Part shown: one piece after another, positions 1 to 64,000 of the stretch | How the letters are laid out: every line of letters begins with the position of its first letter | Numbering within the stretch: position 1 is the stretch's first letter | NCBI RefSeq assembly: GCF_004135385.1 | Contig: NZ_CP035493.1 | Location: 1,984,001-2,048,000 of the forward strand | DNA length: 64,000 bases | Direction: 5' to 3' | Source: Xylanimonas protaetiae | GTDB lineage: Bacteria; Actinomycetota; Actinomycetes; Actinomycetales; Cellulomonadaceae | The notes under the pieces: generated by a model | Seen by the model: only the letters and a program-made list of their open reading frames with translations | What the model was told of the DNA's origin: nothing | The model's database searches: none | Position numbers and translations under genes: made by a program

Positions 1-2164
<2,164 letters not shown>

Positions 2165-2170
2165 CGCCCC

Positions 2171-2204
2171 GGGTTCCCCGGGGCCGCCCGGCCTCGGGGA
2201 ACCC
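2171..2204. terminator. Bidirectional hairpin between pulA and purU
   Basis: Perfect 10-bp stem (2171-2180 with 2195-2204, GGGTTCCCCG/CGGGGAACCC) and a 14-nt loop between two convergent stop codons. There is no T tract, as is common in high-GC actinomycetes. Confidence 0.7.
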
Positions 2205-2215
2205 GCCGCGTCGCG

Positions 2216-3076
<861 letters not shown>

Positions 3077-3135
3077 GGGACCAAGGTACGGCCATCGCGC
3101 GCACCCGACGGCCTCCGCCTGGTTGGATGTGCGCT

Positions 3136-3669
3136 ATGACCGACGCCACGCAGGCTTCCCGGATCACGCTCGTCCCGGACGCGGACGCGGGTGAGCTGCT
3201 CACCCTGCGCCGTGCCGCGTTCGTCACCGAGGCGCAGCAGTACAACGACCCGTTCATCCCGCCGCTGACGCAGACGCTCGCGGAGCTGCGCGCGGACCTC
3301 GCGCGCGACGACGTCGTGACGGTCGGCGCCTGGGAGGGCCCCCGGCTCGTGGGGTCGATCCGCGTGGAGCTCGAGGAGAACAAGGCCACGCTCGGCCGCC
3401 TCGCCGTCGCGCCCGACATGCAGGGCCGCGGCATCGGCACGTCGCTGCTGTTCGCGATCATCCCGTACCTGCCCGAGGCGGTCACGGAGATCTGGGTGTT
3501 CACCGGGAAGGACTCCAAGGAGAACATCTCGATGTACGCGAAGCACGGCTTCGAGCAGCACCACGACGAGACGGCGGGCGCGCTGACGTACACGTACCTG
3601 CGCCGCGTGCTGCACGAGGTCGAGGCCCGGAGCGGAACCGCAGGCTCAGCCGACAGCCGACCCGGCTGA
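3136..3669 (+). CDS. GNAT-family N-acetyltransferase
   Basis: A 177-residue single-domain acetyltransferase of unknown substrate. The acetyl-CoA loop is seen in LAVAPDMQGRGIGTSLL, followed by the conserved helix and the MYAKHGFEQ turn typical of the last GNAT strand. The ATG at 3136 is preferred over the in-frame ATG at 3127 because a TTGGAT hexamer lies 7 nt before it, the usual leaderless spacing. The 3' end stops 3 nt before the convergent ABC ATPase gene, with no clear hairpin between them. The specificity cannot be read from the sequence. Confidence 0.85.
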   Translation: MTDATQASRITLVPDADAGELLTLRRAAFVTEAQQYNDPFIPPLTQTLAELRADLARDDVVTVGAWEGPRLVGSIRVELEENKATLGRLAVAPDMQGRGIGTSLLFAIIPYLPEAVTEIWVFTGKDSKENISMYAKHGFEQHHDETAGALTYTYLRRVLHEVEARSGTAGSADSRPG

Positions 3670-3672
3670 GAG

Positions 3673-4467
3673 CTACGCCCGCGTCGCGCCCGTGATGGCC
3701 GCCAGGATCTCCTCGTAGCTGGCGCGCGACGCCTGGAAGCTGCCGTTGTTGCGGCCGTGGCGCAGCACCTCGACGCGGTCGGCGACGGCGCGCACGTCCG
3801 CCATGTTGTGGCTGATGAGGATGACGGCGTGGCCGAGCTCGCGCAGCGACTCGATGTGGGTGAGCACCTCCGCCGTCTGGGCGACGGAGAGCGACGCCGT
3901 CGGTTCGTCGAGCACGACGACGCGCGGGTGCCCGAGCAGCGTGCGGGCGATGGCGACGGTCTGCCGCTGCCCCGCCGACAGGACGCGCAGCGGCGTGCGG
4001 ACCGACGGGATGCGCGAGGTGAGCGACGCGAGGAGCTCGCGCGCCTCGTCCTCCATCGCGGCGTCGTCGACAGCGAGCCCGGGGCGGGTGTCGCGCCCGA
4101 ACCACGTGCGCCGGGGGCGGCGCACCTCGCGGCCGAGGAAGAGGTTCCCGACGACGTCGAGGTTGTCGCACAGGGCGAAGTCCTGGAAGACGGTCGCGAT
4201 CCCGAGGGCGTGGGCGGCCGCGGCGGACGGGATGGTCACGGGGCGGCCGTCGATCTCGACGAGCCCGGCGTCGGGCTGGAGCACCCCGGCCACGATCTTC
4301 GCGAGCGTCGACTTGCCGGCCGCGTTGTCGCCGACGAGCGCGACGACCTCGTGCCGGTGGACGTCGAGGTCGACGTCGGTGAGCGCCTCGACGTGCCCGA
4401 AGGACTTGTGGATGCCGCGCAGGGAGAGCACGGGCGTCTCGGCGGGCCTGGTCACAGGCTCGGTCAC
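3673..4467 (-). CDS. Sugar ABC transporter ATP-binding protein (single domain)
   Basis: A 264-residue ABC ATPase of the monosaccharide (FrcA-like) type. Walker A is GDNAAGKST, the Q-loop is VFQDF, the signature is LSAGQRQTVAIAR and Walker B is VVVLDEPTASL. It has one ABC domain, unlike the double-domain MmsA encoded at 7144. The start is GTG at 4467: AAGGAG lies at 4475-4480 and the codon overlaps the stop of the ROK gene (GTGA), so the two are translationally coupled. No permease or binding protein accompanies it on this strand. It could serve the neighbouring transporter or an unlinked permease; this is inference. Upstream sequence in the same frame is antiparallel read-through, not coding. 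Confidence 0.88.
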   Translation of the reverse strand: MTEPVTRPAETPVLSLRGIHKSFGHVEALTDVDLDVHRHEVVALVGDNAAGKSTLAKIVAGVLQPDAGLVEIDGRPVTIPSAAAAHALGIATVFQDFALCDNLDVVGNLFLGREVRRPRRTWFGRDTRPGLAVDDAAMEDEARELLASLTSRIPSVRTPLRVLSAGQRQTVAIARTLLGHPRVVVLDEPTASLSVAQTAEVLTHIESLRELGHAVILISHNMADVRAVADRVEVLRHGRNNGSFQASRASYEEILAAITGATRA

Positions 4468-5645
4468 CTGGCGACTCCTTCCACGACGTCGGTCTCGGTG
4501 CGGGCGAGCTCGAGCGCCCCGATGAGCTCGGCCTGCGTGCCGAGGCTCCCCGCGACGACGTCGGCGGAGCTGAAGCGGTGCGGCAGCGCGTGCCTTCGCA
4601 CGGATTCTCTCAGGGCGCCGACCACGACGTCGCCGGCCTGCGCCAGCTCGCCGCCGACGACGACGAGCTGGGGGTCGACGACGGTCACGATCCCGGCGAC
4701 GACCTGCCCGGCGCGTCGCGACGCGTCGGCGAGGACGCGCGCGCAGCCGGGGTCGCCGTCGCGGGCGCGGCGCACGACGTCGCGCAGCGTGACCTCGCCG
4801 AGCGCGGGGCGGACGAGGTCGAGCAGCGCCGTCTCGCCCACCTCGGTGTCGAGGCAGCCGCGGTTGCCGCACCGGCACATGGGGCCGGTCGGGTCGACCT
4901 GGACGTGCCCGAGCTGCCCGGCGGTGCCGGAGCCGCCCCGGTACAGCCGCCCGCTGAGCACGAGCCCGGCCGAGGTGCCGTAGGAGAGCCGGACGTAGAG
5001 CAGGTCGCGCGTGTGGCGGCCGGCGCCGAGCCGGTGCTCGGCGAGCGCGCCGAGCGAGGCGTCGGCGTCGACGTGCACGGGCCGGGCCAGCCGTTTCTCG
5101 AGCACCTGCCCGACGGCGACGTCGTCCCAGCCCCGCAGGGCGCCGCGCACGGTGACGAGCCCGGTCCCGGCGTCGACGGGGGAGGACAGTGCGACGCCGA
5201 CGGACAGCAGGTCGTCCAGGGAGGCGCCGACCTTCTCGAGCAGGTCGACGACGAGCAGCGCGGCGCGGTCGAGCGTGGTGTCGGCGCGGTGGTCGACCGG
5301 CAGGGGGAGCGTCTGGTCGGCGACGACGTCGTGCGCGAGGTCGCCGAGCGCGACGGCGAGGCTGCGCGGGCCGACGTGGACCCCGGCGACGAGGCCGGCC
5401 TGGCGGGCGATCGTGACGCGCAGGGCGCGGCGGCCGGAGCGCGAGGTGGTCGCGGTCTCGACGACCCCGGCGGCGGCGAGCTCCTTGACGATGGTCGAGA
5501 CCGTCGCGGCGGACAGGCCGGTCGCGGCGGCGAGCTCCACCTGGGTGAGGCCCCCGAACCGCTTGACCGCAGCAACGATCCGGCTCCGGTTCGCCTCCCT
5601 CAGGGATGTCTGCGAACCGGGGGACGCGACGTTGTCCCGGGGCAC
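4464..5645 (-). CDS. ROK-family transcriptional regulator
   Basis: A 393-residue sugar-responsive repressor. An N-terminal winged helix (about residues 20-75, LTQVELAAATGLSAATVS) is followed by a ROK kinase-like fold. The zinc site lies in GHVQVDPTGPMCRCGNRGC. The sugar-kinase Asp region appears as VHVDADASLGALAEH. The start is GTG at 5645 with TACCCT 6-7 nt upstream (5653-5658), so translation is probably leaderless. It is divergent from the ChvE operon and coupled to the solo ATPase gene. The likely job is repression of the divergent sugar transporter through sites in 5646-5863. The inducer is unknown. Confidence 0.92.
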   Translation of the reverse strand: MPRDNVASPGSQTSLREANRSRIVAAVKRFGGLTQVELAAATGLSAATVSTIVKELAAAGVVETATTSRSGRRALRVTIARQAGLVAGVHVGPRSLAVALGDLAHDVVADQTLPLPVDHRADTTLDRAALLVVDLLEKVGASLDDLLSVGVALSSPVDAGTGLVTVRGALRGWDDVAVGQVLEKRLARPVHVDADASLGALAEHRLGAGRHTRDLLYVRLSYGTSAGLVLSGRLYRGGSGTAGQLGHVQVDPTGPMCRCGNRGCLDTEVGETALLDLVRPALGEVTLRDVVRRARDGDPGCARVLADASRRAGQVVAGIVTVVDPQLVVVGGELAQAGDVVVGALRESVRRHALPHRFSSADVVAGSLGTQAELIGALELARTETDVVEGVAR

Positions 5646-5740
5646 GAGGCCGAGGGTACCGCCGTTGGTCGTTGAGTTCGAAGCCTGAAGGCATTTTGAG
5701 CACGATTCGATCTCAGAGTGCCAGCGAGGCCTCCTTGGCG

Positions 5741-5769
5741 TTGAAAGTCGAACGCAGGAGGGTTAGGTT
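5741..5769 (+). promoter_or_regulatory. Promoter of the ChvE-type sugar operon
   Basis: TTGAAA (5741-5746), a 17-nt spacer and TAGGTT (5764-5769): a good match to the housekeeping actinomycete sigma consensus. It lies 95 nt before the start of the binding-protein gene, leaving a leader that carries the repeats at 5783-5821. Confidence 0.7.
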
Positions 5770-5782
5770 CTCGCCTGGTCAC

Positions 5783-5821
5783 ACTGTCGTCACCACGGCG
5801 ACAGTCGGCTTGACAGTCGGC
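5783..5821. promoter_or_regulatory. Candidate ROK operator: inverted plus direct repeats
   Basis: ACTGTCG at 5783-5789 pairs with CGACAGT at 5799-5805. GACAGTCGGC is directly repeated at 5800-5809 and 5812-5821 (12-nt period). The cluster sits just downstream of the predicted start of transcription, where a repressor would block. Assignment to the adjacent ROK protein is inference from position. Confidence 0.45.
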
Positions 5822-5863
5822 CAGACGGCCGTCACCACTCTCCAACGAAGAAGGACATAGACG

Positions 5864-6991
5864 ATGAGGTCTTGGCGCAAGCTGGTGGCGATCGCCACCG
5901 CCACGCTCACCCTCGGCGCGCTGGGCGCGTGCTCCTCGGAGCGCACCGGCGACGCCGGCGGGGACGGCAGCGCTGCCCCCAGCGACACGCTGATCGGCAT
6001 CTCCATGCCGACCCGGTCGCTCGAGCGCTGGAACAACGACGGAGCCCACCTCGAGGGCCTGCTCAAGAAGCAGGACTTCCAGACGTCGCTGCAGTACGCC
6101 GACAACCAGGTCAACCAGCAGATCTCGCAGATCCAGAACATGATCAACGACGGCGCCGACGTCCTGGTCATCGCGGCCATCGACGGCACCGCGCTCGGCC
6201 CGGTCCTCCAGCAGGCCGCCGACGCCGGCATCCAGATCCTGGCCTACGACCGCCTGATCAACGGCACCGAGAACGTCGACTACTACGCCACGTTCGACAA
6301 CGAGCTCGTCGGCACCCTCCAGGGCAAGTTCATCGTCGACCAGCTCGACCTCGACAACGCGGCCGGCCCGTTCAACATCGAGCTCTTCGCCGGCTCGCCG
6401 GACGACAACAACGCACGCTTCTTCTTCAAGGGTGCGTTCGACGTCCTCAAGCCGTACTTCGACTCGGGCAAGCTCGTCTCGCCCTCGGGCAAGGTCCCGG
6501 CGAACATCGACGGCTGGACGCAGATCGGCATCCAGGGCTGGGTCTCGGCCACGGCCCAGTCCGAGATGGAGAACCGCCTCAACTCGTTCTACACGGACGG
6601 CAAGAAGGTCGACGTCGTCCTGTCCCCGAACGACTCGCTCGCCCTCGGCATCACGCAGGCGCTGCTCGGCGCCGGCTACACCGCCGGTGACGGCTTCCCG
6701 ATCCTGACCGGCCAGGACGGCGACGTTGCCAACGTGCAGTCCATCATCGACGGCACCCAGTCGATGACGGTCTGGAAGGACACCCGCACCCTCGGCGACC
6801 AGGTCGCCAAGATGGTCGGCCAGATGGTGGCCGGCGAGGAGGTGTCGGTCAACGACACCGAGAGCTACGACAACGGCGTGAAGGTCGTGCCCGCGTTCCT
6901 GCTCGAGCCTCAGGTCGTCGTGCGCGACCAGATCCAGGAGAAGCTGATCGACTCCGGCTTCCTCAAGGCGGACGCCGTCCACGGCCTCTGA
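5864..6991 (+). CDS. chvE: Multiple-monosaccharide ABC transporter substrate-binding lipoprotein
   Basis: A 375-residue periplasmic-binding-type lipoprotein. It has a lysine-poor signal peptide with lipobox LGAC (Cys about residue 23). The mature start GISMPTRSLERWNNDG is the hallmark of the ChvE family, which binds glucose, galactose, xylose and related sugars. The two lobes of a type I binding fold are complete, and the length is normal. The ATG at 5864 has a purine-rich GAAGAAGGA 5-13 nt upstream. It is the first gene of chvE-mmsA-mmsB, with a 17-bp hairpin just after the stop that would favour excess binding protein over the membrane components. Confidence 0.93.
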   Translation: MRSWRKLVAIATATLTLGALGACSSERTGDAGGDGSAAPSDTLIGISMPTRSLERWNNDGAHLEGLLKKQDFQTSLQYADNQVNQQISQIQNMINDGADVLVIAAIDGTALGPVLQQAADAGIQILAYDRLINGTENVDYYATFDNELVGTLQGKFIVDQLDLDNAAGPFNIELFAGSPDDNNARFFFKGAFDVLKPYFDSGKLVSPSGKVPANIDGWTQIGIQGWVSATAQSEMENRLNSFYTDGKKVDVVLSPNDSLALGITQALLGAGYTAGDGFPILTGQDGDVANVQSIIDGTQSMTVWKDTRTLGDQVAKMVGQMVAGEEVSVNDTESYDNGVKVVPAFLLEPQVVVRDQIQEKLIDSGFLKADAVHGL

Positions 6992-7002
6992 GCCACACCC
7001 AC

Positions 7003-7039
7003 GCGCTGGGTCCGGGGCGCACCGCCCCGGACCCAGCGC
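7003..7039 (+). terminator. Strong intercistronic hairpin after chvE
   Basis: Perfect 17-bp stem (7003-7019 with 7023-7039) with a 3-nt loop and no T tract. It lies 11 nt after the chvE stop and about 105 nt before mmsA. Partial termination or 3'-end protection at this place usually gives differential expression within ABC operons. Confidence 0.7.
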
Positions 7040-7143
7040 TGCGGCCCGGGACGCACGCGCCCCGGACCACCCCACCGGCAAGAGCTCAAGCGGCGCGCTA
7101 CCTTGCGAGCAAGGGCGTCTAGCTTCGACGAGGAAGACTGGTC

Positions 7144-8766
7144 ATGACCACGGACACGACGGCGACCACCGAGCAGCCGCGCTCGGGCGAGAGTGCCGAT
7201 CTCATCCTTGAGATGCGCAACATCGTCAAGGAGTTCCCCGGCGTCAAGGCTCTCTCCGACGTCACCTTCACGGTGCGCCGGGGCGAGGTGCACGCCATCT
7301 GCGGCGAGAACGGGGCGGGCAAGTCCACCCTGATGAAGGTGCTGTCGGGCGTGTACCCGCACGGCACCTACGAGGGCGACATCGTCTACAACGGTGAGGA
7401 GGTGCGCTTCCGCGGCATCCGCGACTCCGAGGCCGCCCGCATCGTGATCATCCACCAGGAGCTCGCGCTCGTGCCGCGCCTGTCCCTCGCCGAGAACATC
7501 TTCCTCGGCAACGAGCAGGGCCCCAAGGGCCTGGTCGACTGGCACCAGACGCGGGCGCGCGCCACCGAGCTGCTGCGCCGGGTCGGCCTCACCGAGAACG
7601 CCGACCTCACGCCGCTCGACATCGGCGTCGGCAAGCAGCAGCTCGTCGAGATCGCCAAGGCGCTGTCCAAGAACGTCGACCTGCTGATCCTCGACGAGCC
7701 CACCGCGGCGCTCAACGACGAGGACTCCGCACACCTGCTCGGCCTCATCGACGGTTTCCGCAAGGAAGGCATGACGTCGATCATCATCAGCCACAAGCTC
7801 AACGAGATCGCCGCGATCGCCGACCGCGTCACCGTCATCCGCGACGGCCAGACCATCGAGACGCTCGACTTCCACGGCCCGGAGCCCATCACCGAGGACC
7901 GCATCATCCGTGGCATGGTCGGCCGCCCGCTCGACGCGCGCTTCCCCGACCACACGCCGACGATCGGCGAGGAGATGCTGCGCATCGAGGACTGGACGGT
8001 CCACCACCCCATCGACGCGGAGCGCAAGGTCGTCGACGGCGCGAACATCACGGTGCACGCGGGCGAGATCGTGGGCCTCGCGGGGCTCATGGGCGCGGGG
8101 CGCACCGAGCTCGCGATGAGCCTCTTCGGCCGCACCTACGGCTCGAACATCTCCGGCCGCGTGTACAAGCGGGGCCAGGAGATCCAGATCCGCAGCGTGG
8201 GCGACGCGATCCGGCACGGCATCGCGTACACGACCGAGGACCGCAAGGCCCTGGGCCTGAACCTCATCCAGACGATCCGCGAGAACATCTCGGCCTCCGC
8301 GCTCGGCAAGGTCTCGAGCGCCTGGGGCGTCATGAAGCCCGGCGCGGAGGAGGTCGTCGCGGAGAAGTACCGCAAGGAGTTCCGCATCAAGACGCCGAAC
8401 GTCGAGGCGCTCGTCGGCAAGCTCTCGGGCGGCAACCAGCAGAAGGTCGTGCTGTCCAAGTGGGTCAACACCGACCCCGACGTCCTCATCCTCGACGAGC
8501 CGACGCGTGGCATCGACGTCGGCGCGAAGTACGAGATCTACGGCATCATCAACGCCCTCGCCGACGCCGGGAAGGCCGTGATCGTCATCTCGTCCGAGCT
8601 CCCCGAGCTCATCGGCACGTGCGACCGCATCTACGCGGTCGCCGAGGGCCGGATCACGGGCGAGGTGCCGCGCGCGCGCGCCACGCAGGAAGAGCTCATG
8701 CGCTACATGACCATGGAGAAGGCCCCCGCTCGCTCGGCCGCGGCCACGGAAGGAAACCAGGAATGA
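7144..8766 (+). CDS. mmsA: Multiple-monosaccharide ABC transporter ATPase (two ABC domains)
   Basis: A 540-residue duplicated ATPase that powers sugar uptake with the MmsB permease and ChvE protein. The first ABC domain has intact Walker [10 protein letters not shown] and Walker [12 protein letters not shown]. The second has a degenerate P-loop [10 protein letters not shown] (Lys replaced by Arg) but a normal signature [10 protein letters not shown] and Walker [12 protein letters not shown]. This asymmetry is normal for the RbsA/MglA/GguA class. The start is ATG at 7144 with GAGGAAG about 8 nt upstream. The stop overlaps the mmsB start (ATGA at 8763-8766). Confidence 0.95.
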
Positions 8767-9935
8767 ACGTCATCCGCGAAGCGCTGGGCCGCAACGTCCG
8801 TCAGTACGGCATCGTCGGCGCCCTCATCGTCATCGTCCTCTTCTTCCAGTGGCAGACCGACGGCCGTCTGCTCATGCCGAACAACATCGCGGCGCTCGTG
8901 CAGCAGAACGCGTACGTGATGATCCTCGCGATCGGCATGGTCGCGGTCATCGTGGCCGGGCACATCGACCTGTCGGTCGGCTCCGTCGTCGCCTTCATCG
9001 GCGGCCTGACGGCGATCATGCTGGCGCACTGGGGCTGGCCCGTCCCGGTCGCGATCCTCGCGGCCCTCGTGGTCGGCGCCCTCGTCGGCTGCTGGCACGG
9101 GTTCTGGATCGCTTACGTCGGGGTCCCGGCGTTCATCGTGACACTCGCGGGCATGCTGCTCTTCCGTGGCCTCGCGATCTTGCTCGTGGGCCAGACGGTG
9201 GCCACCGGGTCGCCGTCGTTCAACCAGATCGGCAACGGCTCGCTGCCCAACTTCCTCGGCTTCGCCGGCAACCTCGACGTCGTGACCATCGTCATCGGCG
9301 CCATCGCGATCGTCGGCCTGGTCTTCTCGCAGCTCCGCGCGCGCCGCGCGATGATCTCGCACGGCCTGCACACCGAGGCGTGGGGCGCGTTCGTCGCCAA
9401 GAACGTCGTCATGGCCGTCTTGATCGGCCTGGTCGCCTGGCGCCTGTCGCTCTCGACCGGCGGCACGCCGATCATCCTGATCGTCGTCGGCGTCCTGATC
9501 CTCGGCTTCACGTTCGTGCTGAACCGCACGCGGTTCGGCCGGCACGTGTACGCCGTGGGCGGCAACCGCAACGCCGCGATCCTCTCGGGCGTCAACACCA
9601 AGCGCACCGACTTCCAGATCTTCGTCAACATGGGCCTCCTCGCCGCGGTCGCCGCGATCGCGACGACGGCTCGCGCCGGCTCCGGTGTGGCCGCCGCCGG
9701 CCAGAACTTCGAGCTCGACGCCATCGCCGCCTGCTTCATCGGTGGCACCGCCGTCACGGGCGGCGTCGGCCGGATCTCGGGCGCCATGGTCGGCGCGCTC
9801 ATCATGGGCGTGCTCAACATGGGCCTGTCGATCCTCGCGGTGGACCCCGCGTGGCAGCAGGCCATCAAGGGCCTCGTGCTGCTCGCCGCCGTCGCGCTCG
9901 ACATCGTCTCGAAGCGCCGGGGCGCGCTCGTCTGA
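8763..9935 (+). CDS. mmsB: Multiple-monosaccharide ABC transporter permease
   Basis: A 390-residue polytopic membrane protein of the GguB/XylH/RbsC class, with about 9-10 hydrophobic helices. The family marks [13 protein letters not shown] in the first third and [18 protein letters not shown] near the C terminus are clear. The start is ATG at 8763, inside the last codons of mmsA (ATGA overlap, translational coupling), with GGAAACCAGG upstream. The operon ends at the hairpin 9953-9995. Confidence 0.94.
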
Positions 9936-9952
9936 CCTGTACCGCACCTCAC

Positions 9953-9995
9953 GCACCGTGCCCGGCGCCACCCCTGTGGTCGCCGGGCACGGTGC
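9953..9995 (+). terminator. Terminator of the chvE-mmsAB operon
   Basis: Perfect 15-bp stem (9953-9967 with 9981-9995, GCACCGTGCCCGGCG) and a 13-nt loop, 18 nt after the mmsB stop. Its distal arm abuts the TACCCT hexamer (9998-10003) that probably drives the glyA riboswitch RNA. Confidence 0.75.
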
Positions 9996-10008
9996 GTTAC
10001 CCTGTGAC

Positions 10009-10111
10009 GGTCGCGACTGGCGCAGCCCCGTGGGTCCACAGGCACCGGGGCGGGTGGGTCACCACCAGGGAGCGACAACGCTGTGCAGACGACGGGTCGA
10101 ACGCCTGGGCC
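10009..10111 (+). promoter_or_regulatory. ZTP (pfl-type) riboswitch upstream of glyA-folD
   Basis: The conserved pieces of the ZTP/pfl aptamer occur in order: GGTCGCGACTGGCG (10009-10022), then GTGGGTCACCACCAGGGAGC (10054-10073), then a variable linker, then GAACGCCTGGGC (10099-10110). This RNA class senses ZTP/ZMP, the alarmone of 10-formyl-THF shortage, and typically precedes purH, folD and glyA. A TACCCT box at 9998-10003 places transcription start at about the first base of the aptamer. The hairpin 10137-10159 next to the glyA ribosome binding site may be the expression platform. Recognition is by memory of the consensus; a covariance-model search would settle it. Confidence 0.85.
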
Positions 10112-10136
10112 CGGGGTCGCCATGTCCACCGTCCGT

Positions 10137-10159
10137 CACAGCGGCGCGCGTCCGCTGTG
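10137..10159 (+). promoter_or_regulatory. Hairpin before glyA RBS (possible expression platform)
   Basis: CACAGCGG (10137-10144) pairs perfectly with CCGCTGTG (10152-10159) around a 7-nt loop. It ends 9 nt before the AGGGAG ribosome binding site (10169-10174). No T tract follows, so if it is part of the switch, translational control is more likely than termination. Confidence 0.45.
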
Positions 10160-10180
10160 CTCCGCAGCAGGGAGACGCTC

Positions 10181-11472
<1,292 letters not shown>

Positions 11473-11473
<1 letters not shown>

Positions 11474-12351
11474 TGGTCGCCCAGAAGCTCGACGGCACCG
11501 CCACCGCGGCGGCCATCAAGGCGGAGCTCAAGGACCGTGTCGCGGCGCTCGCCGAGCGCGGCGTCGTGCCGGGCCTCGGCACCCTGCTCGTCGGGGACGA
11601 CCCGGGCTCGCAGTGGTACGTGGCCGGGAAGCACAAGGACTGCGCCGAGGTCGGCATCGCCTCGATCCGTGAGGACCTGCCCGGGGACGCCACGCAGGAG
11701 GACATCGAGGCGGCCGTGCGTCGTCTCAACGAGGACCCGGCCTGCACCGGGTTCATCGTGCAGCTCCCGCTGCCGAAGGGCATCGACACGAACCGCGTGC
11801 TCGAGCTCGTCGACCCCGCCAAGGACGCCGACGGACTGCACCCGACCAACCTGGGCCGCCTGGTGCTGCGCGTCAACGAGGAGATCACCTCGCCGCTGCC
11901 GTGCACGCCGCGCGGCATCATCGAGCTCATCGCCCGGCACGGGGTCGACCTCGCGGGCAAGCACGTCGTCGTCCTCGGGCGCGGCGTGACGGTGGGTCGG
12001 CCCATCGGCCTGCTGCTCACGCGCCGGGCCGTCAACGCGACCGTCACGCTGACCCACACCGGCACGCGCGACCTCGCGGACCTGGTGCGGCAGGCCGACG
12101 TGGTCGTCGCGGCGGCGGGCGTCAAGGGCATCGTCACGGCCGACATGGTCAAGCCGGGCGCGATCCTGATCGACGTCGGCGTCTCGCGCGAGGTCGACGA
12201 GGAGACGGGCAAGTCCCGCGTCGTCGGCGACGTAGCCCCGTCGGCGCTGGAGGTGGCGGCCTGGTACTCCCCGAACCCGGGCGGCGTAGGCCCGATGACC
12301 CGCGCGATGCTGCTCGCGAACGTGGTAGACACGGCCGAACGCCTCACCTAA
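11473..12351 (+). CDS. folD: Methylenetetrahydrofolate dehydrogenase/cyclohydrolase
   Basis: A bifunctional 292-residue enzyme that oxidises 5,10-methylene-THF to 10-formyl-THF with NADP. The catalytic Tyr and Lys are in YVAGKHKDC. The substrate loop QLPLPKGID and [10 protein letters not shown] are conserved, and the Rossmann part has [12 protein letters not shown]. The usual GRSxxVG is GRGVTVG here. The start ATG at 11473 overlaps the glyA stop. It supplies the formyl donor for purine synthesis, consistent with ZTP control. A 27-bp palindrome follows at 12379. Confidence 0.96.
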
Positions 12352-12378
12352 CCCCGCCTGACCCCGCCTGACCCCCGC

Positions 12379-12436
12379 CGAGCGACCCTGGATGTCCGGG
12401 TATGGCACCCCATACCCGGACATCCAGGGTCGCTCG
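12379..12436. repeat. Perfect 27-bp inverted repeat downstream of folD
   Basis: Arms 12379-12405 and 12410-12436 are exactly complementary (27 of 27) around a 4-nt loop (CACC). The stem core is GGATGTCCGGGTATGG. It is far longer than an ordinary terminator and lies between two genes on the same strand. It may act as a terminator but also resembles a REP/BIME-like mobile palindrome. Confidence 0.8.
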
Positions 12437-12517
12437 TGCGTCGTGCGATGAGTTGTCGCGGTCGGTGTCGTCCGAACGGGTGACAGTGGTTGGATCGATG
12501 GGCGGAGGGCTGTGGAG

Positions 12518-12994
12518 ATGGGCATCGTCAGGCCGCACCTGTGGTTCGCGAAGGACGCCGAGAAGGCCGCCGCGTTCTACGCGAGCGTCATCCCGAACTC
12601 GCGGGTCACCCACGTCGTGAACGCACCCGCCGGCGTCCCCGACGTCGCCGAGGGGGAGCCGTTCATCGTGAACATGGAGCTTGACGGGATGCCCGTCGAC
12701 ATGATCAACGCCGGGTCGGCGTTCACGCTCGACGAGGCGTTCAGCTTCGTCGTCGACTGCGACGACCAGGAGCAGGTCGACCACTACTGGGAGGCGCTCA
12801 CCGCTGACGGCGGGGAGCCCGGCCAGTGCGGCTGGCTGACCGACCGGTTCGGGGTCTCGTGGCAGGTGGTGCCGAAGGAGATCGAGAAGATCTTCGGCGA
12901 CTACAGCTCCGAGGGGAGCAAACGGGCGTTGGCCGCGATGCTCACGATGACGAAGCTGGACATCGCCGCGCTGGAGGCCGCCGCGCGCGCCTGA
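12518..12994 (+). CDS. VOC-superfamily (PhnB/3-demethylubiquinone-methyltransferase-fold) protein
   Basis: A 158-residue protein of the glyoxalase/VOC fold, PhnB-like branch (VRPHLWFAKDAEKAAAFY start, SFVVDCDDQEQVDHYWEAL, CGWLTDRFGVSWQVVP). No enzymatic function is established for this branch, and the metal ligands of true glyoxalase I are not evident. GGAGGG at 12504-12509 favours the ATG at 12518 over the GTG at 12512. It lies alone between the folD palindrome and exonuclease III. Confidence 0.85.
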   Translation: MGIVRPHLWFAKDAEKAAAFYASVIPNSRVTHVVNAPAGVPDVAEGEPFIVNMELDGMPVDMINAGSAFTLDEAFSFVVDCDDQEQVDHYWEALTADGGEPGQCGWLTDRFGVSWQVVPKEIEKIFGDYSSEGSKRALAAMLTMTKLDIAALEAAARA

Positions 12995-13043
12995 CCCGGC
13001 CCGGGCGGGCCGCGTGTCGGTGGCGTAGGGCAGAATCCTGCGC

Positions 13044-13868
13044 GTGCTGACCGTCGCCACCGCCAACGTCAACGGAGTCCGGGCCGCCATGCGGCGGGGC
13101 ATGGACCGCTGGATCGCCGACCGCGCGCCGGACGTGCTGCTCCTGCAGGAGGTCCGCGCGCCGGACGCCGTGCTCGACGGGTTCTTCGACGGGTGGCACG
13201 TGGCGCAGCAGGCCAGCGACATCAAGGGGCGCGCCGGCGTGGCCGTCGCCTCCCGGCTCCCCGTCCACGCGGTGCGCGTCGGCCTGTCGGCGCACCACCC
13301 CGACGGCGGCGCGGAGCCGCCCGTCGACACCGGGCGGTGGGTCGAGGCGGACCTCGAGGTGCCCGGCGGTGGGCTGGTGACGGTCGTGTCCGCCTACATC
13401 CACTCCGGCTCGACGTGGCCGGCGGACAACCCGGTCAAGATGGTCGAGAAGTACGCCTACCTGGAGAAGGTCACAGCGCGGCTCGCCGAGCTCGGCGCGG
13501 GGACGACGCCGGCGCTCGTGGCCGGCGACCTCAACATCGCCCACCGATGCGTCGACATCAAGAACTGGAAGGGCAACCTCAAGAACGCGGGGTTCCTGCC
13601 CGAGGAGCGCGCGTACCTGGACCGCTGGTTCGGCGAGCTCGGCTGGACGGACCTCGGCCGGGCGCACGGGGGCGAGGGTCCCGGCCCCTACACGTGGTGG
13701 ACGTGGCGCGGGCAGGCGTTCGAGAAGGACACGGGCTGGCGCATCGACTACCAGCTCGCGAACCCCGCGCTCGCGCCGCGCGCGCTCAAGGTCGAGGTCG
13801 ACCGGGCGCCGACGTACGAGGAGCGCTGGAGCGACCACGCACCCGTCGTCGCCACGTACGACCTGTAG
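13044..13868 (+). CDS. xthA: Exodeoxyribonuclease III (AP endonuclease)
   Basis: A base-excision-repair nuclease of the EEP superfamily, 274 residues. It shows the family ladder: TANVNGVRAA, LLQEVRAP with the metal-binding Glu, GDLNIAH with Asp/Asn, WWTWRG, WRIDYQLA, and the final catalytic SDHAPV. The start is GTG at 13044. A CAGAAT hexamer ends 7 nt upstream, so the mRNA is probably leaderless. The sequence downstream (13869-14002) holds copies of a dispersed palindromic repeat. Confidence 0.92.
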   Translation: MLTVATANVNGVRAAMRRGMDRWIADRAPDVLLLQEVRAPDAVLDGFFDGWHVAQQASDIKGRAGVAVASRLPVHAVRVGLSAHHPDGGAEPPVDTGRWVEADLEVPGGGLVTVVSAYIHSGSTWPADNPVKMVEKYAYLEKVTARLAELGAGTTPALVAGDLNIAHRCVDIKNWKGNLKNAGFLPEERAYLDRWFGELGWTDLGRAHGGEGPGPYTWWTWRGQAFEKDTGWRIDYQLANPALAPRALKVEVDRAPTYEERWSDHAPVVATYDL

Positions 13869-13932
13869 CCGAGCGGGCAGCGCGCCCGTCGTCCTGCGGG
13901 GGCTGCGCCCGTCGTCCGGCGAGCGCAGCGCC

Positions 13933-13960
13933 CGTCATCCTGCGCGGAGTCGCGGGACCC
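13933..13960 (+). repeat. 28-nt dispersed palindromic repeat, intergenic copy
   Basis: This copy has core CTGCGCGGAGTCGCGGG and can fold as a short hairpin. Close relatives occur at 31047-31074, 31098-31125, 63073-63100 (minus) and 63113-63137. Partial copies of its left half (CCCGTCGTCCTGCG-like) recur at about 13886-13920. The rest of the 134-nt gap between xthA and galK holds nothing else recognised. Confidence 0.7.
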
Positions 13961-14002
13961 AGGACGTGCCGTGGGCCCCGCGACGTCGCTCCAGGACGAG
14001 GC

Positions 14003-15289
<1,287 letters not shown>

Positions 15290-15431
15290 ACGGGATCTCC
15301 TGATGACGGGGGATGCGTGCCTGCAGTCTTCCAGGTGGACCGCCCAGGTGGCGGCATGAGACCTCAGCGCCGTCGTGGACGTGGGCGCGGACCGGGCGCG
15401 CCGGGTCCGCGGGGGCGGGCCGCGCGGGGGA

Positions 15432-16556
15432 TCAGGCCGGCGTGACTCCCAGGCGCATGCCCGCCAGGCCGCGCTTGCGGGCGGCGAGGCTGCGGGCCAC
15501 GTCGCGCAGCACGCGGCCGCCGGGGGAGTCCGGAGCGGCGAGCACGGCGGGGGTGCCGTCGTCGCCGGCCTCGCGGACGGCGGGGTCGAGCGGCACCTGG
15601 CCGAGGAGTGGCACCTCCGTGCCGAGCGCCCTGCCGAGCGACTCCGCCACGCGCGAGCCGCCGCCGGAGCCGAAGACCTCCAGGCGCGACCCGTCGGCCT
15701 GCTCCAGCCACGACATGTTCTCGACGACGCCGACGACGCCCTGGTGCGTCTGCAGCGCGATCGAGCCGGCGCGCTCCGCGACCTCGGCCGCGGCCGCCTG
15801 CGGCGTCGTGACGACGACGATCTCGGAGCCGGGCAGCAGCTGCGCCACGGAGATGGCGATGTCGCCCGTGCCGGGCGGCAGGTCGAGCAGCAGCACGTCG
15901 AGGTCCCCCCAGTAGACGTCGGCGAGGAACTGCTCGAGCGCGCGGTGCAGCATCGGCCCACGCCACACGACGGGCTGGCCGGGCGGCACGAACATGCCGA
16001 TCGACACGACCTTCACGCCGTGCGCGATGGGGGGCAGCAGCATCGAGTCGACGCGCGTGGGCTGGCGGTCCACGCCCAGCATGCGGGGGATGGAGAACCC
16101 GTAGATGTCGGCGTCGACCACGCCCACGCTGAGCCCCTCGGCGGCCAGCGCCACCGCGAGGTTGGCCGTCACCGACGACTTGCCGACGCCGCCCTTGCCC
16201 GAGGCGATCGCGTACACCTTGGTGAGCGAGCCGGGCTGGGAGAACGGGATGACCGGGTCGCCTGTGCCGCCGCGCAGCCGGGAGCGCAGCCGGCCGCGCT
16301 GCTCGGGCGACATGACGCCGAGGTCCACGTGCACGCCCGTGACGCCGTCCAGCGCCTCGACGGCGCCGGTCACGTCGGCCACGATCGTCGACTGGAGCGG
16401 GCAGCCCGCTACGGTGAGGTCGACGCCGACCGTGACGCGTCCGCCGTCGGCCACGTCGACCGACCGGACCATGTCCAGGTCGGTGATGGGGCGGCGGATC
16501 TCCGGGTCGATGACGGTCGTTAGGGCCTCGCGGACCTGGTCGACGAGAGTGGTCAT
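15432..16556 (-). CDS. mrp: Mrp/NBP35-type P-loop ATPase (iron-sulfur carrier)
   Basis: A 374-residue scaffold/carrier for Fe-S assembly. It has an N-terminal MIP18/DUF59 domain (about residues 1-95, IDPEIRRPITDLDMV) and a ParA/MinD-like domain with deviant Walker A SGKGGVGKSS and LDLPPGTGD. The CxxC that holds the cluster in Escherichia coli Apbc/Mrp is absent: the equivalent segment reads VENMSWLEQADGSRLEVFG without cysteine. I recall actinobacterial Mrp proteins sharing this loss. The ATG at 16556 has TAGGAT 6 nt upstream, so it is probably leaderless. Confidence 0.9.
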   Translation of the reverse strand: MTTLVDQVREALTTVIDPEIRRPITDLDMVRSVDVADGGRVTVGVDLTVAGCPLQSTIVADVTGAVEALDGVTGVHVDLGVMSPEQRGRLRSRLRGGTGDPVIPFSQPGSLTKVYAIASGKGGVGKSSVTANLAVALAAEGLSVGVVDADIYGFSIPRMLGVDRQPTRVDSMLLPPIAHGVKVVSIGMFVPPGQPVVWRGPMLHRALEQFLADVYWGDLDVLLLDLPPGTGDIAISVAQLLPGSEIVVVTTPQAAAAEVAERAGSIALQTHQGVVGVVENMSWLEQADGSRLEVFGSGGGSRVAESLGRALGTEVPLLGQVPLDPAVREAGDDGTPAVLAAPDSPGGRVLRDVARSLAARKRGLAGMRLGVTPA

Positions 16557-16659
16557 ACCTCGATCCTATGCGGTGGCCGGCCCGCACCTCCCGGCGCGTC
16601 GGCACCCCGCCCGGCACCGGGCGCGCGGCTAGGCTGCGCGAGCACGGGAGGGGGTGGGC

Positions 16660-18549
<1,890 letters not shown>

Positions 18550-18550
18550 G

Positions 18551-19051
18551 CTACGAGCCCTCCACCGCCCGCTCGTCGCGCTGGTCCTCCAGCTCCCGCA
18601 GCAGGTCGCGCAGCTCGGAGCGGACGAAGTCGCGCGTCGCGACCTCGCTCAGCGCGAGCCGCAGCGACGCCATCTCGCGGGCCAGGTACTCGGTGTCGGC
18701 GAGGTTCCGCTCGGCGCGCTGGCGGTCCTGCTCGGCCGTGACGCGGTCGCGGTCGTCCTGCCGGTTCTGCGCGAGCAGGATGAGGGGCGCCGCGTAGGAC
18801 GCCTGGAGCGACAGCATGAGCGTGAGGGCCGTGAACCCGTTCTCCGCCTTGTCGAACCGCAGGCCCACCGGCCCCCACGAGTTCCACGCGAGCCACACCG
18901 CGCAGAAGACCGTCAGCCAGATCAGGAACCGGGGCGTGCCCAGGAACCGCGCGATGCCCTCGGTCGCCTTGCCCATCGCGTCCTGGTCGACGCGGAGGCG
19001 GGGGATGAGGTTGCGGCGCGCCTCGCGGGGCGTGTCGAGCCGGTCAGCCAC
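18551..19051 (-). CDS. DUF1003 membrane protein
   Basis: A 166-residue protein with two central transmembrane helices (FLIWLTVFCAVWLAWNSW and the FTALTLMLSLQASYAAPLIL region) and a charged C-terminal coiled coil. QASYAAPLILLAQNRQ is the DUF1003 signature. The function is unknown. Its start overlaps the stop of the MgtE-N/CBS gene by 8 nt, so the two are co-translated. In actinobacteria this pair is commonly adjacent, suggesting a joint role, perhaps in ion homeostasis; this is inference. Confidence 0.88.
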   Translation of the reverse strand: MADRLDTPREARRNLIPRLRVDQDAMGKATEGIARFLGTPRFLIWLTVFCAVWLAWNSWGPVGLRFDKAENGFTALTLMLSLQASYAAPLILLAQNRQDDRDRVTAEQDRQRAERNLADTEYLAREMASLRLALSEVATRDFVRSELRDLLRELEDQRDERAVEGS

Positions 19052-20321
19052 GGGTCGCCTCCTCGTCCAGGCTCTCGTCGTGCGACTCGCGCCAGTCCTC
19101 CGGCAGCAGGTGGTCGAGCACGTCGTCCACCGAGACGGCGCCCAGCAGGCGGCGTTCGTCGTCGAGCACCGGCAGGGCGAGCAGGTCGTACGCGGCCAGC
19201 AGGCGCGTCACGCGCCCGAGGGGCGCGTCCGCGGTGAGCGCCTCGGCGTCCGTGTCGATGACGGAGCCGACGGCGGCGTGCGGCGGTTCGCGCAGCAGGC
19301 GCTGGAAGTGCGCGACGCCGAGGAACCGGCCCGTGGGCGTCTCCAGCGGCGGGCGCGCCACGAAGACGACCGACGCGAGCGCCGGCGCGAGGTCCTGCTT
19401 GCGGATCTGCGCGAGCGCGGCCGCGATCGTCGTCTCCGGGCCCAGGATCACCGGCTCGGTGGTCATCATGCCGCCGGCGGTGTCCTCGTCGTAGGCGAGC
19501 AGGCGGCGCACGTCCTCCGCCTCGTCGGGCTCCATGAGCTCGATGAGGCGGGTGGCCTGCGCGGCCGGCAGCTCCTGGAGGAGGTCCGCGGCGTCGTCGG
19601 GCTCCATGGCCTCGAGGATGTCGGCCGCGCGGCCGGTGTCGAGGCCGGAGAGGATGGCGACCTGGTCGTCCTCGGGCAGCTCCTCGAGGACGTCGGCGAG
19701 GCGCTCGTCGTCGAGCGCCGCGGCCACCTCGAGGCGGCGGGCGTCGCCGAGCTCGTGCAGGGCGTCGGCGAGGTCGGCGGGGCGCAGGTCCTCGTACGCC
19801 TCGATGAGCGCGGCCGCGCCCTGGCCGCGCCCGCCCGCCGCGAGCGTGGAGACGGCGTCGATGCCGACCACCATCGTGGCGCCGCGCCGGCGCAGGCCGA
19901 GCGTCGACCGGCCCGGCTCGCGGCGGCGGACGAAGAGCTGGTCGACGAGCCAGTCGCCGTTGCGCTGGCGGGCGATCGACACGTCCTCGACGCCCACCTC
20001 GCCCGAGCCGTCGCGCATCGTCACCGTGCGGTCGAGCAGCTCGGCCAGCACGAGCGACTCCATCGCGCGCTGCTCGAAGCGCCGCAGGTTCACCAGGCCC
20101 GTGGTGATGATCTGACCCGCGTCGATGCTGGTCACACGGGTCATGGGCAGGAAGACGCGGCGTCTGCCGGGGACCTCGACCACGAGGCCCACGACGCGGG
20201 GCGCGCCCTTGGCACGCACGAGGACGACGACGTCGCGCACACGGCCGACCGGGTCACCGATGGGGTCGAAGACCGCGGTACCGGCCAGGCGTGCGACGAA
20301 CACTCGGGTTCCGGCGCTCAC
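19044..20321 (-). CDS. PRC-barrel/MgtE N-domain/CBS-pair protein
   Basis: A 425-residue soluble protein. It has a PRC-barrel-like N terminus (about residues 1-75), a helical MgtE intracellular N domain built of repeats such as DVLEELPEDDQVAIL and ILEAMEPDDAADLLQELP, and two CBS domains. It lacks the membrane domain of a real MgtE channel, so it is more likely a Mg2+ or nucleotide sensor than a transporter. The start is GTG at 20321 with TAGGCT 7 nt upstream (leaderless). A longer frame to 20405 has no better start. It is coupled to DUF1003. Confidence 0.87.
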   Translation of the reverse strand: MSAGTRVFVARLAGTAVFDPIGDPVGRVRDVVVLVRAKGAPRVVGLVVEVPGRRRVFLPMTRVTSIDAGQIITTGLVNLRRFEQRAMESLVLAELLDRTVTMRDGSGEVGVEDVSIARQRNGDWLVDQLFVRRREPGRSTLGLRRRGATMVVGIDAVSTLAAGGRGQGAAALIEAYEDLRPADLADALHELGDARRLEVAAALDDERLADVLEELPEDDQVAILSGLDTGRAADILEAMEPDDAADLLQELPAAQATRLIELMEPDEAEDVRRLLAYDEDTAGGMMTTEPVILGPETTIAAALAQIRKQDLAPALASVVFVARPPLETPTGRFLGVAHFQRLLREPPHAAVGSVIDTDAEALTADAPLGRVTRLLAAYDLLALPVLDDERRLLGAVSVDDVLDHLLPEDWRESHDESLDEEATRG

Positions 20322-20405
20322 GCAGGTCAGCCTACGTCGGCGTCGTTCGTACGCCCGGTGGACAGCCTGGTGGTGACGCTGGGGCGATTGCGACAGACTG
20401 GCCAC

Positions 20406-21209
20406 ATGAGCTTCACCCGACCCCAGCCCGTGCCCAGGACGCCGACCCTCCCGCAGGGTGACACGGTCGCCGCGTACCCGACGTATCTCGAGGCGCAGCA
20501 GGCCGTCGACTACCTGTCCGACCAGAAGTTCCCGGTGCAGGCGGTCACGATCGTCGGCACGGACCTCAACCTGGTCGAGCGCGTCACGGGCCGCCTGTCC
20601 TACGGGCGGGTGGCGATGGCGGGCGCCGGGTCGGGCGCGTGGTTCGGTCTGTTCGTAGGCCTGCTGCTGTCGCTCTTCGGCGGCGCGGGCGTGTCGAGCA
20701 GCGTCGTGTTCATCGGCGTCGCGCTCGGCGCCGGGTTCGGCCTCCTGTTCTCCGTGCTCTCGTACGCGATGACGCGGGGCCGCCGCGACTTCACGTCGCA
20801 GTCGCAGATCGTCGCGACGTCGTACGCCATCGTGTGCGACTCGGCGTCGGCGGCCGAGGCCCGCTCGCTGCTGCTCAAGTCTCCGACGGGGCTGGGCCGC
20901 GCCCGCCCGGCCGCGGCGACGGCGGCCGCGGCGGCGACCGCACCGGCGGCGGCCGCCCCGGCCGCGCCGCGCACCCCGGACCCGCGCTGGACGACGCCCA
21001 CGGGCGAGCCGCGCTACGGCGCCATGCGCCCGACGACGGAGGCCCCGGTAGCGGCCCCGCAGCCCGCGGCCCCGCAGCCGGCGCCGGCCGCCCCTGCGGC
21101 CCCGCAGGAGCCGACGCTGCCGTCGATCGTGCCGCCCGAGCCGGGCCAGGCGACACCGCCGACGCCGCCGCCCGCCGACCCCTACGCGCCGCCGCGCCAG
21201 GACGACTGA
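20406..21209 (+). CDS. General-stress-protein-17M-like membrane protein with Pro/Ala-rich tail
   Basis: A 267-residue protein. Residues about 20-60 match the GSP17M-type domain (AAYPTYLEAQQAVDYLSD). Two adjacent glycine-rich hydrophobic helices (AMAGAGSGAWFGLFVGLLLS, FIGVALGAGFGLLFSVLS) follow, then a short soluble part and an unstructured Ala/Pro-rich tail of about 90 residues. The function is unknown. The ATG at 20406 has CAGACT 6 nt upstream, so it is probably leaderless. It is divergent from the MgtE-N gene and ends at the hairpin 21252-21296. Confidence 0.82.
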   Translation: MSFTRPQPVPRTPTLPQGDTVAAYPTYLEAQQAVDYLSDQKFPVQAVTIVGTDLNLVERVTGRLSYGRVAMAGAGSGAWFGLFVGLLLSLFGGAGVSSSVVFIGVALGAGFGLLFSVLSYAMTRGRRDFTSQSQIVATSYAIVCDSASAAEARSLLLKSPTGLGRARPAAATAAAAATAPAAAAPAAPRTPDPRWTTPTGEPRYGAMRPTTEAPVAAPQPAAPQPAPAAPAAPQEPTLPSIVPPEPGQATPPTPPPADPYAPPRQDD

Positions 21210-21251
21210 CGGTCGGGCAGCAGACCGCAGGGCGCTGAAGCACTGGCAGCG

Positions 21252-21296
21252 CGAAGGCCCCGGTTCCTCGAGAGACTCGAGGAACCGGGGCCTTCG
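21252..21296. terminator. Bidirectional terminator (21-bp stem)
   Basis: Perfect 21-bp stem (21252-21272 with 21276-21296) with a 3-nt loop between the convergent genes ending at 21209 and 21313. Confidence 0.85.
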
Positions 21297-21312
21297 TCGT
21301 CCGTGCGGGCGG

Positions 21313-22869
21313 TCAGCCGCGCAGTGACGCCATCCAGGCCTCGACGGCGTCGGGGTCGCGGGGCAGGGCGGCGCTGAGGTTCTCGTTGCCGTCGGCCGTC
21401 ACGAGCACGTCGTCCTCGATGCGGACGCCGATGCCGCGGTACTCCGCGGGCACGGCGAGGTCGTCCGCCTTGAAGTAGAGGCCCGGCTCGATCGTGAAGA
21501 CCATGCCCTCCTCCAGGCGGCCCTCGCGGTACAGCTCGTTGCGGGCCTGCGCGCAGTCGTGCACGTCGAGACCCAGGTGGTGCGAGGTGCCGTGCACCAT
21601 CCAGCGGCGGTGCTGCTGGCCTGCGGGCGTCAGCGCCACCTCGGCCGTCACGCCCTCGGGCAGCAGGCCCCACTCCTCGAGGCGGTCGGCGATGACCGCC
21701 ATCGCAGCCTCGTGCACGTCGAGGAACCGCACGCCCGGCCGGGCGACGGCGAACGCAGCGTCCGCGGCGTCGAGCACCGCCTGGTAGACGCGGCGCTGCA
21801 CCTCGGTGAAGGTGCCGGTCACGGGCAGCGTGCGGGTCACGTCGGCGGTGTACAGCGACTCGACCTCGACGCCCGCGTCGAGCAGCACCAGGTCGCCCTC
21901 GCGGACCTCGCCGTCGTTGGTGATCCAGTGCAGCGTGGTGGCGTGCTCGCCCGACGCCGCGATGGTCTCGTACCCGACGGCGTTGCCCTCGAGGCGCGCG
22001 TGCGCGTCGAACGTCGTCTCGATGACGCGCTCGCCGCGGCGGTGCGCGACGGCGCGGGGCAGCGCGCGGACCACCTCCGCGAAGCCCTCGATGGTGCGGT
22101 CGACGGCCTCGCGCATCTGCTCGATCTCGTGCTCGTCCTTGACGAGGCGCAGCTCGCTCGTGGCGCGCACGAGGTCCTTGTCCGCGAGCTCCGCGGCGGC
22201 GGCCAGGGCGGGCTCGGCGGACTCGGTGCCCGCCTCGACGCGGATCGCCTCGACGAGCGTCTCGACGGCCTCGTCGGACCCGGTCACGACGAGCAGCACG
22301 ACGCCGGCGCCGACGTCCTTGGCGAGCGCGTCGCGCAGCTCGTCGATGTGGCGGGCCTCGATGCCCGTGAGCGTCGTGACGTCGTCGAGGGACGGGCGGG
22401 CGCCCACCCAGAACTCCCCGTAGCGGGAGTCGGCGTAGAACTCCTCGGTGTCGCGCGCGGCGAGCGGGCGCACGTAGAGCACGGCGTGGTGGTCGCCCGG
22501 TCCGTCCGGTCCGGCGTCGCCCGTCCCGGGCTCCACGGGGTGGATCACCAGGACGGCGTCCGGCTCCTGGTCGGTGCCCAGGCCCGTGAGGTGCGCGAAC
22601 GCCGAGTGGGGGCGGAACCGGTAGTCGGTGTCGTTGGAGCGCACCTTGAGCGGGCCGGCGGGGATCACCAGGCGGGCGCCGGGCAGCTCGGCGGCGAGCC
22701 GGGCGCGGCGGGCGGCGGTGAAGGGCGCGGCGGCCCCCGGCTGGACGCCGAGGTCGGCCCGCGGGGCCCACCGCGAGGTGATGAAGTCGACGAACGCCTG
22801 GGAGTGCGGCCGGTTGCGGTGGTCCGACTCGGTCTTCTCGGCGGGGGGCTGCGCGGAGGTGTCGCTCAT
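21313..22869 (-). CDS. pepP: Xaa-Pro aminopeptidase (aminopeptidase P)
   Basis: An M24 metallopeptidase that removes N-terminal residues before proline, 518 residues. It has an N-terminal creatinase-like domain followed by the pita-bread fold. Metal ligands are visible as Asp in LLDAGVEVESLYTADVTR (two Asp), His in HGTSHHLGLDVHD, Glu in FTIEPGLYFK and Glu in GIGVRIEDDVLV. The start is ATG at 22869. A GAGACT hexamer lies 6 nt upstream, compatible with a leaderless message. It ends at the strong hairpin 21252-21296. Confidence 0.95.
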   Translation of the reverse strand: MSDTSAQPPAEKTESDHRNRPHSQAFVDFITSRWAPRADLGVQPGAAAPFTAARRARLAAELPGARLVIPAGPLKVRSNDTDYRFRPHSAFAHLTGLGTDQEPDAVLVIHPVEPGTGDAGPDGPGDHHAVLYVRPLAARDTEEFYADSRYGEFWVGARPSLDDVTTLTGIEARHIDELRDALAKDVGAGVVLLVVTGSDEAVETLVEAIRVEAGTESAEPALAAAAELADKDLVRATSELRLVKDEHEIEQMREAVDRTIEGFAEVVRALPRAVAHRRGERVIETTFDAHARLEGNAVGYETIAASGEHATTLHWITNDGEVREGDLVLLDAGVEVESLYTADVTRTLPVTGTFTEVQRRVYQAVLDAADAAFAVARPGVRFLDVHEAAMAVIADRLEEWGLLPEGVTAEVALTPAGQQHRRWMVHGTSHHLGLDVHDCAQARNELYREGRLEEGMVFTIEPGLYFKADDLAVPAEYRGIGVRIEDDVLVTADGNENLSAALPRDPDAVEAWMASLRG

Positions 22870-22950
22870 CCCGCCAGTCTCGCACCAGGCGCGTGCCCGG
22901 GCGGACCGGGCGGTCGGCCGCGCGCGCCCCCGCGACCGCGACGGGACCGG

Positions 22951-23757
22951 TCAGTGCCGCGCGAAGTCGTGCAGCGCCCGGGTCAGCACGCGGTTGAACG
23001 CGTCCGGGGCGTCGCTGTTGACGTCGTGCCCGGCCCCCGGCACGACGACGAGCGCGCCCTGGTACGCCGCCGCGAGGTGCCGCTGCTCCTCGAGCCGCAG
23101 GTGGTCGCGCGACCCGTTGACCAGCCACACCGGCACGCGCGTGGCCCGCACGTCCGCCACGGAGGACCTCCCCGCCAGGTGCGTCAGCGCGTCCGTGACG
23201 ACGTCCCAGCCCGGCCGGTAGGGCCCCGCGGCCGCCGTCGCGCCGAGCAGCGCCGCGACGTCGGACCCGCCCGCGCGCGTGCCCCGGCCCGTGATGGACC
23301 GCCGCCACCGGCTCGCGGCCGACCGGCCCATGCGCTCGGCCGCCGTCGCCCCGCTCACCGTGACCCGGGCGACGTCGCGGAAGAGCGCGACCGGCTTGCC
23401 CTTGGGGTCCGAGCAGCAGGCGGCGGCGACGACGCCGGCCAGCCGCCCCGGGTGCGGCAGCGCGCCCACCTGGGCGAGCGTGGCCTCCCGCGCGGCGTAC
23501 GCGAGCGTCGTGTACCCGCCCAGGCTGAGCCCCACGAGGGCGATCTGACGGTCGGCTCCGAGCGCGGCGATCGCCTGGTCGATCACCGCGAACGCGCCCG
23601 CCAGCGTGAACCGCTCGTCGCGGCGCTCGCCGTGCGCGGGCAGGTCGACGGCGACGGCGTCGTACCCGGCATCGTGCACGTGCGCGAGCTGCGGGGCCCA
23701 GATCGCCGACGACGTACGCATGCCGTGGACGAAGACGACGGCCGGCTCGAGTGCCAT
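22951..23757 (-). CDS. Alpha/beta-fold hydrolase
   Basis: A 268-residue serine hydrolase of unknown substrate. The oxyanion strand is VVFVHGMRTSSAIW, the nucleophile elbow is GLSLGG, the late Asp is in VNGSRDHLRL and the catalytic His is in VPGAGHDVNSDAP. It looks like the lipase/peroxidase-like (BioH-type) branch. The ATG at 23757 is chosen because homologous architecture begins just before the first beta strand; extension to 24075 runs antisense to the PHP gene. It is divergent from the PHP gene. Confidence 0.85.
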   Translation of the reverse strand: MALEPAVVFVHGMRTSSAIWAPQLAHVHDAGYDAVAVDLPAHGERRDERFTLAGAFAVIDQAIAALGADRQIALVGLSLGGYTTLAYAAREATLAQVGALPHPGRLAGVVAAACCSDPKGKPVALFRDVARVTVSGATAAERMGRSAASRWRRSITGRGTRAGGSDVAALLGATAAAGPYRPGWDVVTDALTHLAGRSSVADVRATRVPVWLVNGSRDHLRLEEQRHLAAAYQGALVVVPGAGHDVNSDAPDAFNRVLTRALHDFARH

Positions 23758-23854
23758 ACGACGATCGTCCCGCGCCACGTGGCGCGACGCGCGGGACGGC
23801 GCTGCGTGATACGTCACGCGGGCGCGGCGGCCCGGCGCGACTAGGCTCCCGCCT

Positions 23855-24694
23855 GTGATCGACCTGCACACCCACTCGACGGCGTCGGACGGGACGGACG
23901 CCCCGGGCCAGGTCGTGGAGGCCGCCGCGGCCGCCGGCGTCGCCGTCGTCGCGCTCACCGACCACGACACGGCCGCGGGCTGGGACGAGGCCGCCGCGGC
24001 GTCCGCGCGCACGGGCGTCGCGCTCGTGCGCGGCGCCGAGATCTCCACGGTCTCCGACCACGTCAGCGTGCACATGCTCGCCTACCTGTACGACCCCACC
24101 CATCCGGGGCTCGTGGGAGAGCTGGAGCGCACGCGCGCCTCGCGACTCACCCGCCTGGAGCGGATGGCGGCGCTGCTCGGGGAGGACTACCCGATCACGT
24201 GGGAGGACGTCCTGGCCCAGACGGGCGAGGACGCGACCGTGGGGCGCCCGCACCTGGCCGACGCGCTCGTCGCCGCGGGTGTCGTCGCCACGCGGGACGA
24301 GGCGTTCGCGACCGTGCTGCGGCCCGGCACCCGCTACTACGTGCCGCACCTGGCCCCCGACACCGTCACGGCCGTGCGCGCGATCCGCGCCGCCGGCGGG
24401 GTTCCGGTGTTCGCGCACCCCGGCGCGGTCCAGCGCGGGCGCGTCGTGCGCGAGGACCGGATCGAGGAGCTCGCCGCCGCGGGGCTCGCCGGGCTGGAGG
24501 TCGACCACCGCGACCACGACGACGCCACGCGCGCCCGCCTGCGCGACCTCGCCCGGGCGCTGGGCCTGTTCGTCACCGGCTCGAGCGACTACCACGGGGC
24601 CGGCAAGCCGAACCGCATCGGCGAGCTCACCACCGCGCCCGACGTGCTGGCGCAGATCGAGGACCAGGGGACCCTGGAGGTGCTGCGCCCGTGA
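23855..24694 (+). CDS. PHP-domain phosphoesterase
   Basis: A 279-residue metal-dependent phosphoesterase of the YciV/TrpH type, whose known members hydrolyse nucleoside 3',5'-bisphosphates or RNA 5' ends. Metal-binding residues are seen in DLHTHSTASDGTD, ALTDHDT, RGAEIST, FAHPGA and SSDYHG. The start is GTG at 23855 with TAGGCT 7 nt upstream (leaderless). The stop overlaps the marC-type start (GTGA at 24691). Confidence 0.88.
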   Translation: MIDLHTHSTASDGTDAPGQVVEAAAAAGVAVVALTDHDTAAGWDEAAAASARTGVALVRGAEISTVSDHVSVHMLAYLYDPTHPGLVGELERTRASRLTRLERMAALLGEDYPITWEDVLAQTGEDATVGRPHLADALVAAGVVATRDEAFATVLRPGTRYYVPHLAPDTVTAVRAIRAAGGVPVFAHPGAVQRGRVVREDRIEELAAAGLAGLEVDHRDHDDATRARLRDLARALGLFVTGSSDYHGAGKPNRIGELTTAPDVLAQIEDQGTLEVLRP

Positions 24695-25326
24695 ACGCCG
24701 TCATCGACGTCGCCCTGTTCACCGAGGTGTTCGTGACGCTGTTCGTCATCATGGACCCGCCCGGCACGGTGCCCGTGTTCCTCGCGCTCACCTCGCGCAT
24801 GACGCCCAAGCAGCGCAACCGCGCCGCGCGCCAGGCGATCCTCGTGGCGTTCTGCGTCATCGTCGTCTTCGCCGCGTTCGGCCAGCAGCTGCTCCACTAC
24901 ATGGGCATCTCGCTGCCCGCGCTCCAGGCGTCCGGCGGCCTCCTGCTCCTGTTCGTCGCGATGGAGCTGCTGACCGGGAAGATGGAGGAGCCCGAGCCGG
25001 CCAAGGGCGGGGCGGTCAACGTGGCGCTCGTGCCGCTCGGCACCCCGCTGCTCGCCGGGCCGGGCGCGATCGTCGCGACCATGGTGTTCGTGCAGCGCCG
25101 GCTCGCCGCCGGCGAGCACGTGGTGGGGCACTGGGTCGCGATCGTGCTCGCCGTCGTCGCCGTGCACGCGTGCGTGTTCCTGGCGATGCGGTTCGCGAAC
25201 ACCATCCAGCGGATCCTCAAGGACTCCGGCGTCACGCTCGTGACCAGGATCGCCGGTCTGCTGCTGGCCGCCATCGCCGTCCAGATGATCGCGACGGCGG
25301 TCACGGAGTTCGTGCGGGCGGCCTGA
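24691..25326 (+). CDS. MarC-family integral membrane protein
   Basis: A 211-residue protein with six predicted transmembrane segments. The duplicated family motif appears as VIMDPPGTVPVFLAL and VPLGTPLLAGPGAIV. MarC proteins are of unknown function; a role in multiple antibiotic resistance was proposed and later doubted. The GTG at 24691 overlaps the PHP gene stop, so the two are translationally coupled. It converges on the DUF1905 gene with a 4-nt gap and no terminator. Confidence 0.9.
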   Translation: MNAVIDVALFTEVFVTLFVIMDPPGTVPVFLALTSRMTPKQRNRAARQAILVAFCVIVVFAAFGQQLLHYMGISLPALQASGGLLLLFVAMELLTGKMEEPEPAKGGAVNVALVPLGTPLLAGPGAIVATMVFVQRRLAAGEHVVGHWVAIVLAVVAVHACVFLAMRFANTIQRILKDSGVTLVTRIAGLLLAAIAVQMIATAVTEFVRAA

Positions 25327-25330
25327 CGTC

Positions 25331-25624
25331 CTAACAGACGGGCTCGAGCACGACCTCGACCGTCGCGCCGTCCTCGATGCCCTCCGCCTTCCGCACGGCC
25401 TTCTTGACCGGCAGGACGTAGCCCTTCTGCTCGTCGCTGGGGAACACCGACGTCTCCCAGCGCGTGCCGCCGATCGCGACCCGCGCCCGGATCGAGCCGA
25501 AGCCGCGGGGCGGCAGGGGCAGCTCGGCGAGCTCGTCGGACAGCTCCGGCGGGACGGTGACGAACCACCACGCGTCGGTCCGGGACTGCCACTGCCAGAG
25601 CTGAGCGCAAAACTTGAGCTGCAT
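25331..25624 (-). CDS. DUF1905 domain protein
   Basis: A 97-residue, single-domain protein (FCAQLWQWQSRTDAWWFV; FGSIRARVAIGGTRWETSVF; YVLPVKKAVRKA). DUF1905 is a small beta-barrel-like domain often fused to YdeI-type domains; no function is known. The ATG at 25624 lies 17 nt from a short hairpin (25641-25658) and next to the palindromic cluster at 25659-25740. Confidence 0.85.
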   Translation of the reverse strand: MQLKFCAQLWQWQSRTDAWWFVTVPPELSDELAELPLPPRGFGSIRARVAIGGTRWETSVFPSDEQKGYVLPVKKAVRKAEGIEDGATVEVVLEPVC

Positions 25625-25658
25625 GTCTCGACGGTACCGACCGGCACGCCCGTGCCGG

Positions 25659-25740
25659 CTGATCGTCGGTGCGCTGATCGTCGGTTCGCGGTCTGATCGT
25701 CGGATGGGACCGACGATCAGAGCGCGAACCGACGATCAGC
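25659..25740. repeat. Palindromic cluster of CTGATCGTCGG motifs
   Basis: CTGATCGTCGG occurs three times directly (25659, 25674, 25693) and twice inverted (25710-25720, 25729-25739). Arms 25673-25703 and 25710-25740 pair at 30 of 31 positions around a 6-nt loop. A separate 8-bp hairpin sits at 25641-25658. The cluster lies between the start of the DUF1905 gene and the 3' end of the RNA helicase gene. Confidence 0.8.
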
Positions 25741-25803
25741 CTGGGCGTCTTCCGCGGCTTCCGCGTCTTCCGCGGCGGGCGGGCGGCGGGCGGCGCGGGT
25801 GCG

Positions 25804-27495
25804 TCAGCTGGCGGTCGGGGGTGCGTCCGGGGTGCCGGTCGCGGGGCGGCCGCCGCGCGTGCGGCGGCGGGTGCGGCTGCGGCGGGCGCCGCCCTCCGAC
25901 GTCGTCCCCTCCGACGACGCGGCGCCGTCGTCGGGGCGCTCGGCGGGGCGCTCGGCAGACGGGCGTGCGGCCTGGCCGTCGCGGGCCGGGCGGCTGCCCG
26001 AGCCCGAGCCGCCGCGCGAGCGGCCGCCGTCACGCGAGCCGGGGCGACCGCCGTCGCGCGAGGCGCCCGAGCGCGTGCCCTGCGCGCGCTGGGGGGTGGT
26101 GCGCTTGCCGGTCTCGCCCAGGTCCTCGAGCTTCTCGGCGTCCAGGCCCTCGAGCGTGCGCTTGTCCTTGGGCAGGCGGCCCTTGGTGCCCGCGGGGATG
26201 TTCAGGTCGGCGAACAGGTGCGGCGACGTCGAGTACGTCTCGACGGGCTCGGGGTGGCCCGTCTCCAGCGCCTTGTCGATGAGCGACCAGCGCGGCATGT
26301 CGTCCCAGTCCACGAACGTGACCGCGGTGCCCTTGTTGCCCGCACGGCCGGTGCGGCCGACGCGGTGCAGGTAGGTGCGCTCGTCCTCGGGGCACTGGTA
26401 GTTGACGACGTGCGTGACGTCGTCGACGTCGATGCCGCGGGCGGCGACGTCGGTCGCGACCAGCACGTCGATCTTGCCGTGGCGCAGCGCGCGCAGGGCC
26501 TGCTCGCGGGCGCCCTGGCCCAGGTCGCCGTGCAGGGCGCCGGCGGCGAAGCCACGCTCGCGCAGCTCGTCGCTCACCTTGGCGGCCGTGCGCTTGGTGC
26601 GCGCGAACACGATGGTGCGGCCGCGGCCCTCGGCCTGCAGCAGGCGGGCGAGCACCTCGATCTTGTCGAGCGCGTGCGCCCGGTACACGACCTGCGTGAT
26701 GTTCTTGACGGTCGCGCCCTCGTCGTCGGGGTCGGCTGCGCGGATGTGCGTGGGCTGCGACATGTAGCGGCGGGCCATCGACACGACCGCGCCGGGCATC
26801 GTCGCGGAGAAGAGCATGGTGTGCCGCTTGGCGGGCAGGCGGGACAGGATCTTCTCGACGTCGGGCAGGAAGCCCAGGTCGAGCATCTCGTCGGCCTCGT
26901 CGAGCACGATCGTCTCGGCGCGCAGCAGGTTCAGGTGGCCCTGGTTGAGCAGGTCGACCATGCGGCCGGGGGTGCCGACGACGACCTCGGCGCCCTGCTT
27001 GAGCTGCTCGATCTGCGGCTCGTACGCGCGGCCGCCGTAGATCTGGATCACGCGCAGGCTCGGGCGGTGCGCAGAGGCGGTGGCGAGGTCGCCGGCCACC
27101 TGCACCGCGAGCTCGCGCGTGGGGGCGACGACGACGGCCTGCGGCTTGCCAGGCGCGACGAGGTCGTCCCAGCCGGGCTCGCCCGGCGCGACGACGCGGT
27201 GGAGCAGCGGGACGCCGAAGCCCAGCGTCTTGCCGGTACCCGTCTTGGCCTGGCCGATGATGTCGTGGCCTTGCAGGGCCACGGGCAGCGTCATCGCCTG
27301 GATGGGGAAGGGGTGGGTGATGCCGACGTCGGTGAGCGCGTCGACGATCTCCTGGCGGACGCCGAAGTCCGCGAAGGAGACGTCCTGACGCTGGATCGCG
27401 GAGGCGGCGTGGTGCGCCCTGGTGGCGTTGGGGGCGGCGAGCGCGGACGCGGCCGTCCCGGCCGTGGTCTCGGCCTGGTTGTCGATGGTGGTCAC
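25804..27495 (-). CDS. DEAD-box ATP-dependent RNA helicase
   Basis: A 563-residue RNA helicase of the RhlE/DeaD type. It has a Q motif (FADFGVRQEIVDAL to HPFPIQ), motif I AKTGTGKT, motif II VLDEADEML, motif III FSATMP, motif V ATDVAARGID and motif VI HRVGRTGRAG. A roughly 130-residue Arg/Gly/Ser-rich tail follows, typical of RNA-chaperone-like helicases for ribosome assembly or cold growth. The start is GTG at 27495 with GAAGG upstream. About 300 nt separate it from the next gene, leaving room for a long, possibly regulatory, 5' UTR with hairpins. Confidence 0.92.
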   Translation of the reverse strand: MTTIDNQAETTAGTAASALAAPNATRAHHAASAIQRQDVSFADFGVRQEIVDALTDVGITHPFPIQAMTLPVALQGHDIIGQAKTGTGKTLGFGVPLLHRVVAPGEPGWDDLVAPGKPQAVVVAPTRELAVQVAGDLATASAHRPSLRVIQIYGGRAYEPQIEQLKQGAEVVVGTPGRMVDLLNQGHLNLLRAETIVLDEADEMLDLGFLPDVEKILSRLPAKRHTMLFSATMPGAVVSMARRYMSQPTHIRAADPDDEGATVKNITQVVYRAHALDKIEVLARLLQAEGRGRTIVFARTKRTAAKVSDELRERGFAAGALHGDLGQGAREQALRALRHGKIDVLVATDVAARGIDVDDVTHVVNYQCPEDERTYLHRVGRTGRAGNKGTAVTFVDWDDMPRWSLIDKALETGHPEPVETYSTSPHLFADLNIPAGTKGRLPKDKRTLEGLDAEKLEDLGETGKRTTPQRAQGTRSGASRDGGRPGSRDGGRSRGGSGSGSRPARDGQAARPSAERPAERPDDGAASSEGTTSEGGARRSRTRRRTRGGRPATGTPDAPPTAS

Positions 27496-27800
27496 AAGTG
27501 CCTTCGGTCTGTTGGGCGGCGCGGCGCGCGCTCCAAGGCGGTCGAGCTTGTCGAGACCGCCTGGGTCGGCGCGTCACACCGTGCGGACGGCAGCCGATCG
27601 TGAAGGAACGAGCGCGGCCCTCCCCCAGAGGGAGGCCTGCGCAGAAGTCTGCACGGGACGACCGGGCAACCGTGGTACGGGGCCATGGTACGGGAAACGC
27701 CCCGCGGCGGGGCCGCCCGCCCGTCCGCTGTGGTGCCGCTCGACGGCGCGGGGCGCCCGCCACCGGCCCGGCGACGGGCCTCGACCGTATCCTGGGCGCC
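27496..27800. other. 305-nt divergent intergenic region with REP-like palindrome and hairpins
   Basis: It holds a REP-like palindrome (AGGCGGTC 27536-27543, spacer GAGCTTGTCGA, GACCGCCT 27555-27562), a GC hairpin at 27616-27637, and the leaderless promoter box TATCCT at 27788-27793 for the gene at 27801. The left part is probably the helicase 5' UTR. No small ORF with a convincing start was found. Confidence 0.6.
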
Positions 27801-28477
27801 ATGACGACCCCGAGGACACCCCCCTGCTAGAGCTCGCCGGACTGGCGGCCTACGTGCGGCTGGGGCTGTTCGGCCTGGTCGGCGCGCACACCGTCGGGGC
27901 GCCGGACCTGGACGCCGCCCACCGCATGATGACGGTGGCCGTGCGCGTGGGGGAGCAGCAGCAGGAGCTGCTCGCGATCGGCGCCTCACGGGGCGTCGAG
28001 CCGGTCGAGCTCATGCGGCCGTTCGTGGGCGTGCTCGACTCGTTCGAGGCGCGCACCCACGAGTCGACGTGGTGGGAGGGGCTGCTCAAGGGTGTCGTCG
28101 GCCACGGCGTCTCGACCGACCTGTGCCGGCTGCTCGCCACCGGGCTGCCCGCCGCCGACGCCTCCGTCGTGACGGCGGCGCTCGCCTACGAGGTCGACGA
28201 GCCCGAGCGCGTCACCTCGGTGGTGCGTGCGGCGACCGACGCCGACCCGCGCCTCGCGTCACGCCTGGCCCTGTGGGGCCGCCGCGTCGTCGGCGAGTCG
28301 CTGTCGCTGTGCCAGGAGCTCCTCGCGACGCGGCCGGGGCTCGCCGAGCTGGCGCGCCGCGCCGCCGCGGCGTCGGCCGGTGACGGCGAGCCGCCCGCGG
28401 ACGCGGTCGCGTGGGCGATGGGGGAGCTCACGGCCGAGCACACGCGGCGCATGGACCGCATGGGGCTGGCGGCCTGA
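27801..28477 (+). CDS. Ferritin-like (MiaE-type) hydroxylase, apparent frameshift at codon 4
   Basis: A ferritin-fold diiron protein related to tRNA-(ms2io6A)-hydroxylase, as annotated in many actinobacteria; about 225 residues when restored. ATG at 27801 has TATCCT 7 nt upstream, the exact leaderless spacing, and reads MTTP. The long homologous frame (EDTPLLELAGLAAYVRLG...) is shifted and has no usable start before GTG 27855. Adding one C to the run at 27808-27811 gives MTTPEDTPLLELAG and repairs it. Iron-ligand positions include Glu in VRVGEQQQEL and AYEVDE and EHTRRMD near the end. It ends in a 15-bp palindrome. Confidence 0.75.
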
Positions 28478-28502
28478 GCCTCGCCCCGGGGCGAGGCTCA
28501 GG
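28473..28502. terminator. 30-bp perfect palindrome at 3' ends
   Basis: CCTGAGCCTCGCCCC (28473-28487) is followed directly by its complement (28488-28502). It includes the stop codon of the ferritin-like gene and lies before the convergent DUF3107 stop, so it probably terminates both. Confidence 0.75.
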
Positions 28503-28542
28503 CGGTGGCTGACGAGCCGCCGGCCTGGACCAGCGAGTTGCC

Positions 28543-28767
28543 TCAGAGCGAGCCGAAGCCGACGCGGCGCGTCTCCTCCGGGCCGACCTCGACGTAGCCG
28601 ATCGTCGTCGTCGGGACGAGGACGCGGCGGCCGCGGGTGTCGGTGAGCTCGAGGACGCCGCCGTCGGCGAGGGCCTTCTTGAGGGTCTCGGCGACCTGGT
28701 CCGCGGTGAGGTCCGTGTCCACGGACAGCTCGCGCGGGAGGTTCTGCACACCGATCGTGATCTCCAC
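28543..28767 (-). CDS. DUF3107 domain protein
   Basis: A 74-residue protein starting VEITIGVQNLPREL and ending VGPEETRRVGFGSL. The length and the start-to-end match to this small actinobacterial family are complete. The function is unknown. The GTG at 28767 is chosen because AAGGAG lies at 28773-28778; longer frames up to 28965 lack support. A TAGGAT box near 28820 on this strand could be the promoter. Confidence 0.88.
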   Translation of the reverse strand: MEITIGVQNLPRELSVDTDLTADQVAETLKKALADGGVLELTDTRGRRVLVPTTTIGYVEVGPEETRRVGFGSL

Positions 28768-28948
28768 GGTTACTCCTTGTGACGGCACCTCGCGGCGCGC
28801 GGGACTGGGCTGCGTCGATCCTATGGCGGGGGAGGGGCGGGGCGGTCTGGCGGCGCGGGGGTTTCGCGCAGGGCCGATCGGGGCGCCGGCGCTCGACCCG
28901 TGGGGCCGGGTGCGATCGACGCCGCGTGAACGGTGCGCGACGGGTCCG

Positions 28949-29491
28949 TCAGCGCACCTCGACACCGAGCTTGTCGGCGAGCAGCGAGCACGCGACCGCC
29001 CGGTCCTCGCCGTCGAACGCCGACAGCGGGATCGCCATGAGCGCGAAGCCCTTGCGAGCGCGCAGCCCGACGACGGACGACGTGACGAACCGGACCCGGG
29101 TGTTGTCCCACGCCAGCGCGATCGTGACGCCGGTCGACACCGTGACCGACACCCCTGACTCGTCGAGGTGGATCCGCGGGGCGCTGCGCCGGGTCCTCCT
29201 GACGTCGAGCAGGCTCAGCAGCAGGACCGCCAGCGTCATCACGACGGTGAACATGACGACGAAGACGAGGGAGCCGACGGCGCCCGCGGGCCAGAAGGGT
29301 CCCGGCAGGTCGGCCCCGAGCAGGAGGGCGCCCGCCACGAGCAGCCCCGGAGGCACGAGCGCGCCGACGCTCCGTCGACGGAGCATCGCCGGGAACGTCT
29401 GGAGGCTCTCGCGGACGGTCGGGCGTCCGACGCCGTCGACGGAGCGGCCTGAGACGGCGGTGGTGGCGTCCTCGCCGGCGAGTGCTGACAT
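28949..29491 (-). CDS. Hypothetical membrane protein with two TM helices
   Basis: A 180-residue protein of no recognised family. About 45 polar residues precede two hydrophobic helices (VPPGLLVAGALLLG; AVGSLVFVVMFTVVMTLAVL). A C-terminal soluble beta-rich domain follows (IHLDESGVSVTV, IALAWDNTRVRFV, LMAIPLSAFDG), resembling the PH-like/YcxB-type layout of small actinobacterial membrane proteins. The ATG at 29491 has a GAGGAT about 10 nt upstream; an extension to 29632 is possible but lacks a ribosome binding site. It is divergent from adnA. Confidence 0.7.
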   Translation of the reverse strand: MSALAGEDATTAVSGRSVDGVGRPTVRESLQTFPAMLRRRSVGALVPPGLLVAGALLLGADLPGPFWPAGAVGSLVFVVMFTVVMTLAVLLLSLLDVRRTRRSAPRIHLDESGVSVTVSTGVTIALAWDNTRVRFVTSSVVGLRARKGFALMAIPLSAFDGEDRAVACSLLADKLGVEVR

Positions 29492-29592
29492 GGCGCAGAT
29501 CCTCGCGCAGATCGGGTGCCCAGGGCAATGGATCCGCGGAGGTGGCCCAGCGGTGGACGTCGCTGTCAGAGGCACCTGGTTGCATTCCGCGC

Positions 29593-32500
29593 ATGACGAA
29601 CCGCCCCGCGCCCCGGCTCGTGCCTCCCGCACCCGTCGCGGGGCCGGAGGTGGCGCTCGACCCCACCCAGCGCGCCGCCGTCGAGCAGGCGCGCACCGCG
29701 CCCGCGCTGCTCGTCGCCGGCGCCCCGGGAACCGGCAAGACGACGGTCACGGCCGCGGTCGCCGTCGAGGCCGTGACGGCGTGGGGTCTCGAACCCGCGC
29801 GCGTGCTGGTGCTCGCGGCGTCGCGCCGGTCCGCCGCGCGGCTGCGCGACCAGGTGGCCGCGGCGTCCGGGCGCACGCTCGGGGCGCCGATGGTGCGGAC
29901 GGCGTCGTCGGCGGCGTTCGCCGTGCTGCGCACGCGCGCGACGGCGCTCGGCGAGCCGACGCCGACCCTCGTCTCCGGGCCGGAGCAGGACCTCGTGCTC
30001 GCCGAGCTGCTGGCCGGCCACCTCGAGGGGGAGGGCGCGCCGCTCCTGCTGCCCGACGGGCTGCCGACCGAGGCGCTCGGGCTGCGCGGGCTGCGGCGGG
30101 AGCTGCGCGACCTGCTCATGCGGGCCGCCGAGCGGGGCGTCGACCCGGGACGCCTCGCGGACCTGGGGCGGGCGCACGTGCGCCCGGAGTGGACCATGGC
30201 CGCGCAGCTCTACGAGGAGTACCTCGACGTCATGACGCTGCGGCTCGGCACGCCGGACTCGGGGGCCCGGTTCGACCCCGCCGTCGTCGTGGACGAGGCG
30301 GCCCAGTCGCTCGCAGCCTGGGAGGACGAGGTGCCAGGGGTGCCGCGGCCGTCGTGGGACCTCGTCGTCGTGGACGACTACCAGGAGGCGACCGTCGCGA
30401 CCGCGCGGCTGCTCCAGGTGCTCGCCCGGGACGGGGCGCGGCTGGTGCTGCTCGCCGACCCCGACTCGGCTGTCCAGGGGTTCCGCGGGGCGACGCCCGG
30501 GCTGGTCGGGCGGGCGGCTGCGCCGGCACGGTCGCCCGGCGCGTTCGGGGCCGAGGAGGTGGTGCTCGGGACGGTGTGGCGTCAGACGGAGGCGTTGCGC
30601 GAGGTCACCCGGGTGGTGACGGCGCGGGTCCCGACCGTGGGCGGGCCGTTCCAGCGCGGGGCGTCGGCGCCGACCCCGGAGAGCCCGACCCCCGGGGGCG
30701 CGGCCCTTGGCGACGACGTGGCGCCGTCCGGCGTGGCCGTCGCCGTGCTCGCCGGGCAGGCGCAGGAGGCCGCGTACATCGCACGCGAGCTGCGCGCCGA
30801 GCACCTCCTGCACGGGACCCCGTGGGAGCGCATGGCCGTCGTCGCGCGCTCGGGCGACCGGCTCGGCGCGCTGCGCCGCGACCTCGTCGCGGCGTCGGTG
30901 CCGGTCGCGCTCCTGGGCTCGGACGTGCCGCTGCGCGAGGAGCCCGCGGTGGCGCCGCTGCTCGCGGCGCTGCGCGTGGCCGCTGTGGCCGCGCCGGGCA
31001 GCCTCGACGCGCTGCTCGCCGAGCTCGCGACGGACGACGTCGACGCCGTCGCCCTGCGCGGAGTCGCAGGACCCGAAGCCGGGGCCGACCCGGACTCCGT
31101 CGTCCCGCGCGAGGTCGCGGAACCCGTCGTCGGGCTGCGCGCAGGCGGTCGGTCCGCCCCCTACCCGCTGCTCGACGCCGAGACGGCCGCCGCGCTGCTG
31201 ACCTCGCCGGTCGGCGGGCTCGATGCCGTCGCGCTCCGGCGGCTGCGCCGGGCCCTGCGGGCCGAGGAGCTGGCGGGCGGCGGTGGGCGGTCCTCGGACG
31301 CGCTGCTCGTCGAGCTGCTGGGCGACCCCGCCCGCGCGGCGACGCTCCCGTCCCCGGTCAGGCGGGGTCCGGCGACCGTCGCGCGCGTGCTCGCGGCCGG
31401 ACGCGCCGCCGCGGGCGAGCCGGGCGCGTCCGCCCAGACGGTCCTCTGGGCCGTCTGGGACGCGACGGGCCTCGCCGCGCGCTGGCGGGACGCGGCGCTC
31501 GCCGGCGGGCCGGCGGGCGTGCGCGCGGACCGCGACCTCGATGCCGTGCTCGCCCTGTTCCGGGCCGCCGAGACGTACGTGGACCGCATGCCGGGCGCGC
31601 CCGTGGCTGCCTTCGTCGACTACCTGTCGTCGCAGGACCTCCCCGCCGACTCGCTCGCCGCGTCGGCGTCGGGGGCGCACGCCGTCGAGGCGCTGACCCC
31701 CGCCGGGGCCGCGGGGCGCGAGTGGGACGTCGTCGTGGTCGCGGGCGTGCAGGACGGGGTGTGGCCCGACCTGCGCCTGCGGGACTCGCTGCTCGGGTCG
31801 CAGGCCCTCGTCGAGCTGCTCGCCGGCCGGTCCCAGGACGCGCACGGGCTCGGGCCCGACGCGCGCAAGCAGGTGCTCGCCGACGAGCTCCGCGCCTTCG
31901 CCGTCGCGACGTCGCGGGCCCGGCGCCGGCTGCTCGTGACGGCGATCGAGGACGCCGAGGACGCGCCCAGCGTCTTCTGCGACCTCGTCGTGCCCCCGGA
32001 GGAGGGCGAGGGGCGCGACCCGCGGCGCGTCGACGTCGTCGCCCCGCTCGACCTGCGCGGCATCGTCGCGACGGCGCGGGCGGCGCTCGTGCGGACCGTG
32101 GCGTCATCCGCGGTGGCGGAGGAGCCCGGCGGCGCCACGCGGGAGCGTGCGGGCGGAGCAGCCTCGACGGGCCCGACCGCGGGGAGCGGTGCTGGCTCCG
32201 CCGGGAACCGCGCGGGCGGAGCCGCGGGCAGTGCGGTGGGCTTGGTCGTCGGTGCGGGCGCGACCCTCGACGGCGAGGCGGCCGCCGCGGCGTCCCTGCT
32301 CGCCGACCTCGCCGCGGCCGGCGTCCCCGAGGCGGACCCGCGCACCTGGTACGGCGTCGCGGGCGCGTCGAGCGACGCCGCGCTGTGGCCGGACGACGCC
32401 GTCGTCCCGGTCTCGCCGTCGAAGGTGGAGACCGTGACCACGTGCTCGCTGCGCTGGTCGTTCGAGGCGGCGGGCGGCACGGCCGCCGACGACCAGAACC

Positions 32501-33144
32501 AGACCCTGGGCACGCTCGTCCACGCCATCGCCGAGGCGCTGCCGACGGGTTCCCTGCACGACCTCAGGGCCGAGCTGGACCGACGCTGGCCGCAGCTCGC
32601 GCTGCCACCGGGCTGGCCCGCCCGCCAGCTGAGGCGGCGCGCGGACCGCATGGTCGAGCGGCTCGCCGAGTACCTGGCGGACGCCGGGACGCCGCTCGCC
32701 GTCGAGGCCGAGATCGACGTCGAGGTGGGCCGGGCACGGCTGCGCGGCAAGGTCGACCGGGTCGAGGACGCCGGCGACGGGGCCGCGATCGTGGCCGACC
32801 TCAAGACGGGCCGCACCGCGCCGACCAAGGAGAAGGCCGCGACGCACCCGCAGCTCGGCGCCTACCAGCTCGCCGTCGAGGCGGGCGCGGTCGGGGAGGC
32901 GACGCGCAGCGCGGGCGCCCGCCTCGTCTTCGTCGGCACGGACACCGTCAAGCCGTCGCTGCGCGAGCAGCCGGCGCTCGCGCCGGAGCCGGACGGCTCG
33001 AGCTGGGCGCGCGCCCTCGTCGAGGGTGCCGCCGACACGATGGCCTCCGCCCGGTTCGCCGCGCACCCGAACGACCTGTGCCCGATGTGCCCCGTGCGCC
33101 GGTCCTGCCCGCTCCAGCCTGAAGGAAGGGGGGTCGTCGCGTGA
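29593..33144 (+). CDS. adnA: AdnA-type helicase-nuclease (double-strand-break resection)
   Basis: A 1183-residue subunit of the actinobacterial AdnAB complex, which resects broken DNA ends. UvrD-like motor with Walker A VAGAPGTGKTTV (about residues 41-52) and LVVVDDYQEA. The C-terminal RecB/AddB-type nuclease has IVADLKTGR (metal-binding Asp at about 1067). Cysteines in VTTCSLRW and LCPMCPVRRSC make a likely AddB-like 4Fe-4S cluster. The ATG at 29593 has TTGCAT 7 nt upstream. Codons covering 31047-31125 contain two copies of a dispersed palindromic repeat, reading as an unconserved linker. The GTGA overlap couples it to adnB. Confidence 0.9.
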   Translation: MTNRPAPRLVPPAPVAGPEVALDPTQRAAVEQARTAPALLVAGAPGTGKTTVTAAVAVEAVTAWGLEPARVLVLAASRRSAARLRDQVAAASGRTLGAPMVRTASSAAFAVLRTRATALGEPTPTLVSGPEQDLVLAELLAGHLEGEGAPLLLPDGLPTEALGLRGLRRELRDLLMRAAERGVDPGRLADLGRAHVRPEWTMAAQLYEEYLDVMTLRLGTPDSGARFDPAVVVDEAAQSLAAWEDEVPGVPRPSWDLVVVDDYQEATVATARLLQVLARDGARLVLLADPDSAVQGFRGATPGLVGRAAAPARSPGAFGAEEVVLGTVWRQTEALREVTRVVTARVPTVGGPFQRGASAPTPESPTPGGAALGDDVAPSGVAVAVLAGQAQEAAYIARELRAEHLLHGTPWERMAVVARSGDRLGALRRDLVAASVPVALLGSDVPLREEPAVAPLLAALRVAAVAAPGSLDALLAELATDDVDAVALRGVAGPEAGADPDSVVPREVAEPVVGLRAGGRSAPYPLLDAETAAALLTSPVGGLDAVALRRLRRALRAEELAGGGGRSSDALLVELLGDPARAATLPSPVRRGPATVARVLAAGRAAAGEPGASAQTVLWAVWDATGLAARWRDAALAGGPAGVRADRDLDAVLALFRAAETYVDRMPGAPVAAFVDYLSSQDLPADSLAASASGAHAVEALTPAGAAGREWDVVVVAGVQDGVWPDLRLRDSLLGSQALVELLAGRSQDAHGLGPDARKQVLADELRAFAVATSRARRRLLVTAIEDAEDAPSVFCDLVVPPEEGEGRDPRRVDVVAPLDLRGIVATARAALVRTVASSAVAEEPGGATRERAGGAASTGPTAGSGAGSAGNRAGGAAGSAVGLVVGAGATLDGEAAAAASLLADLAAAGVPEADPRTWYGVAGASSDAALWPDDAVVPVSPSKVETVTTCSLRWSFEAAGGTAADDQNQTLGTLVHAIAEALPTGSLHDLRAELDRRWPQLALPPGWPARQLRRRADRMVERLAEYLADAGTPLAVEAEIDVEVGRARLRGKVDRVEDAGDGAAIVADLKTGRTAPTKEKAATHPQLGAYQLAVEAGAVGEATRSAGARLVFVGTDTVKPSLREQPALAPEPDGSSWARALVEGAADTMASARFAAHPNDLCPMCPVRRSCPLQPEGRGVVA
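31047..31125 (+). repeat. Two copies of the 28-nt dispersed repeat inside adnA
   Basis: Copies at 31047-31074 (about 25 of 28 identical to the intergenic copy at 13933) and 31098-31125 (about 23 of 28). Both are in the reading frame, which stays open across them. They fall in a stretch of adnA with no recognisable helicase motif. Confidence 0.7.
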
Positions 33145-36100
33145 GCACGCCCGACGAGAACCTCGGACTCCCGTTCGGCGCCGACGCGCCCTTCGACGAC
33201 TGGGCGGCGCTCGGCTCGACGCCCGGCGACAGCGCGCACAGCCCGGACGACCCGGCGCTGCTGCCCGAGGACGCGTTCCTGCCCGATGCCGTGTCCGGGG
33301 CCTCGGCGCCGAGCGGCCCCGGTCCCGGCAGCGGCGCCGTCGCTGTCGCTGTCGCCGAGTCCACGCTCTCCGCACGCGAGATCGCGCGGCTCATCGGCCG
33401 GCACGAGCCCACCGACGAGCAGGTCGCCGTCATCGAGGCGCCGCTCGAGCCGACGCTCGTCGTGGCGGGCGCGGGCTCCGGCAAGACGGAGACGATGGCG
33501 GCGCGCGTCGTGTGGCTCATCGCCAACGCGCTGGTGGAGCCCGAGCAGGTGCTCGGCCTGACGTTCACGCGCAAGGCGGCCGGTGAGCTCCAGACGCGCG
33601 TCACGTCGCGTCTGGCGCAGCTCGCCCGCGCCCGCGCGCGGACGGGCCACGGCCCGGCGTCGGCCGCCGACGCCGCGATCGACCTGCTGGCCCGGCCCAC
33701 CGTCGCCACGTACAACGCGTACGCCGCCTCGCTCGTGACGGACCACGGCCTGCGTCTCGGCGTCGAGCCGGGCTCCCGGCTGCTGGGCGAGGCCAACCAG
33801 TGGCAGCTCGCGAACCAGCTCGTCGAGTCCTGGGACGAGGACCTCGGCACGGACCGGGCCGTGTCCGGCGTCGTCGGCGCGGTCATCGGGCTCTCGGCGG
33901 AGCTCGGGGAGCACCTCGTCGACGTGGACGACGCCCGCGCAGCGCTCGACGCGATGATCGAGCGGCTCGGTGCGCTGCCGCTCGGCCCTCGCCAGCGCAC
34001 CCGCGGCGCGGACAACGAGAAGCTCCTGCGCAGCCTCGCCGAGCGGCGCGCCCTGCTGGACCTCGTCGCCGAGTACCGCCGCCGCAAGCGCGGCGCCGAC
34101 GCCCTCGACTTCGGCGACCAGATCGCGTTCGCAGCCGAGCTCGCCCGCTCCGTGCCGCACGTGGGCGAGGTGGAGCGCGCGCGGTTCCGTGTCGTGCTGC
34201 TCGACGAGTACCAGGACACGTCGTACGCCCAGGTCGAGCTGCTGGCCGGGCTGTTCGGCGGCGGGCACGCGGTCACGGCCGTGGGCGACCCGCACCAGTC
34301 GATCTACGGCTGGCGCGGGGCCTCGGCCTCCGGGCTGGCCCGCTTCCCCGAGCGTTTCCGGCACGCCGACGGCGCCCCCGCCGGGGTGCGCTACCTGTCG
34401 ACGTCGTGGCGCAACGACGCCGCGGTGCTCGCCGCCGCGAACGTCGCGTCCGCGCCGCTGCGCGAGAGCCTGACCACGCACGTCCCGCCGCTGGACCTGC
34501 GCCCCGGCGCCGGGGCCGGCGTCGTGACGGCGCACGTCGCGACCACGCTCGAGGAGGAGGCCGCGTCGGTGGCGGAGTGGGTCGCGGACCGTTGGCGGCC
34601 CGGCACGCACCCCGACGGGCGCGTCACGGCAGCGGTGCTGTGCCGGGCCCGCTCGCAGTTCGCGGCCGTCGAGGTCGCCCTGCGGCGGCGCGGGCTGCCC
34701 GTCGAGGTGGTCGGCCTGGGCGGCCTCCTCTCGACGCCCGAGGTCGTCGACGTCGTCGCGCTGCTCGAGGCGGTGCACGACCCCTCCCGCGGCGACTCCC
34801 TGCTGCGCCTCCTCACCGGACCTCGCGTCAACCTCGGTGCCGCGGACCTGCACGCGCTCGGCTCGCGCGCGGCCGACCTCGCCCGCGAGGACGACCCGCG
34901 ACGAGCCGCGGAGCGCGGACGTCCGGGCCGGGCGGCGGACGACGACGCTGCCGGGCGTGCTGCCGCCGACGCTGCCGGGCGTGCCGCTGCCGACGCGGCC
35001 GGGCGTGCTGTCGCCGCCGACGGCGTCGAGCGCGGTGCCGACGAGGGTCGGCCCGCGAATCCCGGCCACGCCGCGAAGCCCGTCGACACGCCAGACGACA
35101 CGCAGGCCGTCGACGACCTCGCCGTCGTCGAGGGCGACGTCGTCGACCACCGCTCGCTCGTCGACGCGCTCGACGACCTGCCCGAGCCGGGCCGCCCCGC
35201 CCGCGACGGCCGCCTCCTGACGCCCGCCGCGCACGCGCGCCTCACGGCGCTCAGGTCGGTGCTGCGCGGTCTGCGCGGCCTGACGTACCTGTCCCTGCCC
35301 GAGCTCGTGGTCCAGGCCGAGCGCGCGCTCGGCCTCGACGTCGAGGTCGCCACGGCCGACGCCGTCGCCGCCCTGGTGCCCGACGCGGGCGAGCGGGTCA
35401 GCCGCCGTGGTCGCGAGCACCTCGACGCGTTCCGCGACGTCGCCGCGACGTTCGCGCAGTCGGCCGACGTCGCGACGCTGGGCGCCTTCCTCGCCTGGCT
35501 GGGCGTCGCCCAGAAGCAGGAGCGCGGCCTCGACCTGCCCGTGCGCGAGCCCGATCCCGACGCCGTCCAGGTCATCACCGCGCACGCCGCGAAGGGCCTG
35601 GAGTGGGACGTCGTCGCGGTCCCGGGCCTGGTCGACGGGGTCTTCCCCACGGTCGCCGAGACGACCACCGGCCAGCGCACCGACTCCGGCTGGCTCACCG
35701 ACGCGGGCGCCCTGCCCTACCCGCTGCGGGGCGACGCCGCCGACCTGCCCGCGTTCCGCTGGGACGCGGCCGCCGACACCAAGGAGCTGGACGCGCGCCG
35801 GACCGAGTTCCGCGTGGCGTGCGGCGAGCACGCGCTCGCCGAGGAGCGGCGGCTCGCCTACGTCGCCTTCACGCGCGCCCGCCGCGAGCTGCTGCTGACC
35901 GCCCACTGGTGGGGCACGGGGTCGCGCGCCCGCCGTGTGTCGCCGTTCCTCGTCGAGCTCGCCGAGGCGGGTCTCGTCGCCACGGACGGCTGGACGCCCG
36001 CCCCCGACGCCGCAGCGGCCAACCCGCGCGACGACGTCGAGGTGACGGCCTCGTGGCCCGCCGACGACGTCGAGCACGGGTCGCCGCGCGACGTGCTGCG

Positions 36101-37019
36101 GGCGACCGCGGCGCTCGTGGACGCCGCGGCCGCGGCACGCGCGCAGGGGCTGGCCCGGGCGCGAGCCGCCCGCTCGACCCAGCCGGGCCCCGACGCCACG
36201 GCTGCGCCTCGGACGGGCCGGGCCGGCGGCCCGACGGGGGACCGGGCCGGCGCACCGACGGTCCCCGACCCGGCAACCGTGCACGGTTCCCCTGCGCCAG
36301 ACGATCCACAGGTGCTGGCCCCCGCGGGCGTCCTGCTCGACGCCACCGGCCACGACGTCGTCGAGCTCGCGCGCCTGCTGCTCGCCGAGCGCGACGAGCG
36401 GTCCGGCCGCGAGGTGGAGATGCCGGCGCACGTCTCCGCCTCGGGGCTGGTGCGCCTCGCCACCGACCGTGACGAGTTCGCCCTCCAGCTCCGCCGCCCC
36501 GTCCCCGCGCAGCCCACGGTGCACGCCCGCCGGGGGACGCGGTTCCACGCGTGGGTGGAGCAGCACTTCACGGCGTCGTCGCTCCTCGACGTCGAGGACC
36601 TGCCGGGTGCGGACGACGACGACCTGCGCGCCGACGCGGACCTCGACACGCTCAAGGAGAAGTTCCTGGCGAGCGCGTGGGCCGGCCGCACGCCGGTGGC
36701 GATCGAGCAGGACGTCGAGACGCCGCTCGCCGGGATCATGACCCGCTCGCGCATGGACGCCGTCTTCCCCGACCCGGACGGCGCACCCGGCGCGGTGGTC
36801 GTCGTCGACTGGAAGACGGGCCGACCGCCGGCCGACGCGGCGGCGCGCACCGCCCGCGAGGTGCAGCTCGCCGTGTACCGGCTGGCGTGGTCGCGCTGGG
36901 CGGGCCTCCCGCTCGACCAGGTCAGCGCGGCGTTCTGCTACGTCGCGACGGGCGAGACGGTGCGCCCCGAACGGCTCGCGACGGAGGAGGAGCTGGAGGC
37001 GCTGGTCCGCGGGAGCTGA
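33141..37019 (+). CDS. adnB: AdnB-type helicase-nuclease
   Basis: The second, 1292-residue subunit of AdnAB. Walker A is VAGAGSGKTETM (about residues 110-121). Later motifs include LTFTRKAAGEL, LLDEYQDTSYAQ, GDPHQSIYGWRG, ITAHAAKGLEWD and YVAFTRARREL. The C-terminal RecB nuclease has VVVDWKTGR (about 1222) with REVQLAVYRLAW. The N terminus has a roughly 85-residue acidic extension, and an Ala/Arg-rich 8-residue tandem repeat (AAGRAAAD, three units, 34950-35035) interrupts the motor. The start is GTG at 33141, overlapping the adnA stop. It is longer than the roughly 1100 residues recalled for mycobacterial AdnB because of these inserts. Confidence 0.92.
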   Translation: MSTPDENLGLPFGADAPFDDWAALGSTPGDSAHSPDDPALLPEDAFLPDAVSGASAPSGPGPGSGAVAVAVAESTLSAREIARLIGRHEPTDEQVAVIEAPLEPTLVVAGAGSGKTETMAARVVWLIANALVEPEQVLGLTFTRKAAGELQTRVTSRLAQLARARARTGHGPASAADAAIDLLARPTVATYNAYAASLVTDHGLRLGVEPGSRLLGEANQWQLANQLVESWDEDLGTDRAVSGVVGAVIGLSAELGEHLVDVDDARAALDAMIERLGALPLGPRQRTRGADNEKLLRSLAERRALLDLVAEYRRRKRGADALDFGDQIAFAAELARSVPHVGEVERARFRVVLLDEYQDTSYAQVELLAGLFGGGHAVTAVGDPHQSIYGWRGASASGLARFPERFRHADGAPAGVRYLSTSWRNDAAVLAAANVASAPLRESLTTHVPPLDLRPGAGAGVVTAHVATTLEEEAASVAEWVADRWRPGTHPDGRVTAAVLCRARSQFAAVEVALRRRGLPVEVVGLGGLLSTPEVVDVVALLEAVHDPSRGDSLLRLLTGPRVNLGAADLHALGSRAADLAREDDPRRAAERGRPGRAADDDAAGRAAADAAGRAAADAAGRAVAADGVERGADEGRPANPGHAAKPVDTPDDTQAVDDLAVVEGDVVDHRSLVDALDDLPEPGRPARDGRLLTPAAHARLTALRSVLRGLRGLTYLSLPELVVQAERALGLDVEVATADAVAALVPDAGERVSRRGREHLDAFRDVAATFAQSADVATLGAFLAWLGVAQKQERGLDLPVREPDPDAVQVITAHAAKGLEWDVVAVPGLVDGVFPTVAETTTGQRTDSGWLTDAGALPYPLRGDAADLPAFRWDAAADTKELDARRTEFRVACGEHALAEERRLAYVAFTRARRELLLTAHWWGTGSRARRVSPFLVELAEAGLVATDGWTPAPDAAAANPRDDVEVTASWPADDVEHGSPRDVLRATAALVDAAAAARAQGLARARAARSTQPGPDATAAPRTGRAGGPTGDRAGAPTVPDPATVHGSPAPDDPQVLAPAGVLLDATGHDVVELARLLLAERDERSGREVEMPAHVSASGLVRLATDRDEFALQLRRPVPAQPTVHARRGTRFHAWVEQHFTASSLLDVEDLPGADDDDLRADADLDTLKEKFLASAWAGRTPVAIEQDVETPLAGIMTRSRMDAVFPDPDGAPGAVVVVDWKTGRPPADAAARTAREVQLAVYRLAWSRWAGLPLDQVSAAFCYVATGETVRPERLATEEELEALVRGS
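34959..35033 (+). repeat. 24-nt in-frame tandem repeat within adnB
   Basis: Three near-identical units encode AAGRAAAD-AAGRAAAD-AAGRAVAAD. The 24-nt period keeps the frame. This is a low-complexity insertion in the helicase accessory domain. Confidence 0.75.
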
Positions 37020-37028
37020 GCGCGAGGA

Positions 37029-37949
37029 CTAGACGGCGTCCTCGCGCGTCGCCTCGTCGAGGTCCGCGAGCATCGCCTCGGCGTCCGCGACGACGTCCGG
37101 CAACCCCTGCCGCACCCCGTGGAGCAGCCACCGCGCGAGCGCGAGCTCGCCGACCAGCAGCGCCCGGTCCACGAGCCGCGGGTCCTGCAGCTCGGTGCGC
37201 CGCAGCTGGTACGCCTCCATGATCGAGTCGACGGCCTCGGGCGGGGCGGCGACGAGCAGCCACGACAGGTCGTCCGCGGGGTCGGCGACGCGCGCGTCCG
37301 ACCATCCGGTGATCGCGGCGACGCGCCCGCCGGCCACGAGCACCTGGTCGGCGGCGAGGTCGCCGTGCACCACCACGGGCCGGAACCGCCACAGCGTCAC
37401 GTCCTCGAGCGCGGCCTCCCACCGGCGCAGCAGCGGGGTGGGCACGCGCCCGGTCGCGGCGGCCTCGTCGAGCTCGACGAGGCGCCGCTCGCGGTAGTTC
37501 TCGGCCGTGTACGAGGGCAGCCCGCACGCCTCGACCACCGTCGCGGGCAGCTCGTGGACGGCGGCGAGCGTGCGCCCCAGGTCCGCGGCCAGCCCGGGTC
37601 CGGGCCGCAGCGCCTCGATGTCGAGCGGGGCTCCGGTGATGTGCTTGTGGACGACGGCGCGGCCGCCCTCGGGCAGCAGCGCCGCCCCGGCGACGCGCGG
37701 CACCGTGAAGGGCAGCACGCCCGCCTCGTGGTAGAGGTGCAGCGACTCGAGCAGCTCCATCTCGGCCTCGAGCGCCGCTCCCGCCATGGGGGTGCGCGGG
37801 GCGCGGATCTCCCAGAGCGTCCCGTCGCCCGCGGTGACGACCGCGACGTCGTAGTCCCCGGGCGCGTCCTCGCGGCGGACCGACCGGGCGTCGAGGCCCG
37901 GCACGGCCGCGGTGGTCAGCGCGGCGAGGGCGAGGGGTGAGCGGGACAC
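37029..37949 (-). CDS. Aminoglycoside/macrolide-type phosphotransferase family protein
   Basis: A 306-residue protein of the APH kinase fold. The catalytic loop reads VVVHGDLAADQVLV: Asp is kept, while the usual Asn is Gln. The following metal-binding segment reads AITGWSDARVADPADDLSW, where the Asp of the usual ID-W motif is Gly. This makes antibiotic phosphorylation doubtful, although some macrolide-phosphotransferase-like chromosomal proteins share such changes. The start at 37949 lies before LALAALTTAAVPG. The gene is convergent with adnB (9-nt gap) and divergent from nudC. Confidence 0.82.
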   Translation of the reverse strand: MSRSPLALAALTTAAVPGLDARSVRREDAPGDYDVAVVTAGDGTLWEIRAPRTPMAGAALEAEMELLESLHLYHEAGVLPFTVPRVAGAALLPEGGRAVVHKHITGAPLDIEALRPGPGLAADLGRTLAAVHELPATVVEACGLPSYTAENYRERRLVELDEAAATGRVPTPLLRRWEAALEDVTLWRFRPVVVHGDLAADQVLVAGGRVAAITGWSDARVADPADDLSWLLVAAPPEAVDSIMEAYQLRRTELQDPRLVDRALLVGELALARWLLHGVRQGLPDVVADAEAMLADLDEATREDAV

Positions 37950-38053
37950 GCGCCCACCGTATCCGGGGACGGGTCGCGGCCCGCGCTGCGGCCGCGCGTG
38001 TCGGTGCCCACCTGCCCCGGCGACGCCTGCGGGCGGCGGGGTACCGTCGGTGC

Positions 38054-39196
38054 GTGCCCACCCCGCTGCCCGACGTCGCGGCGCTCGACCTGCCCCTCGC
38101 CCGCGCCCTGCACGACCGTGCGGCCGAGCACCGCGACGACCCCGGCCTGCTGACCCACCTCCACGCCGATCCCGCCACCCGCGTGCTGCTGCTGCACGGC
38201 GACCGCCTCGCCGTCGTCGGCGGTGCGGGCCGCGCCGTGCGCGGCGCGGGCGCGGGCCTCGCCGTCGGCGGCGCGGGCGAGACGCACCTCGCGTGGGCCG
38301 GGCCGACGACGCTGCCCGCCCCGGTGGACCCGGGCCCGACGCCGCCGCCGCGCCCCGACGCCGCGGACGACCCGGTCGACGTCGAGCGCGACACCCCGCC
38401 CGCGCAGGACCCGCCGCTGTGGCTCTACCTGGGCGAGCTCGACGGCGTCACGTACGTCGCGCTCGCGCTGCCGCCGACGGACGACGCGCTCGCCGCCGTC
38501 GACGGCACCGCGCTGCGGGCCGTGCGCGGCGCGGTCGCGGGCGTGGTCGGGGACCACGGCGCGAGCGGCTGGGAGACCCTGCGCGCCCTCGAGGCGCTCG
38601 ACGACCTCGAGCAGGGCCTCGCCACGCAGGCCGTGTCGCTCGTCAACTGGCACGCCGTCCACGCGTTCTGCCCGCGCTGCGGCGCGCCCACGCACGTCCG
38701 CAAGGCGGGCTGGGTGCGCTGGTGCCCCGTCGAGGACCGCGAGCTGTACCCGCGCACGGACCCTGCGGTGATCATGACGGTCGTCGACGACGAGGACCGC
38801 CTGCTGCTGGGTCATGCCGCCCACTGGCCGCCGCACCGGTTCTCGACCCTGGCCGGCTTCGTCGAGCCGGGCGAGTCGCTCGAGCAGGCGGTGCGCCGCG
38901 AGGTCTCCGAGGAGGTCCGCGTCGCCGTCGGAGACGGCCCGGCCGACGTCGCCTACCGCGGGTCGCAGGCGTGGCCCTTCCCGGCCTCGCTCATGCTCGG
39001 CTTCCGCGCGCACGTCGTGGGGCGGGGGAGCGACGCGGCGCCCGACGGCGTCGAGCTCACGGACGCCCGCTGGTTCACGCGGGCCGGGCTCCGCGCCGCC
39101 GTCGAGGCGGACGAGGTGCGCCTGCCCACGCGCCTGTCGATCGCGCGCGCCCTCATCGAGGAGTGGTACGGCGGCCCGCTGCCGGGAACCTGGTGA
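38054..39196 (+). CDS. nudC: NAD(+) diphosphatase / NAD-decapping Nudix hydrolase
   Basis: A 380-residue Nudix enzyme that cleaves NAD(H) and removes NAD caps from RNA. The NudC mark SQAWPFPASLMLGF follows the Nudix box GFVEPGESLEQAVRREVSEE. The zinc ribbon is degenerate: CPRCGAPTHV...WCPVED keeps three cysteines and lacks the fourth. The start is GTG at 38054 with TACCGT 6 nt upstream (leaderless); in-frame upstream codons are antisense to the phosphotransferase promoter region. In mycobacteria nudC sits in the same adnAB-uvrD2 neighbourhood. Confidence 0.93.
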   Translation: MPTPLPDVAALDLPLARALHDRAAEHRDDPGLLTHLHADPATRVLLLHGDRLAVVGGAGRAVRGAGAGLAVGGAGETHLAWAGPTTLPAPVDPGPTPPPRPDAADDPVDVERDTPPAQDPPLWLYLGELDGVTYVALALPPTDDALAAVDGTALRAVRGAVAGVVGDHGASGWETLRALEALDDLEQGLATQAVSLVNWHAVHAFCPRCGAPTHVRKAGWVRWCPVEDRELYPRTDPAVIMTVVDDEDRLLLGHAAHWPPHRFSTLAGFVEPGESLEQAVRREVSEEVRVAVGDGPADVAYRGSQAWPFPASLMLGFRAHVVGRGSDAAPDGVELTDARWFTRAGLRAAVEADEVRLPTRLSIARALIEEWYGGPLPGTW

Positions 39197-39227
39197 GGTT
39201 GGACCGGGCCGCCGCCGCACGAGGCCG

Positions 39228-39479
39228 TCAGGACAGCGCGAGCGCGGCCTTCACGTCGGCGAGCGACGGGTTGGTGGCCGCGGTGCCGTCCGGGTAGACG
39301 ACGGTCGGGACGACGCGGTTGCCCCCGTTGATGCTCGCGACGAGCTCGCCGGCGTCGGGGACGTCCTCGATGTCGACCTCGTTCCACGGGATCCCGGCGG
39401 ACCTGAGCGCCGTCTTGAGGGTGCGGCAGTACCCGCACCACGTCGTCGTGTACATGGTCAGGGCGGCGGCGTCGGCCAT
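39228..39479 (-). CDS. mrx1: Mycoredoxin (glutaredoxin-like)
   Basis: An 83-residue thioredoxin-fold oxidoreductase that uses mycothiol. The redox motif is WCGYC (about residues 14-18). The cis-Pro site is VVPTVVY (family form VPTV), and the C-terminal NPS tail is present. The ATG at 39479 has GGAG about 8 nt upstream. It is divergent from uvrD2, as in mycobacteria. Confidence 0.92.
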   Translation of the reverse strand: MADAAALTMYTTTWCGYCRTLKTALRSAGIPWNEVDIEDVPDAGELVASINGGNRVVPTVVYPDGTAATNPSLADVKAALALS

Positions 39480-39609
39480 GAGGTGTCTCCGGGTCGGGAT
39501 CGGGTTCGACGGCGTGAACGCCGGCGTCGACGTGCATCATCCCGCACGGCGCGACCCCAGGGGACACCCCGGCGGGCGCTGTCACCGCCGGCTGCGAGAA
39601 TCGCCAGCG

Positions 39610-41634
39610 ATGTCCAGCAGCCTCGCCACCCCTGACGCGATCCTCGACGCCCTCGACCCGGAGCAGCGTGAGGTCGCCACCGCGCTGCGCGGCCCCGTCG
39701 TCGTCCTCGCGGGCGCGGGCACGGGCAAGACGCGCGCGATCACCCACCGCATCGCCTACGGCGTGCGCACGGGCGTCTACAAGCCGAACACCGTCCTCGC
39801 GGTGACGTTCACCGCGCGCGCGGCGGGGGAGATGCGCACGCGCCTGCGCGAGCTCGGGGTGGCCGGCGTGCAGGCGCGCACGTTCCATGCGGCGGCGCTG
39901 CGGCAGCTCGGCTACTTCTGGCCCAAGGTCATCGGCGGCGCCCCGAGCCGCATCCTCGAGCACAAGGCGCCTCTCGTCGCCGAGGCGGCGCGGCTCGTCG
40001 GCGTCTCCGTGGACCGGGTCGCGGTGCGCGACCTCGCGAGCGAGATCGAGTGGGCCAAGGTGGGCCTGGTGGCCCCGGACGACTACGAGCGCCGCGCCCT
40101 GGCCGCCGGCCGCCCCGCCCCGGCGGGCTTCGACCACCACCAGGTCGCCCGCCTGGCCACGGCGTACGAGGACGTGAAGTCGGAGCGCGGCGTCATCGAC
40201 TTCGAGGACGTGCTGCAGATCCTCGCCGGCATCCTCACGGAGCACCGCGCGATCGCCGAGGAGGTGCGCGGCCAGTACCGCCACTTCGTCGTCGACGAGT
40301 ACCAGGACGTCTCCCCGCTCCAGCAGCTCCTGCTCGACCAGTGGCTCGGCGACCGCGTGGAGCTGTGCGTCGTCGGCGACCCGTCGCAGACCATCTACTC
40401 GTTCACGGGCGCCACGCCGCGGTACCTGCTCGAGTTCCGGCGCCGGTTCCCGCAGGCCCAGGAGGTCCGCCTGGTGCGCGACTACCGCTCGACACCCCAG
40501 GTGGTGCACCTCGCCAACGAGCTGCTGCGGCGCGGCAAGGTCACGGGCGCGCTCGAGCTGAGCGCGCAGCGCCCCGCCGGGGCGCCCGTGGCGTTCACGG
40601 CGTACGACGACGACGAGGCCGAGGCCGCGGGCGTCGCGGCGAAGGCGGCCCGCCTGGTCGCCACGGGCACGCGCCCGAGCGAGATCGCGGTGCTGTACCG
40701 CACCAACGCCCAGTCGGAGGCGTTCGAGGCCGCCCTGTCCGACGCCGGCATCGGCTACCAGGTGCGCGGCGGCGAGCGCTTCTTCCAGCGCAAGGAGGTG
40801 CGCGACGCCGTCGTCCTGCTGCGCGGGGCCGCCCGCTCGGCCGACCCCGCCCAGCCGATGCCCGAGCAGGTGCGCGACGTGCTCGTCACCACGGGCTGGC
40901 AGGAGAAGCCGCCCGCCGCCCGCGGCGCGGCCCGCGAGCGCTGGGACTCGATGCAGGCGCTGGTCGCCCTCGCCGACGACGTGGCCCGTGCGGCCGCGCG
41001 CGAGGACCGCACCCCGACGGTCGCGGACCTCGTGGCCGAGCTCGAGGAGCGGGCCGCCGCCCAGCACGCCCCGACGGTCGAGGGCGTCACGCTCGCCTCC
41101 CTGCACGCCGCGAAGGGCCTGGAGTGGGACGCGGTGTTCCTCGCGGGGGTGAGCGAGGGTCTCATGCCCATCTCGCTGGCAGAGACCGACGACGCCGTGG
41201 CCGAAGAACGGCGGCTGCTCTACGTGGGCGTGACGCGCGCCCGCGTGCACCTCGAGGTGTCGTTCGCGCGCGCCCGCGCGGGCAGCAACCGGGCCACCCG
41301 CAAGCGCACGCGGTTCCTCGACGGCCTGTGGCCGGAGCCGGGCGCGGTGCGGTCCGCCGTCCGCGGAAGGTCGCGCGAGCTGCTCACCGGGGACCACGAC
41401 CCGGAGCTCTTCGCGGCGCTGCGTGAATGGCGCCGCCAGGTGGCCGCCGAGATCGACAAGCCCGCCTACACGGTGCTGACGGACGCGGTGCTCGCGGAGG
41501 TCGCCGAGGTGCGTCCCACCAGCACGATGCAGCTGGCCCGGATCCACGGGATCGGGCCCGCGAAGATCGACCGGTACGGCGCGGCGGTGCTCGCCGTGGT
41601 GGCGTCAGCGACGGGCTCGGGAAGTTCTCGATAA
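39610..41634 (+). CDS. uvrD2: ATP-dependent DNA helicase UvrD2-like (SF1, HRDC)
   Basis: A 674-residue 3'-5' helicase of SF1. Walker A is LAGAGTGKTRAI, with TFTARAAGEM, VVDEYQDVSP, VVGDPSQTIYSFTG, LHAAKGLEWD and YVGVTRAR. It has a C-terminal HRDC domain (about residues 590-665, LARIHGIGPAKIDRYG). The four-cysteine module that joins the motor to HRDC in mycobacterial UvrD2 is absent; that linker has no cysteine at all. ATG at 39610 has GAGAAT 8 nt upstream. It sits immediately upstream of the whiB7 promoter. Confidence 0.93.
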   Translation: MSSSLATPDAILDALDPEQREVATALRGPVVVLAGAGTGKTRAITHRIAYGVRTGVYKPNTVLAVTFTARAAGEMRTRLRELGVAGVQARTFHAAALRQLGYFWPKVIGGAPSRILEHKAPLVAEAARLVGVSVDRVAVRDLASEIEWAKVGLVAPDDYERRALAAGRPAPAGFDHHQVARLATAYEDVKSERGVIDFEDVLQILAGILTEHRAIAEEVRGQYRHFVVDEYQDVSPLQQLLLDQWLGDRVELCVVGDPSQTIYSFTGATPRYLLEFRRRFPQAQEVRLVRDYRSTPQVVHLANELLRRGKVTGALELSAQRPAGAPVAFTAYDDDEAEAAGVAAKAARLVATGTRPSEIAVLYRTNAQSEAFEAALSDAGIGYQVRGGERFFQRKEVRDAVVLLRGAARSADPAQPMPEQVRDVLVTTGWQEKPPAARGAARERWDSMQALVALADDVARAAAREDRTPTVADLVAELEERAAAQHAPTVEGVTLASLHAAKGLEWDAVFLAGVSEGLMPISLAETDDAVAEERRLLYVGVTRARVHLEVSFARARAGSNRATRKRTRFLDGLWPEPGAVRSAVRGRSRELLTGDHDPELFAALREWRRQVAAEIDKPAYTVLTDAVLAEVAEVRPTSTMQLARIHGIGPAKIDRYGAAVLAVVASATGSGSSR

Positions 41635-41670
41635 ATAGGTTGTGTGGTCCTGCGGGGTCAGGTCTATCCT
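41631..41670 (+). promoter_or_regulatory. whiB7 promoter with upstream AT tract
   Basis: ATAAATAGGTTGTGTGG (41631-41647) then TATCCT at 41665-41670. An AT-rich patch directly before a weak GTGT-type -35 is the known mark of promoters activated by WhiB7 itself with SigA. This implies positive autoregulation. Confidence 0.7.
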
Positions 41671-41739
41671 CGGAGAGTCCCTGAACGAGGAGGCGCGCGC
41701 CGCGAGGCCACGCCCGAGCGCCCGAAGGAGGTGGAAGCT

Positions 41740-41928
41740 GTGGAGATCATGAACAACCAGACGATGGCCGTCGCTACGCCCACGCATGCCCTGGGCTTTG
41801 ACGCGCCGTCGCGTCTGCGTGCGTTCACGTCCCAGCGTGCGGGCTACAAGTCCGTCGCCGTGAAGCACACGTGGATCGACGGCATCCGCCTCGCCCCCGA
41901 CTCCGCCCCCAGGAACCCTCCGGCGTAA
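41740..41928 (+). CDS. whiB7 leader peptide (upstream ORF), 62 codons
   Basis: A small ORF starting GTG at 41740, with AAGGAGG at 41725-41731, the best ribosome binding site in this part of the window. The product begins VEIMNNQTMAVATPTHALG and ends SAPRNPPA, with no signal or domain. Its stop is 15 nt before the intrinsic terminator stem at 41944. In mycobacteria and Streptomyces, translation of a whiB7 upstream ORF controls read-through of such a terminator when antibiotics slow ribosomes. The same mechanism is inferred here. A longer frame to 41644 lies before the ribosome binding site and is not favoured. Confidence 0.72.
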   Translation: MEIMNNQTMAVATPTHALGFDAPSRLRAFTSQRAGYKSVAVKHTWIDGIRLAPDSAPRNPPA

Positions 41929-41943
41929 CCGCCGAAGCACCCA

Positions 41944-41982
41944 GGCCGCGGAGTCCACCCAGGATCCGCGGCCTTTCTGTTT
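41944..41982 (+). terminator. Intrinsic terminator / attenuator before whiB7
   Basis: GGCCGCGGA (41944-41952) pairs with TCCGCGGCC (41965-41973), followed by TTTCTGTTT (41974-41982). A real T tract is rare in this GC-rich window. It lies between the leader ORF and whiB7, the attenuator position. Confidence 0.85.
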
Positions 41983-42076
41983 CATCAGGCTGGACGAGCA
42001 GCCACCGATGAGCCAGAGCCGGGCCGTCGGTCCTGAAAAGCCGAAGACGACTTTGAAGAACCTGACGGAGGAACTC

Positions 42077-42487
42077 GTGCGACTCGCGCACCTTCTGGAC
42101 GAGCGCTACCTGGAGACAGCTCCCGGTGCCGCTGCCTGGACGCCTCACCAACCCCTGCCCACCGACACCACCATCGACACGGCCTTCGAGGCCGTGATCA
42201 GCGGCGCCATCCCGTGCCGCACCGGCGACCCGGAGCTCTGGTTCGCCGAGCACACGGCCCAGGTCGAGCAGGCCAAGGCCCTGTGCCGGACCTGCCCGCT
42301 CCAGGCGGGCTGCCTCGCCGGCGCGATCGACCGCGCCGAGCCCTGGGGCGTCTGGGGCGGCGAGGTGTTCGTGGACGGCGTCGTCGTCGCGCGCAAGCGT
42401 GGCCGCGGCCGTCCCCGCAAGAACGAGCAGCAGCTGCCTGCTGCTCCTGCCGCTGCGGCGGTGGCTTCGGCCACCGCCGCGGCGTGA
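42077..42487 (+). CDS. whiB7: WhiB7-type redox/antibiotic-stress transcription factor
   Basis: A small Fe-S transcription factor that works with SigA and induces intrinsic drug-resistance genes. Four cluster cysteines: IPCRTG, ALCRTCPLQAGC. The GVWGG turn (EPWGVWGGEVF) and the AT-hook RGRPRK, specific for WhiB7, are intact, with an Ala-rich tail. The GTG at 42077 (136 residues) is chosen because GGAGG lies at 42067-42071. An in-frame ATG at 42008 (159 residues) has only a weak site. Expression is expected to be autoactivated and attenuated by the leader at 41740-41982. Confidence 0.9.
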   Translation: MRLAHLLDERYLETAPGAAAWTPHQPLPTDTTIDTAFEAVISGAIPCRTGDPELWFAEHTAQVEQAKALCRTCPLQAGCLAGAIDRAEPWGVWGGEVFVDGVVVARKRGRGRPRKNEQQLPAAPAAAAVASATAAA

Positions 42488-42526
42488 CCCTCACGCGGCT
42501 CCGGCCGCGCCGGGCCGCGTGAGGGT
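42487..42526. terminator. Hairpin at convergent 3' ends of whiB7 and ThiF-like gene
   Basis: ACCCTCACGCGGC (42487-42499) pairs with its complement at 42514-42526. The stem starts on the last base of whiB7 and covers the last codons of the opposite gene. Confidence 0.65.
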
Positions 42527-43573
42527 TCCCCCCAGCACCACACAGCCGCACCTCGGGTGCGGTGCCAGCCCGCTGACCTGCGGCAACGCCTGCGGCAGCG
42601 CGAGCTCGACCGTCGCCCCCGCCGTCGCGGGCCGCACCCCGTCGAGGTGTGCGAGCACCTGCGCCCCCGCCACCGCCGCCGCGCTCGCCGCGAGCGTGGT
42701 CTCCTGCGGCGCCTCCGTCGCCTGACGCAGCTGGGCCGCGAGCGCCGGCCACGCCGGGTCGTCGTCGGCCCGCGCCAGGTCGGCGCACCGCGCGCACGCC
42801 GTGCGCCCCGGCAGCACGAACGGCCCGACGACGACGTCCGCCTCCCGGACCGTGACCGTCAGGTGCGCCACCCCGTCGCCCAGGAGGCGCGCGTACCGCG
42901 CGGGCGCGGTCGCGTGCGTCTCGACGAGGACGACGACGTCGGCGCTCCCGTCGGGGCGGGTGCGCACGTGCGCCGCGGCACGACCCAGCACGTCGGCGAG
43001 CGCCACGCGGCGTGGCCGGCCGACGTCGGCCGGCGTGTAGCCGCCGAGCCCGAGGTCGGTGGTCTGCACGGCGCCGGCGTCGGCGAGCACGAGCGTGCCG
43101 ACGCCCGCGGTGGCCAGGTGCAGGGCGACGGCCGCGCCCAGCCGTCCGAGGCCGGCGACCGCGACCGACGCCCGGGCGCGTCGCGCGAGCGTGGCGCGGC
43201 CCGCGCCGTCGGGCCGCAGGGCGCCGAGCGCGGTCGCGTCGGCGGCGCCGTCGGCCGGGGCCAGCACGGTCGCCGTGCGGGAGGCCGGGTCGGCGGGAAG
43301 CAGGAACCCGCCGGTGCGCAGCAGCCGGACCACCTCGTCGCGGCGCGCGGGCCGCACGCCGTGCCGCTCTGCCGCGGCGGCCGGGGACGTGTGCCGGCGC
43401 GTGGCCAGCTCGCGCAGCCAGGCCACCTCCGCCGGGTCCAGGCCGGCGAGGCGCAGCGCCCAGCGGGGGTCGGTGCCGAGCTGCACCTCGCCCTGGCCGC
43501 GGTCGAGCACGGGCATGCCGGCGCGCATCCGCAGCCGGTCGCTGGTGGGTTCACGGGGCGCGTCGGTGGTCAC
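42491..43573 (-). CDS. ThiF/E1-like (cyclodehydratase-type) protein
   Basis: A 360-residue protein with an N-terminal winged-helix-like part (about residues 15-95) and an E1/ThiF Rossmann core (VAVAGLGRLGAAVALHLATA, LADAGAVQTTDLG). It has cysteine pairs CARCADLARADDDPAW and RCGCVV that could bind zinc. It resembles the E1-like part of azole-forming cyclodehydratases and the protein next to whiB7 in mycobacteria (Rv3196, recalled). No YcaO protein, precursor peptide or transporter is nearby, so no peptide product is claimed. The start is GTG at 43573. Confidence 0.75.
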   Translation of the reverse strand: MTTDAPREPTSDRLRMRAGMPVLDRGQGEVQLGTDPRWALRLAGLDPAEVAWLRELATRRHTSPAAAAERHGVRPARRDEVVRLLRTGGFLLPADPASRTATVLAPADGAADATALGALRPDGAGRATLARRARASVAVAGLGRLGAAVALHLATAGVGTLVLADAGAVQTTDLGLGGYTPADVGRPRRVALADVLGRAAAHVRTRPDGSADVVVLVETHATAPARYARLLGDGVAHLTVTVREADVVVGPFVLPGRTACARCADLARADDDPAWPALAAQLRQATEAPQETTLAASAAAVAGAQVLAHLDGVRPATAGATVELALPQALPQVSGLAPHPRCGCVVLGGTLTRPGAAGAA

Positions 43574-43690
43574 GCGGGCAGCGTGCCAGGCGTGGCGGGG
43601 CGTCGTCGGGCGTCGTCCACAGGCCCGTGCGGCGGCCAGGAACGGTGTGTGGTTGCACACGCGACGCCGCTCACTGTGTACGGTCGGTGC

Positions 43691-44218
43691 GTGGCCCACG
43701 ACGCGCCCACGTCCCCCGCGACGTCCGTCGAGGTCCGGCGCAGCCGGCGCCGGACCGCCACGGTGAGCGCCTACCGCGACGGCGACCGCACGATCGTCGC
43801 CATCCCGGCACGGTTCTCGCGCGCCCAGGAACAGGAGTGGGTGGCCAAGATGGTCGCCCGCCTGGAGGACAAGGAACGCCGCCGCCGCCCGTCCGACGTC
43901 GAGCTGAGCGAGCGGGCCGCCGAGCTCTCGGAGCGGTACCTCGACGGCCGCGCGCGCCCCTCGAGCGTGCGCTGGTCGGGCAACCAGGGCCGCCGCTGGG
44001 GATCGTGCACGGTGGGTGACGGCTCGATCCGCATCTCCGACCGCCTCCGGGGCATGCCGTCGTGGGTGCTCGACTACGTGCTGCTGCACGAGCTGGCGCA
44101 CCTGCTGCACGCCGGGCACGGCCCCGAGTTCTGGCGCCTGCTGGAGGCCTACCCGCGCACCGAGCGCGCCAAGGGCTTCCTGGAGGGCGTCACGTTCAGC
44201 TCCGAGGACGCGGGCTAG
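43691..44218 (+). CDS. YgjP/M48-type metal-dependent protease-like protein
   Basis: A 175-residue zincin-like protein of the YgjP (DUF45) family. The zinc motif is LLHELAHLLHAGHGPEFW, giving two His and the catalytic Glu plus a downstream His. The conserved WGSCT lies ahead of it. The biological substrate is unknown. GTG at 43691 has TACGGT 6 nt upstream (leaderless). The last 23 nt overlap the convergent acetyltransferase gene. Confidence 0.88.
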   Translation: MAHDAPTSPATSVEVRRSRRRTATVSAYRDGDRTIVAIPARFSRAQEQEWVAKMVARLEDKERRRRPSDVELSERAAELSERYLDGRARPSSVRWSGNQGRRWGSCTVGDGSIRISDRLRGMPSWVLDYVLLHELAHLLHAGHGPEFWRLLEAYPRTERAKGFLEGVTFSSEDAG

Positions 44219-45017
44219 GGACGTCGCCCCACGCGACGCCGTGCTCGCGCGCGACGGCCCGGACGGTCTCCAGCGCCGCGGCGTCGACGCCGTCCAGCGC
44301 CGCGACCTCGCGCTCGCTGCGGGACGTGAGCATCTCCACGGACTGGATCCCCGACGCCGTGATCGCTGCGGCCGCGCCCGGCGCGAGCCGGTCGGTGAGG
44401 GCGGCGACGGACGTCGGGACGTGCGGCTCCCGCGGCGGGAACTGCCGGTCGAACTCGAGCGCCGCGGCGTCGTCGAGGCTCTCGTAGACAGCTGGGACGT
44501 GCACCTCGCCGGACACGCCGTCGAGCCCGCCCGCGACGAGCGGCAGCGCCATGATGGCGTCGAAGCTGTGGCCGCCCGGGGCGGTGATCCCGTACCTCGC
44601 GGCGGGTTCGAAGCCCGCCCGCGGGTAGTACGCGGGATGCCCGAAGATGACGACACCGCGGAACCCGAGGGTGCGCGCCTTCGCGAACGCCGCGTCCATG
44701 AGCGCGCGCCCGACGCCGAGCCCCTGGGAGTCCGGCGCGACCGTCAGCGGGCCGAACGTCAGCACCTGGTGCCGGACGCCGTCGGGCTGCACCACCGCGG
44801 CGGTGGTGAACGCGATGTGCCCCACGACCCGGTCCGCCGCCTCGGCGACGAGCGACAGCTCCGGGACGAACTCGTCGGCCGTCCGCAGCCGGTGGACGAG
44901 CAGGTGCTCGTGGCAGATCGCCTGGCCCGGCTCCCAGAACCGCCAGAAGGCGTCCCGGGTCAGCGCCTCGACGGCTCGGTGATCGGCCGGGGTCTCGACG
45001 CGGAAGCGGAGCTGCAT
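44196..45017 (-). CDS. YhbS-like GNAT acetyltransferase with C-terminal extension
   Basis: A 273-residue protein. Residues 1-170 form a GNAT domain of the YhbS type (LTVAPDSQGLGVGRALM as acetyl-CoA loop, VVIFGHPAYYPRAGFEPA). The last about 70 residues look helical (VAALTDRLAPGAAAAITASG; VAALDGVDAAALETVRAVA), like a helix-hairpin or docking module. The substrate is unknown. The ATG at 45017 begins the GNAT fold directly. Its 3' end overlaps the convergent YgjP-like gene by 23 nt. Confidence 0.85.
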   Translation of the reverse strand: MQLRFRVETPADHRAVEALTRDAFWRFWEPGQAICHEHLLVHRLRTADEFVPELSLVAEAADRVVGHIAFTTAAVVQPDGVRHQVLTFGPLTVAPDSQGLGVGRALMDAAFAKARTLGFRGVVIFGHPAYYPRAGFEPAARYGITAPGGHSFDAIMALPLVAGGLDGVSGEVHVPAVYESLDDAAALEFDRQFPPREPHVPTSVAALTDRLAPGAAAAITASGIQSVEMLTSRSEREVAALDGVDAAALETVRAVAREHGVAWGDVPSPRPRS

Positions 45018-45067
45018 GGCACCAGGCCGGCCCGGCGTCGCCTCCGCGGCCAGCGGGTCCGGCGCGC

Positions 45068-46471
45068 TCAGGACTCGTCCTTGAGGAAGTCCGCGAGCGC
45101 CGCGTCGAACTCCGTGTCGGCAATCTTCTGCGCCTCGCGGCGGGCGAGGTAGCCCGACGGGTCGTCCAGGTCCACCGGGCCGGGCAGCAGGTCCGGGTGG
45201 TCCCAGACGGCGTCGCGGCCCTCGGTGCCGCCCGCGGTGTACACGTGCGCGAACAGCCGTGCGGCGTCGCGCGAGCGCCGCGGCCGCAGCTCGAGGCCCA
45301 CGAGCGACGCGAACGTCTGCTCGGCCGGCCCGCCCGCGGCCCGACGCCGGCGCAGCATCTCGCGCAGCGGCACCGCGTGCGGCAGGTGGGGGAGCGCGGC
45401 CTGCGCGCTCACCTCGTCCACCCAGCCCTCGACGAGCGCGAGCGCCGTCTCGAGCCGCAGCAGGGTCGCCGTCTGCTCGCCGGTCGGCTGCACGCCGAAC
45501 ACGCCTCCGCCTGACATCGCCTGCCGCAGCGCGTCCGGGTCGGACGTGTCGACGTCGCGCACCTGCGCCTCGAGCGAGTCGAGGTCGATGGTGATGCCGC
45601 GCGCGTACTGCTCCACGAGGCCCAGCAGGTGCGCGCGCACCCACGGCACGTGCGTGAACAGGCGGGCGTGGGCCGCCTCGCGCACCGCGAGGTACAGCCG
45701 CACCTCGTCGAGCGGGGCGTCCAGGCCCTCCGCGAACGCGCTCACGTTGGTGGGCAGCAGGGCCGTGCCCGGCCCGGGCAGCAGCGGCAGGCCGACGTCG
45801 GTCGCGCCGAACACCTCGCGCGAGAGCGTGCCCGCGGCCTGGCCCACCTGCATGCCGAACGCCGCCGCGCCGAGGCGGCGCAGCAGCTGCGCGGGGTCCA
45901 GGTCGGCGAGGCCCAGCGTCTCGAGGTTCAGGCCCTCCGGCGCTCCCGGCAGCTGGAGGCTCACGTCGACGTCGTCGTGCAGCTGGTCGCCCAGCACGGT
46001 CGCCAGCGCGTCCGCCATCGACGACGCCACCGGGGCCACGAGGCTGTTCCACGCCGGCAGCGTCGCCTCCACCCACTCCGAGCGGCTCCACGCGTGCGAC
46101 GGGCCGCCCGACGGCGGCAGCGTCGTCGCCGCGTCCAGCCACAGCTCGGCGACGCGCAGCGCGTCCGTCGCGGCCTTCGCCTCGCCGCCCGTGAGCGAAG
46201 GGTCGCCCTCCGCGACCGCCACCTGCCGCGCCAGGTCGTGCGCGACGTCGGTGTTCACCGGGCCGGTGCCCTCCGTCGACAGCAGGCGCTGCACCTGCGC
46301 CAGCGCCGCCTGCAGCTGCGCCGGGTCCGGCAGCGGGCCGTCGCCCGCCAGCGCGGACGGGTCGAGGCCCTGGGCGCGCATCTGGGCCAGCACCTCGTCT
46401 GCGCGGCCGGGGAACAGCTGGTTCAGCAGCTCGCGCAGCTGGCGCTCGTGGTCGGCGTCGTCGTGGGTCAT
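45068..46471 (-). CDS. DUF2342 zincin-like protein (F420-associated/zinc metalloprotease)
   Basis: A 467-residue actinobacterial protein annotated variously as zinc-dependent metalloprotease or coenzyme-F420-biosynthesis-associated (family of Rv3195). The putative zincin helix reads YLAVREAAHARLFTHVPWVR, and LVEGWVDEV follows. No signal peptide is seen. The start is ATG at 46471 with AAGGAG 7 nt upstream. It is divergent from the PDZ/Lon-like protease, the same pairing as in mycobacteria. Peptidase activity has not been shown, to my knowledge. Confidence 0.87.
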   Translation of the reverse strand: MTHDDADHERQLRELLNQLFPGRADEVLAQMRAQGLDPSALAGDGPLPDPAQLQAALAQVQRLLSTEGTGPVNTDVAHDLARQVAVAEGDPSLTGGEAKAATDALRVAELWLDAATTLPPSGGPSHAWSRSEWVEATLPAWNSLVAPVASSMADALATVLGDQLHDDVDVSLQLPGAPEGLNLETLGLADLDPAQLLRRLGAAAFGMQVGQAAGTLSREVFGATDVGLPLLPGPGTALLPTNVSAFAEGLDAPLDEVRLYLAVREAAHARLFTHVPWVRAHLLGLVEQYARGITIDLDSLEAQVRDVDTSDPDALRQAMSGGGVFGVQPTGEQTATLLRLETALALVEGWVDEVSAQAALPHLPHAVPLREMLRRRRAAGGPAEQTFASLVGLELRPRRSRDAARLFAHVYTAGGTEGRDAVWDHPDLLPGPVDLDDPSGYLARREAQKIADTEFDAALADFLKDES

Positions 46472-46622
46472 GGCGTGGCTCCTTGGGGTCGGTCTCACCG
46501 TAACCATGCCGACGACCGGCGGTGCCGGGCCGGTTCCGCCTTTCGCCCACAGCGCAGCGAGGCGGCCGGCGCGCGCCAGCCACCGGTCAGGACACGTCGG
46601 CGGGAGCAGGGATGATGGGGGC

Positions 46623-47683
46623 GTGAGCATCGACGTACGCGCCCGGCTGCTGAGCGGTTCCCTCCTGGTGACGGCGGCGCTCGCGGCCACCGCCCTCGTG
46701 CTGCCCACGGGTTTCGCGGTGCGCGGCCCCGGCCCCACGGAGGACACGCTCGGCTCCCAGCGCGACGTGCCGCTCGTCGAGATCCGCGACGCGCAGACGT
46801 TCCCGGCGTCGGGCCAGCTGCGGCTGACCACGGTGTCCGTGGGCGGCGGGCCGGTGGGCGACGTCTTCGCGCTCGACGTGCTCGGCGCGTGGGTGTCCGG
46901 GCAGCGTGCGGCCATGCCGGTCGAGGCGGTGTTCCCCGTCGGGATCACGCAGGAGCAGCAGCAGCAGCAGAGCCAGGCGCAGATGATCACGTCGCAGGAG
47001 CAGGCGACGGCGGCCGCGCTCAGCGAGCTCGGCTACACCGTTCCGGCGAAGCTCACCGTGGCCGGGATCCCGGACGGGTCGGCGTCGGCCGGGCTCGTCG
47101 AGGAGGGCGACGTGCTGCGCACGCTCGACGGCGCGGAGCTGACGACGTACGAGGACCTGCTGAACGGCCTGACGGCGATCACGCCCGGCACCGACACCGT
47201 GCTCGGCGTCGACCGCGACGGGAGGCGCGTCGACGTCACGATCACCACCGGCAAGGCCACGACGCCCGACGGCGCCCGGCGGGCCGCTCTCGGCATCCTG
47301 GTCCGGTCGGACTACGACTTCCCCGTCGACGTCGAGATCCAGATCGAGAACATCGGCGGGCCGAGCGCCGGGATGATGTTCGCCCTGGCGATCATCGACC
47401 GGCTCACCCCGAGGACGAGTTGGCGGGCAAGGTCGTCGCGGGCACCGGCACCATCGACGTCGACGGGCGCGTCGGCCCGATCGGCGGCATCGAGCAGAAG
47501 ATGCACGGCGCGCTGCGCGACGGCGCGCACTGGTTCCTGGCGCCGTCGACCAACTGCGACGAGGTCGTGGGCCGCGTGCCGCGCGGCCTCCAGGTGGTCA
47601 AGGTCTCCACGCTCGCCGAGGCGCGCGACGCCATCACCCGGATCGGGGCGGGCGACGCGGCGGGGCTGCCGACCTGTTCCTGA
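46623..47683 (+). CDS. PDZ-domain Lon-like (S16) membrane protease, apparent frameshift
   Basis: About 353 residues when restored. It has an N-terminal membrane anchor (ARLLSGSLLVTAALAATALVL), a PDZ domain (about residues 140-215) and an S16 Lon-like domain. The catalytic Ser is in NIGGPSAGMMFALAI; the catalytic Lys is in GGIEQKMHGA. After AIIDRLTP the frame breaks, and the natural continuation EDELAGKVVAGTGTIDVDG is in another frame. One extra C in the run 47407-47410 repairs it. As written, the protein loses its Lys and is inactive. GTG at 46623 has GATGAT 6 nt upstream. It is followed by UPF0182, as in mycobacteria. Confidence 0.8.
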
Positions 47684-47821
47684 GCTCCTCCGCCCGGCAC
47701 GGCTCGCCGAGCGCCCCGTGCTGCCACGGACGCCCGGGTGATGGGAACCTGGGGCGAGCAGGGCGCGTTAGCCCTGACGAGCGTGCGTTCGCACGGTCGC
47801 GTCCACCCGAGCGAGGTTCCT

Positions 47822-50803
47822 GTGTCGTTCGCACCACCCCGTCGTCCCTCCCCGCCCGCACGGCGCCGCCTGTCCCCGCTCGCGATCACGGTCATCGTGC
47901 TCGCGGTCGTGGTCGTCGCGGTGCTGCTGCTCGCCCAGTTCTGGACCGAGGTGATGTGGTTCCAGGCGATCGACTTCGGCCGCGTGATCTGGACGCAGTG
48001 GATCGCCCGCGGCGTGCTCTTCGCCATCGGGTTCGTCCTCATGGCCGGGGCCCTCTACTGGTCGTTCCAGGCCGCCTACCGGGCGCGGCCGGTCTACGCG
48101 CCCTCCACCCCGGAGCAGGCCACGCTCGACCAGTACCGCGAGGCCGTCGAGCCCCTGCGCCGGGTCGTCACGATCGCGGCGCCCGTCGTCGTCGGGTTCT
48201 TCGCGGGCGTCGCCGCCGCGGCGCAGTGGAAGACCGTGCTCCTCGCGATGAACTCGGTGCCGTTCGGCACTGTGGACCCGCAGTTCGAGATCGACCAGAG
48301 CTTCTACGTCTTCCAGCTGCCCGCCCTGCGGTTCGCGCTGAGCCTGCTCATCGCCGTCGTCATCGTGTCCGGCATCGCCTCGCTCGTCACGCACTACCTG
48401 TACGGCGGCCTGCGCGTCGGGCCCGTGCCCGAGGGCACGCCGCGCACCACGCGCGCCGCCCGCATCCAGCTCGCGGTCATCGGCGCGGTGCTCATGGTGC
48501 TCATCGCGGCGAACTACTGGTTCGACCGGTACTCGCTGCTCACGTCCGCGGGTGACAAGTTCGACGGCGCCACGTACTCCGACGTCCACGCCGTCATCCC
48601 GTCGAAGGCGATCCTCGCCGGCGTCGCCGTGCTCGTCGCGATCGCGTTCGTCATCGCGGCCGTGCGCGGCAACTGGCGGCTCCCCGCCATCGGCGTCGGG
48701 CTCATGGTCGTGTCCGCCATCGCCATCGGCGGCATCTACCCCTGGGTGGTGCAGCGCTTCCAGGTGCAGCCCAACGCCCAGGAGCTCGAGACGCCGTTCA
48801 TCCAGCGCAACATCACCGCCACGCTCACCGCGTTCGGGCTCGACGACGTCGACAAGCAGCAGTACCCCGCGACGACGACGGCGGAGGCCGGCGCGCTGCG
48901 CGAGGACGCCGAGACCACGGCGTCGATCCGCCTGCTCGACCCGCAGATCGTCAGCCCGTCGTTCCGCCAGCTCCAGCAGAACAAGCAGTACTACGACTTC
49001 CAGGACCACCTCTCGGTGGACCGCTACACGATCGACGGCCAGTCGCGCGACACCGTCATCGCGGTGCGCGAGCTCAACCTCGACGGCCTCGGGCCGAACC
49101 AGCGCAACTGGGTCAACGACCACACCGTGTTCACGCACGGCTACGGCGTCGTCGCCGCGTTCGGCAACCAGACCGGGGCCGACGGGCGGCCCGCCTTCTT
49201 CGAGGGCGGCATCCCCACGAACGGCGAGCTGACCGACGCGCAGCAGTACGAGCCGCGCATCTACTTCAGCCCCATGACCACGTCGTTCTCGATCGTCGGC
49301 GCGCCCGAGGGCACCGACGGCTGGGAGCTCGACTACCAGGCCGACGACGAGCAGGGCGGCGGCCAGGTCAACTACACCTTCCCGACGCAGGAGGTGTCCG
49401 GCGGCCCGTCGATCGGCTCGTTCTGGAACAAGCTGCTCTACGCCATCAAGTTCGGCTCGCAGGAGATCCTGTTCTCCGACCGCGTCACGAGCGACTCTCA
49501 GGTCCTCTACGACCGGGACCCGCAGCAGCGCGTCGCCAAGGTGGCCCCGTGGCTCACGCTCGACAACCGCGTGTACCCCGCCGTCGTCGACGGCCGCGTC
49601 AAGTGGATCGTCGACGCGTACACGACGTCGAACGCCTACCCGTACTCGACGTCGATGCCGATGAGCGAGTCGATCGCCGACTCCATCACGGCCGCGCAGG
49701 CGCAGGGCCTGCCGCTGTCGCTGCCGCCGTCGGTCAACTACATCCGCAACTCGGTCAAGGCGACCGTGGACGCCTACTCGGGCGAGGTCACGCTCTACTC
49801 GTGGGAGCCGAGCGACCCGATCCTCCAGGCGTGGGAGAAGGTGTTCCCGGGTGCGGTGAAGCCGATGTCCTCGATCTCCGGCGACCTGATGAGCCACCTG
49901 CGCTACCCCGAGGACATGTTCAAGGTGCAGCGCGCGCTCCTCCAGCGCTACCACGTGACCGACCCGGCGCAGTTCTTCACCAGCCAGGACCTGTGGCAGA
50001 GCCCGCAGGACCCGGTCGGCACCGGCACGAGCACCGGCGTGGCCACACGACGCCCGCTCCAGCCGCCGTACTTCCTCACCCTGCAGATGCCGGGGCAGGA
50101 GGCGCCGGCGTTCTCGCTCACCTCCCTGTTCATCCCGGGCGGCAACAGCGACCGCGAGATCCTCACGGGCTTCCTCGCCGTCGACGCGGAGGCGGGGTCG
50201 CAGGACGGCGTGAGATCGCCCGACTACGGCAAGCTGCGGCTGCTCGCGATGCCACGCGACAACACTGTGCCCGGCCCGGGCCAGGTGCAGAACAACTTCA
50301 ACACCAACACCACGATCTCCCAGCAGCTCAACGTGCTCGAGATCGGGTCGTCGGTGATCAAGCGCGGCAACCAGCTCACGCTGCCCGTCGGCGGCGGCCT
50401 GCTCTACGTCCAGCCCGTCTACGTGCAGTCCGCGAGCGGCACGCAGTTCCCGCTGCTGCGCAAGGTGCTCGTGTCGTTCGGCGACTCCATCGGGTTCGCC
50501 GACACGCTCGACGCCGCGCTCGACCAGGTGTTCGGCGGCGACTCCGGTGCCAGCGCCGGCGACGCCGGCGACGGCGGGGCCCCGCCCACCGCTCCGCCGA
50601 CGACGCCCACGACGCCGCCGACGGCTGGTTCGGACGAGGCGCGTGCGCAGCTCAACCAGGCGCTCCAGGACGCGAACAAGGCGCTCCAGGACGGTCAGGC
50701 CGCCCTGTCCACCGGCGACTTCGCCGCGTACGGCGAGGCCCAGCAGCGCCTCCAGGAAGCGCTCCAGCGGGCGATCGACGCGGACGCCACGCTGGGGGAG
50801 TGA
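47822..50803 (+). CDS. UPF0182 family membrane protein
   Basis: A 993-residue membrane protein. About seven hydrophobic helices fill the first 320 residues (LAITVIVLAVVVVAVLLLA is the first). A large extracytoplasmic domain follows (YPYSTSMPMSESIADSI; FSLTSLFIPGGNSDREIL; LLYVQPVYVQS). The end is a Pro/Thr linker and a helical tail (ARAQLNQALQDANKALQDGQ). The function is unknown. The GTG at 47822 is preferred over upstream in-frame codons because it directly precedes the basic start of helix 1 and has GAGG upstream. Confidence 0.9.
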   Translation: MSFAPPRRPSPPARRRLSPLAITVIVLAVVVVAVLLLAQFWTEVMWFQAIDFGRVIWTQWIARGVLFAIGFVLMAGALYWSFQAAYRARPVYAPSTPEQATLDQYREAVEPLRRVVTIAAPVVVGFFAGVAAAAQWKTVLLAMNSVPFGTVDPQFEIDQSFYVFQLPALRFALSLLIAVVIVSGIASLVTHYLYGGLRVGPVPEGTPRTTRAARIQLAVIGAVLMVLIAANYWFDRYSLLTSAGDKFDGATYSDVHAVIPSKAILAGVAVLVAIAFVIAAVRGNWRLPAIGVGLMVVSAIAIGGIYPWVVQRFQVQPNAQELETPFIQRNITATLTAFGLDDVDKQQYPATTTAEAGALREDAETTASIRLLDPQIVSPSFRQLQQNKQYYDFQDHLSVDRYTIDGQSRDTVIAVRELNLDGLGPNQRNWVNDHTVFTHGYGVVAAFGNQTGADGRPAFFEGGIPTNGELTDAQQYEPRIYFSPMTTSFSIVGAPEGTDGWELDYQADDEQGGGQVNYTFPTQEVSGGPSIGSFWNKLLYAIKFGSQEILFSDRVTSDSQVLYDRDPQQRVAKVAPWLTLDNRVYPAVVDGRVKWIVDAYTTSNAYPYSTSMPMSESIADSITAAQAQGLPLSLPPSVNYIRNSVKATVDAYSGEVTLYSWEPSDPILQAWEKVFPGAVKPMSSISGDLMSHLRYPEDMFKVQRALLQRYHVTDPAQFFTSQDLWQSPQDPVGTGTSTGVATRRPLQPPYFLTLQMPGQEAPAFSLTSLFIPGGNSDREILTGFLAVDAEAGSQDGVRSPDYGKLRLLAMPRDNTVPGPGQVQNNFNTNTTISQQLNVLEIGSSVIKRGNQLTLPVGGGLLYVQPVYVQSASGTQFPLLRKVLVSFGDSIGFADTLDAALDQVFGGDSGASAGDAGDGGAPPTAPPTTPTTPPTAGSDEARAQLNQALQDANKALQDGQAALSTGDFAAYGEAQQRLQEALQRAIDADATLGE

Positions 50804-50846
50804 CCGGACCCGCTGTGGTGTGACCTCCGTCGCAAACACCCGGATC

Positions 50847-50876
50847 CCCCGGGAACGGATTTGGCCGTTCCCGGGG
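50847..50876 (+). terminator. Hairpin after UPF0182 gene, overlapping tRNA promoter
   Basis: CCCCGGGAACGG (50847-50858) pairs with CCGTTCCCGGGG (50865-50876) around a 6-nt loop. The loop and distal arm contain the -35 box of the tRNA promoter. Confidence 0.7.
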
Positions 50877-50888
50877 AGGGGGTAATGT
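50861..50888 (+). promoter_or_regulatory. Promoter of tRNA-fMet
   Basis: TTGGCC (50861-50866), 16-nt spacer, TAATGT (50883-50888), placing transcription start about 5-6 nt before the mature tRNA. Confidence 0.6.
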
Positions 50889-50900
50889 TCAGGGAGTCGA

Positions 50901-50977
50901 CGCGGGGTGGAGCAGCTCGGTAGCTCGCTGGGCTCATAACCCAGAGGTCGCAGGTTCAAATCCTGTCCCCGCTACCA
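50901..50977 (+). tRNA. Initiator tRNA-fMet (CAT)
   Basis: A full cloverleaf of 77 nt with encoded CCA. Acceptor CGCGGGG/CCCCGCT leaves the first pair as a C-T(U) mismatch. The anticodon stem ends in three G-C pairs (GGG-CTCATAA-CCC). Unpaired 1:72 and three G-C pairs are the marks of initiator tRNA. The T loop is GGTTCAAATCC. Confidence 0.95.
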
Positions 50978-50980
50978 CGG

Positions 50981-51022
50981 AAAGACCCCCTGATCAGCAG
51001 AAATGCCGGTCAGGGGGTCTTT
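50981..51022 (+). terminator. Terminator of tRNA-fMet
   Basis: AAAGACCCCCTGA (50981-50993) pairs with TCAGGGGGTCTTT (51010-51022), followed by TTGCTTTG, starting 4 nt after the tRNA CCA. Confidence 0.85.
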
Positions 51023-51161
51023 TGCTTTGCCCGGATCCGGTGTCGGCCGGTGCGCGCCGATGGGACGGGCTTGCCTTGCGGCAGGGGTGGCAACCGGAAT
51101 GGCTGGTGTCGCCATGCTCTGTGCGGGACCGCCGGACCACCCGACCGCCGAGGAGAGCTCC

Positions 51162-51965
51162 GTGGGGTTCAAGGACGCTCGCAAGGAGCGCGGCCTGTAC
51201 CAGGCCGAGGTCCTGCGTGCCGAGCGGGTCACGCCGCACATGATGCGGGTGACCGTCGGGGGCGACGACGTCGCCCGGCTGCCGCAGCACGGCTTCGACC
51301 AGTGGTTCCGGCTCTTCCTGCCGACGGCCGGGGCGGGCACGGACTTCGAGGCGCTGCCCGAGCAGTTCGGCATGGTCGGGTACCTCAAGTACCTCGCGGC
51401 ACGGTCGGGCACGCGGCCGGAGGTCCGCAGCTACACGGTGCGCGAGCACCGACCCGCCGCCGGCGAGCTCGACATCGACTTCGTGGTCCACGGCGAGCAG
51501 GGTGTCGCGGGGCCGTGGGCACGCCGGGCGCGGGCGGGCGAGCGGGTCGCGCTCATCGACCAGGGCCGCGGTTTCGAGCCGATGGCGGGCGCGCCGCGCT
51601 ACGTCCTGGTCGGCGACGAGTCCGCCCTCCCGGCGATCCTCGGGATCCTGCGCGACCTGCCCCGCGACGCCCGCGGCGTCGCGATCGTCGAGATCCCGGG
51701 GGACGACGACGTCCAGCAGGCCGACGGGCCTGACGGGATCGAGGTGCGCTGGCTGCCTCGCGGCTCCTCCGGCGGGCGGCCCGGCGCGCTCGCCCTCGCG
51801 GCCCTGCGCGAGGTGGTCCTCGACCAGCCCGCGACGGTCTCGGCCTACCTGGCCGGGGAGCAGTCGATCCCCGCGGAGGGGCGGCGGCACCTCGTCGCCG
51901 CCGGGGTGCCCAAGGCGCAGATCACGTTCGTCGGCTACTGGCGCCAGGGCAAGGCGCAGTCCTAG
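51162..51965 (+). CDS. Siderophore-interacting FAD/NAD(P)H ferric reductase
   Basis: A 267-residue SIP/ViuB-type flavoprotein that reduces ferric siderophores in the cytoplasm to free iron. The FAD-binding motif is VRSYTVREHRP, followed by FVVHGEQGVAGPWARRA. The C-terminal NAD(P)H-like part has YVLVGDESALPAI and the terminal FVGYWRQGKA. GTG at 51162 has AGGAG at 51151-51155. In-frame ATGs further upstream are less convincing because they overlap the tRNA terminator. It starts the siderophore cluster. No clear DtxR/IdeR box was found upstream. Confidence 0.9.
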   Translation: MGFKDARKERGLYQAEVLRAERVTPHMMRVTVGGDDVARLPQHGFDQWFRLFLPTAGAGTDFEALPEQFGMVGYLKYLAARSGTRPEVRSYTVREHRPAAGELDIDFVVHGEQGVAGPWARRARAGERVALIDQGRGFEPMAGAPRYVLVGDESALPAILGILRDLPRDARGVAIVEIPGDDDVQQADGPDGIEVRWLPRGSSGGRPGALALAALREVVLDQPATVSAYLAGEQSIPAEGRRHLVAAGVPKAQITFVGYWRQGKAQS

Positions 51966-51983
51966 GCCCGAGAGGGGACAACC

Positions 51984-52790
<807 letters not shown>

Positions 52791-52935
52791 GCCGCCGCAC
52801 TCCGCGGATCCACCGACACCCGGAACCGCGAGACCCTGCGGAACCACGAACCCTGCGGGCGCCTCGGCGCCCGTCTCGCCGCCGCGACCGCGGCGGACCC
52901 CGCCACGACACCACGTCACGACATCTGAGGAACCC

Positions 52936-53958
52936 ATGTCCCTGCGCACGACCGCGTCCCTGGTGGGCGCCGCCCTCCTGCTGCCCCTCGCCCTGACCGC
53001 CTGCGGCACCACCGATCCCGGCCCGGCCGCGGCGGCTCCCGCGGCCGAGACGTCCGGCGACTGCGCCGGCGTCACCACGTCGACCGGGCCCGTCTCGCTG
53101 ACCGACTCGTTCGGCCGCACCGTCGAGCTCGACAAGCCCGCCGAGCGGGTCGCCGTGCTCGAGTGGCAGCAGGTCGAGGACGTCCTCACGCTCTGCCTCA
53201 GCCCGGTCGCCGTGGCCGACGTCGCGGGGTACACCACCTGGGACGACGCCGAGCGACTGCCTGACGGCGTGGCCGACGTCGGCACGCGCGGGGAGCCGAA
53301 CCTCGACGCCCTGTACGCGACCGACCCCGACCTCGTCATCGTCGAGGCGTACACGGCGCAGGACGAGATCATCTCCACGCTCGAGGCCTACGACGTGCCG
53401 GTGCTGGCCACGAAGGGCGCCGACGCGGCCGACCCGGTCGCGACCATGGTCGACACGTTCGACCTGATCGCCCAGGCGACGGGCCGCACCGAGCGCGCCC
53501 AGGCCGTCGTCGAGGAGTTCGAGCAGCACCTCGCCGACGCCACCGCTCAGATCGCGGCGGCCCAGCCGGAGCACACCGACTTCGTCTACTTCGACGGCTG
53601 GGTCGACGGCGGCAACGTGGCGCTGCGCCCGTTCGGCCAGGGGTCGCTCGTCGGCGAGCTGGGCGAGGCGCTCGGCCTGACCAACGCGTGGACCGGTGAG
53701 GTCGACCCCGCCTACGGCCTGGGGCAGTCGGACATCGAGGGCATGACCGCCGTCGGCGACGCGACCCTGCTGTACACCGGCACCAAGGACGCGGACGGCG
53801 ACTGGACCGCCGAGCTGCTCAAGAACCCCGTGTGGGCCGGCCTGCCCGCCGTCGCCGACGCCCGCAGCCACGCGTTCCCGGAGCACCTCTGGACGTTCGG
53901 CGGGCCCCGCTCCGCCGAGAAGATCGTCGACGCGTACGTCGGCATCTTCGCGAAGTGA
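52936..53958 (+). CDS. Iron-siderophore ABC transporter substrate-binding lipoprotein
   Basis: A 340-residue type III (FepB/FhuD-like) binding protein. The signal peptide has lipobox LTAC (Cys about residue 23). The mature start VSLTDSFGRTVELDKPAERV is characteristic, and the fold is joined by a long helix (VDTFDLIAQATGRTERAQAV). ATG at 52936 has GAGGA about 6 nt upstream. The permease gene begins 4 nt after its stop. Confidence 0.92.
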   Translation: MSLRTTASLVGAALLLPLALTACGTTDPGPAAAAPAAETSGDCAGVTTSTGPVSLTDSFGRTVELDKPAERVAVLEWQQVEDVLTLCLSPVAVADVAGYTTWDDAERLPDGVADVGTRGEPNLDALYATDPDLVIVEAYTAQDEIISTLEAYDVPVLATKGADAADPVATMVDTFDLIAQATGRTERAQAVVEEFEQHLADATAQIAAAQPEHTDFVYFDGWVDGGNVALRPFGQGSLVGELGEALGLTNAWTGEVDPAYGLGQSDIEGMTAVGDATLLYTGTKDADGDWTAELLKNPVWAGLPAVADARSHAFPEHLWTFGGPRSAEKIVDAYVGIFAK

Positions 53959-53962
53959 CGCG

Positions 53963-56087
53963 ATGACCGCCACGACGTCGCCGTCGGCCGTCGCGGCGCC
54001 GGACGGCGGCCCGGTGTCGCGTCCGGCGACCTGGGTCACGGGCGGCGCGACCCTGGTCGCCCTCGCCGCCGCCGTGCTCGTCGTCGGCGCCTGGCACCTC
54101 ACGCAGGGCACGTCGGGCGTCGGGGCCACGGACCTGCTGGGGCTGGTGACCGGGCGGGACGACGGCGGCGCGGCGGTCCGCGACATCCTCGTCGGCTCAC
54201 GCCTGCCGCGCCTCGCGGCGGGCGTGGCCGTCGGGTTCGCGCTCGGCGTGGCCGGCACGCTCCTGCAGTCGGTCGCGCGCAACCCCCTGGCCTCGCCGGA
54301 CACGCTCGCGGTCACGGCGGGCTCGTACCTCGCGGTCGTGGCCGTGGCCGCCTTCGGCGTCGCCGTGCCGTGGGTGGCGTCGGGGGTCGTCGCCTTCGTG
54401 GGCGGCCTCGCGGCCGCGGCCCTCGTGCTGGGGCTCGCCGGGGGAGCCGGCTCGTCCAGCACGCGCCTCGTGCTCGCCGGGTCCGCCGTCGCGCTCGCGT
54501 TGCAGGCCGCGGCGTCGGCCCTCCTGATCCTGTTCCAGACGGAGACGACGGGGCTCTTCGCGTGGGGCAGCGGCTCGCTGAGCCAGCTCAACCTCACGGC
54601 GTCCTGGCGGGCGCTGCCCGTCGTCGTCCTCGCCACGGCGGGTGGCCTGCTGCTCGCGCGGCGCCTCGACGTGCTCGGTCTCGGCGACGACACCGCGGGG
54701 GCGCTGGGCGTCCCCGTGCGCTCGACGCGCGCCGCCGCCGTCCTGCTGGCGGTCCTGCTGACTGCGGCGGCGGTCACGCTCGCCGGCCCGCTGGGCTTCG
54801 TGGGGCTCGCGGCACCCGTGGTCGCACGGCTGCTCGCGCGCGTCGTCCCGGCACTGCACCGGCACGCCCTCCAGATCCCGGCCGCCGGGCTGCTCGGGCG
54901 CCCTCGTCGTGCTGCTGGCCGACGCGCTCGTGCGCGCCCTGCTCGGCGCCGAGGCGGCACTGCAGGTGCCCACCGGGGTCGCGACGACGCTCGCCGGCGC
55001 CTTGGTCATGGTCGTCCTCGCGCGGCGCCTGCGCGACGCCGGACCCACCCGGCGCCCGCCCGCCGCGGACGCCGGGCCGCGCAGCTCGCGGCGCTTCGTC
55101 GTCGTGCTGGCCGTGTGCGCGGCCCTGACGGTGGCCGTGGTGCTCCTCGGGCTGCTCGGCGGCGCCACCTGGCTGCGCACGGGAGACATCGCCCTGTGGC
55201 TCCAGGGCGAGGGACCGGCCGTCGTCCGGTTCGCCCTCGACGAGCGTGCGCCACGCGTCCTGGCGGCCGTGGTCGCCGGTGCGGCGCTCGCCCTGGCGGG
55301 CACGATGGTGCAGGCCACGGCCCGCAACCCGCTCGCCGAGCCGGGCATCCTCGGCATCACGGGCGGTGCGGGACTGGGCGCCGTCGTCGTGGTGACCGCC
55401 GTCGCCGGCGCCGCCTGGGGCAACGGCGTCGCGGCGAGCACCGGGACCATGCTGGTCGCCGCGGTGATCGGCGGGCTGCTGGCCTTCGGGGCCGTCTACC
55501 TGCTCGCCTGGCGCGGCGGCCTGCACGCCGACCGGCTCGTGCTCGTCGGCATCGGCCTCGGCTACCTGACCACCGCGCTGACGACCTTCCTCCTGCTGGG
55601 CTCGGACCCGTGGAACACGCCGCGCATCTACACGTGGCTGTCCGGCACGACGTACGGCCGCGACCTCCCGGAGGTGCTCCCCGTCCTGCTCCTGCTCGTC
55701 CTGGCGATGCCGCTCGCCGTCGTCGTCCGGCGGGAGCTGGACCTGCTCGCGCTCGACGACGACACGCCGCGGCTGGTGGGCGTCGGGCTCGAGCGCACCC
55801 GGCTGCTCGTGCTCGCGGTGGCGGCGGCGCTCGCGGCCACCAGCGTCACCGCGGTGGGCGTGGTCGGTTTCGTCGGCCTGGTCGCCCCGCACGCGGCGCG
55901 GGCCCTGGTCGGCGGTCGGCACGGGCGGGTGCTGCCGGTCGCGATGCTGCTGGGGGCCGTTCTCCTCGGGCTGTCCGACGTCGTCGGACGCACCGTGATC
56001 GCGCCGGCCCAGCTCCCGGTCGGGCTCGTGGTGGCGCTGCTCGGGGCGCCGTACTTCGTGTGGCTCCTGGCCCGGTCGCGCGCCTGA
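53963..56087 (+). CDS. Fused FecCD-type siderophore permease (FhuB-like), apparent frameshift
   Basis: Two FecCD permease domains in one polypeptide, about 707 residues when restored, so no second permease gene is needed. The first half carries VAGTLLQSVARNPLASPDTL and LGFVGLAAPVVARLL; the second carries AGTMVQATARNPLAEPGIL and VGFVGLVAPHAARALVG. The frame breaks at GLLG: the following ALVVLLADALVRALLG lies in the next frame, and removing one G from 54896-54898 repairs it. As written, the first half ends in nonsense and the second half would need to restart at GTG 54909. Confidence 0.85.
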
Positions 56088-56200
56088 GCGTGACCGGCAT
56101 CGGTGCCGTCTGAGCCGGATGTGAGAGCAGGCCGTGCGGGCGGAGCGCCTGGTGCGGCGCCTCGTGGCTGAGGAGGACGGGCGCATGCGGGGGACGGGCC

Positions 56201-57484
56201 TCAGAACTCCGGCGGCCTCGGCGCGATCGTCAGCCGGATGATGCGCCGGCCCTCGATCTCGGTGACGGTGAGCTCGTGGTCGTCGACCTCGACGCGGTCG
56301 CCCACCTGGGCGAGGCGCCCCAGCCGGTGGATCACGTACCCGGCCGCCGTCTCGTAGGGACCGTCGGCCAGGGGCAGGCCCGTGATCTCGGCGAACTCCT
56401 CGATCGTGATGCGCGCGTCGACCACGCGCACCCCGCCCGCCTCGCCGAGCAGCGCCGGCTCGGGGACGTCGTACTCGTCGCGGATCTCGCCCACGAGCTC
56501 CTCGACCATGTCCTCCAGCGTCACGATGCCGTCCGTGCCGCCGTACTCGTCCACGACGATCGCGATGTGCGCCCCCTGGGCCCGCAACGACGACAGCGAG
56601 GGCAGCAGGCGGTTGGTCACCGGCAGGAACGGGATCGGGCGGGCGAGGTCGGCGACCGTGCGGCCGTCGTCGTGCACCCCGAGCAGGTCGCGCACGTGCA
56701 GGAAGCCGACGACGTCGTCGAACCCCTCACCCGTGACGGGGTAGCGCGAGTACGGGCTCGCCGCGACGATCTCGGCGGCCGCGGGCAGCGGCAGGTGCCC
56801 GGCGAGGAAGGTGACCTCGCCGCGCGGTCGCATCACCTCGCCCAGGGTGCGCTCCCCAGCCGCGAAGACGTCGTCGAGGATGCGGCGCTCGTCCTCCGCA
56901 AGGTCCTGGTGCCCCGCGACCAGGTCGCGCAGCTCCTCGCCCGAGATCTCCTCCGTCGTCGCGTGCGGGTCGCCGCCCAGCAGGCGCACGACGGCGTCGG
57001 TCGACGCCGACAGCAGCCACACGACCGGGCGCATCAGCGCGGCGAACCGGTCCAGCGGCGGCCCCACCGCGAGCGAGACCGCCTGGGCGCGCTGGAGGGC
57101 GAGGCGCTTGGGCACCAGCTCGCCCAGCACCAGCGACAGGTACGCGATGACCAGCGTCAGGACGACGAGCGACAGCGGCTGCGCGACCCGCTCGCTCAGG
57201 CCGAGGCCCGTCAGCGCGGGCACGAAGTCCGGCGCGAGCGTCGACGCGCCGTAGGCGGCCGAGAAGAACCCCGCCACCGTGACGCCGATCTGCACCGCCG
57301 CCAGGAAGCGGTTCGGGTTGCGGGCCACCGCTGCGACGCGAGCGCCACGGCGTCCCTGCTGCTCCAGGCGGCTGAGCTGGGACTGCCGCAGCGACACGAG
57401 CGCCAGCTCGGTCCCGGCGAACACGCCGCCGATGAGGACGAACAGCAGCACGAGCGCTGCGTTGAGCACGGTTCCCTGGTCCAT
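56201..57484 (-). CDS. CNNM/CBS/CorC-HlyC domain membrane protein
   Basis: A 427-residue protein of the CorC/TlyC-like class, linked to Mg2+/Co2+ efflux or resistance. The CNNM (DUF21) domain with four TM segments spans about 1-190, a CBS pair spans about 205-325 (MVEELVGEIRDEYD at its end), and the CorC C-terminal domain follows. ATG at 57484 is chosen because GGAGG (57496-57500 on this strand) is well spaced for it; GTG at 57493 would be too close. A TTGACG/17/TGTACT promoter lies about 90 nt upstream. Confidence 0.9.
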   Translation of the reverse strand: MDQGTVLNAALVLLFVLIGGVFAGTELALVSLRQSQLSRLEQQGRRGARVAAVARNPNRFLAAVQIGVTVAGFFSAAYGASTLAPDFVPALTGLGLSERVAQPLSLVVLTLVIAYLSLVLGELVPKRLALQRAQAVSLAVGPPLDRFAALMRPVVWLLSASTDAVVRLLGGDPHATTEEISGEELRDLVAGHQDLAEDERRILDDVFAAGERTLGEVMRPRGEVTFLAGHLPLPAAAEIVAASPYSRYPVTGEGFDDVVGFLHVRDLLGVHDDGRTVADLARPIPFLPVTNRLLPSLSSLRAQGAHIAIVVDEYGGTDGIVTLEDMVEELVGEIRDEYDVPEPALLGEAGGVRVVDARITIEEFAEITGLPLADGPYETAAGYVIHRLGRLAQVGDRVEVDDHELTVTEIEGRRIIRLTIAPRPPEF

Positions 57485-57573
57485 CAGACCCACCCCCTCC
57501 CGTCACGAGCGCCGCGCGGGGGCGCGGCGGCGGGCAAGGGGTGGCCGGGACTCCAGGGATCATCCATACGTCA

Positions 57574-57602
57574 AGTACAGGTTTCCGTGGTGGTCGCGTC
57601 AA
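57574..57602 (-). promoter_or_regulatory. Promoter of the CNNM/CBS gene
   Basis: On the minus strand: TTGACG (57602-57597), 17-nt spacer, TGTACT (57579-57574). It lies about 90 nt upstream of the ATG at 57484. Confidence 0.6.
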
Positions 57603-57622
57603 ACGAGCGACGACGCGGTGAC

Positions 57623-57665
57623 GCGGCACGGGGCCGATCCGGTCAGCGGATCGGCCCCGTGCCGC
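57623..57665 (-). terminator. Terminator downstream of the zinc-binding protein gene
   Basis: Perfect 19-bp stem (57623-57641 with 57647-57665) with a 5-nt loop, 31 nt past the stop of the gene at 57697-58815. Confidence 0.85.
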
Positions 57666-57696
57666 TGTGTCGGCGTGCGTCAGGCGTGGGCCCAGG

Positions 57697-58815
57697 TCAC
57701 GGTGCGACGAGGCCCTGGGTCAGCGCGTCGAGGTTGCTGCGCATGAGGGAGATGAAGTCCTCGCCCGCGGCGGCGTTCTCCACCGTCAGGCCCTCCAGGG
57801 TGTCGAGCACCGCGGCGTTGACGCCCAGGTCGCTCGCGAGGGTCTGCACCACGCGAGGGCTGACCAGGGTCTCGTAGAAGATCGTGCCCACGTTGTGCTC
57901 GCGCACGACGTCGCCGATCTCGCGCATGCGCGCCGGCGACGGCTCGATGCTGTGGTCCAGGCCGGTGATGCCGATCTGGCGGATGCCGTACCGCTCCGCC
58001 AGGTACCCGAACGCGGTGTGGTTCGTCACGAGCTTCGCGCCCGCGAACGGGGCCAGCGCCTCCGCGATCTCCGCGTCGAGCTCCGCGAGCTCCCGCTCGA
58101 GAGCCGCGGCGTTGTCGTGGAAGACCGCCGCGTTGTCGGGGTCGGCCTCCGCGAGCGCGTCCGCCACCGGGCCCGCGACCTGCGCCAGGCGGATCGGGTC
58201 GAGCCAGAAGTGCGGGTCGTAGCCGCCGATGTCGTGCGCGTGGCCGTGGTCGTGGCCGTGGTCGTCCGAAGCGTGGTCGTGCGAGTGCGCGTGGTCCTCG
58301 GTCGCGTGCTCGTGGTCGTGCGAGTGCGCGTGGTCATCGCTGTGCTCGTGGTCGGCGTCGTCGCCGTGGTCGTGCGAGTGGTCGTGCGTCGGGTCGGTGC
58401 AGACGCCGTCCTCGTGCGTGTGGCCGCCGGTCAGGCTGGCGGGCAGCAGATCGACGATCTCGGCCGCGTCGACGACGCGGGCGGGCTGCTGCGCCTCGAC
58501 GGCGGCGTCGACCGCGTGCATGAACCCGCCGAGCGTGACGACGACGTCCGCGTTGCCGACGTCGCGGACGCGGGCGAGCGAGAGCTCGAGGTGGTGCGGG
58601 TCGGCGGCGGGCGGCGTCAGGTTGTCGACGTCGGCCAGGTCGCCGGCCACGCGCTCGGCGACGAACTGCAGCGGGTAGAACGAGGTGACCACCTGGAGGC
58701 GGGCGTCGTCGGCGTCCGCGGCGGGCGCGGAGCCGGACGTGGTCGCGAGGGCGGTGGCGACGAGGGCGACGGGAAGGGCGGCGGCTGCGACGAGGAAGCG
58801 GCGACGTCTGAACAT
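57697..58815 (-). CDS. znuA: Zinc ABC transporter substrate-binding protein (ZnuA-like)
   Basis: A 372-residue cluster A-I metal-binding protein that captures zinc outside the membrane. Ligand regions are visible: DPHHLELSLARV, YDPHFWLDPIR, TNHTAFGYLAERYG and YETLVSPRV. A His/Asp-rich loop of about 65 residues (more than 20 His, about residues 140-205, nt 58215-58400) marks it as a zinc protein. The signal sequence is twin-Arg-like (RRRRFLVAAAALPVALVA). ATG at 58815 has GAGAAT 7 nt upstream inside a Zur-like box. No ATPase or permease gene is adjacent. Confidence 0.92.
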   Translation of the reverse strand: MFRRRRFLVAAAALPVALVATALATTSGSAPAADADDARLQVVTSFYPLQFVAERVAGDLADVDNLTPPAADPHHLELSLARVRDVGNADVVVTLGGFMHAVDAAVEAQQPARVVDAAEIVDLLPASLTGGHTHEDGVCTDPTHDHSHDHGDDADHEHSDDHAHSHDHEHATEDHAHSHDHASDDHGHDHGHAHDIGGYDPHFWLDPIRLAQVAGPVADALAEADPDNAAVFHDNAAALERELAELDAEIAEALAPFAGAKLVTNHTAFGYLAERYGIRQIGITGLDHSIEPSPARMREIGDVVREHNVGTIFYETLVSPRVVQTLASDLGVNAAVLDTLEGLTVENAAAGEDFISLMRSNLDALTQGLVAP

Positions 58816-58851
58816 GAGAACGATTCTCGATTGCAATGAGAATCATCCTCA
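58815..58851 (-). promoter_or_regulatory. Two Zur-like boxes over the znuA promoter
   Basis: TGAGAACGATTCTCG (58815-58829) and AATGAGAATCATCCTCA (58835-58851). Both are GAGAA-N3-TTCTC type palindromes; the second has one mismatch. Their centres are about 22 bp apart, two helical turns. The second matches the TGAGAATCAT core of the mycobacterial Zur site. They cover the -10 and start region, as expected for zinc-dependent repression. Confidence 0.8.
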
Positions 58852-59040
58852 CCAACCGTCGCCGGTTGCCCGACGTCCTGGCGCGTCGCACGCCCCCGCC
58901 GTGGCCGCCGCCGCGACGAGCGCCAGGAGCAGCGCCGTGGGCGCGAGCCCCGCCGCGCCAAGCCAGCCCGCGAGCGGGTACGTGACGAGCCAGCACAGGT
59001 GCGACAGCGAGAACTCGGCGGCGAACACCGCGCCGCGTCG
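58849..59040 (-). pseudogene. 3' remnant of an MFS transporter
   Basis: About 60 residues (GAVFAAEFSLSHLCWLVTYP, LAGWLGAAGLAPTALLLALV) match the C-terminal helices of major-facilitator drug/metal transporters. The gene is cut off at its 5' side near 59040, where the frame enters unrelated sequence. It ends within 35 nt of the znuA start. It has lost most of its helices and cannot function. Confidence 0.65.
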
Positions 59041-59043
59041 GCG

Positions 59044-59492
59044 TCGGGCACCTCGAACGTCCGCGAGTACCTGCACCCGCAGGTCGAGGAGATCGCCGAC
59101 ACCCTGCCCACCGCGCTCGGCCGCCGGGTGGCCGGGTCGGCCTGGTTCGGCAAGGCCGTCGCCCGCTGCGGCCGCGGTCGCTGCGCTTCGGGCGGGAGCA
59201 GGCGGCCATCGACTCCTGGCTCGACCAGGCGCTCACCACGGCGACCGTCGACTACGACCTCGCCTGCGAGATCGTCGAGTGCCAGCGCGTGCTCAAGGGG
59301 TACGGAGCGACACACCACCACGGCAAGGAGAGCTTCGCGATCCTGCTGGAGGAGGCCGCCGCCCTCGCAGGCCAGGCCGATGCCGCCGCGACCCTCGCCC
59401 GCCTGCGCGACGCCGCGCTCGCCGACGAGGACGGCGTCGCGCTGCGGCAGGCACGCGCGGAGCTGGTGACCGAGGACGCGCTCGTGCGCTGA
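59044..59492 (+). pseudogene. 3' remnant of indolepyruvate oxidoreductase beta/DUF6537-type gene
   Basis: The segment reads YLHPQVEEIADTLPTALGR, then after a further frame change near 59165-59185 SLRFGREQAAIDSWLDQAL and CEIVECQRVLKGYGATHHHG, ending at the TGA 59490-59492. This matches my memory of the C-terminal region of the indolepyruvate ferredoxin oxidoreductase beta/DUF6537 family. The 5' part is missing and the frame is broken, so it is decayed. Confidence 0.6.
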
Positions 59493-59560
59493 GCCGCGCC
59501 GGTGTCAGGTCACGTACGGCCAGCGTTCGACGTCAGATGCCCGCGGCGGTCCCGCCGGTG

Positions 59561-60478
59561 TCAGGGGAGCCACGAGGGCGGCCCGGTCACGCCCGCCGCC
59601 TCGCGGGGCGGCACGACGACGGTGCCGAGGCTGTCGAGCGTGACGGTGAGGTCCGCGCCGTCGTCGGCGCCCTCCGGGACGGCGACGGCGGACGTCGTCG
59701 GCCCGAGGTCGGCCGTGCAGGCCGCGTCGGCCGGGAGGGGGACGAACGTGACGGTGACGCCGTCGGCGTCACCGGTCGCGGCGGCCGCGAGCGTGGGGCA
59801 CGACGACGAGCCCCACGTGACCACGTACAGCACGCCCGCCTGGGCCGACCAGACGACGCCGGCGCGCGCGGCCGGGCCGGGGCCGGGCGGGCCGAGGGCC
59901 GCAGGCAGGCCCCGCTGCGAGTCGCCGGGAGCCAGCCCGCCCGCCGGCGCGGGCGTGCCCGGCGGGCCGCCCAGCGGCGTGCCCAGCGCCGCGGCCGTGG
60001 CCTCGGAGAGCGTGACGGGCGGGAGGCCCGAGCGGTCGAGCGGCACGGCGACGCCGTCGACCACGGGCATGAGGCCCTGCGTGGTGTTGACCGGGAAGAA
60101 CGCGCCGTCGCGGGGGCCGGAGAGCAGCATGACGAACTCGCCTCCCACGTCGAACGTGTCGCCGTAGGGCGTGTCGCACAGGACCATGACGTGCACCGTG
60201 ACGTCGCCGGCGGCCTGGTCGGCGGCCGGTCCCACGGCCTTGCGCGCGGCCAGCGTGACCACCCAGTGGTCGGCTTCCTCGGACACGGCCGTGATGGTGC
60301 CGACGGCGATGGCGTCGGCGGCCGCCTCGAGCTCGGCGCTCGTCGGGTAGAAGGCCTCGTCGACCGCGACGCACGGCGGTTCGCCGGTGAGCCCGGGGCC
60401 GCCCGCGGGCGCGCCCGCGCACCCGGCCAGCAGCAGCAGCGGGACGAGGGCGGCAGCGGCGCGGGCTCGCGAGACCAT
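59561..60478 (-). CDS. Hypothetical lipoprotein
   Basis: A 305-residue exported protein of no recognised family. The signal is AAAALVPLLLLAGC, with the lipobox Cys at about residue 20. A roughly 110-residue beta-rich domain follows (DEAFYPTSAELEAAADAIAV, VTVHVMVLCDTPYGD), then a Pro/Gly linker and a second beta-rich part with two cysteines (GSSSCPTLAAAATGD, DAACTADLG) that may form a disulfide. The start is ATG at 60478 with AGGAG about 6 nt upstream. About 65 nt separate it from the upstream glycerol facilitator on the same strand. Confidence 0.75.
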   Translation of the reverse strand: MVSRARAAAALVPLLLLAGCAGAPAGGPGLTGEPPCVAVDEAFYPTSAELEAAADAIAVGTITAVSEEADHWVVTLAARKAVGPAADQAAGDVTVHVMVLCDTPYGDTFDVGGEFVMLLSGPRDGAFFPVNTTQGLMPVVDGVAVPLDRSGLPPVTLSEATAAALGTPLGGPPGTPAPAGGLAPGDSQRGLPAALGPPGPGPAARAGVVWSAQAGVLYVVTWGSSSCPTLAAAATGDADGVTVTFVPLPADAACTADLGPTTSAVAVPEGADDGADLTVTLDSLGTVVVPPREAAGVTGPPSWLP

Positions 60479-60544
60479 CGTGGCTCCTCGGTCGGGGTCG
60501 TCACCCTGACTGTGTGGCGAGGCGGGAGGGTCTTGCAGCGCCCG

Positions 60545-61279
60545 TCAGAGCCAGGCGACCGCCAGCAGGCCCGCGAGCGTCGCGCCGATCGCCGGCCCGA
60601 CGACGGGGACCCACGCGTAGCCCCAGTCGCTGCCGCGCTTGCCGGGGATCGGCAGCACGGCGTGCGCGATGCGGGGGCCGAGGTCGCGCGCCGGGTTGAT
60701 GGCGTAGCCGGTGGGGCCGCCCAGGCCCGCGCCGATGGCGACGACGACGAGCGCCACGGCGAGCGGCCCGATCTCGGCGGGCGTGCGGTCCTGGAACAGG
60801 ACCCACGTGACCAGCACGAACGTGCCGATGACCTCGGTGACCAGGTTCCACGGGTAGCTGCGCAGCGCGGGGCCGGTGGCGAAGACGTCGAGCTTCACGC
60901 GGCCCTCGGTGGGCAGGTCGAAGTGCTTCTTGAACGCGAGCCACGCCAGGGTGGCGCCCGCGACCGCGCCGACGAGCTGGCCCGCGACGTACACGAGCGC
61001 CGCCCCGGCGCTCGGCGCGATCGTGCCGGCGTCGGTGGTGACGAACGGGTGGCCCGCCACCAGCATGCCGAGCGTGACGGCCGGGTTCAGGTGCGCCCCG
61101 GACCGAAAGGCGACGTACACGGCCGTGAACACCGCCAGGCCCCAGCCGAGGCTCGTGAGCACCCAGTCGTCGCCGTGGCCCTTGGTGCGGGGCAGGGCGA
61201 TGTTCGCGTTGACGGCGATGCCCACGAGCAGCAGCACGCCGGTGCCCAGCACCTCGGACCAGAACGCGTCGACGAGCAC
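60545..61279 (-). CDS. glpF: Glycerol facilitator / aquaglyceroporin (MIP family)
   Basis: A 244-residue channel with six TM helices and two half-helices. Both NPA boxes are intact: HLNPAVTLG and AINPARDLGPR. Asp directly after the second NPAR favours the glycerol-conducting (GlpF) branch over strict aquaporins. The start is ATG at 61279. No glycerol kinase gene is adjacent in the window. Confidence 0.9.
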   Translation of the reverse strand: MLVDAFWSEVLGTGVLLLVGIAVNANIALPRTKGHGDDWVLTSLGWGLAVFTAVYVAFRSGAHLNPAVTLGMLVAGHPFVTTDAGTIAPSAGAALVYVAGQLVGAVAGATLAWLAFKKHFDLPTEGRVKLDVFATGPALRSYPWNLVTEVIGTFVLVTWVLFQDRTPAEIGPLAVALVVVAIGAGLGGPTGYAINPARDLGPRIAHAVLPIPGKRGSDWGYAWVPVVGPAIGATLAGLLAVAWL

Positions 61280-61390
61280 GGGGAGCCACCTCAGCAGTCG
61301 GGGGAGTGATCGGTCGGCGCCGGCGGCGCCCCGGAGAGTCTGCCAGGCCGGGCAGCCGCCCGGACGCGGCAGGCCGCCGCGACCGCGACG

Positions 61391-63058
61391 TCAGACGTCG
61401 ACCGGCTGGCCCGCGAGCTTGCCCCGGAGCTCGATCGCGAGCTGCGACGCGTCGAGGTTGACGAGCGCGTCCTCGAGCACGTCGGCGTCGAAGGTGCCGT
61501 GGTCGCGCGCGTCCAGCAGGGCGGCGCGCTGCGCGTCGAGCACGGCCAGCCGGTGCGCCCGCGAGGCCGCGAAGGCCTCGGGCGAGCGGTCTCCGGCGCC
61601 GGTCGCGGGCGCGGGGACGCCCAGCGCGCTCTCCTTGAGGAGGTCGAGGATCCGCGCGCGCTCGGCGTCGTCCTGCGTGGCCGCCCCGGGGTCGACGGGC
61701 GGGGCGATGCGCCGCAGCAGCGGCCCGATCGTGCCGCCCTGCAGAAGCAGCGAGAGCATCGCTACGCTGAACGCGACGAGGACGAGCAGCGCGCGGTGCG
61801 GCGTGTCCGGCGGCAGGGTCTGCGCGGCCGCGACCGTGACGGCGCCGCGCATGCCCGCCCACACCACGGCGGTGCCCTCGCGCCATCCCAGCGGCTGCCG
61901 CCGGAAGTAGTCGATGTCGGCGAGCGTCTGCGTGACCCGCCGCGTGAACTGCTCGACGCGCCGCTGCGATCCGCGGGTCTTGGTCAGGGCGTGCTCCTGC
62001 CCCTCGGGCGTGGCGAGCTGGGCCTGGAGGCCCTGCATGCGCTCCTGCAGGAGCGCCCCGCGCCGCGCCCGGCGCGACAGCGACCGCAGCAGCGGGGCCA
62101 CGTACGCGGCCCGCACCAGGATCGTCAGCACGAGCGCCGCGACGGCCAGCAGCACGGCCGTGCCGACGCCGTCGTGCTCCTGCCCGACGGCGGTGACGAC
62201 CTCCCTGACCTGCAGGCCCATGGTCAGGAACACGAGGCCCTCGAGCACGAGCTCGACCGTGCGCCAGTTCTCGGCGTCGGAGAGGCGGTTGCGCGGCGAG
62301 AGCAGGCGCGGCGCCCGGATGCCCGTGACCAGGCCGGCGACGACGGCGGCCACGAGCCCGCTGCCGCCGAGCAGCGTGGCGGGCACGGACGCGACGAAGG
62401 GCACGGCGAACGAGATGACCGTGTTGACGGCCGAGTCGGTGACCTTCTTGCGCACCAGGAGGTTCGCCACCCCGACGGCCCCGCCGACGACGACGGCCAC
62501 GACCACCGACCACGCGAACGTGCCCACGGCGCCCCAGAAGGAGAACGCCGCGGCCGTCGCGACGATCGTGGTGCGCAGCAGCACGAGGGCGGTCGCGTCG
62601 TTGAGCAGGCTCTCGCCGTCGAGCATCGCGACGACGCGCTTGGACACCGTCGTCTGCTTGACGATCGACGTCGCCACCGCATCCGTGGGACTGATGATGG
62701 CGCCCAGCGCGACGCCCCAGGCGAGGCCGAGGCCCGGGATCGCGACGAGGAAGAACAGGCCCAGCACGAGCGAGCTCGCCACGACGAGCACCACCGACAG
62801 GCCGCTGATGGCCCCGAACTCGCGGCGGAAGTTCATGGCCGGCATCGACACCGCCGACGAGTAGAGCAGCGGGGGCAGCACGCCCTGGAGGATCCACTCG
62901 GGGTCGATGTGCAGGTCCCCGAACATCGGCAGCAGGCTCGCGCCCACGCCGATCAGCACGAGGACGAGCGGCGAGGCGAGGCCCAGGCGCGGGCCGGCGA
63001 CGGTGGCCGCGGCGATGACGACGAGCGTGGCCACGGCGAGCACGAGCAGTTCGGTCAC
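61391..63058 (-). CDS. CPA1-type Na+/H+ antiporter
   Basis: A 555-residue monovalent cation/proton antiporter of the NhaP/YjcE class. About 12 TM helices fill the first 430 residues. IISPTDAVATSIVKQ and GESLLNDATALVLL carry the TDAVA and ND pairs that bind and exchange the cation. A roughly 130-residue cytoplasmic helical tail follows, with a coiled segment (RARRGALLQERMQGLQAQL) in the middle loop. The start is at 63058 within the sequence MTELLVLAVATLVVIAA. Confidence 0.92.
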   Translation of the reverse strand: MTELLVLAVATLVVIAAATVAGPRLGLASPLVLVLIGVGASLLPMFGDLHIDPEWILQGVLPPLLYSSAVSMPAMNFRREFGAISGLSVVLVVASSLVLGLFFLVAIPGLGLAWGVALGAIISPTDAVATSIVKQTTVSKRVVAMLDGESLLNDATALVLLRTTIVATAAAFSFWGAVGTFAWSVVVAVVVGGAVGVANLLVRKKVTDSAVNTVISFAVPFVASVPATLLGGSGLVAAVVAGLVTGIRAPRLLSPRNRLSDAENWRTVELVLEGLVFLTMGLQVREVVTAVGQEHDGVGTAVLLAVAALVLTILVRAAYVAPLLRSLSRRARRGALLQERMQGLQAQLATPEGQEHALTKTRGSQRRVEQFTRRVTQTLADIDYFRRQPLGWREGTAVVWAGMRGAVTVAAAQTLPPDTPHRALLVLVAFSVAMLSLLLQGGTIGPLLRRIAPPVDPGAATQDDAERARILDLLKESALGVPAPATGAGDRSPEAFAASRAHRLAVLDAQRAALLDARDHGTFDADVLEDALVNLDASQLAIELRGKLAGQPVDV

Positions 63059-63072
63059 CCGCCCAGTCTCCC

Positions 63073-63137
63073 GGGTCGAGCGACCTCGCGCGGGACGACG
63101 GGGCGCGGGGCCGTGTCATCCCGCGCTGTCGCGGGAC
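63073..63137. repeat. Two copies of the 28-nt dispersed repeat, opposite orientation
   Basis: A minus-strand copy at 63073-63100 (about 25 of 28 identical to the adnA copy at 31098) and a plus-strand, 2-nt-shorter copy at 63113-63137. The latter forms a 7-bp hairpin TCCCGCG-CTGT-CGCGGGA (63119-63136) that probably ends transcription of the VanW gene. Confidence 0.65.
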
Positions 63138-63143
63138 GCCGCC

Positions 63144-64000
63144 TCAGCCGTCCCCGGGCTGCTGCTCGGGGGAGGCCTCCGCCGCGGGCGGGTCCTGCGA
63201 CGGCGTCTGCTGCGGAGGCGTCCCGCACGCCGTCCCGTGGTCGGCGCGGTACGTCCACGTGTGCGTCTCGTCGATGACGAGCGTGCTGCCGCGGAACACG
63301 CGGCGCGTGTTCGAGACCCGGAACCCGTCCGAGCCCGCGGCGCGCGGCGTGCAGCCCGGGGCCGACGACCAGTTCGTCACGGCGGGCACCACGTTCGTGC
63401 GGGCGCTCTGCGTCGTCTCGACGCGGAAGTGCTCGGTGCTCCACACCTGCACCGTGAGCTGCCCGTTCGCGACGAACGCGTGCAGCACCGCGCCGTGCGG
63501 GGTGTTGTTGCGGAACCGCAGGTCGATCGACCCGGTGAAGATGGTCGCCTCGCGCCCGGCGGGGTAGCGGGGGATCCACACGGAGTGCGGCCGGTGCTCG
63601 ACGATCTCGAACCCGGCGAAGAACGCGGCGTTGAACACGTTCGTCGCGAGCTGCGACAGCCCGCCGCCGACGCCGGGGACGAACTGCCCGCCCACGATGA
63701 CGGGGGCGTTGCCGAACCCGGCGGCCGTGGTGATCGGGCCGAGGGTGTCGAGCAGCGAGAACGTCTCGCCGGGGCGCACCAGGGTTCCGGTGATGCGCTG
63801 GGCCCCGACCCGGATGTTGTCGGTCCGGACGCGGTCGTTCGTCAGGCCCGTCGAGAAGCGGGCCACGACCTCGTTCACGCCGAGCGCATCGAGCGACTCC
63901 CGCGTCACCGCGGGGGCGGCCTGCACGACGTCGACGTGCGCGGTCCGGTCCTCGCCGAGCGCGGCGGCCCGCACGGCCTCGACCAGCGCGTCGCGGTCGA
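63144..64000 (-). CDS. VanW-family protein, 3' part (5' end beyond window)
   Basis: The C-terminal 285 residues or so of a VanW-domain protein; the frame is open to the window edge, so the gene starts outside. The VanW core is clear: FSTGLTNDRVRTDNIRVGA, LVRPGETFSLLDTLGP, VIVGGQFVPGVGGGLSQLAT and SVWIPRYPAGREAT. The tail is Pro/Glu/Gln-rich. In larger relatives the N-terminal side has a membrane anchor and YoaR-like peptidoglycan-binding domains. VanW occurs in some vancomycin-resistance clusters, but its role is unknown and no van genes are present here. Confidence 0.9.
   Translation of the reverse strand, partial: DRDALVEAVRAAALGEDRTAHVDVVQAAPAVTRESLDALGVNEVVARFSTGLTNDRVRTDNIRVGAQRITGTLVRPGETFSLLDTLGPITTAAGFGNAPVIVGGQFVPGVGGGLSQLATNVFNAAFFAGFEIVEHRPHSVWIPRYPAGREATIFTGSIDLRFRNNTPHGAVLHAFVANGQLTVQVWSTEHFRVETTQSARTNVVPAVTNWSSAPGCTPRAAGSDGFRVSNTRRVFRGSTLVIDETHTWTYRADHGTACGTPPQQTPSQDPPAAEASPEQQPGDG

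What the first reader, a model, noticed from the sequence alone, without database searches (positions are those of the whole stretch)
41631..42487. Complete attenuation leader for whiB7 with a 62-codon upstream ORF
Seen: AT tract plus TATCCT promoter, a leader ORF with an excellent AAGGAGG site (GTG 41740), an intrinsic terminator with a real T tract (41944-41982) 15 nt after the leader stop, then whiB7. Known: in mycobacteria and Streptomyces, whiB7 is autoactivated and its leader terminator is relieved when antibiotics disturb translation of an upstream ORF. Inference: the same sensing works here, with a leader peptide whose sequence I do not recognise from those genera. The peptide may hold the stall or sensing codons and is a good candidate for undescribed biology.
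Basis: partly seen in the sequence, partly recalled or inferred. Interest (0 to 1): 0.7.

Follow-up and report, generated by a model that had tools for sequence, protein, structure and literature searches.

The report
whiB7 attenuator with macrolide-arrest leader motif

Summary
In detail: SD-led 62-codon uORF (GTG 41740), intrinsic terminator with a 10-bp stem and T tract (41943-41982), then whiB7. One correction: whiB7 probably starts at GTG 42077. The organism is a Xylanimonas-group actinomycete. The mechanism is the known whiB7/wblC uORF attenuator. The antiterminator arm GACTCCGC (41899-41906, inside the uORF) pairs with the terminator's 5' arm and encloses a hairpin around the uORF stop codon. 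The architecture recurs across Actinomycetia, with family-specific matching arms.

The new part is in the peptide. Its Asp-Ser stretch is conserved for RNA pairing (codons frozen). A separate Arg-x-Arg (RLR, 41812-41820) is conserved as amino acids (codons vary). Among uORFs mutually <50% identical, Arg/Lys-x-Arg/Lys occurs in 87 of 100 (48.7 expected) and, in loci fetched after the hypothesis, 47 of 54 (28.5 expected); other spacings show no replicated excess. This is the "+X+" motif at which macrolide- and ketolide-bound ribosomes stall. A 2025 paper states that stalling within the whiB7 uORF has not been tested; this gives a predicted site. The attenuator is a new member of a known kind; drug stalling at the motif is inference.

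The parts
41630..41645 (+). AT-rich WhiB7-type box and -35 region (GATAAATAGGTTGTGT)
   Evidence: By eye, an AT-rich tract followed by GTTG- or GTGG-like sequence in the rows printed; the published WblC box is GAAAWY 3 nt upstream of -35 (PMC7157823 Fig. 8 legend). Assignment inferred.
41665..41670 (+). -10 hexamer TATCCT
   Evidence: a TAnnnT lies 55-90 nt upstream of the uORF start in 75 of 78 f1 leaders (chance level not computed).
41699..41708 (+). small GNRA-capped hairpin GCC-GCGA-GGC in the 5' UTR
   Evidence: such a hairpin in 50 of 78 f1 leaders (4.0 in shuffles), 4 of 72 class representatives (1.8), 9 of 54 fresh (2.2). The window's 5' UTR as a whole folds no better than shuffles (z +1.75).
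41725..41731 (+). Shine-Dalgarno AAGGAGG of the leader ORF
   Evidence: SD score 9.
41740..41928 (+). leader ORF (uORF), GTG start, 62 codons, TAA stop
   Evidence: ORFs at the same place in relatives, some with recognisable homology.
41812..41820 (+). codons 25-27, Arg-Leu-Arg: predicted +X+ stall site (Leu26 in P site, Arg27 in A site)
   Evidence: Arg columns 98% and 87% in 61 f1 uORFs; +X+ enriched class-wide; codons vary.
41899..41906 (+). antiterminator 5' arm GACTCCGC, inside the uORF (codons for Asp-Ser-Ala)
41921..41934 (+). hairpin CGGCG-TAAC-CGCCG with the uORF stop codon in its loop
   Evidence: such hairpins score above shuffles over 155 leaders (13.11 v 8.58, higher in 124, p 3.7e-19).
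41948..41955 (+). antiterminator 3' arm GCGGAGTC, shared with the terminator 5' arm
41943..41982 (+). intrinsic terminator: stem 41943-41952/41965-41974, T tract 41974-41982
42067..42071 (+). Shine-Dalgarno GGAGG of whiB7
42077..42487 (+). whiB7 coding sequence, likely start GTG 42077 (not ATG 42008)
   Evidence: a match at E<=1e-20 in 142 of 150 family genomes.

Best explanation
A ribosome-controlled transcription attenuator for whiB7, of the kind already known upstream of whiB7/wblC. RNA polymerase probably starts near 41677 (inferred from the -10). A ribosome loads at AAGGAGG and translates the 62-codon leader. If it reaches the stop codon in time, it occupies the RNA between and over the antiterminator arms (41899-41955), so the terminator forms and transcription ends near 41982. 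If translation is blocked or stalled upstream, GACTCCGC pairs with GCGGAGTC, the terminator cannot form, and whiB7 is transcribed; WhiB7 then feeds back on its own promoter. Proposed addition: Arg25-Leu26-Arg27 is a +X+ arrest site. Macrolides block only some peptides, so a generic leader could be read through by a drug-bound ribosome; a +X+ motif makes it stop there, 81 nt before the antiterminator arm, and so makes the attenuator a dependable macrolide sensor. Shown by sequence comparison: uORF, terminator, pairing arm that matches its own terminator, stop hairpin, amino-acid-level conservation of R-x-R. Inferred: folding order, drug-dependent stalling at RLR, effect on whiB7. The confidence given is for the attenuator; for the +X+ addition it is 0.6.
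For: Attenuator: the uORF segment pairs better with its own terminator arm than with those of other families (18.35 v 15.38; own higher in 74 of 101, p 7.4e-11; 17 of 17 in the window's subgroup); GACTCC spelled identically in 59 of 59 Asp-Ser-[Ala/Val/Leu] blocks while other Asp codons in the same uORFs are GAC 54, GAT 56; terminator pair 5 is G-C in 233, A-T in 31, G-T in 6 of 270 (3' arm chosen as the best-pairing 8-mer); antiterminator fold -28.8, terminator -24.9 kcal/mol; the arm-terminator pattern has one exact match in the genome. +X+: 17 of 17, 10 of 12 and 61 of 72 representatives (shuffles 8.3, 6.6, 34.5); 88 of 101 together (48.8); fresh set 47 of 54 (28.8); with one too-similar row removed, 134 of 154 (77.5, 0 of 500 shuffles reach it); RxR first of all residue pairs at spacings 1-6 outside the last 12 residues (61 v 27.0); 247 of 280 uORFs, majority in 25 of 29 families; 41 different 9-mers encode RxR in f1; long window ORFs show no i+2 excess (125 v 123.7 of 214 chunks); second + at least 17 codons before the stop in 71 of 101 and 43 of 54 (39.6, 23.6).
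Against: 33 of 280 uORFs lack +X+: family f17 has it in 1 of 5, f20 in 11 of 19. Among 101 representatives, 88 have a motif and 77 one that lies >=15 nt upstream of the predicted arm; others lie nearer, over or after it. Spacing to the arm varies widely, so no fixed geometry is under selection. With the last 12 residues removed the 12 'other f1' representatives are weaker (8 of 12 v 5.2, 82 of 1000 shuffles reach it). A >=7-nt perfect arm was found in 123 of 280 leaders only, and own-terminator pairing is not better than cross-family pairing in 27 of 101. In the discovery set total counts at i+1 are mildly high (88 v 68.0, z 2.8) and i+6 is raised in the rest of the class (42 v 33.0, 17 of 1000), neither by peptide count in the fresh set. 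In ErmDL the RLR motif is critical for telithromycin but dispensable for erythromycin arrest (PMC8298421, passages). No expression, toeprint or Ribo-seq data for this organism.
Confidence: 0.9

Rival explanations
1. Generic translation-coupled attenuator: any slowing of the ribosome works and the +X+ motif is incidental.
For: whiB7/wblC responds to several drug classes and to amino-acid starvation (PMC11550727, passages; PMC12121999, passages); 33 of 280 uORFs lack +X+.
Against: The i+2-specific excess in two sets without shared genomes by my duplicate list and conserved Arg columns with varying codons are not expected of an incidental feature.
Confidence: 0.3
2. Arginine (charged tRNA-Arg) starvation sensor: Arg codons act like the Trp codons of the trp leader.
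For: Amino-acid starvation induces whiB7/wblC (PMC11550727); Arg is 7.6% of uORF residues outside the start and the last 12.
Against: Adjacent Arg/Lys is not enriched by peptide count (54 of 101 v 49.1; 28 of 54 v 29.0), only i+2; KxR is also mildly up (28 of 155 v 17.5); motif Arg codons are not visibly skewed to AGA, AGG or CGA compared with other Arg codons of the uORFs (no test made).
Confidence: 0.08
3. RNA-level constraint: the codons for R-x-R are part of an RNA element.
For: Other parts of the uORF (antiterminator arm, stop hairpin) are constrained as RNA.
Against: 41 different 9-mers encode RxR in f1; distance to the arm varies; other reading frames lack a comparable signal, except a weaker one in one reverse frame (82 of 101 v 63.5), which may mirror the CG-rich Arg codons.
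Confidence: 0.07
4. whiB7 is transcribed here from a promoter downstream of 41982 and the leader is vestigial.
For: No transcript map available.
Against: No sigma-70-type site found in 41000-43000 (which also misses the upstream promoter, so weak); the leader is conserved in the family.
Confidence: 0.03

Closest known systems
whiB7/wblC uORF attenuator of mycobacteria and Streptomyces (Burian and Thompson 2018; Lee, Lee and Roe 2022)
   Same: uORF, Rho-independent terminator, antiterminator made from overlapping sequences in uORF and terminator, whiB7 downstream (PMC10727445, PMC11550727, PMC4128351: passages seen). Neither primary paper was read: Lee 2022 was asked for and is not held; Burian and Thompson 2018 was not asked for.
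   Different: Different leader peptide; terminator core GGCCGCGGAGTCC, where many other class leaders have GGCCGCGGAACCC or GGCCACGG; antiterminator arm GACTCCGC. Drug response unmeasured here.
ErmDL-type macrolide-arrest leader peptides (Arg-Leu-Arg, +X+)
   Same: Leader ORF with R-L-R; predicted stall with Leu in the P site and the second Arg in the A site (PMC8298421, passages seen).
   Different: In ErmDL RLR is at residues 6-8 and stalling refolds the mRNA to favour expression of ermD; here RLR is at residues 25-27 and the outcome would be transcription antitermination of a regulator gene.
E. coli toiL (uORF of topAI) multi-drug sensor (PMC12121999)
   Same: One uORF sensing several classes of ribosome drugs (title and passages).
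   Different: Acts through regulated Rho termination in E. coli; no whiB7-type terminator/antiterminator.
are5sc / tiaA attenuators of Streptomyces coelicolor (PMC12421871)
   Same: Actinomycete ribosome-mediated attenuators controlling antibiotic resistance.
   Different: uORFs of 3-9 residues, inhibited by LSAP drugs and not by erythromycin in toeprinting (passages).

Membership tests
whiB7/wblC uORF attenuator | whiB7 orthologue downstream (WhiB domain plus AT-hook) | tested here: met
whiB7/wblC uORF attenuator | SD-led uORF ending shortly before the terminator | tested here: met
   stop codon begins 18 nt before the GGCC core; in 155 leaders the median is 26 nt, 5th-95th percentile 17.7-31.
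whiB7/wblC uORF attenuator | Rho-independent terminator between uORF and whiB7 | tested here: met
whiB7/wblC uORF attenuator | Antiterminator from overlapping uORF and terminator sequence | tested here: met
   (sequence and predicted fold only).
whiB7/wblC uORF attenuator | WhiB7-responsive promoter | tested here: inconclusive
   AT-rich box by eye and TAnnnT in 75 of 78 f1 leaders; binding not testable.
[quoted passage not shown]
   Needs expression data.
+X+ macrolide-arrest leader (ErmDL class) | Arg/Lys-x-Arg/Lys in the leader peptide | tested here: met
   RLR at codons 25-27; conserved.
+X+ macrolide-arrest leader (ErmDL class) | Drug-dependent ribosome stalling at the motif | not testable with these tools
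   Needs toeprinting or Ribo-seq.

The most novel reading that the evidence does not exclude
whiB7 leader peptides across Actinomycetia are macrolide-arrest peptides: a conserved Arg-x-Arg, mostly upstream of the antiterminator arm, is the stall site that turns a general translation-coupled attenuator into a sensor for macrolides, drugs that block only some peptides. Selection on the leader would then be of two kinds in one short ORF: RNA pairing at its 3' end and a peptide arrest motif further upstream.
Probability: 0.6. Interest if true: 0.75.

Novelty: new member of a known kind. Interest (0 to 1): 0.6.

Why it matters
whiB7 is a central intrinsic antibiotic-resistance regulator in actinobacteria. 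How its leader senses drugs is open: PMC12121999 (2025, passage read) says that whether antibiotics stall ribosomes within the whiB7 uORF has not been tested. A conserved +X+ motif names the codons to look at, predicts which drugs should depend on them (macrolides, ketolides) and which should not (tetracycline, start-codon stallers), and accounts for a peptide signal that RNA pairing does not.

Tried and rejected
Rfam: no family matches the leader at gathering score. The C-terminal APDSAP was first suspected as a conserved peptide; its Asp-Ser codons are frozen for RNA pairing, so it was not taken as a peptide signal. A Gln-Gly motif looked enriched in the discovery set (35 of 101 v 16.3) but not in the fresh set (14 of 54 v 11.4) and was dropped. 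Pro at the second and third last positions (55 and 50 of 101) may partly follow from the stop hairpin; not pursued. A class-wide 5' UTR hairpin was not supported (4 of 72). Rejected start: whiB7 ATG 42008.

Rows dropped: of 84 f1 leaders, 5 had no terminator by my rule and 1 no uORF, leaving 78; of 129 class loci examined, 3 had no recognisable WhiB7 motif, 2 no terminator, 7 no uORF, leaving 117. Clustering at <50% identity was done within three groups and gave 17+12+72=101; a check across groups found one pair at >=50%, so 100 are mutually below it. Fresh set: 100 loci, 1 + 6 + 8 dropped, 85 kept, 54 non-redundant. Rules for terminator, uORF and motif were the same in both sets; how whiB7 was located within a locus differed (match position for f1, a protein motif for the class, the same motif with another tie-break for the fresh set). 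The hypothesis arose from viewing f1 and class leaders; the fresh loci were fetched afterwards. In one search the 'n>=obs' column of the 'all fresh' rows is out of 200 shuffles. In one search, 10 of 280 leaders did not match the terminator core and were left out.
Full report
What is there. The terminator folds at -24.9 kcal/mol (z -5.4). whiB7 is confirmed by Pfam (Whib 3.5e-15 and AT_hook), but its likely start is GTG 42077: the frame upstream of that point holds stops in 6 of 20 loci shown, while GGAGG or a similar site and GTG recur. The window lies in a 3.86-Mb genome of one contig. One genome of its genus group (G003) has a contig of the same length, 257,419, as the Xylanimicrobium pachnodae contig of L062. 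Upstream is a UvrD-type helicase with an HRDC domain.

RNA layer. Within the uORF, GACTCCGC (41899-41906) is the exact complement of GCGGAGTC (41948-41955) in the terminator's 5' arm. The stretch 41890-41960 folds as this antiterminator with a hairpin around the uORF stop codon inside it, -28.8 kcal/mol (z -4.1), and the same helix is in the best fold of 41832-41960, the RNA left free downstream of a ribosome at RLR. In relatives, 12 of 84 f1 leaders were not matched by the strict terminator rule, some because of a G-U pair or a different core; GACTCCG lies in the 55 nt that end 20 nt before the terminator core in 65, and GACTCCGC in 53, of the 79 with a terminator by the looser rule. Across the class the terminator arm differs between families (GGCCGCGGAACCC, GGCCACGGAC and others) and the uORF arm differs with it (for example GGGGTCCGT, GTCCGTGG, TGGGGTCC, GGGTGCC). 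The uORF segment pairs better with its own terminator than with those of other families: mean 18.35 v 15.38, own higher in 74 of 101, Wilcoxon p 7.4e-11; in the window's subgroup 17 of 17, in the rest of the class 47 of 72. A perfect arm of at least 7 nt was found in 123 of 280. The terminator shows compensatory pairs (position 5: G-C 233, A-T 31, G-T 6 of 270, the 3' arm being chosen as the best-pairing 8-mer). A hairpin spanning the stop codon scores 13.11 v 8.58 in shuffles over 155 leaders, higher in 124 (p 3.7e-19). The pattern of arm, terminator arm and T-rich tract has one exact match in the genome.

Peptide layer. In 61 aligned uORFs of the window's family group, the window positions in columns with at least 60% identity are M1, N5, G19, R25, R27, G35, the stretch A52-P57 that holds the antiterminator arm, and P61-A62. 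The Asp-Ser part is an RNA constraint: 59 of 59 Asp-Ser-[Ala/Val/Leu] blocks read GACTCC, while other Asp codons in these uORFs are GAC 54 and GAT 56. The Arg-x-Arg is different: Arg25 98%, Arg27 87%, and 41 different 9-mers encode RxR in these uORFs.

Test of the motif. Peptides were shuffled residue by residue. Among representatives <50% identical within their group, Arg/Lys at i and i+2 occurs in 17 of 17 (8.3 expected) of the window's subgroup, 10 of 12 (6.6) of the other f1 leaders, and 61 of 72 (34.5+-3.9) of the rest of the class; together 88 of 101 (48.8, z 8.6), while i+1, i+3, i+4 and i+5 are near expectation by peptide count. Against this: totals at i+1 are mildly raised (z 2.8); i+6 is raised in the rest of the class (42 v 33.0) but not in the fresh set; with the last 12 residues removed the other f1 leaders are weaker (8 of 12 v 5.2). 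Of the other reading frames, one reverse frame shows a weaker i+2 excess (82 v 63.5, z 4.2); the rest reach at most z 2.3 by peptide count, though in two of them total counts are raised at nearly all spacings. In a scan of all residue pairs at spacings 1-6 with the last 12 residues removed, R..R at spacing 2 ranks first (61 v 27.0, z 8.3); with them included, W..P at spacing 3 ranks above it. Long ORFs of the window show no i+2 excess (125 v 123.7 of 214 chunks; i+3 is 139 v 121.8). Replication on loci fetched afterwards: 54 uORFs <50% identical to the first set and to each other, 47 with the motif (28.8+-3.2; 0 of 1000 shuffles reach it), other spacings flat. With the one cross-group pair removed: 87 of 100 (48.7) and 47 of 54 (28.5), together 134 of 154 (77.5; 0 of 500). 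Exceptions: f17 1 of 5, f20 11 of 19, f10 0 of 1, f35 0 of 2, f37 0 of 1. By type, RxR carries the signal (109 of 155 v 56.0); KxR is mild (28 v 17.5), RxK and KxK are not enriched. PMC8298421 reports Arg-x-Arg as the stronger arrest (passages). The second basic residue lies at least 17 codons before the stop in 71 of 101 (39.6) and 43 of 54 (23.6), so a ribosome held there would leave the antiterminator arm free; in the window the distance is 81 nt.

Mechanism. Shown: recurrent uORF, terminator, antiterminator pairing, stop hairpin, amino-acid-level R-x-R. From the literature: uORF translation favours termination, and its disturbance by antibiotics or starvation favours antitermination of whiB7/wblC (PMC11550727, PMC10727445, PMC13393426, passages); +X+ stalls macrolide- and ketolide-bound ribosomes and is used in ErmDL (PMC8298421, passages). 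Inferred: a macrolide-bound ribosome stalls at Arg25-Leu26-Arg27, antitermination follows and whiB7 is made.

Known or new. The attenuator is already known upstream of whiB7/wblC, and this is another member. PMC12121999 states that stalling within the whiB7 uORF has not been tested. Searches of the held library for whiB7 or wblC with uORF, attenuation, stalling motif, ribosome stalling, arrest, leader peptide and arginine, ribosome profiling, and uORF4u listed no paper whose title, abstract opening or passages seen describe a +X+ motif in this uORF; most listed papers were not opened, and those opened were seen in passages only. Lee 2022, Poulton 2024 and Burian 2012 were asked for and are not held; Burian and Thompson 2018 was not asked for. 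So the novelty of the motif is provisional.

Noticed in passing
window 10003-10117 (+): ZMP/ZTP riboswitch just above the Rfam gathering score (40.4 v 39).
   Followed up: no
window 41699-41708 and f1 leaders: GNRA-capped hairpin between promoter and uORF, in 50 of 78 f1 leaders but not class-wide (4 of 72); could be a polymerase pause site.
   Followed up: partly
class-level leaders, uORF 3' end: uORFs often end Pro-Pro-Val/Ala-stop (P at second last position 55 of 101; 29 of 54 fresh); may slow the ribosome at the stop or reflect the stop hairpin.
   Followed up: partly
family f5 genomes: The 10 listed genomes of one family of the same order (f5) lack a WhiB7 match at E<=1e-14, while 167 of 196 class genomes have one.
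   Followed up: no
window 39228-39479 (-): Glutaredoxin-domain ORF (Pfam 2.3e-10) beside the start of the UvrD helicase ORF.
   Followed up: no
family f17 leaders (L197-L200, L263): Keep terminator and uORF but mostly lack +X+ (1 of 5); natural comparison for testing the motif's role.
   Followed up: no
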